From positions 1 through 46,770 of the forward strand of contig DAHUYE010000074.1 of assembly GCA_027315345.1 (NCBI GenBank): 46,770 nucleotides of DNA, given 5' to 3'. A program made the position numbers and the translations under genes. The first letter of the stretch is position 1. Each line of letters begins with the position of its first letter. The DNA is from Actinomycetota bacterium. GTDB taxonomy: Bacteria > Actinomycetota > Acidimicrobiia > Acidimicrobiales > JAJPHE01. Of the stretch, positions 1 through 46,770 are shown piece after piece. The notes below the pieces were generated by a model. That model was not told the origin of the DNA, ran no database searches, and saw only the letters and a program-made list of their open reading frames with translations.

Positions 1-223
1 GGTCGCGCAGGCTGCGCACCACCGGCAGGCCGAACGCGCCGCCGGCCTTCGGGTGGACGGCGGTCAGCGGGCCCTGGAAGCCGGCGGTCCGGCAGCTCGC
101 CACGATGAGCCGGGCCCAGCCGGAGTTGTCCGACGCGCCGACCAGCGCGATGCTGCGCGGGGCGAAGAACTCGCGCAGCCGCTGCGCGGTGACAAGCTCG
201 CGGGCGGACCGGCCCTGGGTCAT
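1..223 (-). CDS. Acyl-CoA synthetase, NDP-forming type, N-terminal fragment
   Basis: The gene runs off the left edge, so only the first 74 residues are visible. The start ATG overlaps the stop of the upstream acyl-CoA dehydrogenase gene (ATGA, 220-223), which implies translational coupling. Residues about 14-74 read as the start of a CoA-binding Rossmann domain: the segment FFAPRSIALVGASD is the usual opening of the ADP/GDP-forming acetyl-CoA synthetase family, with the glycine-containing nucleotide loop after the first strand. Members of this family interconvert an acyl-CoA and the free acid with NDP phosphorylation; some homologues instead are acyltransferase or regulatory proteins. Coupling to an acyl-CoA dehydrogenase suggests a role in acyl-CoA metabolism. 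The catalytic histidine and ATP-grasp domains would lie outside the window, so activity cannot be judged. Confidence 0.8.
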   Translation of the reverse strand, partial: MTQGRSARELVTAQRLREFFAPRSIALVGASDNSGWARLIVASCRTAGFQGPLTAVHPKAGGAFGLPVVRSLRD

Positions 224-1431
224 GAGCGGCGCGGACCCTTTGGCTCCTTGGGCAGGCCGAGGGCGCGTTCGCCGATGATGTTGCGCTGGATCTCGCTGGT
301 GCCCGAGTAGATCGTGCCGGCCCGGCTGCTCAGGAACACGTTCTGCCACTTGCTGACCTGATAGCCGTCGCCGTCCGGTCGCAGCAGGCCGTCCGCGCCC
401 TCGATGCTGATCGCGATCTCCCCGAGGCGCTTGTGGTACTCGCTCCAGAAGAGCTTCGCGACCGAGGCCTCCGGGCCCGGCGGGCGGCCCGCGGCCACCC
501 GCGCCAGCGTGCGCAGTCCGCTGTACCGCATGAGCTCGACCTGGGTGTAGGCCCAGGCGAGCTGCTGCCGGACCAGCGGGTCGGCAGTCTTGCCCCGCTT
601 GCGCGCCGTCTCCACCAGGTCCCAGAACTCGCGCTCGAACCCCAGGTGCGCGACCGTGGCCTGCCCGCCGCGCTCGTGGCCGAGTGTGGTCATGGCGACC
701 CGCCAGCCGTTGTTCAGCCCGCCGATCACGTTGAACAGCGGCGCCCGGGCCCCTTCGATGAACTCCTGGCAGAAGCCGGAGGCGCCGCTGGGCTGGCGCA
801 GCGGGCGCATCTCGATGCCGTTGTCCTTGAGGGGCGCCAGGACGTAGGAGAGGCCCCGGTGCTTCGGCACGTCAGGGTCGGTCCGGCACAGGATGAAGAT
901 CATGTTGGCCAGGTGGGCTCCGGAGGTCCAGACCTTGGATCCGTGGATGACTACCTCGTCACCGTCGACCACGGCGCGGGTCTCCACCCCGCCCAGGTCG
1001 GAGCCGTGGTCCGGCTCGGAGAAACCCTGGCAGTAACGGTCCTGGCCCGAGATGATGCGGGGCAGGAAGTGGGCCTTCTGCTCCTCGCTGCCGTGGACGA
1101 TTATGGACGGGCCGACTAGCGACTCGCCCATCCCCCTGGTCACCCGGGGAACCCCGGCCCGGGCGAACTCCTCGTTGAGGATGGCCATGTGCACGCCGGT
1201 CAGCCCTCGTCCGCCCACCGACTCCGGCCAATGGGGACATATCAGCCTGGCCTCCAGCAACCGCTGGCTCCAGGTCTCATAGGCCTCCGCCGCCTTACCG
1301 GTGAGGCCGGCCGTGCCCATGTACATGGCCCGTTCGTCCAGGTCCTCCAGACCGTCGGGGCGGTTGGCCTCGATCCAGTCGCTCATCTCGCCGCGGAAGG
1401 CTTCGTATTCCGGGCCCAGGTCGAGCTTCAT
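220..1431 (-). CDS. Acyl-CoA dehydrogenase
   Basis: A full-length protein (403 residues) of the FAD-dependent acyl-CoA dehydrogenase family, which introduces the alpha,beta double bond into acyl-CoA thioesters. The N-terminal helical domain, the middle beta domain with YCQGFSEPDHGSDL and KVWTSGAH, and the C-terminal helical domain ending in SGTSEIQRNIIGERALGLP are all present. At the position where medium-chain enzymes carry the catalytic glutamate (EGTSE) this protein has serine, about residue 376, as is common in the actinobacterial FadE group; the base must then be elsewhere or supplied by a partner. An AGGGGG Shine-Dalgarno sequence 6 bases upstream favours the ATG at 1431 over the GTG at 1434. 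The 3' end overlaps the acyl-CoA synthetase gene by 4 bases. Substrate is unknown. Confidence 0.93.
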   Translation of the reverse strand: MKLDLGPEYEAFRGEMSDWIEANRPDGLEDLDERAMYMGTAGLTGKAAEAYETWSQRLLEARLICPHWPESVGGRGLTGVHMAILNEEFARAGVPRVTRGMGESLVGPSIIVHGSEEQKAHFLPRIISGQDRYCQGFSEPDHGSDLGGVETRAVVDGDEVVIHGSKVWTSGAHLANMIFILCRTDPDVPKHRGLSYVLAPLKDNGIEMRPLRQPSGASGFCQEFIEGARAPLFNVIGGLNNGWRVAMTTLGHERGGQATVAHLGFEREFWDLVETARKRGKTADPLVRQQLAWAYTQVELMRYSGLRTLARVAAGRPPGPEASVAKLFWSEYHKRLGEIAISIEGADGLLRPDGDGYQVSKWQNVFLSSRAGTIYSGTSEIQRNIIGERALGLPKEPKGPRRS

Positions 1432-1498
1432 CACGTTCCCCCTAACCGGCCGGCCCTCGGGCCAACTCCGGACGGCATGGTAGTCCCCGGCCGTTAAT

Positions 1499-1504
1499 TA
1501 CTCT
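1499..1504 (+). promoter_or_regulatory. -10-like element TACTCT
   Basis: TACTCT lies 8 bases before the ATG of the SRAP gene at 1513. This fits an actinobacterial -10 hexamer giving a transcript with an almost absent leader. No Shine-Dalgarno sequence is seen before this ATG, which agrees with the idea. Confidence 0.45.
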
Positions 1505-1512
1505 GGTCTGAG

Positions 1513-2241
1513 ATGTGCGGCAGATTCGCAGCCTTCAGCCCCACCGGTGACCTGCTCGAGCGTTTCGGCGCCACCGCCGTCGACGGGGTCACCGATCACG
1601 TCCCATCCTGGAACGTCGCTCCCAGCCTCGAGGTCCGCGCCGTGGTGGAGCGGAGCAGTCAGGGTCGGCTGCTGGCCGGTCTGCGCTGGGGTCTCCTGCC
1701 TCATTGGGCCGAAGACCGCAGCGTGGCCAACCGGCTGACTGCCGCCCGGGCCGAGACGGCGGCTGCCCGGCCGGCCTTCCGCCAGGCCCTCTCACGCCGC
1801 CGGGCCATCGTCCCGGCCGATGGGTTCTACGAGTGGAAGCGGGTGGCCGACGGCACCAGGCGAGGGGGGCGTCAGCCGTTCTGGTTCACCCGCCGGGATG
1901 GGGATGTGGTGGCTCTCGGCGCCCTGTGGGAGACCTGGCGCCATCCCGACGGGGGTTTGGTGCGAACCGTCTGTCTCCTGACTACCGCCGCCAACTCCGA
2001 CCTCGAAGGTGTCCATGACCGCATGCCGCTCATCCTGGAGCCGGACGAGTGGGATCAGTGGCTGGACCCCGGGCAGCGGGATACGGCTGCGTTGGCGCCC
2101 CTGATGATCCCCCGGGACCAACCCCGTCTGCAGCGGCATCCCGTCAACGCCCGGGTCAACAAGGCCGAGAGCGACGGACCCGAACTGATCGAGCCGCTGA
2201 CAACGGGGGCGGAAGGCCCCGTCACTTTGCCTGGAGGCTGA
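1513..2241 (+). CDS. SOS response-associated peptidase (SRAP, YedK/HMCES family)
   Basis: The 242-residue protein begins MCGRF, the hallmark of the SRAP family, in which Met1 is removed and Cys2 forms a covalent thiazolidine crosslink with abasic sites in single-stranded DNA, protecting them from cleavage. The other family motifs are visible: Asn73 in VANRL, Glu107 in GFYEWKR and His168 in VHDRMPLIL, which form the active site. Length matches the family. The ATG at 1513 must be the start because Cys2 has to follow it. The gene is divergent from the acyl-CoA dehydrogenase gene, and no lexA-like box was recognised upstream. A cytoplasmic DNA repair function is well supported by the family. Confidence 0.95.
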   Translation: MCGRFAAFSPTGDLLERFGATAVDGVTDHVPSWNVAPSLEVRAVVERSSQGRLLAGLRWGLLPHWAEDRSVANRLTAARAETAAARPAFRQALSRRRAIVPADGFYEWKRVADGTRRGGRQPFWFTRRDGDVVALGALWETWRHPDGGLVRTVCLLTTAANSDLEGVHDRMPLILEPDEWDQWLDPGQRDTAALAPLMIPRDQPRLQRHPVNARVNKAESDGPELIEPLTTGAEGPVTLPGG

Positions 2242-2324
2242 TGAAGAGGTCGTAGGTTGTCTAGAGCCAGCCCCAGGTATCTCACAGGAACCCCACAGGC
2301 GGAAGGTGTTGGATCGTCCCTGCC

Positions 2325-3779
2325 ATGAATGACAGCCCCGATCGAGACGACGCCTACGCCGGCCCGGCCCCGACAGGGTGGGCCTATCCGGCCGACTGGG
2401 CCACCTTCCCCGCTCCGCCCCCGCCGCCGCCCCCCCCGAACACGCTTTGGCGACGGTTCCCGGCCGCCGCCGCCGCCGGCCTGTTGCTGGTGGTGGCCGC
2501 CGTCGGCTTCGGCGCCGGCCACCTGGCCTGGCCGGTCAGCACTTCACCCACGTCCGCCTCCGGCCCGACGGGCGCAGGTGGCTCGACCAGCCCGGGCGAA
2601 CCGTTCGGCGGCGGAGGCACCGGCGCCGGGGGACCCGGCTTCGGAGGCCGCTTTTTCGGCCAGAACCCACTCGGAGGCTCCTCCTCGGGCACCCTGCCGG
2701 AGGGCAGTGGGGGCCCGTCGGACGTCTCGGCCATTGCCGCCAAGGTCGCCCCCGGCCTGGTCGATGTGAACTCCACCTTCGCCTATCAGCAGGCCGAGGG
2801 AGCGGGCACGGGCATAGTCCTCACCTCCACGGGTGAGGTGCTCACCAACAACCACGTCATCGACGGAGCCACCAAGATCAGCGTCACCGACGTCGGTAAC
2901 GGCAAGACCTACAGCGCCAAAGTGGTGGGGTATGACCCCTCCCAGGACATTGCCGTGCTGCAGCTTTCCGGAGCCTCGGGACTGACCACGGCCAAGCTGG
3001 GGAACTCATCCAAGGTGTCGGTGGGACAGGCCGTGGTGGCTCTCGGCAACGCCGGCGGGTCGGGAGGAACCCCGACCAGTGCGGGTGGTTCCATCACCGC
3101 CCTCAATCAGGCCATCGACGCCGGGGATCAGCTGGATGGGACGGTTGAGCAGCTGACCGGCCTGATCCAGGTCAACGCCGACGTCCAGTCGGGCGACTCC
3201 GGCGGCTCGCTGGTGGACACCACCGGCGCCGTCATCGGCATGGACACCGCAGCTACCCAGCAGTTCGCCTTTGCCAACTCCAGCGGTCAGGGCTACGCCA
3301 TCCCCATCAACGAGGCGGCGGCCGTGGCCAGGCAGATCGAGTCCGGGCACGGCAGCGCCACCGTCCATGTCGGTGACACCGCCTTCCTGGGCCTGCTCAT
3401 CCAGCCCAGCAACTCCAACGGCGCCGGCGCCAACGCCGGCGGCGGAGGCTTCGGAAGCGGTGGAGGCTTCGGAAGCGGTGGAGACTTCGGAAGCGGCGGG
3501 GCCTTCGGGAACGGAGGCTCGAGCGGCAACGGTAACGGCAGTTCCGCCTCGGGCGCCGATGTCAGCGGCGTGGTCAGCGGCGGGGCGGCGGCCAAGGCGG
3601 GCATAGTCGGCGGGGATGTCATCACCTCGCTGGGAGGCCACACCGTCACCTCGTCCTCGTCCCTGAGCGCCCTCATGGTCACCCACCACCCGGGGGACAA
3701 GGTCAGCATCGGATGGATCGACTCGTCCGGGGCCGCCCACACGGCCACGGTGACCCTGGGCAGCGGTCCTCCCAGTTAG
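2325..3779 (+). CDS. Membrane-anchored HtrA-like serine protease with C-terminal PDZ domain
   Basis: A 484-residue S1C protease. Residues 1-42 are a Pro-rich cytoplasmic tail, 46-68 a membrane anchor, 70-130 a Gly/Ser/Pro linker, and about 135-340 the trypsin-like domain. The triad is visible: His177 in TNNHVID, Asp208 in DPSQDIAVL and Ser292 in SGDSGGS. Residues 364-410 form a glycine-rich linker made of tandem repeats, followed by a PDZ domain (about 410-480) with the usual AAKAGIVGGDVI segment. The family degrades or chaperones misfolded proteins outside the membrane. No Shine-Dalgarno sequence is seen before the ATG at 2325. The Pro-rich tail followed by anchor, protease and PDZ is the common actinobacterial PepD/HtrA layout; the repetitive linker between protease and PDZ is unusually long. 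Confidence 0.92.
   Translation: MNDSPDRDDAYAGPAPTGWAYPADWATFPAPPPPPPPPNTLWRRFPAAAAAGLLLVVAAVGFGAGHLAWPVSTSPTSASGPTGAGGSTSPGEPFGGGGTGAGGPGFGGRFFGQNPLGGSSSGTLPEGSGGPSDVSAIAAKVAPGLVDVNSTFAYQQAEGAGTGIVLTSTGEVLTNNHVIDGATKISVTDVGNGKTYSAKVVGYDPSQDIAVLQLSGASGLTTAKLGNSSKVSVGQAVVALGNAGGSGGTPTSAGGSITALNQAIDAGDQLDGTVEQLTGLIQVNADVQSGDSGGSLVDTTGAVIGMDTAATQQFAFANSSGQGYAIPINEAAAVARQIESGHGSATVHVGDTAFLGLLIQPSNSNGAGANAGGGGFGSGGGFGSGGDFGSGGAFGNGGSSGNGNGSSASGADVSGVVSGGAAAKAGIVGGDVITSLGGHTVTSSSSLSALMVTHHPGDKVSIGWIDSSGAAHTATVTLGSGPPS
3444..3515 (+). repeat. Tandem 18-base repeat encoding Gly-rich linker
   Basis: About four copies of GGAGGCTTCGGAAGCGGT in tandem (units start at 3444, 3462, 3480 and a diverged unit at 3498). 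They encode GGFGSG units in the linker between the protease and PDZ domains of the HtrA-like protein. Copy number is likely to vary between strains by slippage. Confidence 0.85.
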
Positions 3780-3788
3780 GGGCACTAG

Positions 3789-3803
3789 CCGGGATCAGCC
3801 CGG
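3789..3803. terminator. Weak hairpin between convergent genes
   Basis: CCGGG-ATCAG-CCCGG forms a 5-bp stem in the 62-base gap between the convergent HtrA-like and CHAP-like genes. There is no T-run, so intrinsic termination would be weak; the position is the only other support. Confidence 0.25.
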
Positions 3804-3841
3804 GGTGGTCGCCCGGCCCGATGACTCCGGGGCCGGTCGGA

Positions 3842-5254
3842 TCAGGGCTGGACGAAGGCGTAGATGCCGAAGCCGTTGTAGCCGGCTGACTGGGAGGGAA
3901 GGAACGGCCCGTTCACCACCACTGCGTAATGCCCGGCCGGTTCGGGCCCGGCGTCACCCTCCACCGTGTCGATGGCGCCGTCGGGCCATACCTGGGCCAC
4001 GATCCCCATGTGCACCGAACTGGCGGTGGACTGCGGGCCGCTTCCGTACATGACGCCGTCGCCCGGAACCGGCCGGCCGCCGGGGGGCAGGACCTGGGCA
4101 TTGGCGGCGGCCCAGTCGTAGACGTAGCCGGTGAAGGCGTAGTCGGGTATCCCGATGCCCACCTGGTTCCATACCCAGGTGGCGAACAGGGAGCACCAGT
4201 CCTCACAGGGACCGTAGGGGTTGCACTCATAGCCCGTGTCGGGGTCGGGGCCGATCTGGGATGCCGCCACCGAAACAGCTCGCCCCCCGGCCGGAAAGAC
4301 GGACGGGTCCGGACCGGGGTTGGAGAAGACATTGTCCGCTTCATCCTGTCTGAGCAGCCAGTAGCCGCCTCCATCCGGCGTGGTCGCCATGGCCACGGTG
4401 GGGGAGAACGGAGGCGGATTGGGATCCGGCCCCTCGAAGGGGGCGTCCCCGAAGGTCAGGACCCCTCCGGTAGCCGCCACCATCCAGTAGCCCCCGCCAT
4501 CAGGGGTCGGAGCCATTCCGGTGACGCCGGCGCCGATGTTGGCGCCGGCCGCCGATCCGAAGAACCCGGCGTCACCGAAGGTGAACATCCCTCCGTCGCC
4601 TGCCACCAGCCAATAGCCCTGACCATCGGAGGTGGCGGCCATCCCGGTTACCGGGGAGGCGAGGTGCTGGGCCCCCATGGACCCGAGGAAGGTGGCGTCC
4701 CCGAACGTGAAGACCCCGCCGTCCGCCCCCACCAGCCAGTAGCCCCGGCCATCGGGCGTGGGGGCCATACCCACGATCGGTGCGCTCAGGGGACCGCTGC
4801 CCAGCGAGCCATAGAAGCCGGCGTCCCCGAAGGTGAAGACGCCTCCGTCCATGGCTACCAACCAGTAACCGGCCCCGTCCGGGGTGGTGGCAATACCGAC
4901 AATCGGTGCGAACAGCCGCACCGCTCCGAGCGACCCGTAGAAGCCGGCATCACCGTAGGTAAGTACCCCGCCGTCGGACGCCGCCACCCGGTACCCCCCT
5001 CCTCCGGGCATGGCCGAGATACCTACCACCGGGGCGGAGAGTTGCTCGCTTCCGAAGCCGCCCAGGGCGGGGGCATCACCGTAGGCATCGACGCCCTGGG
5101 TACCGAAGCCCGTATGAGGCCGTGCGGACGCGGCGTTGGTCCCTTTTGGGGTCGGCGTCGCGGCTGAGGCGCTGACCACCGGGACCCCGCCAGCCACCAG
5201 AAAGGCCGCCGTCGCCATCATCAACCGGGCCCCCGCCACTGGCTTACGCGACAC
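3842..5254 (-). CDS. Secreted repeat protein with C-terminal CHAP-like amidase domain
   Basis: About 470 residues. A Sec signal peptide follows the chosen GTG start (GAAGG sits 7 bases upstream); in-frame ATGs at 5293, 5302 and 5344 are alternatives but would put up to 30 residues before the signal. Residues about 55-305 hold six or seven repeats of about 42 residues built on the pattern PxVGMAxTPDGxGYWLV followed by DGGVFTFGDAxFxGS, which looks like a beta-propeller. The C-terminal 140 residues resemble a CHAP (cysteine, histidine-dependent amidohydrolase) domain: Cys354 in EDWCSLFATW, PGDGVMY and His415 in VHMGIV, with Glu432 as a possible third residue. Family knowledge suggests peptidoglycan cleavage; the repeat part may bind the wall or protect the active site. 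Substrate is not known. Confidence 0.75.
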   Translation of the reverse strand: MSRKPVAGARLMMATAAFLVAGGVPVVSASAATPTPKGTNAASARPHTGFGTQGVDAYGDAPALGGFGSEQLSAPVVGISAMPGGGGYRVAASDGGVLTYGDAGFYGSLGAVRLFAPIVGIATTPDGAGYWLVAMDGGVFTFGDAGFYGSLGSGPLSAPIVGMAPTPDGRGYWLVGADGGVFTFGDATFLGSMGAQHLASPVTGMAATSDGQGYWLVAGDGGMFTFGDAGFFGSAAGANIGAGVTGMAPTPDGGGYWMVAATGGVLTFGDAPFEGPDPNPPPFSPTVAMATTPDGGGYWLLRQDEADNVFSNPGPDPSVFPAGGRAVSVAASQIGPDPDTGYECNPYGPCEDWCSLFATWVWNQVGIGIPDYAFTGYVYDWAAANAQVLPPGGRPVPGDGVMYGSGPQSTASSVHMGIVAQVWPDGAIDTVEGDAGPEPAGHYAVVVNGPFLPSQSAGYNGFGIYAFVQP

Positions 5255-5487
5255 TTTGCGACCTTCCGCCGAGGGACCCCGATGTAGGCGCATCGTAGGC
5301 ATATGATCCGATTCGTCAGGGGGGCTTGCGTCCGTCCGTGACATAGGGCACAGTCTCGGGACGCCGTTCCGACATTGTGACCGGCGGTTCCGCGGAGCGC
5401 GCGGGAGGTGGGTGACCGGCCCGTTTGGGGGGGACCGGGTTGCTCCCCGCCCCAACGCTGCGTCTATCCAATCGGCGAGAACATCGA

Positions 5488-5501
5488 CCGTCCTCGGACG
5501 G
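5488..5501. promoter_or_regulatory. Inverted repeat CCGTCC-TC-GGACGG upstream of transport operon
   Basis: A perfect 6-bp inverted repeat with a 2-base centre lies 17 bases before the GTG start of the first substrate-binding protein. It could be an operator or a hairpin in the mRNA leader just upstream of the GAGGAG ribosome binding site. The 265-base divergent region 5255-5518 otherwise holds only GC-rich sequence in which no known riboswitch was recognised. Confidence 0.4.
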
Positions 5502-5518
5502 CGAGTGAGGAGCAGCGA

Positions 5519-7297
5519 GTGCTGAGAATCCGGGAGCCCGGCCGTAGCGCCGTGTCATCCACAGTCAGGGGAGCCAGCCGCCGGAAAAGCGGTTGGGTCA
5601 GAACGGTGGTTGCCGTTGGTGCGGTAACCCTGCTGGCCGCCGCCTGCGGCAGTAGTAACAAGAGCTCTACCAGCACCTCCAGTGGCAGTTCGGGCTCCTC
5701 GGGATCGAACGCCCTCACCTTGACCAACGGCTCGACGGGCAAGGGAGTTGCCGGTGAGGGTCCCTATCCCTGGAAGTACCCGGCCTCGGGCAGCGTCACC
5801 TTGGGCAGCGGGACCACCATCGGGGGCACCGCCTGCACGCCGAGCACACCGCAGTTCGACTCTCCGTACGCCGACCCCTGCGTGGCCAAGTTCACCGGCA
5901 GCAACGGCGGGGCCACCTATAACGGCGTGACGGCTAACACCATCACCATCTCCCGGCGTGAGTTCCCCGAGACGGCCAACGGCCAGGAGATAGCCGCCCA
6001 AGCCAAGAACGAGGGCTACGCCCTGCCCCAGGTCACCGACCAGGTCATGCAGACCTTCGTCAACTACTTCAACAGTGCCTACGACCTATACGGCCGCAAG
6101 GTCGTGATCCAGCCGGTGGCTTCGACCAGCAACTACACGGCCGAGCTGTTGAACACCAACCAGGCCCAGGCCTGCGCCGACGCGGACAAGATTGCCAACC
6201 AGGTGCACGCCTTCGGGGACATCGGCATCGGTGAGGACTTCCAGGGAGGAGGCACCAGCGTCTTCGCCCAGTGTGCCGCCCAGCAGAAGATGATGGTCTT
6301 CGATGCCGCCGCTTACTTCAACGAGGGCTTCTACCAGCAGAACAACCCCTATATATGGGGAATAGCCCAGGACTGCACCCGGATTGCCAACAACTCGGCC
6401 GAGGCCTATTCCAAGCTGCTGGCGGGCAAGCCGGCCAACTATGCCGGTGATGCCAGCCTGAGGACCCAGACCCGCAAGTTCGGTATCTACGTGCCGAACC
6501 TGCCCGCCTACACGTCCTGCACGACCCAGTCCCAGCAGGAGATGGAGCAGCTCTACCACATTCCGGCCAGCGCGGTCAGCACCGAGTTCACCTATGGCCT
6601 GGACATCTCCACCTTCCAGCAGTCGGCCCAGCAGGCCATCGTGCAGTTCAAGGCCGCCGGTGTCACCACCATCATCACCGCCTGCGACTCGTTCTCGCTG
6701 GCCCTGCTGACCAAGGCCGCCGCCGCCCAGAACTACCACCCCGAGTGGTTGCTCAACGGCGTGGCCGGGGATGACACCGACTCGGTGGCCCAGACCTACG
6801 ACCCGAGCGAGGTGACCGGACACCTCTTCGGACTGTCCGAGGCCAGCCCTCAAACCCAGATCTTCGGGCCCTCCTCTCTGGCCGGCCAGCTGTACCAGAA
6901 GCTGACGGGGCACCAGATCCCGGCCGGCACCGACGGCTACTACTCCGACCTGGTGTGGATGTTCGATGCTCTACAGGCGGCCGGTCCCGACCTCACCCCC
7001 CAGAACGTGGCCAGGGGTGTTCACGCCCTGCCCGCCTTGGGGGCGCCCAACTACACCTTCGGTAAGTGGGACCTGAGTACCAATCCTGAAGGCAAGGTCG
7101 GCTACGGGGACCACACCCTCATCTCCGACGCCCGCTTCATCTACTGGAACGGAAACGGGACCTCCCAGGACAACGGCCAGAAGGGCACCTACGTGCCGGT
7201 CTTCAGCGGGCAGCGCTTCGGCATCGGCCAGTGGCCGACAAAGTTGCCACCCCTGTTCACCGTCTCGGGCAGCCAAGACGCGTCGTGTAGCTGCTGA
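5519..7297 (+). CDS. ABC transporter substrate-binding lipoprotein (branched-chain amino acid type)
   Basis: A 592-residue lipoprotein. The GTG at 5519 is chosen because GAGGAG lies 5 bases upstream and a short basic region, hydrophobic stretch and lipobox LAAAC (Cys43) follow. A Ser/Gly/Thr-rich tether leads into a mature part with the periplasmic binding protein type 1 fold used by LivJ/LivK proteins; recognisable pieces are ITISRREFPETANGQEI near the start and VTTIITACDSFSLALLTKAA in the second lobe. It is clearly longer than the usual 370-420 residues. Its stop overlaps the start of the fused permease (TGATG), so it is the first gene of a coupled operon. The ligand cannot be told from sequence: members of the family bind amino acids, amides, urea or aromatic acids. 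Confidence 0.85.
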   Translation: MLRIREPGRSAVSSTVRGASRRKSGWVRTVVAVGAVTLLAAACGSSNKSSTSTSSGSSGSSGSNALTLTNGSTGKGVAGEGPYPWKYPASGSVTLGSGTTIGGTACTPSTPQFDSPYADPCVAKFTGSNGGATYNGVTANTITISRREFPETANGQEIAAQAKNEGYALPQVTDQVMQTFVNYFNSAYDLYGRKVVIQPVASTSNYTAELLNTNQAQACADADKIANQVHAFGDIGIGEDFQGGGTSVFAQCAAQQKMMVFDAAAYFNEGFYQQNNPYIWGIAQDCTRIANNSAEAYSKLLAGKPANYAGDASLRTQTRKFGIYVPNLPAYTSCTTQSQQEMEQLYHIPASAVSTEFTYGLDISTFQQSAQQAIVQFKAAGVTTIITACDSFSLALLTKAAAAQNYHPEWLLNGVAGDDTDSVAQTYDPSEVTGHLFGLSEASPQTQIFGPSSLAGQLYQKLTGHQIPAGTDGYYSDLVWMFDALQAAGPDLTPQNVARGVHALPALGAPNYTFGKWDLSTNPEGKVGYGDHTLISDARFIYWNGNGTSQDNGQKGTYVPVFSGQRFGIGQWPTKLPPLFTVSGSQDASCSC

Positions 7298-9612
7298 TGC
7301 TGGCCCAGCTGGATGAACGCTTGGGGGAGAGGAAGGCGGCGGCGCTGAGGCCGGTAGGCCTGGTCGTCATCTTCCTCGCCCTCTGGGCAATCATCGGTCA
7401 CACGTACTCACGGGGATTGCCCCTGGGCATCATCCTGCTGGGCATCATCTACGGCTCGCTCTATGCGCTGGTCTCCATAGGGCTGGTACTCGTCTACCGC
7501 GGCAGCCGGGTCATCAACTTCGCCCAGGCGGAGTTCGGTGTCCTGGCTGCCGTGGTGGCCATCGAGTTGGCCGTCACCTACCACGTCAACTATTTCCTGG
7601 TCATGCTGGTGGGAATAGTCGGCTCCATCCTCCTCGGCGGCATCATCAATGGCGTCATTATCCGCCGGTTCCGGCGCAGCTCCCGGCTGATCCTGACGGT
7701 GGCGACCATCGGCCTGGCCCAGCTGCTGTCGGGCCTGTCCCAGATCATCCCGTTGGAGTTCTGCAACCCGGCCAACAACGCCAGCTGCCTGACCGCGGCC
7801 AACAGCCAGAGCTTCAACACCCCCCTCAACACCCAGTTCACCCTGGGCCCGGTCGTCTTCAGTGGTAACGACATCGTCGCCCTGGGCGGCGCTCTGGTCG
7901 TGATCATCGCACTCGCCCTCTTCCTGCGCTACTCCCGCTACGGCGTCGCCATACGAGCCTCCGCCGAGAACGGTGACCGGGCCAGCCTTCTGGGGGTCCC
8001 GGTGGCCAGGCTCGACGCCATCGTCTGGTGCCTGGCCGCCCTGCTGTCCGCCCTGGCCGTGCTCTTCCGGGTGCCCGTGCTCGGCTTCACCGGCTTCCAG
8101 ACCGTTTCCGGCGGTGGGACCGACATCCTGGTGCGGACCCTGGCCGCCGCCGTGATCGGGCGAATGGACAACCTGCCCCGTACCGCCGTCGCCGCCATCG
8201 GAATCGGGATCTTCGACTCGTCCATGACCTGGCTGTACTCCAACACGACCTACGTCGACGGCTTCCTGCTGCTGGTCATAGTGGCGGCCCTGATCCTGCA
8301 GCGGGGCGTGTATTCCCGGGTTTCGGAGTCGGACAACACCACCTGGCGCTCGGTGGCCGAGGTACGGCCCATCGCCCGGGTGCTGATGGCGCTGAGCTCC
8401 ATCCGGTGGAGTATCCGAGGCGGCCGGCTGCTGGTGGCGGCGGTGGCGGTGGTCCTTCCGTTAGTGGTCTCCACCAGCGACACCTACCTGTTCTCGCTGA
8501 TCGTCATCTACGCCATCGTCGGCTTGTCCCTTCTGGTGCTGACCGGCTGGACGGGCCAGATATCACTGGGCCAGTTCGGGTTTGCCGGCCTGGGCGGGGC
8601 GACTACGGCCGTGCTGTACCAGACCCACGGCTGGAACTTTCTGGCCGCCTTGGTGGCCGGGACCCTTATTGGCGCCATCGCCGCTTTGATCATCGGCCTG
8701 CCCGCTCTGCGCATCAGCGGTCCGTTTTTGGCCGTGACCACCCTGGCCTTCGGCGTGAGCATGTGGGCCCTGGTGCTCAATCCTCAGTACTTCCCGTGGT
8801 TCGTGACCGCCGAGGTCAACCGGCCCACCATTTTCGGGCATGCCTGGCTGGCTTCCGATAAGGGCATGTACTACTTCACCCTGATCGCCTTCGCCCTGGT
8901 GCTCATGTCGGTGCGATCTCTGCGCCGCAGTCGCACCGGTCGGGCTCTTCTGGCCGTTCGGGACAACGAGGCCGCCGCCAAGGCGGCTACCCTCAACGTC
9001 GCACGGACCAAGCTGATCGGTTTCCTCATCTCGGGAGCCATCGCCGGCTTCGCCGGAGCGATCTACGTAATAGCTGTGAAGGGTGTCAACCAGGGCTCGT
9101 TCAACCCGGACATCAATATCGCCCTGTTCTCCATGGTGGTGATCGGTGGACTCGGTTCCCTGCCCGGCGTGGTACTGGGCGCCATATATGTCTGGTCCAC
9201 CGGATACTTCCTCACCGGTGGTTGGGCCATCATCGCCAGTGGTGGCGGAATCCTTCTGCTCTTGATGTTCCTGCCCGAAGGGCTGGGTGGGTTGCTGTAC
9301 ATGCTGCGTGACCTGGGTCTCCGGCGCGTGGCCAAGGCCCGCCACCTCGAGGTTCCCGGTCTTCTTGCCCGGGTGATCGAGGACCGCGATGAAGGCGCTG
9401 CCGCCGTCATCAGCGAGTTGGCCGTCACCGGTGCCGCCCCCATGGGGACACCTCCGGCTGAGGCAGGAGGCACCATGGCTCTCACCGGCGGGATGCTGTC
9501 GCCGCCGCTGGTGGAGGCGGGCGAAGCCCTGGTCGAGGAAAAGGACAATGGCAGTTCAGGGCCGGGCCGCGGGCGCCCGACCCGGGTCGCCAAGGGAGGA
9601 ACCCGCGGATGA
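7297..9612 (+). CDS. Fused branched-chain amino acid-type ABC permease (LivH-LivM)
   Basis: A single 771-residue polypeptide carries both inner-membrane permease subunits of a LivFGHMJ-type importer. Residues about 30-345 match LivH (SLYALVSIGLVLVYRGSRVINFAQAEFG near the start), and about 370-680 match LivM (GLSLLVLTGWTGQISLGQFGF and GLPALRISGPFLAVTTLAFG). Each half has about 8-10 hydrophobic segments. The last 80 residues are a charged and Ala/Gly-rich tail of unknown role. The start ATG overlaps the stop of the upstream substrate-binding gene and the stop overlaps the next ATG (ATGA), so stoichiometry is probably set by coupled translation. LivH-LivM fusions exist in actinobacteria; fusion fixes a 1:1 heterodimer. 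Confidence 0.92.
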   Translation: MLAQLDERLGERKAAALRPVGLVVIFLALWAIIGHTYSRGLPLGIILLGIIYGSLYALVSIGLVLVYRGSRVINFAQAEFGVLAAVVAIELAVTYHVNYFLVMLVGIVGSILLGGIINGVIIRRFRRSSRLILTVATIGLAQLLSGLSQIIPLEFCNPANNASCLTAANSQSFNTPLNTQFTLGPVVFSGNDIVALGGALVVIIALALFLRYSRYGVAIRASAENGDRASLLGVPVARLDAIVWCLAALLSALAVLFRVPVLGFTGFQTVSGGGTDILVRTLAAAVIGRMDNLPRTAVAAIGIGIFDSSMTWLYSNTTYVDGFLLLVIVAALILQRGVYSRVSESDNTTWRSVAEVRPIARVLMALSSIRWSIRGGRLLVAAVAVVLPLVVSTSDTYLFSLIVIYAIVGLSLLVLTGWTGQISLGQFGFAGLGGATTAVLYQTHGWNFLAALVAGTLIGAIAALIIGLPALRISGPFLAVTTLAFGVSMWALVLNPQYFPWFVTAEVNRPTIFGHAWLASDKGMYYFTLIAFALVLMSVRSLRRSRTGRALLAVRDNEAAAKAATLNVARTKLIGFLISGAIAGFAGAIYVIAVKGVNQGSFNPDINIALFSMVVIGGLGSLPGVVLGAIYVWSTGYFLTGGWAIIASGGGILLLLMFLPEGLGGLLYMLRDLGLRRVAKARHLEVPGLLARVIEDRDEGAAAVISELAVTGAAPMGTPPAEAGGTMALTGGMLSPPLVEAGEALVEEKDNGSSGPGRGRPTRVAKGGTRG

Positions 9613-12600
9613 CCACCCTGGCCGATAGGCCGGAGTCGACTGAGCCCAAGTCCGAGCACCGCCGCAGCCGCTGGGACCCACGCTCGCTCACCGAGCCGTT
9701 CCCCATTACCCCGCTGATAGTCCTGTGCGGGCTGGCCGCCATGGTCCAGCTGGACGGCTCGGCGTTCAACATTCTGGTGCCCGACATCAAGAACAGCTAC
9801 CACCTCAGCCTGACCGGCATCTCCTTCATCACTGCCGTCAGCCTGCCCCTGGGGCTGCTGGCCGACGTGCCGGTGGGGTACTACGCCGACCGCGTCCCCC
9901 GGATGCGGATGGCCTGCCTCGGCCTTCTCCTGTTTACCGGCTTCTCGGTGCTGACCGGCGTGGCCGGCGGACTGGCCAGCCTGGTGCTTCTCTACGTGGC
10001 CCGCGGCGGCGTCGCCATCGGTGCCGCCTTTACGTCCACCCAGAACAGCCTGCTGGCCGACTACTACCCCGTCGACATCCGGCCCCGGGTCTATTACGCC
10101 CAGCGGGGCGCCATCGCCGCCGCTCTGGCCCTCGGCCCGGCCATCGTGGCCGCCTTCGAACTGTTCTACAGCTGGGAGGTCCCCTTCCTGGTGCTGGCCG
10201 CTCCCACTGTCATCTTCATCGCCCTGGGTCTGCGTCAGAAGGAGCCCATCCGGGGCCTGCATGAGCGGCGCTACCTGGGAGCAGACGAGAGCACGGCCGA
10301 GATCGAGGACGAGCCCCCCACCTTCTCCGAGACGTTCCGGGTTCTCTTCGCCAACCGCTCGGCCCGGCGTATCTACTACTCCCTGCCGTTCCTCACCGCC
10401 TCGGCCATCGGCATAGCCCAGTTCACCAGCCTCTTCTACCAGGAGATCCTCCACCAGGATGCGTCCCGGCGCGGGCTCATCGTTTCTCTGACCGAGCCGG
10501 GCGAGTTCGTCGGACTGGCCATCGGTCTGATCGTGGTGCAGAGACTGATGACCAAGGATCCGGGCCGGGCCATGAAGCTGGTGGCCCTGTCCGGGATCGG
10601 GGCCGGCTTCTGCCTGTTGTGGTTCGCCCTGTCCCCCAGCCTGCCCTACGCCTTCGCCGCCCAGTTCAGCTACGCCCTCATCTCCTCGGCCCTGACCCCG
10701 GGCATCTACGCCGTCATATCCCTGGCCGTGCCTCCGCGCATGCGGACCCTGGGCTTTGCCACCAGCTCGCTGTGGTTCATCCTCGGTGTGCCCATCATTC
10801 CGATAGTCGGGACCATCGGGGACCACTTCGGTCTCCGCACCGGGATCATCATGTTCGTGCCCGTCTACGTGCTCGGGTCGGTGCTGCTCGGATCCTCCGG
10901 CAACTTCCTCAATGGCGACATCGAAAAGGTCCGCGTCTCCACCCTGGCCCGGGCCGAGGTGCGCAAGGCCCGCATGGAGGGCCGGGCCAACCTGTTGATG
11001 GTCCGCTCCCTGGATGCCGGCTACGAGGGAGTGCAGGTCCTCTTCGGGGTCAATCTCGATGTCCACGACGGTGAGATGATCGCCATCCTCGGCACCAACG
11101 GCGCCGGTAAGAGCACGCTGCTGCGGACCATCTCCGGCCTGCTGGTGCCCACGGCGGGGGCGATCCTCTTCGACGGCCGGGACATCACCTCGGCCGATCC
11201 CAACCGCATTGTGGACCAGGGCATCGTCCAGGTGCCGGGTGGGCGGGGCATCTTCCCCGGTCTGACCGTGGGCGAGAGCCTCCGGGTGGCGGGCTGGATG
11301 TACAACGACCAACCGGAGCACCTGAAAGCAGCCACCGAGACGGTGCTCGGCTACTTCCCCATCCTCCGCACCCGCTGGAATACCCAGTCCTCCAGCCTGT
11401 CGGGCGGGGAGCAGCAGATGCTCAGCCTGGCCCAGGCCTTCATTGCCAAGCCGCGTCTGCTCATGATCGATGAACTGTCTCTGGGCCTCGCCCCGACCGT
11501 GGTGGAGTCGCTGCTCGACATCGTCAAGGCCATCCATGACAACGGCACCACCGTCGTTCTCATCGAGCAGTCGGTCAACCTGGCCCTGCGCCTGTGCGAC
11601 CGGGCCATTTTCATGGAGAAGGGCCAGGTTGTCTTCTCCGGCTCCACCTCGGAGTTGCTCGGCCGGGACGACATCGTCCGAGCCGTGTTCCTGGAGGGGG
11701 CCAAACAGGCCCACGGCATCCAGAAGGACGGTCCGGCCGTAGCTCAGCCGGACCTTCCCCAGGGCGAAGACGTCGAGGTCACCTTCACCACCCTGGGCCG
11801 GGACGTATCCGGCCTGCCCTCCCACCGGGATCACGGGCGGGAGAAGGGTTCGGTAGCTCTGCACACCGAGGAGCTGTCCAAGCGCTTCGGTGGTGTGGTG
11901 GCGGTGGACAAAGTCGGCTTCGACCTGCTCGAGGGAGAGATCCTGGGCTTCATCGGTCCGAACGGAGCCGGTAAGACCACCGTGTTCGACCTGGTGTCGG
12001 CTCAGCTGGCGGCTGATTCGGGCAAGGTCGTCCTTCATGGCGAGGACATCAGCAACCTGCCTGCCCACGAGCGGGCCGCCAAGGGTCTGGGCCGGTCCTT
12101 CCAGGCCGCCCGGCTGTGGCCGGGCCTGACTCTGGAAGAGACCGTCTCGCTGGCGGTGACGGCCCACTTGAGAACCCCGGGCGCCCTCCAGACCCTTTTC
12201 TGCCTGCCCACCACCGGCCGGGCGGAGAAGAAGATCAGGAAGATCGCCAACGAGGTGATCGGGCTCCTCGGCCTGGGGGACTTCGCCGACCTGCTCATCT
12301 CCGATCTGTCCACCGGCACCCGGCGGCTGGCCGAGTTGGCCGTCATAGTCGCCATGCGTCCCTCGGTCGTATTGCTGGACGAGCCCTCGGCCGGCATCGC
12401 CCAGGCCGAGAGCGAGCAACTCATTCCGGTGCTCAAGGCCACCAAGGAACATCTGGGCTGCAGCATCATGATCGTCGAACACGACATGACCGTCATGAAG
12501 GGCCTGGCCGACCGCATCGTCGCTCTCGACACCGGCAGGGTGGTGGTGGTCGGGACCCCTGACGAGGTGCTCAGCCACCCGCTGGTGGTGGAGTCCTATC

Positions 12601-12626
12601 TCGGCCGGGCCGCCGCCACCGTTTAG
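9609..12626 (+). CDS. Triple fusion: MFS transporter, LivF-like ATPase, LivG-like ATPase
   Basis: The 1005-residue protein joins three full domains. Residues 33-435 are a major facilitator (MFS) unit with two six-helix halves separated by a loop at about 210-255, and the MFS motif ADVPVGYYADRVPRMR at about 85-100. Residues 460-700 are a LivF-type ATPase: Walker A GTNGAGKST (495-503), signature LSGGEQQ (597-603), Walker B LLMIDE (617-622), and Gln in place of the switch His, as usual for LivF. Residues 748-1000 are a LivG-type ATPase: Walker A GPNGAGKTT (783-791), variant signature LSTGTRR (900-906), Walker B VVLLDE (920-925) and switch His958. The ATPases must power the LivH-LivM fusion encoded upstream. 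What the MFS part moves, or whether it only anchors the ATPases at the membrane, is unknown. No frameshift is seen at the joins. Confidence 0.93.
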   Translation: MTTLADRPESTEPKSEHRRSRWDPRSLTEPFPITPLIVLCGLAAMVQLDGSAFNILVPDIKNSYHLSLTGISFITAVSLPLGLLADVPVGYYADRVPRMRMACLGLLLFTGFSVLTGVAGGLASLVLLYVARGGVAIGAAFTSTQNSLLADYYPVDIRPRVYYAQRGAIAAALALGPAIVAAFELFYSWEVPFLVLAAPTVIFIALGLRQKEPIRGLHERRYLGADESTAEIEDEPPTFSETFRVLFANRSARRIYYSLPFLTASAIGIAQFTSLFYQEILHQDASRRGLIVSLTEPGEFVGLAIGLIVVQRLMTKDPGRAMKLVALSGIGAGFCLLWFALSPSLPYAFAAQFSYALISSALTPGIYAVISLAVPPRMRTLGFATSSLWFILGVPIIPIVGTIGDHFGLRTGIIMFVPVYVLGSVLLGSSGNFLNGDIEKVRVSTLARAEVRKARMEGRANLLMVRSLDAGYEGVQVLFGVNLDVHDGEMIAILGTNGAGKSTLLRTISGLLVPTAGAILFDGRDITSADPNRIVDQGIVQVPGGRGIFPGLTVGESLRVAGWMYNDQPEHLKAATETVLGYFPILRTRWNTQSSSLSGGEQQMLSLAQAFIAKPRLLMIDELSLGLAPTVVESLLDIVKAIHDNGTTVVLIEQSVNLALRLCDRAIFMEKGQVVFSGSTSELLGRDDIVRAVFLEGAKQAHGIQKDGPAVAQPDLPQGEDVEVTFTTLGRDVSGLPSHRDHGREKGSVALHTEELSKRFGGVVAVDKVGFDLLEGEILGFIGPNGAGKTTVFDLVSAQLAADSGKVVLHGEDISNLPAHERAAKGLGRSFQAARLWPGLTLEETVSLAVTAHLRTPGALQTLFCLPTTGRAEKKIRKIANEVIGLLGLGDFADLLISDLSTGTRRLAELAVIVAMRPSVVLLDEPSAGIAQAESEQLIPVLKATKEHLGCSIMIVEHDMTVMKGLADRIVALDTGRVVVVGTPDEVLSHPLVVESYLGRAAATV

Positions 12627-12690
12627 ACATCACCGGACCATGACCAATTCCCCTCGGCCGTCCCGGCCGGATCAGGACCCGGAGCCAACC

Positions 12691-13929
12691 ATGCCTACCC
12701 CCCACTCCTCTCGTCCCCGCCGGCGTCGACTGGCAGGCCTGGTCGTACTCGGGCTCATCAGTGCGCTCTTTCTCTCGGCTTGTTCGGTGCGAAAGCAGTA
12801 CGGCGTCAGCACCACGGTGATAACTCCCAAGGGCACCTGCGACAGCTCACGGATCGTCGAGATCGGCGCCGCCCTGGATCTGTCCGGACCCCAGGCCCCC
12901 CTGGGCCGGGAGTACCTGGCCGGTATCCGCATGGCGCTGGCCCAGGTGAACCAGAGCGGAGGTGTTCTCAAGAATCACCGCTGCCTCGAGCTTCTCTACA
13001 AGAACACCGAGGGAAGCGTCCAGGTGGCCGATAAGGCCGTTCTCGACCTGGTCAACAACGAGGTCGTGGCCTTCCTGTTCGCACCCTTCGGTGCCTCCGA
13101 GGTCACCGCCGCCGGAGCGGATCTGGGCCTGGCCGGAGTGCCCACGGTCAGCGCCTCCAGCCTCGACACCACCACCAAGACCAAGCCTTATCCCCAGCTC
13201 TTCCCGGTGACACCGCCGGAGTCGGTCCTGGCCCGGAAGGCCGTTGCCTACGCCCGCGCCCAGCACTGGACATCAGTGGCGGCGGTGGGGGAGGACAATC
13301 CAGCCGGGGCCGAGGGGGTGGCCGACTTCTCCGCCGACGCCGCCAAGGCCGGACTGAGCGTGACCGGGACGGCCCACGGCTCGGACGTCCAGTCCGAGCT
13401 GCAGACCCTCCAGGGGGGCGACCCCCAGGGCCTCTTCGTGGCCGGTGACGACCTCGGCGTCGGCGCCATCCTGTCCGCCCGCCAGAGCCTGGGCTGGAAC
13501 GTGCCCACGGTGGCGCCGCCGGTGGCGGCTGATGCTTCGGTGGTGGGCGGGCTGGGTTCGGCCGGCGCCGCCGGCGTCTCCATCATCGCCCCCACGGCCC
13601 TGGTTGTGTCCGGACCCACGGGCGTCCCTTCCGATCCGAGCATGGTGGCCTTCCTGGCCGCCTTGCGCCGGCAACAAGGCTCCACGGCGTTCACTGGTTC
13701 GGTCGGTCCGTACGCCGAGGCCTACGACGGGATCCAGCTGCTTGCCTACGTGGCCACCAGCATCAATTCCATCCAGCCGGGCGATATCCGGACCTTCATC
13801 GAGAACGCCAACTACCAGGGACTGCTGGCCAACTACAACTACACCAGTGGCTCCCATACCGGGGTCGATTCGTCCCAGCTCAAAGTGGTGCCCCTGTCCT
13901 CACTGTCGGGCGGCCTGTTCCACACCTGA
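12691..13929 (+). CDS. Second ABC transporter substrate-binding lipoprotein
   Basis: About 412 residues. The ATG at 12691 has GGAG 6 bases upstream and directly precedes a textbook lipoprotein signal (RRRR, hydrophobic core, LSAC with Cys31); an in-frame ATG at 12640 would add 17 residues. The mature part is a Peripla_BP_6 (LivJ-type) protein: IGAALDLSGPQAPLGREYLAGIRMAL is cut here to its motif GAALDLSGPQAPLG, followed by a region reading VGPYAEAYDGIQLLA near the C-terminus, both typical. It lies 64 bases after the ATPase fusion and is only distantly similar to the first binding protein of the operon. Two binding proteins may widen the substrate range of one transporter. The ligand is unknown. 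Confidence 0.87.
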   Translation: MPTPHSSRPRRRRLAGLVVLGLISALFLSACSVRKQYGVSTTVITPKGTCDSSRIVEIGAALDLSGPQAPLGREYLAGIRMALAQVNQSGGVLKNHRCLELLYKNTEGSVQVADKAVLDLVNNEVVAFLFAPFGASEVTAAGADLGLAGVPTVSASSLDTTTKTKPYPQLFPVTPPESVLARKAVAYARAQHWTSVAAVGEDNPAGAEGVADFSADAAKAGLSVTGTAHGSDVQSELQTLQGGDPQGLFVAGDDLGVGAILSARQSLGWNVPTVAPPVAADASVVGGLGSAGAAGVSIIAPTALVVSGPTGVPSDPSMVAFLAALRRQQGSTAFTGSVGPYAEAYDGIQLLAYVATSINSIQPGDIRTFIENANYQGLLANYNYTSGSHTGVDSSQLKVVPLSSLSGGLFHT

Positions 13930-13955
13930 GGACCGGCCCGCGAGAGAGAGGAGAT

Positions 13956-14375
13956 CTACCGGGCCGGCGGGTCCCCCTCGGGGGCGAAGGTCATGGCCAG
14001 GGAGTTCATGCAGAAGCGCAAACCGGTCGGGGGCGGGCCGTCCTCGAAGACGTGGCCCAGGTGGCCGTCGCAGCGCCCACAGCGGATCTCGATGCGGGTC
14101 ATGCCGAGGCTGCGGTCCTTGTGCTCGGTCACCGCTCCGGGGGCCACCGGCTCCCAGAAGCTCGGCCAGCCGCAACCCGAGTCGTACTTGGCGTCGCTGC
14201 GGAAGAGCAAGTTTCCGCACCCGGCGCAGCTGAACAGCCCGCTGCGCTTCTCATGGAGCAGCTCACCGGTGCCGGGGGGCTCGGTAGCGGCCTTCCGTAA
14301 TACGGCGTACTGGTCGGGGTCGAGGCGCTGGCGCCATTCCTGGTCGGTCAGTTCCATCTCGGGCATGCTCCCCAT
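13956..14375 (-). CDS. msrB: Peptide-methionine (R)-S-oxide reductase
   Basis: A 139-residue MsrB, which reduces the R-sulfoxide of methionine in oxidised proteins. The catalytic cysteine is Cys122 in LRFCMNS, and four zinc cysteines are present as CAGC (50, 53) and CGRC (99, 102). Cys68 in SGCGW may be the resolving residue. GWPSFW and GHVFEDGP are family hallmarks. The reading frame is open upstream to 14480, but the ATG at 14375 (or 14366 and 14357) gives the normal N-terminus and is preceded by GGGGTGG. It stands alone, convergent with the transport operon and divergent from the kelch lipoprotein gene. It is probably cytoplasmic because no signal peptide is present. Confidence 0.95.
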
Positions 14376-14500
14376 TTTGGTCCACCCCGGCCCGGTTGCG
14401 GAGGCTGCCGGCGGACTTCCTCCGCGCCGGCCCCAGGCCGACTTGTCGACGCTTGGTGAAACCGTCCGTCCGACCATCATGTGGGTCGCCCCCCGCTGAC

Positions 14501-14532
14501 CGGCCCATTACCGTGCCGGCCCATTACCGTGC
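14501..14532 (+). repeat. Tandem 16-base duplication carrying a -10-like hexamer
   Basis: CGGCCCATTACCGTGC occurs twice in direct tandem (14501-14516, 14517-14532). Each copy contains TACCGT, a -10-like hexamer (14509-14514 and 14525-14530); the second lies 8 bases before the GTG start of the kelch lipoprotein gene. The duplication may have doubled a promoter. Confidence 0.7.
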
Positions 14533-14538
14533 CGGTCC

Positions 14539-15597
14539 GTGCCCCGGCTCTCCACGCCTCGCCTTCCCCGTGGCCGGGGCCTGGCTCTGGCCGCCGTCAC
14601 CCTGATCCTCCTGGCCGGCTGCGGCGGGGCCGCCCCGACCGGCTCGGTCCACCCGCCCGCCTCCGGCTCCCGCCCTGCCGGCAGCCGGACCACCGCCACC
14701 ACCAATCCGCCCACCCTGACTGCCACCCTGGCTCCCTGGACCCTCCCCGCCGCCGTCAGCCGGCCGGTGGTCCTCGACCTGGGCGGACAACTCGAGATCC
14801 TGGGCGGCCTGGCCACCGGGGACGTCTCGACCGACGCCATCGTGTCCATGAATCCGGCCTCGGGGACGACCAATCCGGGGGGAAAGCTGGAAGAGGGGGT
14901 GCACGACGCCGCCGGCGCGGTGTTGGGGGGCACGGCCATGGTCTTCGGCGGAGGCTCCTATACCGACGTGGCCACCGTTCAGGGCTGGACTCCGGGCGCC
15001 CCCACGGCCGTGGTGGTGGGGAATCTGCCGGCGGCCCGTTCCGACCTGGCCGCCGTCGATGCCGGTTCCACCGCCTATGTCCTGGGTGGCTTCGACGGCT
15101 CCGATCTGGCCGGGTCGATTCTGGCCACCCAGGACGGCATCCACTTCAAGGTGGTGGGTGAGCTCTCCCAGCCGGTCCGCTACGCCGGGGTGACCCTGGA
15201 CGGTTCGGGCGACATCTGGGTCATCGGTGGTGAACTGGGAACCTCCGAGAACGCCGACGCCGGCGGGGCCACCACCGACATTCAGCGCTTCGACCCCACC
15301 ACCGGCATCACCAGCGTGGTCGCCCACCTGCCCGAGGCCCTAGGCCATGACCAGGCCGTCTTCCTGGGCGGGCGGATCTATGTGACCGGAGGCCGCACCG
15401 CGGCCGGCGCGTCGGCGGCCATCTGGGCCATCAACCCAGCCACCGGGGTCGCCAGCCCGGCCGGAAGCCTCCCCGGTCCCCGCTCCGACGCCGGCGCCGT
15501 GGTCATCGGCGGCGTGGGCTACCTGGTGGGGGGGGAGGTCAGCGGGCCCACCGAGCCCCTTGACACCGTCGTCCAGCTCAAGCTGGGGGCCCGATAG
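14539..15597 (+). CDS. Kelch-repeat lipoprotein
   Basis: The 352-residue protein starts at GTG with an Arg-rich N-terminus, a hydrophobic stretch and lipobox LLAGC (Cys28), followed by a Ser/Pro/Thr tether. From about residue 70 it shows five or six kelch-type motifs, visible as repeated GG followed by a hydrophobic strand and spaced about 50 residues apart (AYVLGGFDG, IWVIGGELG, IYVTGGRTA, GYLVGGEVS). These form beta-propellers; one known family is galactose oxidase-like, others only bind ligands or partners. No catalytic residues are recognisable, so a surface binding role is more likely than an enzyme. The start is supported by the signal peptide and the -10-like element 8 bases upstream. 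It is convergent with the small membrane protein gene. Confidence 0.8.
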   Translation: MPRLSTPRLPRGRGLALAAVTLILLAGCGGAAPTGSVHPPASGSRPAGSRTTATTNPPTLTATLAPWTLPAAVSRPVVLDLGGQLEILGGLATGDVSTDAIVSMNPASGTTNPGGKLEEGVHDAAGAVLGGTAMVFGGGSYTDVATVQGWTPGAPTAVVVGNLPAARSDLAAVDAGSTAYVLGGFDGSDLAGSILATQDGIHFKVVGELSQPVRYAGVTLDGSGDIWVIGGELGTSENADAGGATTDIQRFDPTTGITSVVAHLPEALGHDQAVFLGGRIYVTGGRTAAGASAAIWAINPATGVASPAGSLPGPRSDAGAVVIGGVGYLVGGEVSGPTEPLDTVVQLKLGAR

Positions 15598-15624
15598 TCC
15601 CGGTGCCAAGCCCGGTCCCGTCAC

Positions 15625-16077
15625 TCATCGGACGGTCATGAGGACCGACGCGGCCAGGATGGCGCCCACCACCACCACCGCCGCCCCCACGCCCCGGCCG
15701 GCCCCGGCCCGGAGTCCGCCGCTTGTTTCGACGCCGAGACCTTCGGCCACGGCCCGCTCGGCTGGGCGCAGGACCAATTCGAGCACCACCACGGCGCCGG
15801 CCCACAGCCCGGCCGCGGCCAGGACCCAGTAGTCGCCCAGGCCGACCCGGCCCCGGGAGGACGCCGCCGCCACCAGCCCCAGCAGGGCGGCCGGGTACAA
15901 CAGTCGCGGTCCCCAGCTCGGGCCCCCGGCGAAATACCTCTCCACCGCCGCACCTCTCCCGCCCCCCACCACCGCCGCGCAGTACCCGCCCGCCACGCCC
16001 ACCGATACCAGGGCCCCGAGCACGGTCAGGACATGGGCCACCACAGCCACGGCGTAGAGGGCGGCCACGCCGGACAT
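15625..16077 (-). CDS. Small predicted membrane protein (four helices)
   Basis: About 150 residues with four hydrophobic segments: roughly 3-28, 52-70, 75-95 and 125-148. The ATG at 16077 is preferred because GGGAGG lies 5 bases upstream; an adjacent ATG at 16080 is also possible, and the frame is open to 16173. The layout (four helices, an acidic-aromatic LGDYWVLAAAGLW segment) recalls small DUF2269-like membrane proteins, but no diagnostic motif was seen, so the function is unknown. It is convergent with the kelch lipoprotein gene and divergent from the cytosolic HtrA-like gene, with 121 bases between the starts. Confidence 0.65.
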   Translation of the reverse strand: MSGVAALYAVAVVAHVLTVLGALVSVGVAGGYCAAVVGGGRGAAVERYFAGGPSWGPRLLYPAALLGLVAAASSRGRVGLGDYWVLAAAGLWAGAVVVLELVLRPAERAVAEGLGVETSGGLRAGAGRGVGAAVVVVGAILAASVLMTVR

Positions 16078-16165
16078 CATGGCCTCCCTCCGCCCCACCC
16101 CGGCCCCACCCCGGCCCCACCGGGCCCTGACCGGTTTCCTTCCGCTGCGCTCTTCAGTGCTGCTA

Positions 16166-16182
16166 ACTTGCAATCAGCAAGT
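16166..16182. promoter_or_regulatory. Palindromic operator candidate ACTTGC-N5-GCAAGT
   Basis: A perfect 6-bp inverted repeat, ACTTGC AATCA GCAAGT, lies 16 bases before the ATG of the HtrA-like gene and overlaps a -10-like TAACTT (16164-16169). The operon contains an HxlR-family regulator gene; winged-helix dimers of the MarR/HxlR kind commonly bind palindromes of this size, so autoregulation is a reasonable inference. Confidence 0.6.
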
Positions 16183-16198
16183 GACTAGGAGGTCGCAG

Positions 16199-17092
16199 AT
16201 GGGATCAGCCCTGGAGGAGATCGGTTCGGCGGTGCGCAGCGTGCACGAGGCGGTGGCGCAGTCGGTGGTGGGAGTGGGCCGGGAGGGCTCGGGCGTGGTG
16301 GTGGGCAAGGACCTAGTAGCCACCAACGCCCACAACCTGAGGGGCGAGGGGCCGGCCGTGACCTTTCCCGACGGCCGGCAGGTGGCCGCTGAGGCGGCCG
16401 GGGTGGATGTGGACGGGGACTTAGCCGTACTGCGGGTGGACACTGGTGACGCCCCCGCTCTGGCCTGGGCCGAGGGCGAGACCGGCCTGGGCGATGTCGT
16501 TTTCGGGGTGGCCAACCCCGGTGGTCGGGGGGTGAGGGTGACCATGGGCACGGTCTCGGCCGTCGGGCAGCCCTTCCGCGGGCCCCGGGGCCGGCGGGTG
16601 GCGGCCAGCCTGGAACACACCGCCCCGCTGCCCCGAGGCGCCTCGGGCGGACCGGTGGTCGACGCCGCCGGCCGGGTGGTTGGGCTCAACACCCACCGGC
16701 CCCAGGAGGGGTTCTATCTGGCCCTGCCCGCCAATGCCGAGCTCATCGCCCGCCTCGAGGCCCTGGGCCAGGGGGAGTCGCGCTCGCGTCCCCGCCTGGG
16801 CATCGCCCTGGCCCCGCCCCGGGCCACCCGCCGGCTGCGGGAGGCGGCCGGCCTGTCCGATGTGACCGGCCTGCTGGTGCGGGGCGTCGAGGAGGACGGC
16901 CCGGCGGCGGCGGCCGGACTGCGCCGCGGGGACGTACTGGTCAGCGCCGGGGGTCGTAATCTCACCTCGGTGGACGCACTGCACGAGGCTCTTGACGCCG
17001 CCTCCGGCTCAGTCGATCTCGGCATCGTCCGGGGCGTCGAGGAGATCCATCTCAGCGTGGCCCTGACCAGCGGGGCAGGAAAGACCCCCTGA
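16199..17092 (+). CDS. Trypsin-like serine protease with PDZ domain, cytosolic
   Basis: The 297-residue protein starts at the ATG at 16199, where AGGAGG lies 6 bases upstream; the frame is open further upstream but without support. It is an HtrA-type S1C protease with the triad His45 (ATNAHNL), Asp74 (DGDLAVL) and Ser149 (PRGASGGP), followed by a PDZ domain at about 205-290 (GPAAAAGLRRGDVLVSAGG). No signal peptide or membrane segment is visible, so it should stay in the cytoplasm, unlike most HtrA proteins. The oxyanion segment reads GASGG instead of GNSGG, a mild variation seen in active enzymes. Its stop overlaps the probable CTG start of the HxlR gene. Confidence 0.87.
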   Translation: MGSALEEIGSAVRSVHEAVAQSVVGVGREGSGVVVGKDLVATNAHNLRGEGPAVTFPDGRQVAAEAAGVDVDGDLAVLRVDTGDAPALAWAEGETGLGDVVFGVANPGGRGVRVTMGTVSAVGQPFRGPRGRRVAASLEHTAPLPRGASGGPVVDAAGRVVGLNTHRPQEGFYLALPANAELIARLEALGQGESRSRPRLGIALAPPRATRRLREAAGLSDVTGLLVRGVEEDGPAAAAGLRRGDVLVSAGGRNLTSVDALHEALDAASGSVDLGIVRGVEEIHLSVALTSGAGKTP

Positions 17093-17496
17093 GCGACCCG
17101 TCCCCGCCGCTCGTCTCCGCCCTGGCCCGGGTGGGGGATCGCTGGACCCTGCTGCTGGTGGCGGCCCTGCTCGACGGACCCCGGCGTTTCGGGGAGTTGG
17201 GCAGCGCCGTCCCGGGCATTGCCACCAACGTCCTGACCAGCCGGCTTCGGGAGCTGGAACGGGACGGGCTGGTCATGGCCGTGCCGTACTCCCGCCGGCC
17301 CCTCCGGGTCGACTACCACCTCACCTCGGTCGGAGCCGAACTGGCCGGCGCCCTACGCCTCCTGGCCGCCTGGGGCGGGACCGTCGATGACACCCACGGC
17401 CCCCGCCACGGAGCCTGTGGCACCCCCATGGAGGTCCGCTACTGGTGTCCCACCTGCGCCCGCATGGACGGGGAGGACGAGGACATCCGTGTCTGA
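17089..17496 (+). CDS. HxlR-family transcriptional regulator, probable CTG start
   Basis: A winged helix-turn-helix protein of the HxlR type, recognised by VGDRWTLLLVAALLDGPRRF, the recognition helix region NVLTSRLRELERDGLV and the wing VDYHLTSVGAELAGAL. A start at the GTG at 17131 would remove the first helix that the family needs. Sequence upstream in the same frame (PPLVSALAR) looks like that helix, yet no ATG, GTG or TTG exists between the GTG and the in-frame stop at 16993. A CTG at 17089, overlapping the previous stop as CTGA and preceded by AGGA at 8 bases, is the best candidate, giving 135 residues. The C-terminal CPTC motif and Cys at GACGTP suggest a small metal or redox site. It probably controls its own operon through the palindrome at 16166. 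Confidence 0.8.
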   Translation: MSDPSPPLVSALARVGDRWTLLLVAALLDGPRRFGELGSAVPGIATNVLTSRLRELERDGLVMAVPYSRRPLRVDYHLTSVGAELAGALRLLAAWGGTVDDTHGPRHGACGTPMEVRYWCPTCARMDGEDEDIRV

Positions 17497-18652
17497 CTCC
17501 GGTCCGGAGGCGACCTGGCCGCTGCCCCTGGCCGGCCTGCGGGTCATCGACTGTTCGACGGTGGTGGCCGGCCCCGGTTGCGCCCGTCATCTGGGGGATT
17601 TCGGGGCCGAGGTCATCAAGGTGGAGCGACCCGGATCCGGTGACGGGGCCCGCTCGCTGGGCTGGCCGGCCGAGGAGGGCGGGGACAGCGTGTGGTGGAA
17701 GATCCTGTCCCGGAACAAACGCTGCATAACCCTGGACCTGGCCAGCCCGGACGGGCGGGCCGCCCTGCTGGACCTGTGCGCGGACGCCCACGTCCTGGTC
17801 GAAAACCTCCGGGCCGGATCCCTGGAGAAGCTCGGCCTCGGCCCGGAGGCGCTCTGGGCCCGCAACCCCAAGCTGGTGGTGACCCGAATCAGCGGCTTCG
17901 GCTTGGACGGCCCCTACGCCCGGCGCCCGGGATTCGCCACCCTGGCCGAGGCCATGTCCGGGTTCGCAGCCGGGAACGGTGAGCCGGACGGCCCACCCCT
18001 GCCCCCACCCGTCGCCCTGGCCGATGAGGTGACCGGTCTCACCGCCGCCTTCGCCACCATGGTCGCCCTGTGGTCGGGGGTGGGCCAGGTGGTCGACGCC
18101 AACCTGCTCGAGTCCATGCTCCAGGTCATGGGGCCTCTCCCGTCCATGGCCGCCATGTTCGCCTATGACCAGCCCCGCCTGGGTTCCGGTCTGCCCTACA
18201 CCGTGCCCCGGGGCACCTTCCAAGCCGGCGACGGCCGGTGGGTCGCCTTCAGCACCTCGGCCGAGCCGGTGGCGGCCCGCCTCATGGCACTCATCGGCCT
18301 GGGGGACGACCCCCGCTTCGAGACCGCGGCCGGACGGATAGCGGATCGGGACGTGGTCGAGGCCGCCCTTCGTGAATGGGTGGCGGCCCGGCCGGCGGAC
18401 GAGGTACTCGACCTCTGCGAAAGCGCCGACGTGGCCGCCGCCCCCGTGCTCTCCATGACCGAGCTGATGGCGGACCCCCACGTCGTGGCCCGGGGCTCGA
18501 TGATCGAGGTGGACGGCGTGACCATGCCGGGCCCGTCGGCTCGCCTGTCGGCCACCCCGGGCCGGGTCCGTTGGGCCGGCCCGCCCCGCCCCGTTCCTTC
18601 GGGGGCCCCACCGGCGTGGAGCGACCCGCCCGGGACCCCGGCCCCTAGGTGA
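17489..18652 (+). CDS. CaiB/BaiF-family CoA-transferase
   Basis: A 387-residue class III CoA-transferase. The start GTG at 17489 overlaps the end of the HxlR gene by 8 bases and has GAGG 6-7 bases upstream. The N-terminus LAGLRVIDCSTVVAGPGCARHLGDFGAEVIKVE is typical, here recognised by its parts GLRVID and GPGCARHLGDFGAEVIKVE; KRCITLDL and NLRAGSLEKLGLG also match. The family moves CoA between carboxylic acids through an aspartyl-CoA thioester; the aspartate is most likely in the segment ADEVTGLTAAFATMVAL around residue 172. Some members act as racemases (alpha-methylacyl-CoA racemase), which this length would also allow. Its place next to a redox-type regulator suggests regulated acyl-CoA turnover. 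Confidence 0.9.
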   Translation: MSDSGPEATWPLPLAGLRVIDCSTVVAGPGCARHLGDFGAEVIKVERPGSGDGARSLGWPAEEGGDSVWWKILSRNKRCITLDLASPDGRAALLDLCADAHVLVENLRAGSLEKLGLGPEALWARNPKLVVTRISGFGLDGPYARRPGFATLAEAMSGFAAGNGEPDGPPLPPPVALADEVTGLTAAFATMVALWSGVGQVVDANLLESMLQVMGPLPSMAAMFAYDQPRLGSGLPYTVPRGTFQAGDGRWVAFSTSAEPVAARLMALIGLGDDPRFETAAGRIADRDVVEAALREWVAARPADEVLDLCESADVAAAPVLSMTELMADPHVVARGSMIEVDGVTMPGPSARLSATPGRVRWAGPPRPVPSGAPPAWSDPPGTPAPR

Positions 18653-18673
18653 GTGCCCCGGGAGCTGGTTGGC

Positions 18674-19759
18674 CTAGGTAGCCGCTACCGGGGGAGCCGC
18701 CGGGCGACGCCGGGACACCAGCACCCGGCCACCCCGGTAGAGGCCCCAGAGAACGGCCAGCAGCAGGAGGGCGAACAGAAGGGGTCCGGCCGCCGCCACC
18801 AGCACGTCCACCCCGGCCCCGAAGCCGGTCACGGCCCGGTGCCAGGCCAGGGCGAGACCGGCCCCGGGCTGAGGCTGGGGCCGGGCCGGCGCCCCGGCGG
18901 CCATCACCGACACGCTGACGGTGGCGTAGGTGGTCTGGTCGGCCAGTACGTTCTCCTGGCCCTGCAACTGCTGGAGCTGGGAGTCGACCGAGTCGAGCTG
19001 GGCCTGCACGGCCAGGATGTCCCCGATGGAGCTGGCCTTGGTCAGGATGGTCAGGTACTGGCGCTGGCTGCCCTGCAGGGCCGTTATCTGGGATTGGAGA
19101 TCTACGTACTGGGAGGTCACGTCGTCCCCGGAGCTGGTCATGGATGTGACCTTTCCGAGCCCGCGGATGGAGTCGATGGCCGCCGGGTACTGGGCGTCGG
19201 GGATGCGCAGGGTCAGGTTGGCCGAGGGGGCACCGTCGCCCGACTGGGTGGAACTGTGGGACACGAACCCGCCGTCGGCCTGGGCCAGGTCCCCGAGCCG
19301 GGTGACCGTGTCGGCGATGCCTTTGCGTCCCACCGTCAGGTTCACCGATGCGGTCTCGATCACCTTGGGCCCGGTCAGCTCGGTGGTGGAGATGGCCGAG
19401 GGCGGGGCCGTCGGAGCACTGGTGGCCGAACCGCCCGAGGAGAAGGCGCCGGCGGGCCCGGCGCCGCCGGCCAGGGAGGGGGTTCCACCCGCCCCGGATG
19501 CGGCGGAGGCCGCCCCGCTCCCGACGCCGGCAAACCCGCCTCCCCCGGCGCCGGTGGACGCCCCGCTCCCGGCGCCGGATGACGCCGGAGCGGGCAGCGC
19601 CGTCCTGGAGGCCCCCGAGTGCACGGCGGTCTCCGAGGCGGTCATGGCGATACCGCCCGGGTGACCGACCGTCAGCCCCAGGGCGGTGACCCCGCTGACC
19701 AGGACCACTGCGCCCAGGGCGGCGGCCGCCTTCCGATCCAGCCTGGCTGCGTATCTCAT
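18674..19759 (-). CDS. DUF4349 domain protein, membrane-bound
   Basis: The 361-residue protein starts at the ATG at 19759, with GGGGAG 9 bases upstream; a much longer open frame upstream is not coding. Residues 10-32 form an N-terminal hydrophobic segment, 45-125 a low-complexity Gly/Ser/Ala region, and 130-345 a DUF4349 domain, recognised by ETASVNLTV, the ANLTLRIPDAQYPAAIDSIRGLG region, and the pattern DVTSQYVDLQSQI. A coiled coil covers about 219-270, and a membrane helix (318-341) with a basic tail ends the protein. The domain should sit outside the membrane. The biochemical function of DUF4349 is not established; members often occur near envelope-stress regulators. Convergent with the CoA-transferase gene. 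Confidence 0.85.
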   Translation of the reverse strand: MRYAARLDRKAAAALGAVVLVSGVTALGLTVGHPGGIAMTASETAVHSGASRTALPAPASSGAGSGASTGAGGGGFAGVGSGAASAASGAGGTPSLAGGAGPAGAFSSGGSATSAPTAPPSAISTTELTGPKVIETASVNLTVGRKGIADTVTRLGDLAQADGGFVSHSSTQSGDGAPSANLTLRIPDAQYPAAIDSIRGLGKVTSMTSSGDDVTSQYVDLQSQITALQGSQRQYLTILTKASSIGDILAVQAQLDSVDSQLQQLQGQENVLADQTTYATVSVSVMAAGAPARPQPQPGAGLALAWHRAVTGFGAGVDVLVAAAGPLLFALLLLAVLWGLYRGGRVLVSRRRPAAPPVAAT

Positions 19760-19851
19760 CAGGCGCTCTCCCCTCCCGGTCTGTTCCCTAGACGCAGAAC
19801 CGGGCCGAGCGGTTGCCTGGGGGTATGAACGGGAGGGCACGGAGCGGTTGG

Positions 19852-19857
19852 TACGTT
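19852..19857 (+). promoter_or_regulatory. -10-like element TACGTT
   Basis: TACGTT lies 7 bases before the GTG at 19865 of the alpha/beta hydrolase gene, as for a leaderless transcript. It overlaps a TTG codon at 19856 that would otherwise be an upstream start. Confidence 0.45.
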
Positions 19858-19864
19858 GACCTCG

Positions 19865-20824
19865 GTGGCAGACCAGGAAGCGACCTCGACCGGTCTGGAG
19901 GCCGATCCGGAACTGGCCGCCCTGGGCTGGACGGCGCCGGTGGGCCGGCCCCTGGTCCTGCCCGGGAGGGGCACGACCTTCATCCGGGAGGTGACCGGGC
20001 CCCCGGGGGCGCCGGTGCTTCTCCTGTTGCACGGGCTGTCGGCCAGTTCCGGGCTCAACTGGTATGCCTGCTTCGAGGCCCTGGGGGAGCACTTCCGGGT
20101 GGTGGCCGTGGATCACCGGGGCCATGGCCGGGGCATCCGCGCCCCGGCCCGATTCCGACTCTCCGACTGCGCCGATGACGCTGTGGCCGTGGCCGACCAG
20201 CTCGGTATCGAGCGGTTCATCCCGGTCGGCTATTCCATGGGCGGGCCGATCTCCCAGCTCATCTGGCACCGCCACGCCGCCCGGGTGGAGGCCCTGGTGA
20301 TGTGCGCCACCAGCCGGAACTTCCGGGGCAACGTGCGGGAGCGGGCGCAGTTCATGGCCCTGGGCATGATGCTGGCCGGCCGGCTGGCTCCGGTCCCCAA
20401 CCGGGAGGCCGGACGGATCCTCCGGCTCATCGAAGGGATGCTCACCCCCGACCTGGGCCATCCCGGCCTGGGCCGCTGGATCGCCCACGAGCTCTCCCTC
20501 AACGACTCCCGCCGGGTCATCGAGGCGGCCGAAGCCCTGGGCCGGTATTCGTCCCACGACTGGATCGACCAGATCGACGTGCCTACTTCGGTGGTGGTCA
20601 CGACCGTCGATCAGCTGGTCCCGGTGCGCCGGCAGGTGAAACTGGCCCGGGCCATACCGAGCGCCGTCATCTTCCCGGTGGAGGGGGATCACCTGGTCTG
20701 CGCCCGGGACCCGGGCGTGTTCGTGCCCGTCCTGCTCGATGCCTGCCAGCTGGCCGCCCGGCGGGCCGCCCGGCTCGGCGTCCGGTCCCGGCGGGGGCAC
20801 CGGGGTTCGGCCCGGTCGGCCTGA
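19865..20824 (+). CDS. Alpha/beta hydrolase
   Basis: About 319 residues with the alpha/beta hydrolase fold. The oxyanion segment LLLLHGLSASSG, the strand VVAVDHRGHGRG and the nucleophile elbow GYSMGG (Ser124) are clear; the catalytic His is probably in EGDHLVCARDP near the C-terminus, and the acid in the segment VVVTTVDQLVPV. The length and order resemble esterases, haloperoxidase-like and epoxide hydrolase-like enzymes, and the substrate cannot be named. GTG 19865 is preferred because of the -10-like element; a TTG at 19856 would add three residues. The gene begins a three-gene plus-strand run with an unknown protein and a DUF429 protein. Confidence 0.9.
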   Translation: MADQEATSTGLEADPELAALGWTAPVGRPLVLPGRGTTFIREVTGPPGAPVLLLLHGLSASSGLNWYACFEALGEHFRVVAVDHRGHGRGIRAPARFRLSDCADDAVAVADQLGIERFIPVGYSMGGPISQLIWHRHAARVEALVMCATSRNFRGNVRERAQFMALGMMLAGRLAPVPNREAGRILRLIEGMLTPDLGHPGLGRWIAHELSLNDSRRVIEAAEALGRYSSHDWIDQIDVPTSVVVTTVDQLVPVRRQVKLARAIPSAVIFPVEGDHLVCARDPGVFVPVLLDACQLAARRAARLGVRSRRGHRGSARSA

Positions 20825-20840
20825 GGAGAAGACTGCCTCC

Positions 20841-21509
20841 ATGCAGCCGGTGCGCCGACAGCTGGAGCGCCTGACCGACCGCCTGCCCGATGAGGTGGTG
20901 GCCATGGTGGGGGCGTCCGCCCGGCGGCTGTCCCGCATCCGCAGCCCGCGGGAAGCCATCGACGCCCTGCCCGCCGAACTCGAGCACCTGGTGACGGCGG
21001 CGGTGCCCATCCTGGCCGAGCACCCCCTGCCGGTCGGGTCGGCCCGGCAGGCCCGGGTGTGGGCGTCGGCGGCGGCCGGGGCGGCCGCCCTCCTCCAGCA
21101 GGCCGGTGAGGTCTCCCTGGTCGAGAGCCTGGGTCTGGCCGGTACCGCCCTGGCCCCCACCGTGGTGGGGGGCATGCTGCTGGCCTGGGTGGCCGAGTTG
21201 TGGCTGTCGGTCACGGTGCGGGTGGGCGCCCTGGAGGAGGCCGGACGGGCGGTCGACCACGGGGTGCTGGCCGCCGACATGATCGAGGCGGTGCTCGGTG
21301 GCCCAGCCCGCCAGGACGAGCCGGCCCATCAGAAAGCGGCCCGCACCCTGGGCCGCCGGGCCGTCACCCGCGTGGGACGACGTTGGGCCGCCGGGCTGGT
21401 GCCCGTGCTCGGCATCGTCTACGACGGCTGGGACGCACAGCGCACCATCGACCGGGTTCTGGCCCTGCCCGTCGATACCCATCCGGTCGCCCGCCGCCAC
21501 CTTCGATGA
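20841..21509 (+). CDS. Unrecognised protein with hydrophobic centre
   Basis: The 222-residue protein starts at the ATG at 20841, 16 bases after the hydrolase gene, with GGAGAAG about 11 bases upstream; the frame is open further upstream inside the hydrolase gene. The N-terminal third is helical and charged, residues about 73-120 are Ala/Leu-rich and hydrophobic (WASAAAGAAALLQQAGEVSL, GLAGTALAPTVVGGMLLAWVAELWL by parts), and the C-terminus LVPVLGIVYDGWDAQRTIDRVLALP ends in a basic tail. This resembles EcsC-type membrane-associated proteins loosely, but no diagnostic residue was identified. Function unknown; the spacing suggests co-transcription with the hydrolase. Confidence 0.65.
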   Translation: MQPVRRQLERLTDRLPDEVVAMVGASARRLSRIRSPREAIDALPAELEHLVTAAVPILAEHPLPVGSARQARVWASAAAGAAALLQQAGEVSLVESLGLAGTALAPTVVGGMLLAWVAELWLSVTVRVGALEEAGRAVDHGVLAADMIEAVLGGPARQDEPAHQKAARTLGRRAVTRVGRRWAAGLVPVLGIVYDGWDAQRTIDRVLALPVDTHPVARRHLR

Positions 21510-21533
21510 ACCCCGCCCGATGGGCGCGAGACT

Positions 21534-21549
21534 CGTCGGGTGCCCGACG
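21534..21549. repeat. Perfect inverted repeat CGTCGGG-TG-CCCGACG
   Basis: A 7-bp stem with a 2-base centre lies in the 77-base gap between the unknown protein gene and the DUF429 gene. It lacks a T-run; it may be an operator, an attenuating hairpin or a processing site. Confidence 0.4.
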
Positions 21550-21586
21550 TGCATACCCACGGTGAGGTCCTGGCCCGCCGGGCGTC

Positions 21587-22465
21587 TTGACCTGCGTCGG
21601 GGTCGACCTGGCCTGGGGCCGCCGGGCCCCCACCGGCCTGTGTGCGGTCGATCCGGACGGCCGGGTCACCGCCTCGGCCACGGTCCTCACCGACGGGGAG
21701 ATCCTGGGCTGGGTAGCCGCCCGGGCCCCGGCGCCCCGGGTGGTGGGATTCGACGCTCCCCTGATCGTGGACAACCCCACCGGGCGGCGCCGGTGCGAGA
21801 CGCTGCTGTCCCAGGTCTTCGGGGCCCAGAAGGCGGGGGCGCACTCGTCCAACCGGTCGATGCCGACCTTCGCCGACGGGGGCCGCGCCCTCTTCATGGC
21901 CCGGGCCCTGGGACTGCGTACGGCCCCAGCCCCAGCCCCGGCCCCAGCCCCGGCCCCGGCCCCGCCCCGACCCGGTCCCGCCGGCCGGCCCGGACCCGGA
22001 CCCGGCCTAGCCGTCGAGGTCTACCCCCACGCCGCCCTGGTGGCCACCTTTGGCCTCAGCCAACGCCCCGTGTACAAGGCCGGACGGGGCCGCAGCGTGG
22101 AGACCCGCCGGGCCGGCCTGACCCAGGTGATCGGGCTACTCGAGTCGCTGGTGGACGGGCCGGAGCTCTTCGACGTCAGCGCCAACCCCCGGTGGTCCGT
22201 ACTGGCCGACGCCGTGGACAGGGCCGTCCGTCACCTCCATCTGGAGGCGGTGGAGGACGAGATCGACGCCCACGTGTGCGCCTATGTGGCCCGGCAGTTC
22301 TGGCGGGACCAGGTCGATGGCGGCCATCGGGTCAGGGTGCTGGGGGAGTGGTCCGAAGGCGCCGTGGTCACCCCGGTGGACGAACGTCACCTGGCCCGGC
22401 TGGCCGTCATCGAGCTTGGGGAGCCGGCGTCGCTCAGCTCGGATCGGCGGCCAGTTCGACCCTGA
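21587..22465 (+). CDS. DUF429 family protein (predicted RNase H-like nuclease)
   Basis: The 292-residue protein begins at a TTG and opens with CVGVDLAWG, the first acidic strand of the RNase H-like fold, followed by VVGFDAPLIV with the second acidic residue and a helical C-terminal half containing VEDEIDAHVCAYVA. This is the layout of the DUF429 family, for which nuclease activity is predicted but, as far as I know, not shown. Residues about 113-140 are an inserted Ala-Pro stretch encoded by a hexanucleotide repeat between the two halves of the fold, a likely strain-variable loop. Its last 32 bases overlap the end of the convergent valS gene. Confidence 0.8.
   Translation: MTCVGVDLAWGRRAPTGLCAVDPDGRVTASATVLTDGEILGWVAARAPAPRVVGFDAPLIVDNPTGRRRCETLLSQVFGAQKAGAHSSNRSMPTFADGGRALFMARALGLRTAPAPAPAPAPAPAPPRPGPAGRPGPGPGLAVEVYPHAALVATFGLSQRPVYKAGRGRSVETRRAGLTQVIGLLESLVDGPELFDVSANPRWSVLADAVDRAVRHLHLEAVEDEIDAHVCAYVARQFWRDQVDGGHRVRVLGEWSEGAVVTPVDERHLARLAVIELGEPASLSSDRRPVRP
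21923..21964 (+). repeat. Hexanucleotide tandem repeat (GCCCCA/GCCCCG, 7 units)
   Basis: Seven in-frame copies of GCCCCR encode Ala-Pro dipeptides within the DUF429 gene. More Pro/Gly-rich sequence follows to about 22010. Because the unit is six bases, slippage changes length without breaking the frame. Confidence 0.85.
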
Positions 22466-25034
22466 CGTCGGCCTCGCCCTCGACCAGCTCGAGGTCGGCC
22501 ACCGACCCGGCGTCGCGCAGGTCGTCAGCCCCCTGACGGATCAGGGCCAGATGCTCGGCTGCGTCGCTGACCACCAGGCGGTCGACCGAAGCCCGCATGG
22601 ACCGGCTGGCCTCGCTCTTGGCCTTGCGGACCCGGGCCAGCACCTCGCTCACAACGCTCAGGACGGACGTGTCCTCGGTCCCGATGGCGACGACGTCTCC
22701 CAACTCGGCCACGGTCGGCCAAGCGGCCTGGTGGACCGATCCGGTCTTCCACCACGACCACACCTCCTCGGTGACGAAGGGGAGGAAGGGGGCGAGCAGG
22801 CGGACCAGGACCGACAGTGCGGTGGCCAGGGCGGCCTGGGCCGACGCCGTGCCGGCCGGGTCGCCCGAGCCGTAGGCGCGGGCCTTGACCAACTCGACGT
22901 AGTCATCGCAGAAGGTCCAGAAGAAGGCCTCGGTGCGCTCCAGGGCCCGGGCGAAGTCGAAATCGTCCAAGGCGGTGGTGGCCTGTTCGATCACCCGGGC
23001 CAGTCCGCCCAGCAGGGAGAGGTCGAGGGGATGGCTGACGGCGGAGAGGTCGACGGTTTCGGCCTCCCCCAGCCGCATGAGAACGAACTTGGAGGCGTTG
23101 AGGACTTTTATGGCCAGTCGGCGGCCCACCTTCATCTGGCCGGTGTCGAAGGCGGCGTCCATGCCGGGCCGCACGCTGGTGGCCCAGTAGCGGAAGCCGT
23201 CGGTGCCGAACTCCTCCAACAGTCCCATGGGCGTGACGGCGTTGCCCTTGGACTTGGACATCTTCTTCCGGTCGGGGTCGTAGATGAACCCGTTGACGGA
23301 GGCATCCGACCACGGCAGCCCGCCGGTCTCGAACTCGGAGCGCAACAGGGTGGAGAACAGCCAGGTCCGGATGATGTCGTGGCCCTGGGGCCGCATGTCC
23401 ATGGGAAAGACCCGGGCGAACAGGTCGGGATCGTCCTCCCAGTAGGAAGCGATGAGTGGGGTGCACGAGGAGGTCGCCCAGGTGTCCATGATGTCGACTT
23501 CGGCCGTGAAGCCCCCGGGCTGATCGCGCTGATCGGGGCGGAAACCCCGGGGGACATCGGTGGTCGGGTCCACCGGCAGGTCGGCTTCCTCGGCGGTGAT
23601 GGGGTGGTCGTGGTCGACGCTGCCGTCGGAAGCCACCGGATACCAGATGGGGAAGGCGACTCCGAAGAAGCGCTGACGGCTGGCCAGCCAGTCGGTGTTG
23701 AGGCCCTGGACCCAGTCCTCGAAACGCACCCGCATGAACTCGGGATGCCAATTCAGCTCCCGGCCCCGGGCCAGCAGGGTCTGGCGCAGCTGGTCGTCCT
23801 GCGACCCGTTCCGGATGTACCACTGCCGGCTGGTGACGATCTCCAGGGGCCGATCACCTTTTTCGTAGAACTTGACCGGGTGGGTGATGGCCTTGGGCTC
23901 CCCGAGCAGATCGCCCGACTCGGACAGCATCTCCACGATGCGGCGCTGGGCCTGGCGCACGGTGCGCCCGGCCAACTCGTCATAGGCGGACTGGGCGGAG
24001 GAGGGATCCTCGGCGGCCCAGACCTCCTCGCTCCAGTCGACCGGGAGCAGGCGTCCGTCCCGACCCAGGATGCCCTTGACCGGCAGGCGCAACTCGCGCC
24101 ACCAGACCACGTCGGTGACATCTCCGAAGGTGCAGATCATGGCGATGCCCGAACCCTTGTCCGGCTCGGCCAGCGGGTGGGCCACCACCGGGACGCGGCT
24201 GGCGAACAGTGGCGTGAACACCTCGGTGCCGAACAGGGGCTGGTAGCGGGCGTCATCGGGATGGGCCACCAGGGCGACGCAGGCCGGCAGGAGCTCGGGG
24301 CGGGTCGTCTCGATCTCGACGTACCCGCCGCTCCCGGACCCGCCGCTCCCGGCCCCCAGCCGGGCGAAGCGCACCCGGTGGTAGGCGCCGGCCATGTCCC
24401 TGTCCTCCAGTTCGGCCTGGGCCACGGCGGTGCGGAAGTCGATGTCCCACAGCGTGGGGGCTTCGGTGCTGTAGGCCTCGCCCCGGGCCAGGTTGCGCAG
24501 GAAGGCCCGCTGGGACGCCCGCCGGGAACGCTCGTCCATGGTGGTGTAGGTGAGGCTCCAGTCCACCGACAGGGACAGGCGACGCCAGACCGCCTCGAAG
24601 GCCTTTTCATCCTCGGCCGTGAGCAGCTCGCAGAGCTCGACGAAATTGGGGCGCGACACGGAGAGAGGTGGATCCGGAGCCTTGTCCGGAGGCTGGAAGC
24701 CGGGGTCGTAGGGGAGGGAGGGATCGCAGCGGACCCCGTAGTGGTTCTGCACCCGCCGCTCGGTAGCCAGGCCGTTGTCGTCCCAGCCCATCGGGTAGTA
24801 GACCTCCCGGCCCTTCATGCGCTGGTAGCGGACCAGGGTGTCGGCCTGGGTGTAGGCCCAGGCACTACCGACGTGCAGGGTCCCGCTCACCGTCGGCGGA
24901 GGGGTGTCGACGGAGAAGATTTCCTCCCGGGTGCGGGTCCGGTCGAAGCGGTAGGTGCCCTCCCGTTCCCAGGTCCCGGTCCACTTGTCCTCCAGACCGT
25001 CGAGGCTGGGTTTATCCGGAACGTTGGGCGGCAT
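22434..25034 (-). CDS. valS: Valine--tRNA ligase
   Basis: An 866-residue class I synthetase that charges tRNA-Val. The HIGH motif is HVGS (54-57) after TPPPTVSGTL, the KMSKS motif is intact (591-595), and the segment GWDDNGLATERRVQNHYGVRC is the distinctive signature of one bacterial subgroup of ValRS, recognised by its parts GWDDNGL and ERRVQNHYGVRC. An editing domain lies between (about 170-340), with DIMDTWATSS marking return to the catalytic core, followed by the anticodon-binding domain and a short C-terminal region. The start ATG is 20 bases from the divergent cysS start, and the end overlaps the DUF429 gene by 32 bases. It is an essential housekeeping gene. Confidence 0.96.
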   Translation of the reverse strand: MPPNVPDKPSLDGLEDKWTGTWEREGTYRFDRTRTREEIFSVDTPPPTVSGTLHVGSAWAYTQADTLVRYQRMKGREVYYPMGWDDNGLATERRVQNHYGVRCDPSLPYDPGFQPPDKAPDPPLSVSRPNFVELCELLTAEDEKAFEAVWRRLSLSVDWSLTYTTMDERSRRASQRAFLRNLARGEAYSTEAPTLWDIDFRTAVAQAELEDRDMAGAYHRVRFARLGAGSGGSGSGGYVEIETTRPELLPACVALVAHPDDARYQPLFGTEVFTPLFASRVPVVAHPLAEPDKGSGIAMICTFGDVTDVVWWRELRLPVKGILGRDGRLLPVDWSEEVWAAEDPSSAQSAYDELAGRTVRQAQRRIVEMLSESGDLLGEPKAITHPVKFYEKGDRPLEIVTSRQWYIRNGSQDDQLRQTLLARGRELNWHPEFMRVRFEDWVQGLNTDWLASRQRFFGVAFPIWYPVASDGSVDHDHPITAEEADLPVDPTTDVPRGFRPDQRDQPGGFTAEVDIMDTWATSSCTPLIASYWEDDPDLFARVFPMDMRPQGHDIIRTWLFSTLLRSEFETGGLPWSDASVNGFIYDPDRKKMSKSKGNAVTPMGLLEEFGTDGFRYWATSVRPGMDAAFDTGQMKVGRRLAIKVLNASKFVLMRLGEAETVDLSAVSHPLDLSLLGGLARVIEQATTALDDFDFARALERTEAFFWTFCDDYVELVKARAYGSGDPAGTASAQAALATALSVLVRLLAPFLPFVTEEVWSWWKTGSVHQAAWPTVAELGDVVAIGTEDTSVLSVVSEVLARVRKAKSEASRSMRASVDRLVVSDAAEHLALIRQGADDLRDAGSVADLELVEGEADVRVELAADPS

Positions 25035-25042
25035 GGGAGCAT

Positions 25043-25048
25043 TACGGT
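25043..25048 (+). promoter_or_regulatory. -10-like element TACGGT for cysS
   Basis: TACGGT ends 6 bases before the cysS GTG, the spacing expected for a leaderless mRNA. It overlaps the minus-strand element for valS. Confidence 0.55.
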
Positions 25049-25049
25049 A
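25044..25049 (-). promoter_or_regulatory. -10-like element TACCGT for valS
   Basis: Read on the minus strand, TACCGT ends 9 bases before the valS ATG, giving a leader of at most a few bases. It shares five positions with the plus-strand cysS element. Confidence 0.45.
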
Positions 25050-25054
25050 CCTGG

Positions 25055-26458
25055 GTGCTGCGCCTGCACGACACTGCTTTAGGCCGGATCAGCTCCCTGC
25101 CCGGCCTGGAATCAGGCCGGCTGTCGATGTATGTCTGCGGCCCGACCGTCTATGACGACCCCCACGTGGGCCACGGACGGCTGCTCCTGGTCTACGACGT
25201 GCTGCGCCGCTACCTGGAGTGGACCGGCGTCCAGGTCAGCCACGTCTCCAACGTCACCGACATAGACGACAACATCATCAACCGGGCCAAGGACACGGGC
25301 CAGAGCCCCAGCGAACTGGCGGTTCGTTATGAGGAGCGGTGGTGGGAGGCGGCCGACGCCCTGGGAGCGTTGCGCCCCCACCACGCCCCCCGGGCCACCG
25401 AATACGTGGCCAGGATGGTGGATCTGGTGGCGGAGCTGATCGGCCGGGGGGCGGCCTACGAACTGGGGGACGGGGTGTACTTCGCCGTGTCCTCGGTCCC
25501 CGACTACGGCCTGCTGGCCCAGCAGTCGCTCGAGTCCCTGCGGGCCGGAGCCCGGATCGAGGCCGACCGGTCCAAGCGCTCCCCGGAGGACTTCGCCCTC
25601 TGGAAGCTGTCCGCGCCCGGGGAGCCGGCCTGGCCTTCCCCGTGGGGCCCGGGCCGGCCGGGTTGGCACACCGAGTGCGTGGTCATGTCCCTCGACCTGT
25701 TGGGCGAGGGCTTCGACCTTCACACCGGCGGGCTGGACCTCAAGTTCCCCCACCACGAGAACGAGCGGGCCCAGGCAGTGGCCCTGGGGCGGGACTTCGC
25801 CCACCACTGGATGCACCACGCCTTCGTGGAGGTGGCTGGGGAGAAGATGTCCAAGTCGGTCGGGAACTTCATTTCCCTCACCGACCTGCTGTCCAGGGAG
25901 GACAGCCGGGCCTACCGCATGCTGGTGCTACAGGCCCACTACCGCTCCCCGGTGGAGGTCACCCCGGACACCATCGCCCGGGCCAGTTCCACCCTGGAGC
26001 GGTTGGACGTCTTTGCCGGCCGCTTCCCGGCCGCCTTCGCCGGGTCCCGTCCGGCCCCGCCCTCCGCCCCTGCCCTCGGACCCAGGGACGAACCTTCCGT
26101 CCTGGACCGGTTCCGGGGCGCCATGGATGATGACCTCGACACCCCACGGGCCATGGCCATCGTCTCGGATGCCCTCAGGCAGGCCAACGCCGCCGCCGAT
26201 GCCGGCCGGGCCGATGAGGCCCAATCGCTGGCCGCAGCCCTGGCCGAGATGACCGCCGCCCTGGGCCTGTTTCCGGACAGCTCAGGTTCGGGCGACGGGG
26301 TACCGCCCGACGTGGCCGAACTGGTGGCCGCCCTCGACGCCGCCCGGAGCGGGCGGGACTTTCCGGCCGCCGACGCCATCCGGGCGGAGCTGACCGCCCA
26401 GGGCTGGCTGGTCGAGACCGGCCCCGAGGCCAGCCGGGTGCGCCGCCGCCGGGACTGA
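25055..26458 (+). CDS. cysS: Cysteine--tRNA ligase
   Basis: A 467-residue class I synthetase that charges tRNA-Cys. It shows YVCGPTVYDDPHVGHGR with the HIGH motif HVGH (37-40) and zinc ligand Cys28, the zinc-site segments GWHTECVVMS and GGLDLKFPHHENE, and KMSKS (264-268) in EKMSKSVGNF. The C-terminal part contains the DALR-like helical domain and ends in RRRRD. The length fits CysS; the related mycothiol enzyme MshC is shorter and is less likely, although both share the catalytic core. The GTG at 25055 is the only start compatible with the short divergent region. Confidence 0.94.
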   Translation: MLRLHDTALGRISSLPGLESGRLSMYVCGPTVYDDPHVGHGRLLLVYDVLRRYLEWTGVQVSHVSNVTDIDDNIINRAKDTGQSPSELAVRYEERWWEAADALGALRPHHAPRATEYVARMVDLVAELIGRGAAYELGDGVYFAVSSVPDYGLLAQQSLESLRAGARIEADRSKRSPEDFALWKLSAPGEPAWPSPWGPGRPGWHTECVVMSLDLLGEGFDLHTGGLDLKFPHHENERAQAVALGRDFAHHWMHHAFVEVAGEKMSKSVGNFISLTDLLSREDSRAYRMLVLQAHYRSPVEVTPDTIARASSTLERLDVFAGRFPAAFAGSRPAPPSAPALGPRDEPSVLDRFRGAMDDDLDTPRAMAIVSDALRQANAAADAGRADEAQSLAAALAEMTAALGLFPDSSGSGDGVPPDVAELVAALDAARSGRDFPAADAIRAELTAQGWLVETGPEASRVRRRRD

Positions 26459-26499
26459 GCGCGGCCCGGGCGCCAAGCGGCCACCCGGGGCGGCCGGTT

Positions 26500-26520
26500 A
26501 CACCCGGGCCACACCCGGGC
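26500..26520. repeat. Direct repeat ACACCCGGGC (two copies) between convergent genes
   Basis: Two copies of ACACCCGGGC, one base apart, lie in the 64-base gap between cysS and the convergent sigma factor gene. Each contains the palindrome CCCGGG, so small hairpins are possible; termination is a guess. Confidence 0.4.
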
Positions 26521-26522
26521 TC

Positions 26523-28061
26523 TCAGGGGAGGGGGACATTGGCCGCCACCGGCAGCTCGGCCGAGGACCCCCCGGCCGAGGACCCGCCGGCCGAGGGCAG
26601 GGTGGCCGACGTACTGCCCGTGCCCGGGGCGGTAGCGCTCACCGTGGCGGACGGGGTGGAGGACTGGGATGGGCTCGACGGCGGAGGGGATCCTGCCGAC
26701 TGGCTGGTGGCGGGGGTGCTGACGGCCGCCCCGGTAGCCGACCCAGTGCCCTGCCCGGCTCCCAGCGTTGCCGAGGCTGGCGCCGGGGCCAGGTTGATCT
26801 GGGTGGACAGCTGGAGGGTGGGCCCGGTCGGCGCGCTGGGAGCGGGGGTGCCCGGAGCCGGGGATGAGCCGCCGGCCGGGGACCCGGATGTGGCTGAGCC
26901 GCCAGGTCCGGTGGTTCCTCCCGACCCGGTTCCGGTGCCAGGGCCGGCCGCGCCGGCGGCGGAGCCAGGGACGGTGGCCGAGGTCGCGAGCAAGGCCGGA
27001 AGGCCAGGAACGGCCAGAGCCAGGGCCGGGGCCGGGGCCTGGGCGGCAGCCCGGTCCTCGGCCAGGATGACCGGGCGGGAGCCGATGGCGGGTCCGGCCA
27101 GTTGATGCGGCGCCGCCCCGGCCAGGCCGAGGTTGGGGTGGCCGAGGATGCCGAGGGCGATGATGCCCAATCCGAGCAGTCCGACGCTCACCCCGGTGAG
27201 CGGACGCTGGCCCCGCATTCCGGTGACCACCCGGAGCCCGGCCTCGGACGCCGAGGACACGTCCAGCCAGTGCCTCCAGGCCAGGGCGCCCAGGGCCAGC
27301 GGCAGAGGCATGGCCACCCGCCGCAGGGTGGTGCCCAGATCAGCCAGCTCTTCCTGAACGGCGCGGCACGAGTCGCAGCCGGCCAGGTGCTGGTCGACTT
27401 TGGCGATGTCGCGCGGCGCCAGCGCCCCCCCGACGTAGGCCCCCAGCCGGTCGAGGGTGAAGGCGCACTTGCTGTCGGCCTCGTCGCGCACGTGAGCCTG
27501 GAGGAAGCGTTGGCGCAACCCGGCCCGGGCCCGGACGGCCAGCTGGGCGGCGTTGTTGGCCGACACCCCCATGAGCATGGCCACGTCGGCGGGCGACATC
27601 TCCTCCACCTCGGTCAGCCACAGGACCGAACGCCACCGCTCAGGCAGGCTCAGGAAGGCGGTGGAGACGAAGGCGGCATCCAGCCCGTCGAGCACCCGAT
27701 CCGAGGGCCCGGCGTTCAGGGACCCGACCTCGGCGTGGGGCAGGTCGTCCATGGGCTGGAGCCGGCCGTTGCGGCGCAGCACGTCGATGGCGGCGTTGCG
27801 GGTGGTGCTCAGCAGGTAGGCCCGGACGTTGGCCAGGTCGGCCAGCCGGCCGGAGGTGAGGGCGGTGAGGAAGCGGGTGAAGGCGTCGGCCACGGCGTCG
27901 GCGGCGTCGTCCCGGTTACCCGTCACGGCAAAGGCGACCCGCCAGGCGGCGTCGGCGTGGGCCCGGTACAGCTCATCGAAGGCCGAGCCGTCCCCGCCCG
28001 CCGCGGCTCGCGCCAGGTCGAGGTCATCGCTGGTCTGGATGTCCGGCCCCTTCTGGGTCAT
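26523..28061 (-). CDS. ECF sigma factor fused to zinc-finger anti-sigma domain and extracytoplasmic tail
   Basis: The 512-residue protein starts at the ATG at 28061, with AGGAGG 9 bases upstream. Residues about 28-98 are sigma region 2 (AFDELYRAHADAAWRVAFAVTG, DDAADAVADAFTRFL by parts), and 133-185 are region 4 (LPERWRSVLWLTEVEEMSPADVA, then a helix-turn-helix). Next, residues 199-232 contain a zinc anti-sigma motif, HLAGCDSC (His225, Cys229, Cys232) with an upstream Cys199. A membrane helix lies at about 290-308, and the last 200 residues are rich in Pro, Ser, Thr, Gly and Ala, presumably outside the cell. Sigma and anti-sigma normally form separate proteins; here one chain tethers the sigma factor to the membrane. 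Release would need proteolysis or a conformational switch. No separate anti-sigma gene is adjacent. Confidence 0.92.
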   Translation of the reverse strand: MTQKGPDIQTSDDLDLARAAAGGDGSAFDELYRAHADAAWRVAFAVTGNRDDAADAVADAFTRFLTALTSGRLADLANVRAYLLSTTRNAAIDVLRRNGRLQPMDDLPHAEVGSLNAGPSDRVLDGLDAAFVSTAFLSLPERWRSVLWLTEVEEMSPADVAMLMGVSANNAAQLAVRARAGLRQRFLQAHVRDEADSKCAFTLDRLGAYVGGALAPRDIAKVDQHLAGCDSCRAVQEELADLGTTLRRVAMPLPLALGALAWRHWLDVSSASEAGLRVVTGMRGQRPLTGVSVGLLGLGIIALGILGHPNLGLAGAAPHQLAGPAIGSRPVILAEDRAAAQAPAPALALAVPGLPALLATSATVPGSAAGAAGPGTGTGSGGTTGPGGSATSGSPAGGSSPAPGTPAPSAPTGPTLQLSTQINLAPAPASATLGAGQGTGSATGAAVSTPATSQSAGSPPPSSPSQSSTPSATVSATAPGTGSTSATLPSAGGSSAGGSSAELPVAANVPLP

Positions 28062-28140
28062 GCTCTGCCGCCTCCTACCTGGGAGTACCTTCCCCATGGG
28101 TTAGGTTCGTCACACCGCTGAGATTCTCCTCCCGCTGGCT

Positions 28141-28152
28141 GGACGGCCGTCC
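28141..28152. promoter_or_regulatory. Perfect palindrome GGACGGCCGTCC
   Basis: A 12-bp perfect palindrome in the divergent region between the sigma-factor fusion gene and the acyl-CoA dehydrogenase gene. It is the first of three palindromes within 52 bases and could be a regulator binding site for either gene. Confidence 0.4.
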
Positions 28153-28155
28153 GAT

Positions 28156-28168
28156 GGCGACCGTCGCC
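28156..28168. promoter_or_regulatory. Palindrome GGCGAC-C-GTCGCC
   Basis: Six-base arms around one central base, directly following the previous palindrome. In GC-rich DNA such short palindromes arise by chance, so its meaning depends on the cluster. Confidence 0.3.
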
Positions 28169-28176
28169 CCGATCCG

Positions 28177-28192
28177 GTTACCGTTGGGTAAC
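28177..28192. promoter_or_regulatory. Operator candidate GTTACC-GTTG-GGTAAC over a -10-like element
   Basis: A 16-bp inverted repeat, 29 bases before the GTG of the acyl-CoA dehydrogenase gene. The -10-like TACCGT (28179-28184) lies within it, so a bound dimer (for example a TetR-type regulator, as is common for acyl-CoA dehydrogenase genes) would block the promoter. Confidence 0.5.
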
Positions 28193-28221
28193 TACCCGTT
28201 CCCGTACAACGAGGTGCGACC

Positions 28222-29439
28222 GTGCCCGACTTCTCCCTTTCCCTCAACGAGGACCAACTCCAGATCCAGAAATGGGTCCACGACTTTGCCGAGACGGTGG
28301 TCCGCCCGGCCGCTCACGAATGGGACGAGAGGGAGGAGACCCCCTGGCCGATCATCCAGGAGGCGGCCAAGGTCGGGATCTACTCCTTCGAGTTCGTGGC
28401 CCAGGCTTTCGTGGGTGATCCGACCGGGCTGATGATGTGCCTGGTCAACGAGGAGATGTCCTGGGGCGACGCCGGCATCGCCCTGGCCATCTTTGGATCC
28501 ACCCTGGGCGTGGCCGGCATCTTCGGCAGCGGCACGCCCGAGCAGGTGACGGAGTGGGCCCCCCAGTGTTTCGGCACCCCCGAGGACGTCAAGCTGGCCG
28601 CCTTCTGCGTCTCCGAGGCTGACGCCGGCTCCGATGTCTCCTCGCTGCGGACCCGGGCCGTGTACGACGAGGCCAAGGACGAGTGGGTCCTCAATGGGAC
28701 CAAGACCTGGATCACCAACGGGGGTATTGCCGACATCCATGTGGTGGTGGCTTCGGTCGAGCCCAGCCTCGGGTCCCGCGGCCAGGCCAGCTTCATCGTG
28801 CCTCCCAAGACCAAGGGTCTCTCCCTGGGCCAGAAGTTCAAGAAGATGGGCATCCGCGCCTCCCACACCGGCGAAGTCGTCCTCGACGACGTTCGCATCC
28901 CCGGCCACTGCCTGCTGGGTGGCAAGGAGAAACTCGACGCCCGTATCGCCCGGGCCCGGGAGGGCAAGTCCTCCTCGGTGCAGGCGGCCATGTCCACCTT
29001 CGAGGCGTCCCGGCCCATCGTCGGGGCCCAGGCGGTGGGAATCGCCCGGGCCGCGCACGAGTACGCCCTGGACTACGCCAAGGAGCGCAAGCAGTTCGGC
29101 CGGGCCATCATCGAGAACCAGGCCATCGCCTTCAAGCTGGCCGACATGAAGATGCACACCGACGCCGCCCGCCTGCTGGTGCACCGGGCCGCCTGGATGG
29201 CCGGCACCGGCCAGAAGTTCACCGCTGGTGAAGGTTCCATGTCCAAGCTCTACGCCGGGGAGACGGCGGTGTGGGTGACCGAGCAGGCCATCCAGATCCT
29301 CGGGGGTTACGGCTACGTCCGGGAGAATCCGGTCGAGCGGTGGCACCGGGACTCCAAGATCTACACCATCTTCGAGGGCACCTCGGAGATCCAGCGCCTC
29401 ATCATCAGCCGGGCCATGTCCGGCGTCCATATCAAATAG
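28222..29439 (+). CDS. Acyl-CoA dehydrogenase, canonical active site
   Basis: The 405-residue protein starts at GTG with GAGG 8 bases upstream. It has all acyl-CoA dehydrogenase landmarks: AAFCVSEADAGSDVSSL for substrate and flavin contact, TKTWITNGG, KKMGIRASHTGEVVLDDV, the arginine segment AKERKQFGRAI, and IFEGTSEIQRLIIS with the catalytic glutamate at residue 385. It is therefore an orthodox alpha,beta-dehydrogenating flavoenzyme, unlike the other two acyl-CoA dehydrogenase genes of this window whose equivalent position is Ser or Gly. An electron-transfer flavoprotein would be its partner; none is encoded here. It is divergent from the sigma-factor fusion, with the palindrome cluster in between. 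Confidence 0.95.
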   Translation: MPDFSLSLNEDQLQIQKWVHDFAETVVRPAAHEWDEREETPWPIIQEAAKVGIYSFEFVAQAFVGDPTGLMMCLVNEEMSWGDAGIALAIFGSTLGVAGIFGSGTPEQVTEWAPQCFGTPEDVKLAAFCVSEADAGSDVSSLRTRAVYDEAKDEWVLNGTKTWITNGGIADIHVVVASVEPSLGSRGQASFIVPPKTKGLSLGQKFKKMGIRASHTGEVVLDDVRIPGHCLLGGKEKLDARIARAREGKSSSVQAAMSTFEASRPIVGAQAVGIARAAHEYALDYAKERKQFGRAIIENQAIAFKLADMKMHTDAARLLVHRAAWMAGTGQKFTAGEGSMSKLYAGETAVWVTEQAIQILGGYGYVRENPVERWHRDSKIYTIFEGTSEIQRLIISRAMSGVHIK

Positions 29440-29529
29440 TCGCCATACCGCTGGTCGGCTGCCTCCCGGGCGGGCCGTCTAGAGCCTCGCTAGCTTCGGT
29501 GGACCGTCGAGGGTCTTGGAGGTTTGCCG

Positions 29530-30621
29530 GTGACACAGCCACGGATCGGGCTGCTGTGGCGAGGAGAGAGAGGCGGGGCCGTCTCTCCTCGTGCCGAGGC
29601 GATGTTGGGTCCGCTGCTGAGCGCTTTCGCCGACCAGGGTGTGGCCGCCCGGCACGTGATCTACGCCGATGACGCCGTCGCGGAGGTCCGCTCCGAGCTG
29701 CTGGACCTCGACGGCGTGCTGGTCTGGGTCAACCCCATCCAGGAAGGGGCGACCCGAGCCAAGCTCGACGCCCTGCTGCGCGAGGTCGTAGCCGCCGGCG
29801 TGTGGGTGTCGGCCAGGCCGGACATCATCGACGCCATGGGCACCAAGGAAGTGCTCTTCGAGACCCGAGATCTCGGCTGGGGAACCGACGTCGGGCTCTA
29901 CCGGTCCCCCGAGGAACTCGCCCACGGCTTCCCGGCCCGGCTGGCCGCCAATGGCCGTCTGGTAATCAAGCAGGCCCGGGGCACGGGCGGGACCGGTGTG
30001 TGGCGGGTGGAGCTGCCCGCGGGACCGGGCCGCGAGGTGCCTGGCCGCGACTCAGCGGTTTTGATCCAGCGGGCTGACGCCCGGCGGCCCACTCCCTTTG
30101 AGCCCTCGACTCTGGGGGACTTTCTCGATCGCTGCGATAAGTACTTCGCCTGGTCGGGATCGATCATCGACCAGCCCTTCCAGGAGCGTCTGGAGGAGGG
30201 CATGATCCGGGCTTACTTCGTCCACGACGAGGTCGTGGGCTTCTGTCACCAGTGGCCGAAGGGATTGGTGGTGGCCACCGGAGCCGAGGAGGCCCCCGTA
30301 TCCACCCCGCCGAAGATGGAGGACCCCGATACGCCGGCCTACGCCTCGCTGCGGTCCAAGGCAGACTCGGAGTGGGTGCCAGGGCTCAAGGACCGCCTGG
30401 GCCTCTCCACCCACGACCTTCCGGCCATATGGGACGCCGACTTCCTGTACGGACCCAAGGCGGCCTCCGGCGAAGATACCTACGTCCTGTGCGAGATCAA
30501 CGTCCAAGCCGTCTGGCCGTATCCTCCGCAGGCAAACCCGCGTCTGGCCGAAGCGGTGACGGCGCGAATCTCGGAGGGGCCCCCAGCCGAGCCTCGGGCG
30601 GCACCCTACGATCGCATTTGA
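29530..30621 (+). CDS. Cj0069-family protein, ATP-grasp-like
   Basis: About 363 residues. GTG 29530 has GGAGG 7 bases upstream; a TTG at 29524 is possible. The sequence PRIGLLWRGERG at the start, VLVWVNPIQEGATRAKLDALLREV, then VSARPDIIDAMGTKEVLFETRDLGWG are typical of the Cj0069 family, here cited by parts. The pattern RLVIKQARGTGGTGVWRV looks like an ATP-grasp glycine-rich loop after a lysine, and LCEINVQAVWPYP looks like the metal-binding strand, with Glu and Asn. Such folds ligate a carboxylate to an amine or thiol using ATP, but no reaction is known for this family. The stop overlaps the start of the truncated haemoglobin gene (TGATG), implying a joint function. Confidence 0.75.
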   Translation: MTQPRIGLLWRGERGGAVSPRAEAMLGPLLSAFADQGVAARHVIYADDAVAEVRSELLDLDGVLVWVNPIQEGATRAKLDALLREVVAAGVWVSARPDIIDAMGTKEVLFETRDLGWGTDVGLYRSPEELAHGFPARLAANGRLVIKQARGTGGTGVWRVELPAGPGREVPGRDSAVLIQRADARRPTPFEPSTLGDFLDRCDKYFAWSGSIIDQPFQERLEEGMIRAYFVHDEVVGFCHQWPKGLVVATGAEEAPVSTPPKMEDPDTPAYASLRSKADSEWVPGLKDRLGLSTHDLPAIWDADFLYGPKAASGEDTYVLCEINVQAVWPYPPQANPRLAEAVTARISEGPPAEPRAAPYDRI

Positions 30622-31073
30622 TGAAGCCCACGATCTTCGAGGCGATGGGTGGGTGGGACACGGTTTTGGCCCTGGCTGAGGCCTGGCACCACCGCTGCCT
30701 GGCCGACCCCATACTGGCCCATCCCTTCGAGGGCGGTGTCCACCCACAACACACCGAGCGGCTGGCCGCCTACTGGTCCGAGCAACTGGGCGGACCGGCC
30801 GTCTACACGAACTCGATCGGTGATCATTCCGCCGTCGTCCGGATGCACACCGGGAACGGGCCCCATGAGCAGATGGACGGCCGGGGGGTGGCGGCCTTCG
30901 CTCTCGCCCTCGATGATGTCGGCGTTCCGAGTGACCCGGACCTGAGGTTCCAGCTCATCGCCTGGTTCACCTGGGCCACCGCGCTGCTGAATCACCGATG
31001 GACCAGGCCGGACGATGTGCCCGGCGGCCTTCCCCTTCCCATGTGGGGGTGGGAGGGGACCGAAGGCTGGTAA
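30621..31073 (+). CDS. Truncated haemoglobin, probably group II
   Basis: A 150-residue globin whose ATG overlaps the stop of the Cj0069-family gene. The features are the B-helix-like start TIFEAMGGWDTVLALAEAWHHRCLADPILAHPF (cited by its parts), the E-helix segment HTERLAAYWSEQLGG with His44, and the proximal histidine probably at His76 in VVRMHTGNGP. The C-terminal helix carries the Trp pair LIAWFTWATALL and an aromatic tail ending in WGWEGTEGW. Members of this family bind haem and O2 or NO, and many act in NO detoxification or redox work; the function here is not shown. The coupling with an ATP-grasp-like protein is unusual. Confidence 0.88.
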   Translation: MKPTIFEAMGGWDTVLALAEAWHHRCLADPILAHPFEGGVHPQHTERLAAYWSEQLGGPAVYTNSIGDHSAVVRMHTGNGPHEQMDGRGVAAFALALDDVGVPSDPDLRFQLIAWFTWATALLNHRWTRPDDVPGGLPLPMWGWEGTEGW

Positions 31074-31086
31074 GGGCCAGGGCTCG

Positions 31087-31233
31087 GTCCTGGACGAGCC
31101 CGAGCACGTGGTCGCCCTACCCGGGTCAACCACGGCGGATCACGCCCGGGAGAACGCCCGAGCCTTGAGTGTCGAACTCAGCGCCGACCAGTTCAGCGCC
31201 ATCGACCGCGCCTCCTCGCCCTGCTGGCGGTAG
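31087..31233 (+). pseudogene. Aldo/keto reductase C-terminal relic
   Basis: The frame reads EHVVALPGSTTADHARENA followed by VELSADQFSAIDRAS and a stop, which is the C-terminal signature of aldo/keto reductases (the strand with PG(S/T) that binds the NADPH phosphate, then REN, then ELSADQ). No TIM-barrel core lies upstream: the same frame runs into the haemoglobin gene without reductase similarity. It is therefore a remnant of a deleted gene, squeezed between the globin and SulP genes. Confidence 0.65.
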
Positions 31234-31236
31234 GCC

Positions 31237-32973
31237 TCAGTGGGCCGTCGGCCCGCCGGACTGCCCTACGTCCATGCCCGTGACGGCGGCGTCGACCGAG
31301 GGAAAGAACCGGTCCGGTCCGATGCGCTCCACCAGGCCGGCCCGAGCCAGGCTCTCCCGCATCCGCCCGCCGGCTCTGGCCACGGCAAAGGCGATATGGG
31401 ACCGATCCAGCTGGTCCAGCACCCGCGTCAGGGAGCGGGAGCCCGTGTAATCGATGTCGGTCATCCCGACGGCATCCAGCACGACCAGTCTCGGGCCGCC
31501 GGCGGCGCGCTCCAGGGCCGCCGTCAGCTCCGCTCGGAAGTGAACGGCGTTGGCGTACCACAGGGGGGTGGCGAACAGGACCACCAGCACGCCCGGGAGT
31601 TGGACGGCCTCTTCGGCGCTGGAGAGCGGCGCCCAACTGGTGGTCCCGGTCAGACGTCCCAATACGTGAAGCTGGGGCCGGGCGCTGAGCCTGGTGCGGT
31701 CCAGGATGGCCAGGCCGACAGCGACGGCTATGCCCTGCTCCACGCCCACCACCGCCACCGTGACCAGAGTGACTACCGCCAGACCGAGCTCGAGGCGGTC
31801 GAAGCGGGCGATGGATATGAGGTCCTTGAGATGGAAGATCCGGCTGGCAATGAACAGCAGCACCCCGGCCAGAGCCGCCACGGGGACGTCCTTGAGCAGA
31901 CCGGCGGCCGGTATCAGGAGCACCAGGCCGGCGGCGGCGCCCAGGCCGGCCGCCTGGGTGCCACCCCCGGCCGCCACCACCGCGGCGGTGCGAGGAGGGC
32001 TGGCATCGACAGGGAACGAGCCGATCAGTCCGGCCATGATGTTGCCGGCCCCCACCCCCAGGAAGTCCCGGCTGACGTCCACCTCGTATCCGCCCTGATC
32101 AGCAAAGGCCCGGGTCGTGGCCGCCGACTGGCTCACCACCACCAGCGACACCACGCCGGCCAGGGCCGCCACGCCACGGAGGGCCGGCCAGGACAGCCCG
32201 GCCAGGCCCAACCGGGGAGCGCCGTGGGCGAAGCTCCCCAGCACGTCGACACCATGGGACCGAAGGCCAAAGACCCCCACCACCAGGCCTGAACCGACCA
32301 GGCTGACCAAGGCCCCGGGAACGCGGCGGTCAACCCGCTCGGCCGCCACCACCACGCCCAGCACGGACAATCCGATCCCGACCGACCAACCCTCGGCCCG
32401 ACCCAGATGGGAGAGGACTACGCCCACCCGGTGGGCGGTGGTCCCTCCGACGGCGGGTAGGCCGAGAAGGTCCGGAAGCTGGTGGACGACGATGATCACG
32501 GCCACCCCGGCCAGGAAACCGCTGATGATCGGGGCGGAGAGGAACTCGGCTATCCACCCCAGGCGCAGGATACCGACCAGGCTGACGATCACACCGACGG
32601 TCACGGCCAACAGGCCAGCCAGGTTGATGTACCCGGCTGTACCGGTCGGAGCCAGGTGGGCGATCCCGACCGCGAACAGGGGAGCAATGGTGGAGTCGGC
32701 TCCCACCGACATCTGGGGGTTGGAACCGAGCAGGGCGAACAGGACGCTGCCGGCTATGAAGGCATAGAAGCCGGTTATGGGCGGCATCCCGGCCAGGCGG
32801 GAGGTAGCCAGCTGCTCGGGTACGGCAATGGCGAGCAAGGTGAGGGCGGCCAAAGCGTCGGTCCCGGCCCAGCGGCTCTGGTATCCGTGCAGGGACGAAA
32901 GCACACTCGAACTCAACCGCAGCCAGCGGGAACTCTCCGGCCTGGTGGCACCAGCCATGGGTCTCATCATCAC
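31237..32973 (-). CDS. SulP-family anion transporter with STAS domain
   Basis: The 578-residue protein has a transmembrane part of 10-14 helices (about 25-430) and a C-terminal STAS domain (about 455-565). SulP landmarks include LTLLAIAVPEQLATSRLAGMPPITGFYA, cited as AVPEQLATSRLAGMPP, the VGADSTIAPL segment, and QSAATTRAFADQGGYEVDVSRDFLGVGAGN with its conserved DxSRDF. The STAS domain has the DIDYTGSRSL loop that regulates activity in homologues. SulP proteins move sulfate, bicarbonate or other anions; the substrate cannot be told from sequence, since no carbonic anhydrase or sulfur gene is adjacent. The start is one of several Met codons near 32973 (GTG ATG ATG, then ATG 12 bases further). 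Confidence 0.9.
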   Translation of the reverse strand: MMMRPMAGATRPESSRWLRLSSSVLSSLHGYQSRWAGTDALAALTLLAIAVPEQLATSRLAGMPPITGFYAFIAGSVLFALLGSNPQMSVGADSTIAPLFAVGIAHLAPTGTAGYINLAGLLAVTVGVIVSLVGILRLGWIAEFLSAPIISGFLAGVAVIIVVHQLPDLLGLPAVGGTTAHRVGVVLSHLGRAEGWSVGIGLSVLGVVVAAERVDRRVPGALVSLVGSGLVVGVFGLRSHGVDVLGSFAHGAPRLGLAGLSWPALRGVAALAGVVSLVVVSQSAATTRAFADQGGYEVDVSRDFLGVGAGNIMAGLIGSFPVDASPPRTAAVVAAGGGTQAAGLGAAAGLVLLIPAAGLLKDVPVAALAGVLLFIASRIFHLKDLISIARFDRLELGLAVVTLVTVAVVGVEQGIAVAVGLAILDRTRLSARPQLHVLGRLTGTTSWAPLSSAEEAVQLPGVLVVLFATPLWYANAVHFRAELTAALERAAGGPRLVVLDAVGMTDIDYTGSRSLTRVLDQLDRSHIAFAVARAGGRMRESLARAGLVERIGPDRFFPSVDAAVTGMDVGQSGGPTAH

Positions 32974-33011
32974 CGATCCGAGACCCTTTGGATGGCTCGA
33001 GTGCCGTCGGA

Positions 33012-33164
33012 CTAGTGGCCGGCTTCGAAGTCAGCGATCCGGGCCTTGATGAGTGCTTCCAGAAGAGGGACGGGAGCCAACCGGGCGGCCAGCTTTCCGA
33101 GCACCTGGGAGTGGGCGTGGAGAGTCTCGCAGGTCGGCTCCCACTCCTCGTATGGCAGGGGCCC
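33012..33164 (-). pseudogene. Gene relic resembling the N-terminus of DUF5996 proteins
   Basis: Between two in-frame stops the minus strand encodes 50 residues reading PYEEWEPTCETLHAHSQVLG then KLAARLAP and a helical end. The PYEEWxxTxxTLHxxxQxxGK pattern recalls the N-terminus of DUF5996 proteins. There is no ATG, GTG or TTG in the open frame (only a CTG), and the remaining 200 or more residues of the family are missing. It lies in the 316-base stretch between the GNAT and SulP genes, which otherwise has only the truncated zinc-finger frame below. Confidence 0.4.
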
Positions 33165-33212
33165 CTACCGCTCCGGCACCGGTTCCCGCCGTTCCGGCTC
33201 AGGGCCACCGGC

Positions 33213-33296
33213 TCAGGTCCGCAGGCAGTCCTCGCAGCTCTCACCCGAGGGGGTCAAGTCCACGACCGTGTCCAGATGGGTGCAGACCTCAGCCAT
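33213..33296 (-). pseudogene. Truncated UBP-type zinc finger
   Basis: A 27-codon frame starts at an ATG overlapping the GNAT stop by 8 bases and reads MAEVCTHLDTV followed by CEDCLRT and a TGA stop. This matches the first third of bacterial UBP-type zinc-finger proteins (CxH, then CxxC); the rest of the finger, with its WVHLR, CGHVGCCD and HPI motifs, is not found in any frame downstream. It is probably a deletion product, although translation of the short peptide by coupling is possible. Confidence 0.55.
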
Positions 33297-33630
33297 GCTG
33301 GGAATCGTCCCCAGAGATAGCGGTGGGTGTCTCGCCCGACTCCCAGTCGATCGAAGTACCGGAGACGGCGTCGGGATGGCTTTCCAGCCACTTCCGGGCG
33401 TAGGGACATACGGGCACCAGAAGGAGACCTTCCCGCCGAGCCCGCTCGGCCGCCTCCAATACCAGACGCCCACCGATGCCCCGCCCGCTCAGGGCCTCCG
33501 GCACGCCGGTGTGGACCAGGACCAGACGGCCCCCGTTCCGGCGGTAGACGAGCTCGGCCTCCTCGCCCTCGAGCTCGAGCAGAAAACGGTGGTTGACGGC
33601 ATCGTCGATGATGGCGCTGGTCTCGCTCAC
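33289..33630 (-). CDS. Small GNAT-family N-acetyltransferase
   Basis: The 113-residue protein starts at GTG with AAAGAGG 5 bases upstream. It is a compact, single-domain YjdJ-type acetyltransferase: FLLELEGEEAELVYRR, LVHTGVPEALSGRGIGGRLV with the acetyl-CoA pyrophosphate loop (GRGIGGRL), and LLVPVCPYARKWLESHPD at the C-terminus. These small enzymes use acetyl-CoA; their acceptors are mostly unknown. A polar tail of about 25 residues follows the usual family end. Its stop overlaps the ATG of the truncated zinc-finger frame, a neighbour it would have had before the deletion. Confidence 0.87.
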   Translation of the reverse strand: MSETSAIIDDAVNHRFLLELEGEEAELVYRRNGGRLVLVHTGVPEALSGRGIGGRLVLEAAERARREGLLLVPVCPYARKWLESHPDAVSGTSIDWESGETPTAISGDDSQHG

Positions 33631-33716
33631 GCTGGCCTCTTTCTTACCTCTGGGGCGTTGTACCAGCCTCCACCTGTTGGCTGGGTCTGTCCACTGGGTC
33701 CCATGGGTGGCGGAAC

Positions 33717-35411
33717 TCAGTGGCTCAGCCGGACCGCCTTTACCACCAGCAGAACGGCGCTGACCACCAGGTACGCACGAAGAGAGCTCATTCCCAGCCG
33801 GAGGCCGGGGGACCACCGGACCGGCTGAAGGAGGGTGAGCTGAGGCATCCGCCAGGACATCTTGTCCTCCAGGGTCATGGGAGCCACCGGCACCCGACCG
33901 TCGGGACTGGAACGGATCCGGACGTAGGCCAGGCCGGCTCCTCCCAACACGACCATGGCCCCGGACAACTCGATGAACAGACTGGTCACGTTCAAGCCGG
34001 GGAACAGGGTGGTGGCCATGAGGACCCCGGACAACACCAGGAGGACGGCGATGATGAGGCTGGCCAGGGCGTTCAACCATGTCTTGTTGACCCAGGGCCC
34101 GAGTACCTCAGGGTCGTTGCACAGCAGCAGTAGGAAGACACTGGCGCTGGGCAGGAGCAGACCGGCCAGGGCCTGGACACTGGTGGTGATTAGTCCGAGG
34201 GGCGCTCCCGGTATGAGTACCACCGCCCCGGCCAGGACGACCATGGCGGTGTAGCTGCCGTAGAACTTCTTGGCATCCCGGAAGCTGCGGTGCAGGGAGT
34301 GACGCATGTTGAAAACGTCACCGAAGGCGTAGGAAGTGGCCAGGGTCACCGCCACCGCCCCCACTATGGCCGCGTCCAACAGGGCGATGGCGAAGAGCGT
34401 TCCCAAGGCGTGGCCCATGTGAGCCAGCCCCCTGGCCACGCCGAGGGCGTCGCTGAACTGTCCGTGTAAGGGGCTGTCCCGGAAGGCGTAATTGGCGGCG
34501 ATCATCAGTGCCGCCGCCCCGATCACCACCACCACCGAGCCCAGGGCGGTGTCGGCCCGCTCGTAGTTGATGAAGCGGGGAGTTATGCGCTTGTCGATGA
34601 CGTTGGACTGCTGGAAGAACAGCTGCCAGGGGGCCACCGTGGTCCCGACTATGGCGATGATCAGCAGCACCCCGGCGGAGCTGATCCCACCCTGAAGGCC
34701 AGGCACGAAGAAGTCGTGGGCCACCCGGCTCCATTGCGGATGGGAGAGCAGGGCCATGGGGTAGAGGATCAGGCTGACGGCGATGAAGGCCAGCATGGCC
34801 GTCTCGAAGCGCCGGAAACTGCCGCTGGCGGTGATGGCCACCAGCAGGACAGCCGCCAGGGGCACGGCTATGTAGTGGCTGACCCCGAAGTAGTCCGCGG
34901 CCAGAGCGACCCCGATGAATTCGGTGACGATGGTCAGGAAGTTGAGAATGAACAGGTCCCCCACGCTGAATGCGCCCCAGAAGCGCCCGAAGCGTTCGTT
35001 GATCAGGCGGGCGTGTCCCACTCCGGTCACGGTGCCCAGCCGTACCACCATCTCCTGGTTGACGATCAGGACGGGGATCAGGAGCAACAGAACCCACAAG
35101 AGGCTGGTCCCGTAGTTCTGGCCCGCCTGGGCATAGGTGGCGACCCCGCCGGCGTCGTTGTCACCGACCATGACGATGAGGCCGGGGCCGATGATGGCCA
35201 GCAGGGTGAGCAGTCGCTGCCGACGGCTGCGCCGGTCGGTGGCATCTCCCAGCCGGATGCGGCCGAGAGCTCCCTCGATGTCTCCGACGTGGGCACTGTC
35301 GAGCACGGCCGGGGCGCGCCGATCCGAGGGGTGGCCCAGCTGTGCGGGCGCGGCGGGCTGTCCGCCGGTGTGCCCCCCGAGGGGGCCACCGGCGCGGGTT
35401 GACTCGTTCAC
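33717..35411 (-). CDS. NRAMP-like divalent metal transporter
   Basis: The 564-residue protein has a 60-residue polar N-terminus, then about 11-12 membrane helices. TM1 reads IGPGLIVMVGDNDAGG, and TM6 reads IVGTTVAPWQLFFQQS. In classical Mn/Fe NRAMP proteins these segments carry DPGN and MPHN, whose Asp, Asn and Met bind the metal. Here they are DAGG (86-89) and APWQ (260-263): the Asp is kept but the Asn and the soft-ligand Met are gone. This fits NRAMP-related carriers that prefer harder ions, such as magnesium, better than a MntH. The GTG start overlaps the stop of the MgtE-N/CBS gene by 4 bases (GTGA), which supports the magnesium idea. The transported ion is an inference. Confidence 0.9.
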   Translation of the reverse strand: MNESTRAGGPLGGHTGGQPAAPAQLGHPSDRRAPAVLDSAHVGDIEGALGRIRLGDATDRRSRRQRLLTLLAIIGPGLIVMVGDNDAGGVATYAQAGQNYGTSLLWVLLLLIPVLIVNQEMVVRLGTVTGVGHARLINERFGRFWGAFSVGDLFILNFLTIVTEFIGVALAADYFGVSHYIAVPLAAVLLVAITASGSFRRFETAMLAFIAVSLILYPMALLSHPQWSRVAHDFFVPGLQGGISSAGVLLIIAIVGTTVAPWQLFFQQSNVIDKRITPRFINYERADTALGSVVVVIGAAALMIAANYAFRDSPLHGQFSDALGVARGLAHMGHALGTLFAIALLDAAIVGAVAVTLATSYAFGDVFNMRHSLHRSFRDAKKFYGSYTAMVVLAGAVVLIPGAPLGLITTSVQALAGLLLPSASVFLLLLCNDPEVLGPWVNKTWLNALASLIIAVLLVLSGVLMATTLFPGLNVTSLFIELSGAMVVLGGAGLAYVRIRSSPDGRVPVAPMTLEDKMSWRMPQLTLLQPVRWSPGLRLGMSSLRAYLVVSAVLLVVKAVRLSH

Positions 35412-36712
35412 GCCTGTTCTTCTGCTCTCAGCTGGAGGTCCTGGGCATCAGGTTTGGGGCGATCGGACGTAGCCGCCCCCTCTTCCCGTCGGCGCCAGTC
35501 CTCGGGGATGGTCACCTCGAGGACGTCATCCACCGTGACCACGCCCAGGAGCACCCCGTCATCGTCGATGACCGGCATCGTGGTCAGGTTGTAGTCGGCC
35601 ATCCGGATGGCCACCTCGGTCAAGTCGGCCTCGGGATGCACGTGGACCGGCTCGGGTTCGGCCAACTGGGCCAGCTGGGTGGAGGAGTCGGCTTTGAGCA
35701 GGGTCTGGAGGGTGATGGAGCCGTTGAGCGTCCCCGATTCGGTGACATAGACCGCGGCCAGAACCTCTTGGGGGATCTGGGCGTCGGCGTCGTGGACGCC
35801 ACGCAGGGCAGCCGCCACCGTGGTGTCCCCCGGCAGGGCCAGGAAGTCGGGGTTCATGAGGCCGCCCGCCGTGGAGGGATTGAAGCCCAGCAGGCTGCGG
35901 ACCTTGGCCTGGTGCGAGGCGGGGAGGAGGCTCAGTACGGTGAGGCGCCGGCGCTGGGGCAGGTCGGCTATGAGGTCGGCGCCGTCATCGGAACGCATGT
36001 GGGTCAGCATCTCGGCTATCTCGGCGTCGGCCCGGTCCTTGAGCACCTCAACCTGTCGCTCGGCTTCCATCTCCTCGAAGACGTCTGCCTCCAGCTCGAT
36101 GTCGGCGTGCACGGCGGAAAGGATCTCCGCCGTCTCCTGGCGGTCGGCCTCCTCGATGAGATCGGCTATCTGTGCCGGCCGGAGACGTCGAAGACGCGAC
36201 AAAGGGTTGCGGGCCCCCGCGCTCCCGGCGTGGCCGATCAGAGCTTCGAACTCCGACCAGTCCCGGGCCTCACCGGCCTGGCTGGTGCCTGGGCCGCCCG
36301 GAAGCAGCCGGGACAATCGGCGCCGGCCCCGGGTGTCGATCCGAACCAGCCTCCAGCCACCATCCAGTTCCTCGAGCTCCAGGTCGTAGGCACGTACCAG
36401 CCGGCCCCGGGGAACGTCGATCAGGCGATGGCCCAGGACGTCCGAGCGGAGCAGCACCTCCCCGTCGCGCCGCTCGAACGGCCTGACGTCGATCCGGGCC
36501 GTGGTCAGCCGTATCTCGCTGGATAGAGTCGCCACTATCCCTATGTTGACGTAGAGCAGGCGTCCGCCGACCTTGGCCACCAGTCCGCTGACAGCGGGGT
36601 AATGGCCCCGCTCCGGAAGGGTCACGATCACATCGGAAAGCTTGCCCAGCCGCTGCCCGTCGGCGGCCAGAATCGGCCGGCCCAGAACCTCGGAGAGTTG
36701 TGCCCGGCCCAT
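35408..36712 (-). CDS. Soluble PRC-barrel, MgtE N-domain and CBS-pair protein
   Basis: A 434-residue protein without membrane helices. Residues about 5-135 form one or two PRC-barrel-like beta units (LSEVLGRPILAADGQRLGKL by parts). Residues 175-285 match the MgtE intracellular N domain, a helical superhelix recognised by LRPAQIADLIEE, EEMEAERQVEVL and MRSDDGADLIADLP, and the STAGGLM hinge. Two CBS domains follow (about 285-345 and 352-402, with MADYNLTTMPVIDDDGVLLG and VVTVDDVLE). In MgtE channels this same N-CBS part senses cytosolic magnesium and gates the pore; here the pore domain is absent. Translational coupling to the NRAMP-like gene suggests it acts on that permease in trans. Confidence 0.9.
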   Translation of the reverse strand: MGRAQLSEVLGRPILAADGQRLGKLSDVIVTLPERGHYPAVSGLVAKVGGRLLYVNIGIVATLSSEIRLTTARIDVRPFERRDGEVLLRSDVLGHRLIDVPRGRLVRAYDLELEELDGGWRLVRIDTRGRRRLSRLLPGGPGTSQAGEARDWSEFEALIGHAGSAGARNPLSRLRRLRPAQIADLIEEADRQETAEILSAVHADIELEADVFEEMEAERQVEVLKDRADAEIAEMLTHMRSDDGADLIADLPQRRRLTVLSLLPASHQAKVRSLLGFNPSTAGGLMNPDFLALPGDTTVAAALRGVHDADAQIPQEVLAAVYVTESGTLNGSITLQTLLKADSSTQLAQLAEPEPVHVHPEADLTEVAIRMADYNLTTMPVIDDDGVLLGVVTVDDVLEVTIPEDWRRREEGAATSDRPKPDAQDLQLRAEEQA

Positions 36713-36718
36713 GGCGGC

Positions 36719-36724
36719 AGGCTA
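36719..36724 (-). promoter_or_regulatory. -10-like element TAGCCT for the MgtE-N/CBS gene
   Basis: On the minus strand TAGCCT ends 6 bases before the ATG at 36712, as for a leaderless mRNA. It is part of the palindrome GGCTATAGCC (36720-36729). Confidence 0.5.
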
Positions 36725-36797
36725 TAGCCAGACGCCTGGTTATCGGGGCCCGGCCTCGCCTCAGCCCATACCCATCCAGGAGCGCCGATTAGCTGGT

Positions 36798-36813
36798 TAT
36801 GACGTCGGTCACA
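36798..36813. promoter_or_regulatory. CRP-like site TATGA-N6-TCACA
   Basis: The plus strand has TATGA CGTCGG TCACA, one mismatch from the CRP consensus TGTGA-N6-TCACA. It lies in the divergent region, 85 bases from the MgtE-N/CBS start and 102 bases from the start of the cNMP-binding protein. Whether a CRP-type activator binds is an inference. Confidence 0.4.
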
Positions 36814-36840
36814 CTGGTCCTCCTCGAGGATGAGGGCACA

Positions 36841-36858
36841 ATCGACCCCGGGGTCGAT
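36841..36858. promoter_or_regulatory. Perfect 18-bp palindrome ATCGACCCCGGGGTCGAT
   Basis: A perfect 18-bp palindrome in the 203-base divergent region between the MgtE-N/CBS and cNMP-binding genes. Its length makes chance unlikely compared with the shorter palindromes in the window. It may be a dimeric operator for one or both genes. Confidence 0.55.
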
Positions 36859-36903
36859 GCCGAATGAGCCCGTAGCCCGATGCCTGATCGGACGGACGCG
36901 GCT

Positions 36904-36909
36904 TACCGT
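36904..36909 (+). promoter_or_regulatory. -10-like element TACCGT
   Basis: TACCGT ends 6 bases before the ATG at 36916 of the cNMP-binding protein gene, the spacing of a leaderless mRNA; no Shine-Dalgarno sequence is present. Confidence 0.5.
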
Positions 36910-36915
36910 CCCGGT

Positions 36916-37362
36916 ATGAGAACCAAGAACCAGTCAAAGGTCGAAACCGTCAGAGCCTTGACCGAGTTTTCCGGCTGCAGCCAGAAGGAGTTGATCGACC
37001 TGACCAGCCAGGCCGATGAGATCGACTTTCTCCCTGGCTCGGTGCTGATCCATGAAGGCGCCCGGGCCGAGGAGGCATTCCTCATCCTTTCCGGCCAGGT
37101 CTCCGTCCGGCTCTGCGGGGCGGTCATTTCCACCGCCGGGGCGGGAGAGACGGTGGGGGAGATGGCTCTGCTCGACCGGGCGCCCCGTTCGGCCACGGTG
37201 GTGGCCGAGACCCCGGTGCGGGCCCTGGTCTTCGGGCGCCGCCAGTTCGGAGGGCTCATCGATCAGGCCGGCCCGGCCCGGGCGGTGTCAGCGATCCTGG
37301 CCCGGCGTCTCCGGACCGCCAATGAGGAAAGGCTCACGACTCCGCTCACGCCGGTGGCCTGA
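36916..37362 (+). CDS. Single-domain cyclic nucleotide-binding protein
   Basis: The 148-residue protein is almost entirely one cNMP-binding beta-barrel. The phosphate-binding cassette is visible as GEMALLDRAPRSA (81-93), with Glu82 and Arg91 in the positions that contact the ribose and cyclic phosphate in CRP-type proteins. An N-terminal helix precedes it, and a C-terminal helix ends it; there is no DNA-binding or catalytic domain. It therefore probably works as a partner or sensor subunit for another protein. The ATG at 36916 has a leaderless promoter signature; the frame is open to 36880. It is divergent from the MgtE-N/CBS gene and 31 bases ahead of a membrane protein gene. Confidence 0.85.
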   Translation: MRTKNQSKVETVRALTEFSGCSQKELIDLTSQADEIDFLPGSVLIHEGARAEEAFLILSGQVSVRLCGAVISTAGAGETVGEMALLDRAPRSATVVAETPVRALVFGRRQFGGLIDQAGPARAVSAILARRLRTANEERLTTPLTPVA

Positions 37363-37393
37363 ACCGGCGCAGCGGTCTGGGCATGATGGCCCC

Positions 37394-39007
37394 TTGACCG
37401 CGGCGTCCGTTCCCCAGGCCGATCTGCGCCGCCCCCCATCGTCCGCCGATACTGCGCGGCGTCCCACCGCCCGCCGGGCCCGAGCCGGCCGGGAGTGGTT
37501 CTGGGCCGCCTTGGCCGCCCTGCCCTACGCCGCGGTGGCCTTTGGGTGCCTGTTGGCCAGAGGCGCCACCTATGTCCAGGGCGATCTGGCCCTCCTCGAC
37601 GTCGACGCCGTGCGGGCGGGCCGGTTCCAGCAGTTGCTCGGCCCCTATGACCGCTTCGGCTGGCACCACCTCGGACCGGCCTACGCCTATCTGGTGGCGG
37701 CGGCGGGATGGCTGGTCGGCGCTGAGCGTCCCCTCCAGGCCGAGGCCCTGACCGCCGCCGTGATCAATGGCGCCGCCCTGGCCGGCGCGGCGCTGGTGGC
37801 CAGGCGGGTGTTCGGACCGGGTGCGGCCGTCGGGGTACTGGTGGCCGGGGCCGGCCTCATCGTCTCTCTCGGCAACGACGCCGTGTTCAACCCATGGCCC
37901 CCGGTGGTGGTGGTCGTGCCTCTCCTGCTTCTGGGGGTTCTGACCCTGGCCGTGCTGACCGGCGGTTCGACCACGCTGTTGACCGCCGGCGTGGTGGTGG
38001 GGAGCTTCTGCGTGCAGACCGATCTCGGCACGGCCCCCTATGTGATCGCCCTGGTCGTCCTGGCCGGAGTCGGATGGGCCTGGCGCCGGCGTCGTGGATC
38101 CGGGGCCCAGGTCGGCCCGCTGGTCGCGGTGATGCTGGCCCTGATCGTCCTGGCCTGGACGCCGGTCGTCATCCAGCAGATCACGGCCCGGCGGGGAAAC
38201 CTCTCCCTCGTCTACGACTTCTTCCGCTCCGCCCACGGCCATGCCGGTCTGGCCGCCGGGCTGCGGGCGGCCGGCTGGGCCCAGCTGGCTTTCTTCGGCC
38301 ACCGGCCCCCGGGCGGACCGCCGGTGGGCTGGACCGGGACGGCGGCGGTTCTGGTGGCCCTGGTCCTGGCTGCCGCCCTGCTCGTGGCCGGCCGGTGGCG
38401 GGGGCGCCCGGTCGTGGTCGGGGCGGCTGTCCTCTGGATGGGCGGCACCCTGGTGGCCACTGCGGCCGGGGCCGAGATAGTCGGGCCGGCCTACTCCTAC
38501 CTCACCATCTGGGCGGTGGCGCCGCTGGCCGTCGGCGTCCTGGGCCTGACCGCCCTTTTGGCCGGCACCGGTCCGATTCGACCGGGCCGGCTCGAGCTGC
38601 CGGTGGCCCTGGCTCTGGCGGTGTCGCTGGCGGTCACCGGGGATGTCCTGAGCCGCCGGGCCGTGTCCGGTTACTCGGCTTCGGCCGTCGGCCGGGCCTG
38701 GGCCTTGGTGGCGCCCGCACTGACCGGGCCGGCGGCCGTCGGGGTCGCCTACGCCAACGAGGGCGAGTCCTGGAACATCGGAACCGGCCTGGTCGATCAG
38801 CTGGAGCGGTCGCACCACCAGGTGGCCGTTCTGGCCTTCTGGTCCAATCAGGTGACCGACACCGCCAGCGGGGCTGTGCCGGTCTGGGTGAACGTGCTCG
38901 GTCCCGGCCTGTCCGTGACCCCCGGCCAGCGCTATCTGGGCACCGTCGACGGCCGCCGGCTGGTGCTGGCGGCCCACCCTTTGGTGCCCGCCGACGCCAA
39001 CTATTGA
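37394..39007 (+). CDS. Polytopic membrane protein, glycosyltransferase-like layout
   Basis: About 537 residues with at least ten hydrophobic segments and an extracytoplasmic C-terminal region of about 110 residues. The first loop contains DLALLDVDAVRAGRFQQLLGPYDRFGWHHLGP, which has acidic residues after the first helix, like the catalytic Asp of GT-C glycosyltransferases; I cite DLALLDVDAV and YDRFGWHHLGP as the key parts. No family was identified with certainty. The start is a guess: the TTG at 37394 is the first reasonable codon after the cNMP gene, and the frame is open back to 37052 inside that gene. The two genes are probably co-transcribed. Confidence 0.6.
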   Translation: MTAASVPQADLRRPPSSADTARRPTARRARAGREWFWAALAALPYAAVAFGCLLARGATYVQGDLALLDVDAVRAGRFQQLLGPYDRFGWHHLGPAYAYLVAAAGWLVGAERPLQAEALTAAVINGAALAGAALVARRVFGPGAAVGVLVAGAGLIVSLGNDAVFNPWPPVVVVVPLLLLGVLTLAVLTGGSTTLLTAGVVVGSFCVQTDLGTAPYVIALVVLAGVGWAWRRRRGSGAQVGPLVAVMLALIVLAWTPVVIQQITARRGNLSLVYDFFRSAHGHAGLAAGLRAAGWAQLAFFGHRPPGGPPVGWTGTAAVLVALVLAAALLVAGRWRGRPVVVGAAVLWMGGTLVATAAGAEIVGPAYSYLTIWAVAPLAVGVLGLTALLAGTGPIRPGRLELPVALALAVSLAVTGDVLSRRAVSGYSASAVGRAWALVAPALTGPAAVGVAYANEGESWNIGTGLVDQLERSHHQVAVLAFWSNQVTDTASGAVPVWVNVLGPGLSVTPGQRYLGTVDGRRLVLAAHPLVPADANY

Positions 39008-39255
39008 CCGATGGGGAGGGGGCTGGCCAGGAACAGGGCGGCGGTGACGATCTTCTCCGGTCGGCCCGGTGACCCAAGCTGGAGAGCTTCGGGCCCATCG
39101 TGTTGGACCTGATGACCCGGGCCCCCGAGTTGGCCGAATTGCGCGGCTTCGGCCGCTGAATAGCCGGGGCCAGGGGAGTTCGGGCAAGCTCAGGGGCCGC
39201 CCGACACGGAAAGCCGCCATCGAGGCGGCTCCAGGCGCAGGAAGGGGACAGCGGA
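39008..39255. other. Intergenic region with a short gene-like frame
   Basis: This 248-base gap holds a 27-codon plus-strand frame (39079-39159) with amphipathic composition, reading LESFGPIVLDLMTR and PELAELRGFGR before a stop. It has an in-frame TGA just upstream and no usual start, so it is either a relic or chance. AGGAAGGGGA near 39240 serves the following SDR gene. Confidence 0.3.
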
Positions 39256-40014
39256 GTGGAAATCCCGGGTAAGAAGGCCGTCATCGTGGGAGGGGCGTCG
39301 GGCATGGCCCGGGCCACGGCCGAGATGCTGCACCAGAAGGGCGCCTCGGTGGCCATCCTCGACCTCCCCGGTTCAGCCGGCCCGGAGGTGGCCGAGTCGC
39401 TGAAGGGCACCTTCCATCCGGTGGACGTGACCGACGCGGCCGGCACCGAGTCCGCCCTGGCCGATGCCGTGGCCGCCCTCGGCGGGCTGCATGTTGCCGT
39501 CAACACCGCCGGGGGAGGGACGGCGGCGCGAACCCTGAGCAAGAGCGGTCCGCATCCGCTGGACGAGTTCCGCCGGGTGATCGAACTCAACCTGATCGCC
39601 ACCTTCAACCTCAACCGGCTCCAGGCCGCCCACATGGCTGCCAATGATCCCGAGGATGATGAGCGGGGCGTGATCATCGACACGTCTTCCATCGCCGCCT
39701 TCGAGGGCCAGATCGGGCAGGTTGCCTACACCGCCGCCAAGGCGGGAATGGCGGGCATGACCCTGACCATGGCCCGGGACCTCGGCAGTCTGGGCATCCG
39801 GGTGATGGCCATCGCCCCCAGCCTGTTCAGCACCGGTATCACCAAGGGGATACCCGATGAGTTCGCCCAGGCCCTGACCCGGGACGCCGCCTTCCCCAAG
39901 CGGATGGGTCGGCCCGAGGAGTACGCCCGCCTGGCCGTGGCCATCGTGGAGAACCCGATGCTCAACGGTTCCACCATCCGCCTCGACGCCGGCCAACGCT
40001 TCGCCCCGAAGTAG
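39256..40014 (+). CDS. Short-chain dehydrogenase/reductase (3-hydroxyacyl-CoA dehydrogenase type II-like)
   Basis: The 252-residue classical SDR starts at GTG, with AGGAAGGGG 6-7 bases upstream. The NAD-binding motif is GGASGMA (12-18), an aspartate at the end of strand two (AILDLPG, Asp36) suggests NAD rather than NADP, and NTAGGG follows. The active site is Ser144 or Ser145, Tyr158 and Lys162 (YTAAK). The C-terminal segment IAPSLFSTGIT and the whole length match the 17-beta-HSD10/type II 3-hydroxyacyl-CoA dehydrogenase group, which oxidises 3-hydroxyacyl-CoA or hydroxysteroids. Position 31 bases before a fused acyl-CoA dehydrogenase supports a beta-oxidation role; the substrate is unknown. 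Confidence 0.92.
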   Translation: MEIPGKKAVIVGGASGMARATAEMLHQKGASVAILDLPGSAGPEVAESLKGTFHPVDVTDAAGTESALADAVAALGGLHVAVNTAGGGTAARTLSKSGPHPLDEFRRVIELNLIATFNLNRLQAAHMAANDPEDDERGVIIDTSSIAAFEGQIGQVAYTAAKAGMAGMTLTMARDLGSLGIRVMAIAPSLFSTGITKGIPDEFAQALTRDAAFPKRMGRPEEYARLAVAIVENPMLNGSTIRLDAGQRFAPK

Positions 40015-40045
40015 CACGATCCCACCCGAGGAGACTCCGAATCCC

Positions 40046-42202
40046 ATGTCGATTGCCATCAGCGAGGACCACCGGACGCTGGCCGATACGGCCGGCTCGT
40101 TCCTGGAGGACCGGGCCGCCCGCCGGGCGGCTCGCCAGCTCCTCACCGCCGAACAGGAGGAACTCCCGGGTTTCTGGAAGGAGCTGGCCGACCTGGGCTG
40201 GCTCGGTCTCCACGTCTCCGAGGAACACGGCGGCTCCGGCTTCGGCCTGCCCGAACTGGTGGTGGTGACCGAGGTCATGGGCCGCCACATCGCCCCGGGG
40301 CCCTTCGTCCCGACCGTCATCGCCAGCGCCGTGCTGGAAGCGGTGGGACCCGAGGAACTCAAGGCCAGGTACTTGCCTGGGCTCACCGACGGGTCGCTGC
40401 GGGCCGCCGTCGGCCTCCAGTCCGATATCCGGCTCAGCGGGACCACCGCCACCGGCACGGCCCGGGCGGTACTGGGCGCCGGATTGGCCGAGCTCATCCT
40501 GTTGCCCTGCGGGGAAGACCTCATCCTGGTCGAACGGGACGAGGAGGGCGTCGAGGTGGTGGTGCCGGTCAATCTGGATCCCACCCGCCGGGCCGGCCAG
40601 GTGACCCTGCGGGATTCCGATGTGACGGTTCTGGTTGGAGCTCGCACCCAGCTGATTGATCTGGCCCGCCTGGTGCTGGCCGCCGAAGCCACCGGCGTCG
40701 CCCGCCAGTGCACGGAGTCGGCGGCCGACTATGCCCGCGCCCGCATGCAGTTCGGCCGGGTGATCGGTACCTATCAGGCCGTCAAGCACCACTGCGCCAA
40801 CATGCTGGTGGAGACGGAGCTGGCCACCGCCGCCGTATGGGACGCGGCCCGGGCTGCGGCCGCCGGGGGAGTGGCCTTCTCCTACAACGCGGCTATGGCG
40901 GCCGCCCTGGCCATCCCGGCTGCCGACCTGTGCGCCCAGCTCAACATCCAGGTCCACGGCGGGATCGGCTTCACCTGGGAGCACGACGGGCACCTGTACT
41001 TGCGCCGGGCCAGCGCGGTGGGGGCCCTGCTGGATGCCGAAGGCGCCGCCGAGGACATAACCGACCTGGCCCGCCGGGGCGTCAAGCGGGAGCGCTCGGT
41101 GGATCTGCCCCCCGAGGCGGAGGCCATCCGGGAGGAGGTCCGGGGTTTCGTAGCCGGCCTCAAGGCCCTGGATGAGACCCAGGTGAGGACGGCCCTGCTG
41201 GACTCGGGCTATGCCGTACCCCACTGGCCCAGGCCCTGGGGCCGGGATGCCGGCGCGGTCGAGCAGCTGGTCATCGAGCAGGAGTTCAACGCCGCCGGCG
41301 TGAGCCGGCCGGCCTACGGGATCACCGGCTGGGTGATCCTCACCCTCGTTCAGCACGCCAACGAGGATCAGGTGGCCCGCTGGGTGAGGCCGGCGCTCAA
41401 TCAGGAGCTCATCTGGTGTCAGCTCTTCAGCGAGCCCGACGCCGGTTCGGATGCGGCCGGCATCAAGACCCGAGCCACCCGGGTGGACGGGGGCTGGCTG
41501 GTCAACGGCCAGAAGGTCTGGACCAGCGGCGCCCACCAGGCCGCCTTCGGGCTGGCCACGGTGCGCACCGATCCCGACGCCCCCAAGCACAACGGCATCA
41601 CCTGCATGGTGATCGACATGAAGGCGAAGGGGGTCGAGGTCCGGCCCCTCAAGCAGGTGACCGGTGACTCGGATTTCAACGAGGTCTTCTTCGATGACGC
41701 CTTCGTGTCCGACGATGACGTGGTGGGTCCGGTCGACGGGGGCTGGACGGTGGCCCGGGCCACTCTGGGCAACGAGAGCGTCAGCATCGGCGGTGGCCAG
41801 GGCGGGATGTCCCTGCCCGGTGAAGCCCTGATCCCTCCCCTCGACGCCCACCCGGAGCGCCTGGCCGGCGGAGCGGTTCGGGTGGGGCGGTACATCGCCC
41901 GGACCCAGTCGATGGACGCCATGAACCTGCGCACGGCGCAGCGGGCCGTGGCCGGCGGAGGACCGGGCCCGGAGGGCAACGTCACCAAGCTGGTCCTGTC
42001 CGAGAACGGTCACGAGGCGGCAGCCATCCTGGCCGCCCTGAGCGGCCCGGACGGGGCCTACCTGGAGGGGCCGGGGGCGATGAGCGGGGCCATGGTCCTG
42101 ATGCACCGGGCCATGTCGATCGCGGGGGGCACCTCAGAAATCAAGAGGAACCAGATAGGCGAGCGCATTCTCGGCCTGCCCCGCGATCCGCTCATCAAGT
42201 AG
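40046..42202 (+). CDS. Tandem acyl-CoA dehydrogenase fusion
   Basis: The 718-residue protein holds two acyl-CoA dehydrogenase units in one chain. The first (about 1-345) ends with VHGGIGFTWEHDGHLYLRR, as in the subunit type that lacks the EGTSE glutamate; its flavin-binding middle domain is short and degraded. The second (about 355-718) has QLFSEPDAGSDAAGIKTRA, KVWTSGAH and ends IAGGTSEIKRNQIGERILGLP, where the classical catalytic Glu is Gly694. Mycobacterial steroid-degrading FadE enzymes work as heterotetramers of two such unlike subunits, so this gene looks like a fused version of an alpha-beta pair. The ATG at 40046 has GAGGAGA 11 bases upstream. The SDR gene upstream probably forms an operon with it. 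Confidence 0.92.
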   Translation: MSIAISEDHRTLADTAGSFLEDRAARRAARQLLTAEQEELPGFWKELADLGWLGLHVSEEHGGSGFGLPELVVVTEVMGRHIAPGPFVPTVIASAVLEAVGPEELKARYLPGLTDGSLRAAVGLQSDIRLSGTTATGTARAVLGAGLAELILLPCGEDLILVERDEEGVEVVVPVNLDPTRRAGQVTLRDSDVTVLVGARTQLIDLARLVLAAEATGVARQCTESAADYARARMQFGRVIGTYQAVKHHCANMLVETELATAAVWDAARAAAAGGVAFSYNAAMAAALAIPAADLCAQLNIQVHGGIGFTWEHDGHLYLRRASAVGALLDAEGAAEDITDLARRGVKRERSVDLPPEAEAIREEVRGFVAGLKALDETQVRTALLDSGYAVPHWPRPWGRDAGAVEQLVIEQEFNAAGVSRPAYGITGWVILTLVQHANEDQVARWVRPALNQELIWCQLFSEPDAGSDAAGIKTRATRVDGGWLVNGQKVWTSGAHQAAFGLATVRTDPDAPKHNGITCMVIDMKAKGVEVRPLKQVTGDSDFNEVFFDDAFVSDDDVVGPVDGGWTVARATLGNESVSIGGGQGGMSLPGEALIPPLDAHPERLAGGAVRVGRYIARTQSMDAMNLRTAQRAVAGGGPGPEGNVTKLVLSENGHEAAAILAALSGPDGAYLEGPGAMSGAMVLMHRAMSIAGGTSEIKRNQIGERILGLPRDPLIK

Positions 42203-42220
42203 TCACACTCCTGCCCCCCG

Positions 42221-42253
42221 GAGTCTGGGCGCAGGGACACAGTCCCTAGACTC
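42221..42253. repeat. Nested inverted repeat before the SpoIIE-type gene
   Basis: Outer arms GAGTCT (42221-42226) and AGACTC (42248-42253) enclose inner arms AGGGAC (42233-42238) and GTCCCT (42242-42247) around ACA. It could fold as a hairpin with a 6-base bulge, ending the upstream operon, or act as an operator. It overlaps the -10-like TAGACT. Confidence 0.5.
42247..42252 (+). promoter_or_regulatory. -10-like element TAGACT
   Basis: TAGACT ends 6 bases before the GTG at 42259, matching the leaderless pattern seen elsewhere in the window. Confidence 0.5.
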
Positions 42254-42258
42254 CGCCT

Positions 42259-44466
42259 GTGACGGCCCCGGCGGATCCGAGCGCGAGAGTGGACGATCCG
42301 CGCCTGGCCGCTCGGGCCCGGCGGCAGGTGGCCGAGGAGGTCGAGGCCCTGGGCTGGGCGGAGTTGGCGGCCGATGCCGAGCTGGTGGTTAGTGAGTTGG
42401 TCACCAACGCCGTGCTGCACGGCGGGGGCTGCAACGGAGTCCGGGTCAGCCCCCTTCCCAAGGGAGTACGCCTGGAGGTGTCCGACGCCAAGCGGCAGGC
42501 GCCCGTGCTCGGGTTCGCCTCCCCCGCCAGCATGACCGGGCGCGGCCTGCGGATGGCGGCCAGCGTGGCGTCGGCCATGGGGGTCGAGACGGATGGGGCC
42601 GGAAAGGTGATCTGGGCCGAGATCACCCTGGACCCGCCCATGCTGGCAGGGGCCGGCCTGGACGAGGGAGAGCTCCTGGCCCGTTGGTCCGAGGAGCTCG
42701 GCCCCTCCCGCTCGGGCCGTCTGCGCCACCACCTGGTCCTGGGCGAGGTCCCGACCGATCTCCTCATCGGAGCCAAGTCCCACGTGGACAACCTGGTCCG
42801 GGAGTTCACTCTGGCCGCCTCCGGAGCCCGGTCGGGCATGAGCGGGGAGGTCGTGCCCCATCTGGCCGCCCTCATCGAAGTGGTGGTGAACCGCTTCTCG
42901 GAGGCCCGGGATTCCATCAAGCGTCAGGCGCTGGCGGCGGCCGCGGCCGGGCGCAGCCATACCGTCCTCGAACTTGATCTGGACGCAGATGCCGCCGATG
43001 CCGGGGAGGAGTACCTGATCGCCCTGGACTCGGTGGACGCCTACTGCCGGGCGGCCCGGCTCCTCACCCTGGAGACACCGCCCCAGCACCGGGTGTTCCG
43101 GCACTGGTACGTCGAGGAGCTGATTTCCCAGCTCCGCACCTTGGCCCGGGGCGAGGTCCCGGGCCCGGTCATGCCGTTCGAAAAGCGCCTCATCCAGGAG
43201 ATGGAGGAGGTCGCCAAAGCCCGCCATGTGGCCGAGCGATCGGCCCGCCTCTATACCGTGGCCGGCGCTCTGGTGGCCGCCGACAGCCCCGAGACGGTGG
43301 CCGACGCCGTGCTCAATCAGGGGGTGGCGGCCCTGGGGGCGTCCGGGGGCGGCATGCTCCTGGCCTCGGACGCCGACCGCCTGCTGGTGCCGGGGACGGT
43401 CGGCTACGACCAGCCGGTGGTGGAAAAGCTCCGGGCCGAGTCGAGGGATGCCGAACTACCGGCGGCCATGGCCTTGCGGACCGGGGAGCCGGTGTGGATC
43501 GAGAACCGGGCCGAGCGCGACCGGCGCTTTCCGGAGCTGGCGGCCTTGGAGCCGGCCACTCTGTCGGCCTGCGCCGTTCCTCTGGTCATCCGTGAGCGTT
43601 GCCTGGGCGCCCTGCGGTTCAGCTTCAACGAGCCCCGTCTCTTCGATGAGGACGAGCGTCGCTTCGTGATGGCCCTAGCCGCCCAGGCCGCCCAGGCGCT
43701 GGCCCGGGCCCAGTTCCAGCGAGCGAGGATCGATGCCAGCGAGCGACTTCAGCGCAGTCTGCTGCCCCCCCGCCTGCTGGCCATCGACGGAGTGCAGGTG
43801 GCCGCCGTTTACCACCCCTTCGGGGACGGCATGGAGGTGGGGGGCGACTTCTACGACCTGTGGCGCTCGGCCAACGGCCAGTACGGGGTGGCCATAGGCG
43901 ACGTGGTCGGCACCGGCCCGGAAGCGGCCGCCACCACGGCCATGGTCCGCTACAGCCTGCGGGCGCTGACCCTGCACTCCATCGATCCGGTCGGTGTCCT
44001 GCCGCTCCTAAACGAGGGACTGGTGGGAGCGTCGGCGGAGCGGGGGGTGGAAGAGATCTTCTGCACCGCCATTGTCGGTCGTCTCCAGCCCGGCCCGGCC
44101 GGGGTCCATCTGATTCTGGCCGGAGGCGGACACCCCGACCCCTTCCTCCGCCGGGCCAACGGGGATCTGGAGGAGATCCAGGTCCGGGGCTCGATGCTCG
44201 GTGCCTTCCCCGAGATCGAAGTGGGCCGGGCCGAGGTGAACCTCCACGCCGGTGACATGTTGGTGCTGTTCACCGACGGCATGCTCGAAGCCCGATCCCC
44301 GGACGGGGAGATGTTCGGGGACCGGGGAGTCCGCCGGGTGCTGGACGCCTGTCCCGGCTCCGCCCAGCACACCGCCGACGCCCTGGAGGCGGCCGTGGTG
44401 GCCCACGTGGCCGGAGAGCTGTTCGATGATCTGGCCGTGCTGATCCTTCAGGTCGAATCCGCCTGA
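42259..44466 (+). CDS. Regulator with anti-sigma kinase, helical, GAF and SpoIIE/PP2C phosphatase domains
   Basis: The 735-residue protein joins both halves of a partner-switching circuit. Residues 15-127 are a HATPase of the RsbW kind (N box ELVVSELVTNAVLHGG with Asn50, then VSDAK with Asp76 and GRGLRM). Residues 130-325 form a helical region of unknown type. Residues 330-485 are a GAF domain, and 510-733 a SpoIIE/RsbU phosphatase with metal aspartates in VGGDFYD (Asp530), GDVVG (Asp548), FTDGM (Asp673) and DDLAVL (Asp723/724). The kinase would phosphorylate a STAS anti-sigma antagonist and the phosphatase remove the phosphate, with the GAF domain as sensor. No STAS protein of that kind is encoded nearby except the SulP tail. 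No membrane segment: cytoplasmic. Confidence 0.92.
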   Translation: MTAPADPSARVDDPRLAARARRQVAEEVEALGWAELAADAELVVSELVTNAVLHGGGCNGVRVSPLPKGVRLEVSDAKRQAPVLGFASPASMTGRGLRMAASVASAMGVETDGAGKVIWAEITLDPPMLAGAGLDEGELLARWSEELGPSRSGRLRHHLVLGEVPTDLLIGAKSHVDNLVREFTLAASGARSGMSGEVVPHLAALIEVVVNRFSEARDSIKRQALAAAAAGRSHTVLELDLDADAADAGEEYLIALDSVDAYCRAARLLTLETPPQHRVFRHWYVEELISQLRTLARGEVPGPVMPFEKRLIQEMEEVAKARHVAERSARLYTVAGALVAADSPETVADAVLNQGVAALGASGGGMLLASDADRLLVPGTVGYDQPVVEKLRAESRDAELPAAMALRTGEPVWIENRAERDRRFPELAALEPATLSACAVPLVIRERCLGALRFSFNEPRLFDEDERRFVMALAAQAAQALARAQFQRARIDASERLQRSLLPPRLLAIDGVQVAAVYHPFGDGMEVGGDFYDLWRSANGQYGVAIGDVVGTGPEAAATTAMVRYSLRALTLHSIDPVGVLPLLNEGLVGASAERGVEEIFCTAIVGRLQPGPAGVHLILAGGGHPDPFLRRANGDLEEIQVRGSMLGAFPEIEVGRAEVNLHAGDMLVLFTDGMLEARSPDGEMFGDRGVRRVLDACPGSAQHTADALEAAVVAHVAGELFDDLAVLILQVESA

Positions 44467-44505
44467 CCGGTGAGTAGGCGAGCCGTCCCCGGTGGCGGCG
44501 TCGGC

Positions 44506-45420
44506 TCAGAAGCGGTTGATCTCCGGATCCGGCGCCATGACAATCAGGGGCAGGGCGGCCGGAGCCAGCCAGTCGAGCAGTTGGTTGAGCTCACTCAGGG
44601 GGAGGCTCACGCCTCCGGCCGTCGGGCCACCGACATCGGCGTGGATGAAGATGGCCGAGCCCGCCCCCTTCACCACCGGTGAGGTGTTGTACTGCACCAC
44701 CGCAAAACTGGGATAGGCGGTGGTCTCTTTCCACAACGCCTCGCTATCGCCTTCGAAGGGTGGCGGCTGGCCGCACGGGACGTGCTGGAAGGTGTTGTAA
44801 TCGGCTGAGCTGGGGTCCTCGTCCCACCAGTCGCCACACACCAGGCGGTGATAGCTGTAGGCCACGCCGGGATCGGCGGCGTTGCCGTACATGATGGGGC
44901 CGATTCCGTAGTGACCGGTGGGGGTGGTGTCGTCGCCCTCGGACTTGTGATCGGAAAAGCCGTTGGCGCCGATGCGGGCCGTCCAGGGACCGTAGACCTG
45001 AACCCAACATGAACCCTGTCTGCGCCAGGCACTCAGGGAAGCGTAGGTGGTGGCGTAGGAGGAGGATTCGACCGTGACCACCTGGGTGGCCGAGCCGGTG
45101 TAGGAGAGGCTCTGGGCCGTGCCGGACGGGCAGGCCGGGCCCGGACGGGTTGAGGTCGGGCCCGGAGGTGGGGCCGGGGCCGAGGTGGGCGGAATCGACG
45201 GCGCCGGGGCCGAAGTAGGCGGAGTCGATGGCGCCGTCGCGGCAGCGGGCGGGATCGATGGCGCCGGCGCGGCGGCGGAGACGGACGAAGTGGCGGTGGT
45301 GGTGGTGGTTCCTGCCACAACGGCCCGCTCCCGGGGCGGGGACGAGCCACAGGCCGAACAGAAGAGGACGAGCATGGCCGTGGCGGCCGCCGCCCGGCGG
45401 ATGGTCGTTAGGCTGGTCAT
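44506..45420 (-). CDS. L,D-transpeptidase-like lipoprotein lacking the catalytic cysteine
   Basis: The 304-residue protein has a signal peptide with a probable lipidated Cys24 and a long Ala/Pro/Ser/Thr stalk (about 28-95). The C-terminal 200 residues match YkuD/ErfK-type L,D-transpeptidases: YGPWTARIGANGFSDHKSEGD and TPTGHYGIGPIMYG are typical, and the active site region reads IFIHADVGGPTAGGVSLP. In this subfamily the signature is HxDxG, PTAGCVSLP: His260 is present but the nucleophile is Gly270 (codon GGC, one base from TGC). Unless the sequence has an error, it cannot form the acyl-enzyme and may bind peptidoglycan instead. Its ATG abuts the start codon of the divergent M15 peptidase gene. 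Confidence 0.85.
   Translation of the reverse strand: MTSLTTIRRAAAATAMLVLFCSACGSSPPRERAVVAGTTTTTATSSVSAAAPAPSIPPAAATAPSTPPTSAPAPSIPPTSAPAPPPGPTSTRPGPACPSGTAQSLSYTGSATQVVTVESSSYATTYASLSAWRRQGSCWVQVYGPWTARIGANGFSDHKSEGDDTTPTGHYGIGPIMYGNAADPGVAYSYHRLVCGDWWDEDPSSADYNTFQHVPCGQPPPFEGDSEALWKETTAYPSFAVVQYNTSPVVKGAGSAIFIHADVGGPTAGGVSLPLSELNQLLDWLAPAALPLIVMAPDPEINRF
45409..45414 (+). promoter_or_regulatory. -10-like element TAGGCT for the M15 peptidase gene
   Basis: TAGGCT ends 6 bases before the GTG at 45421, the leaderless spacing. It lies within codons 3-4 of the divergent transpeptidase-like gene, so the promoter is embedded in a coding region. Confidence 0.5.
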
Positions 45421-46224
45421 GTGGCTGGGCCCGGACCCTACCTCCGAGCCCGCTCCGCCCTGACCCTCTCATTGGTGGCGGCCATCCTGTTGGGTGCCTG
45501 TTCGTCCTCGGCCGGCCTGCGCAACTCGGCCCGGACCTCCAGGACGACCGGCTCACCGGGCACGGCCGCGCCGCCGACCACGGCCGCGCTAGCAACCTCG
45601 GCGCCGACCACCGCGACCATTACGCCGCCTTTCACCGCACCATCGACCACGGTGCCGGTCTTCAGTTCCTCGGTGTCGGCCGTGGACGCCGCCCAGCTGG
45701 GCGGAACCTGGCACCCGGGCTGCCCGGTCGGTCCGGAACAGCTTCGGCTCTTGAGCATGAGCTACTTGGGTTTCGACGGAGCGGTCCACACCGGGACCAT
45801 GGTCGTCAACGCCTCGGTCGTCTCCTCCGTCCTGCACGTGTTCGCCACGCTGTATTCGGCCCGGTTCCCTCTCCAGGAGATGATCCCCGAGTCGTACTAC
45901 GGGGGCGATGACAATTCCGCCGCCGCCGCCGATGACACCTCCGGATTCAACTGCCGCGATGCGGTGGCCCCCGGGCCCCCTCAGTGGTCGGTGCACGCCT
46001 ACGGGGAGGCCATCGACGTCAACGACGTGCAGAACCCCTACATCGACGGGTCCACCGTCATCCCGCCGGCGGGTGCGGCCTACGAGAACCGCACCGATGT
46101 CCGGCCCGGCATGGCCGTGCCCGGGGGGACCCTGGTGGAGGCCTTTGCCGCCGTGGGCTGGCAGTGGGGCGGCCGGTGGACCCAGAGTCCCGACTACCAG
46201 CACTTCTCCTCTACCGGCGGCTAG
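45421..46224 (+). CDS. M15-family metallopeptidase lipoprotein (D-Ala-D-Ala carboxypeptidase-like)
   Basis: The 267-residue protein has a signal peptide with lipobox LLGAC (Cys27), a Thr/Ala/Pro-rich stalk to about residue 75 and a C-terminal VanY/M15-type domain. The zinc residues are visible: His192 and Asp199 in SVHAYGEAIDVN (the SxHxxGxAxD motif) and His261 in DYQHFS; the base is probably in the segment VGWQWGGRW. This family cleaves D-Ala-D-Ala or L-Ala-D-Glu type bonds in peptidoglycan outside the membrane. Only a GTG directly at the divergent ATG is available as start with the signal peptide intact. The two divergent secreted cell-wall proteins share no intergenic bases. Confidence 0.88.
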   Translation: MAGPGPYLRARSALTLSLVAAILLGACSSSAGLRNSARTSRTTGSPGTAAPPTTAALATSAPTTATITPPFTAPSTTVPVFSSSVSAVDAAQLGGTWHPGCPVGPEQLRLLSMSYLGFDGAVHTGTMVVNASVVSSVLHVFATLYSARFPLQEMIPESYYGGDDNSAAAADDTSGFNCRDAVAPGPPQWSVHAYGEAIDVNDVQNPYIDGSTVIPPAGAAYENRTDVRPGMAVPGGTLVEAFAAVGWQWGGRWTQSPDYQHFSSTGG

Positions 46225-46245
46225 CGCCGGGCGGGGAGGACCGGG

Positions 46246-46770
46246 TCAGTACTCGATGCCCTTGATGGCCCGGATGCCGTGGTCGTAGGCGTGTTTGACC
46301 TTGCGCATCTCGGTCACGGTGTCGGCCACCTCGATCACCTCGTCCGGGGCGTCCCGCCCGGTGATGACCACGTTGGTCTTGGGTGAGCGCGAGCGCAGGG
46401 CGTCCACCACCTCATCGACGGGGATCCAGCCGTAGGTGATGGCATAGGTCAGTTCATCGAAGACGAGCAGCTGGTAGTCGCCCGACGCCAGCATCCCTTT
46501 GGCCACCTCCCAGGCATGGCGCCCCTTGGCCGCCGTCTCGTCCAGGTCCTCGGACTCCCAGGTGAACCCGTCCCCGAGCGTGTGCCACTCGACGTCGAGA
46601 TGGTCGGCCAGCTTGCGCTCCCCGGTCTTCCAGTTCCCTCCTTTGATGAACTGGACCACGCCGACCTTCCAGCCCCGGGCCCAGGCCCGGCCCATAACGC
46701 CGAAGGCGGCTGACGACTTGCCCTTTCCGTGACCGGTGTTGACCAGGACTATCGACTCGGCGCGGGCCAC
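46246..46770 (-). CDS. cobO: Cob(I)yrinic acid a,c-diamide adenosyltransferase, N-terminus cut
   Basis: 174 residues are visible, in frame to the right edge. The P-loop TGHGKGKSS (about 12-20), AAFGVMGRAWARGWKVGVVQF by parts, LLVFDELTYAITYGWI with the Walker-B-like DE and NVVITGRDAPDEVIEVADTVTEM define the CobO/BtuR family, which transfers adenosyl from ATP to cob(I)alamin precursors. Normal CobO proteins begin about 15-30 residues earlier, so the GTG at 46770 may be internal and the real start may lie outside the window. It is convergent with the M15 peptidase gene, and no other cobalamin gene is visible. Confidence 0.92.
   Translation of the reverse strand: MARAESIVLVNTGHGKGKSSAAFGVMGRAWARGWKVGVVQFIKGGNWKTGERKLADHLDVEWHTLGDGFTWESEDLDETAAKGRHAWEVAKGMLASGDYQLLVFDELTYAITYGWIPVDEVVDALRSRSPKTNVVITGRDAPDEVIEVADTVTEMRKVKHAYDHGIRAIKGIEY

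Follow-up and report, generated by a model that had tools for sequence, protein, structure and literature searches.

The NRAMP-related magnesium transporters (NrmT) were defined by Shin et al. 2014, who found an adjacent MgtE N-domain gene in most members and who speculated that the MgtE-like protein exerts cytoplasmic feedback in trans, with a chaperone role named as the alternative (PMC4072509). The pairing and the notion of feedback in trans are therefore not new. In the same study the NrmT of C. acetobutylicum complemented alone, without a sensor, while the sensor-linked NrmT of Acidobacterium capsulatum behaved as a Mn2+ transporter, restoring a mutant in Mn2+ transport but a Mg2+ mutant only weakly, the sensor having no effect on the rescue phenotype when the A. 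capsulatum pair was co-expressed (PMC4072509). No later paper settling the role of the sensor was found in a literature search outside which most subscription journals lay. EleNRMT from Eggerthella lenta (7qia) is distinguished by an Asn to Gly change in TM1, by Met to Ala and Ala to Thr changes in TM6 and by the loss of the TM6b histidines, and it is active in proteoliposomes without a sensor and moves Mn2+ as well (PMC8806188). The sensor module in turn has its counterpart in the MgtE Mg2+ channel (2yvx, 2zy9), and the roles of TtMgtE residues in Mg2+ sites are here taken from PMC5882242.

The window, by which we mean the whole analysed stretch of 46,770 nucleotides, contains the same pair as the operons of PMC4072509, in that an NrmT gene is found directly beside the gene of a homologue of the MgtE cytoplasmic N-domain. 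The features of the pair are as follows.

33717-35411, minus strand: NRAMP-related Mg2+ transporter of the NrmT type, predicted, 564 aa (Pfam Nramp, E 2.9e-79)
34626-34643, minus strand: TM6 metal-site motif T257-T-V-A260-P-W262, aligned to T224..A227-P-W229 of EleNRMT (canonical A-T-x-M-P-H)
35145-35156, minus strand: TM1 metal-site motif D86-A-G-G89, aligned to D55-A-G-G58 of EleNRMT (MntH has DPGN)
35408-35411, minus strand: GTGA overlap, made up of the sensor stop TGA (35410-35408) and the NRAMP start GTG (35411-35409)
35408-36712, minus strand: free-standing MgtE-type sensor, 434 aa, with PRC barrel, MgtE_N and CBS pair and no transmembrane domain
35486-35506, minus strand: P-x-x-W-R-R-R motif at the sensor C-terminus, residues 403-409, at the place of the MgtE plug helix
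35513-35860, minus strand: CBS pair of the sensor, about residues 285-400 (Pfam, two CBS, E 6.6e-17)
35876-36184, minus strand: MgtE_N domain of the sensor, residues 177-279 (Pfam E 5.9e-19)
36533-36703, minus strand: PRC-barrel domain of the sensor, residues 4-60 (Pfam PF05239, E 2.6e-7)

An earlier note on this DNA had described an NRAMP-like gene that starts within the stop codon of a soluble protein made of PRC barrel, MgtE N and two CBS domains, and both observations hold, since the GTGA overlap is present and the Pfam domains match, with no Pfam match to the MgtE transmembrane domain (PF01769) in the sensor, which ends after CBS2. The best PDB relatives of the sensor are likewise MgtE cytosolic domains (2yvy/2oux). 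A GTG at codon 36 provides an alternative NRAMP start, which would shorten the protein and leave the linkage to the sensor unaffected; GTG1 is nevertheless plausible, since relatives begin a similar distance, some 10-40 residues, ahead of a conserved V-L-D-x-A-H-x-G-D-I segment. Around the pair, a small protein comprising scarcely more than a cyclic-nucleotide-binding domain (36880-37362, plus strand) is encoded divergently from the sensor gene, a small GCN5-related acetyltransferase-like protein (PF14542; 33289-33633) and a SulP/STAS anion transporter (31237-32973) follow downstream on the same, minus strand, and a 365-aa protein with a DUF6815 domain is found at 29524-30621 on the plus strand.

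The label NRAMP-like given in the earlier note agrees with the Pfam match but is too general, for the gene belongs to the NrmT (Mg2+) branch. Among solved structures, that of the Mg2+ transporter EleNRMT is closest by sequence (7qia, E 7e-60), with the second-best NRAMP at 5e-21, and every diagnostic change of EleNRMT is found in the window carrier (D86-A-G-G89, T257, A260, W262 and Q267). In TM1 the Asp of DPGN is kept and the Asn is replaced by Gly, the binding-site signature is identical in the alignment of the two proteins, and the proton-pathway histidines are lost in both, with Q267 in the window at the TM6b position where EleNRMT has Asn. In a maximum-likelihood tree built from 83 NRAMP rows, the window carrier and EleNRMT fall into one 51-row clade (support 100/99), with canonical MntH outside. 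A reading of the gene as canonical SLC11/MntH (Mn2+) is ruled out by the DAGG/APW metal site and by the tree, and judged from its sequence we can conclude that the product would by family be an NrmT-type Mg2+ carrier. It differs from EleNRMT in having an extra C-terminal region, with 564 aa as compared to 438 in the structure. Carriers with a deviant D-P-A-G motif in TM1 and without a full sensor also occur in the clade (L091, L107 and L108), and in L108 a truncated PRC–MgtE_N reading frame is found immediately upstream of the carrier.

Like the MgtE channel, the window sensor combines MgtE_N with a CBS pair and has equivalents of D91, D95 and D247, but it lacks the plug helix and the pore (GTGGN, D432) and has an added PRC barrel. 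In its MgtE_N domain D91 and D95 of TtMgtE are retained and an Asp is found at the E59 position, and in the CBS pair D247 is kept, while D250 is replaced by Glu and D226 by Asn. Across the NrmT-linked sensors, 76 of 78 keep D91, 77 of 78 have D or E at the D95 position, 76 of 78 at that of E59 and 74 of 78 at that of D250, while D247 is kept in all 78. D247 must however be discounted as a specific sign of Mg2+ sensing and is weak evidence for it, since it is also the ordinary aspartate of the CBS T-x-x-D motif, and the fact that D226, an Mg5 ligand, is mostly Asn in NrmT-linked sensors, that of the window included, counts against a Mg2+ sensing reading. The informative Mg2+-site positions are those of the N domain, where the acidic residues are conserved.

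The genome of the window (97.7% complete) has a single NRAMP gene and one CNNM protein, and no match to an MgtE pore, CorA or an MgtA-type ATPase was detectable in it. The case that the earlier note had named as damaging to its proposal, an MgtE pore gene elsewhere that is the true partner of the soluble sensor, was thus searched for in the genome and not encountered. Among genomes of the same order, both CorA and MgtE are missing from 7 of 8 that have the pair, and from 3 of 9 that have no NRAMP at all. NrmT looks like the main candidate Mg2+ importer of the window's genome, which therefore makes a good test case. An M-box Mg2+ riboswitch precedes the operon in six relatives (L043, L046, L047, L048, L050 and L062) and often stands at the head of the nrmT operons of PMC4072509, whereas riboswitch control of the window pair was considered and set aside, no Rfam match with E up to 1 being found within 30000-40000. 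The window further differs from those operons in that its genome shows none of CorA, MgtE and MgtA and that its sensor has an explicit PRC barrel.

A search for the pair across the phylum had been called for in the earlier note, and the linkage indeed turned out to be conserved in relatives. When 246 genomes of the phylum were searched for Nramp and MgtE_N and 80 NRAMP loci were then checked for adjacent sensors, a sensor gene was found to adjoin 38 of 50 sampled NrmT-clade NRAMP genes and none of the 30 outside the clade (Fisher 2e-12, uncorrected for relatedness), and on the tree the linked label changes 8 times as compared to 27.7 times for shuffled labels. L062, L064, L138 and L150 have the two genes in reversed order, and in L032 they are convergent, so the linkage is retained through rearrangement. 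No full sensor adjoins the other twelve sampled genes of the NrmT clade. Four of these (L096-L099) come from genomes that encode a long MgtE-like protein of the same type at an unlinked site, and one (L090) is truncated by the end of its contig, where some sensor sequence is still visible; the real exceptions include L089, in which no NrmT-type sensor is in view. Direct fusions of NRAMP and sensor were not seen among the sampled loci, and a 1030-aa reading frame in L125 as well as other long frames in GC-rich loci proved to be shadow frames or other genes. One 10-kb contig (L136) carries two sensor and two NRAMP genes on opposite strands, and in some families a third, small PRC-barrel protein of about 200 aa follows nrmT (L057, 5270-5965, minus strand; L098, 7151-7765, plus strand; also L061, L065, L068, L096, L097 and L099).

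The forms taken by the partner of NrmT make up a graded series. Several lineages have an MgtE-like protein of full length (600-680 aa), which in L057 even clears the NCBIfam MgtE cut-off. The GTGGN pore motif and the equivalent of the pore aspartate D432 are however lost in all 16 NrmT-linked MgtE-like proteins examined, whereas two genuine MgtE controls retain both, and to judge by these residues such partners are preserved sensors with a dead channel, placed beside a carrier. The partner found in the group nearest to EleNRMT carries a single membrane helix at its C-terminus (L052). That of the window and of most relatives is a soluble protein, in which the place of the MgtE plug helix is taken by a terminal P-x-x-W-[KR]-[KR]-R. 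An NrmT-specific docking signal was considered for this ending and rejected, since the P-x-x-W-R motif is common to the soluble sensors found beside NrmT and beside DUF1003, and it is therefore a mark of the soluble form rather than of partnership with NrmT. Two related genomes among 18 of one order, finally, have the same PRC–MgtE_N–CBS module (residues 2-411) joined in one chain to a Mg2+ P-type ATPase of the MgtA type (residues 435-1316; TIGR01524 1077-1099 bits, cut-off 611):

L122, 4090-8043, minus strand: 1317-aa single chain of sensor and ATPase
L123, 3978-7931, minus strand: 1317-aa single chain of sensor and ATPase

The likeness to the window lies in the joining of the module to a Mg2+ transporter, and the differences in that the fusion is a single chain, that its transporter has an unrelated fold and that it is confined to these two closely related genomes.

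The soluble sensor is moreover not exclusive to NRAMP, since it also sits beside the membrane protein DUF1003. In a further set of 80 named loci (L132-L211), taken from genomes of Actinomycetota, Chloroflexota and Dormibacterota, the sensor adjoins NRAMP in 39 and DUF1003, in most cases together with Mrp, in 36, and in none of the 80 are NRAMP and DUF1003 both found within 2.5 kb of it. DUF1003 beside a soluble sensor, often with Mrp next to it, was seen in L113-L120 and L124-L128 as well. The literature search described above, with most subscription journals outside it, returned no magnesium link of DUF1003 in titles or abstract openings, and within the same bounds no earlier report of pore-dead MgtE partners, of the MgtA fusion or of the DUF1003 alternative was found.

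Two pairs from relatives were modelled with AlphaFold as tethered chains, in which the single in-frame stop between the genes was read as glycine (one supporting row of the alignment had two stops). The L047 model, with the sensor preceding NrmT and five paired rows among 62, reached a pLDDT of 88.7 and a pTM of 0.74, low confidence being almost confined to a junction of about 45 residues, and its halves match EleNRMT (TM 0.88) and the MgtE cytosolic domain (TM 0.81-0.90). As we estimate that two independently oriented halves would give a pTM of about 0.5, some relative placement appears to be predicted, although this is a global score for a single cognate pair, and the model is suggestive of an association of sensor and NrmT. 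The L138 model, in which NrmT precedes the sensor, gave a pTM of 0.54, with the PRC part misaligned and poorly modelled and sensor segments misplaced in alignments A2 and A4, so that this score speaks neither for nor against an association.

The reading that we favour, with moderate confidence, is that the sensor exerts Mg2+-dependent control in trans over NrmT within a Mg2+ uptake system of two components. In the membrane, an NrmT carrier would import Mg2+, and probably Mn2+ too, without proton coupling; its soluble partner would be what is left of an MgtE channel after loss of the pore, namely the cytoplasmic sensor, and would contact NrmT physically such that uptake is inhibited by Mg2+. 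The layout of the genes, the family assignment by sequence, the conservation of the linkage and that of the Mg2+-site residues of the N domain are observed, while the metal, the direction of the effect, the contact and the inhibition are inferred. Against such control speak the activity of NrmT without the sensor, the null result of the A. capsulatum co-expression and the 12 clade genes lacking a full adjacent sensor, and against a role specific to NrmT that DUF1003 is about as frequent a neighbour of soluble sensors. Another conceivable reading, though an unlikely one, is that the carrier chiefly imports Mn2+ and that the detached module responds to Mn2+ or to the general status of divalent ions, the pair forming a manganese system. 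The stronger rescue of the Mn2+ mutant by the A. capsulatum NrmT (PMC4072509), the Mn2+ transport by EleNRMT (PMC8806188) and the fact that the window NrmT is the only NRAMP of its genome all agree with this, but the carrier site has no soft methionine and matches EleNRMT in the complete Mg2+-type signature, no further classical Mg2+ importer was detectable in the genome, and M-box riboswitches, which are Mg2+ sensors, head the operons of several relatives.

We consider it equally improbable that the sensor is a general magnesium-status protein acting elsewhere, on DUF1003, a protease or translation, and merely co-expressed with NrmT. The occurrence of the same architecture and P-x-x-W-R motif beside DUF1003 and not NRAMP in 36 of the 80 named loci would fit such a protein, as would the ability of NrmT to work alone (PMC4072509); that NRAMP and DUF1003 were never seen together within 2.5 kb suggests, however, alternative partners and not one common target, and the linkage to NrmT survives changes of order and orientation, while the MgtE-like proteins beside NrmT retain a membrane part but no pore. 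PRC barrels and CBS pairs are also common protein-docking and nucleotide-binding modules, and they could accordingly serve in a factor for assembly, stability or metal handover of NrmT, as opposed to a Mg2+-dependent brake. This would correspond to the chaperone alternative named by Shin et al. (PMC4072509), but it seems very unlikely, since the conservation of acidic residues at the N-domain Mg2+ sites of MgtE argues for selection on the sensing property itself.

Taken together, gating in trans appears to be the best reading of the pair, and the comparative evidence, with relatives that kept the sensor of a channel but not its pore and others in which the sensor is joined to a pump, makes a detachable regulator more probable. 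The two-part transporter with an MgtE-type sensor acting on an NRAMP-type carrier, as proposed in the earlier note, finds partial support, in that the linkage is conserved, no MgtE pore is detectable and the carrier is of the NrmT type, but the idea dates from 2014 and the sensor is found beside DUF1003 too. A wider and more tentative notion, towards which we do not yet lean, is that PRC–MgtE_N–CBS is an exchangeable magnesium governor, attached in MgtE, acting in trans on NrmT, partly by way of pore-dead MgtE regulatory subunits, fused in the Mg2+ P-type ATPase and possibly also serving DUF1003, and if this were true the DUF1003 membrane proteins might be a new magnesium-related family. How NrmT is regulated has been a standing question since 2014, when the ancillary MgtE-like gene was first described. 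If the sensor does act in trans, an allosteric module would have left its channel and found a new use with a carrier whose fold is unrelated, the steps of which are made testable by the surviving intermediates, namely the pore-dead MgtE proteins, the one-helix anchors, the soluble forms and the pump fusion.
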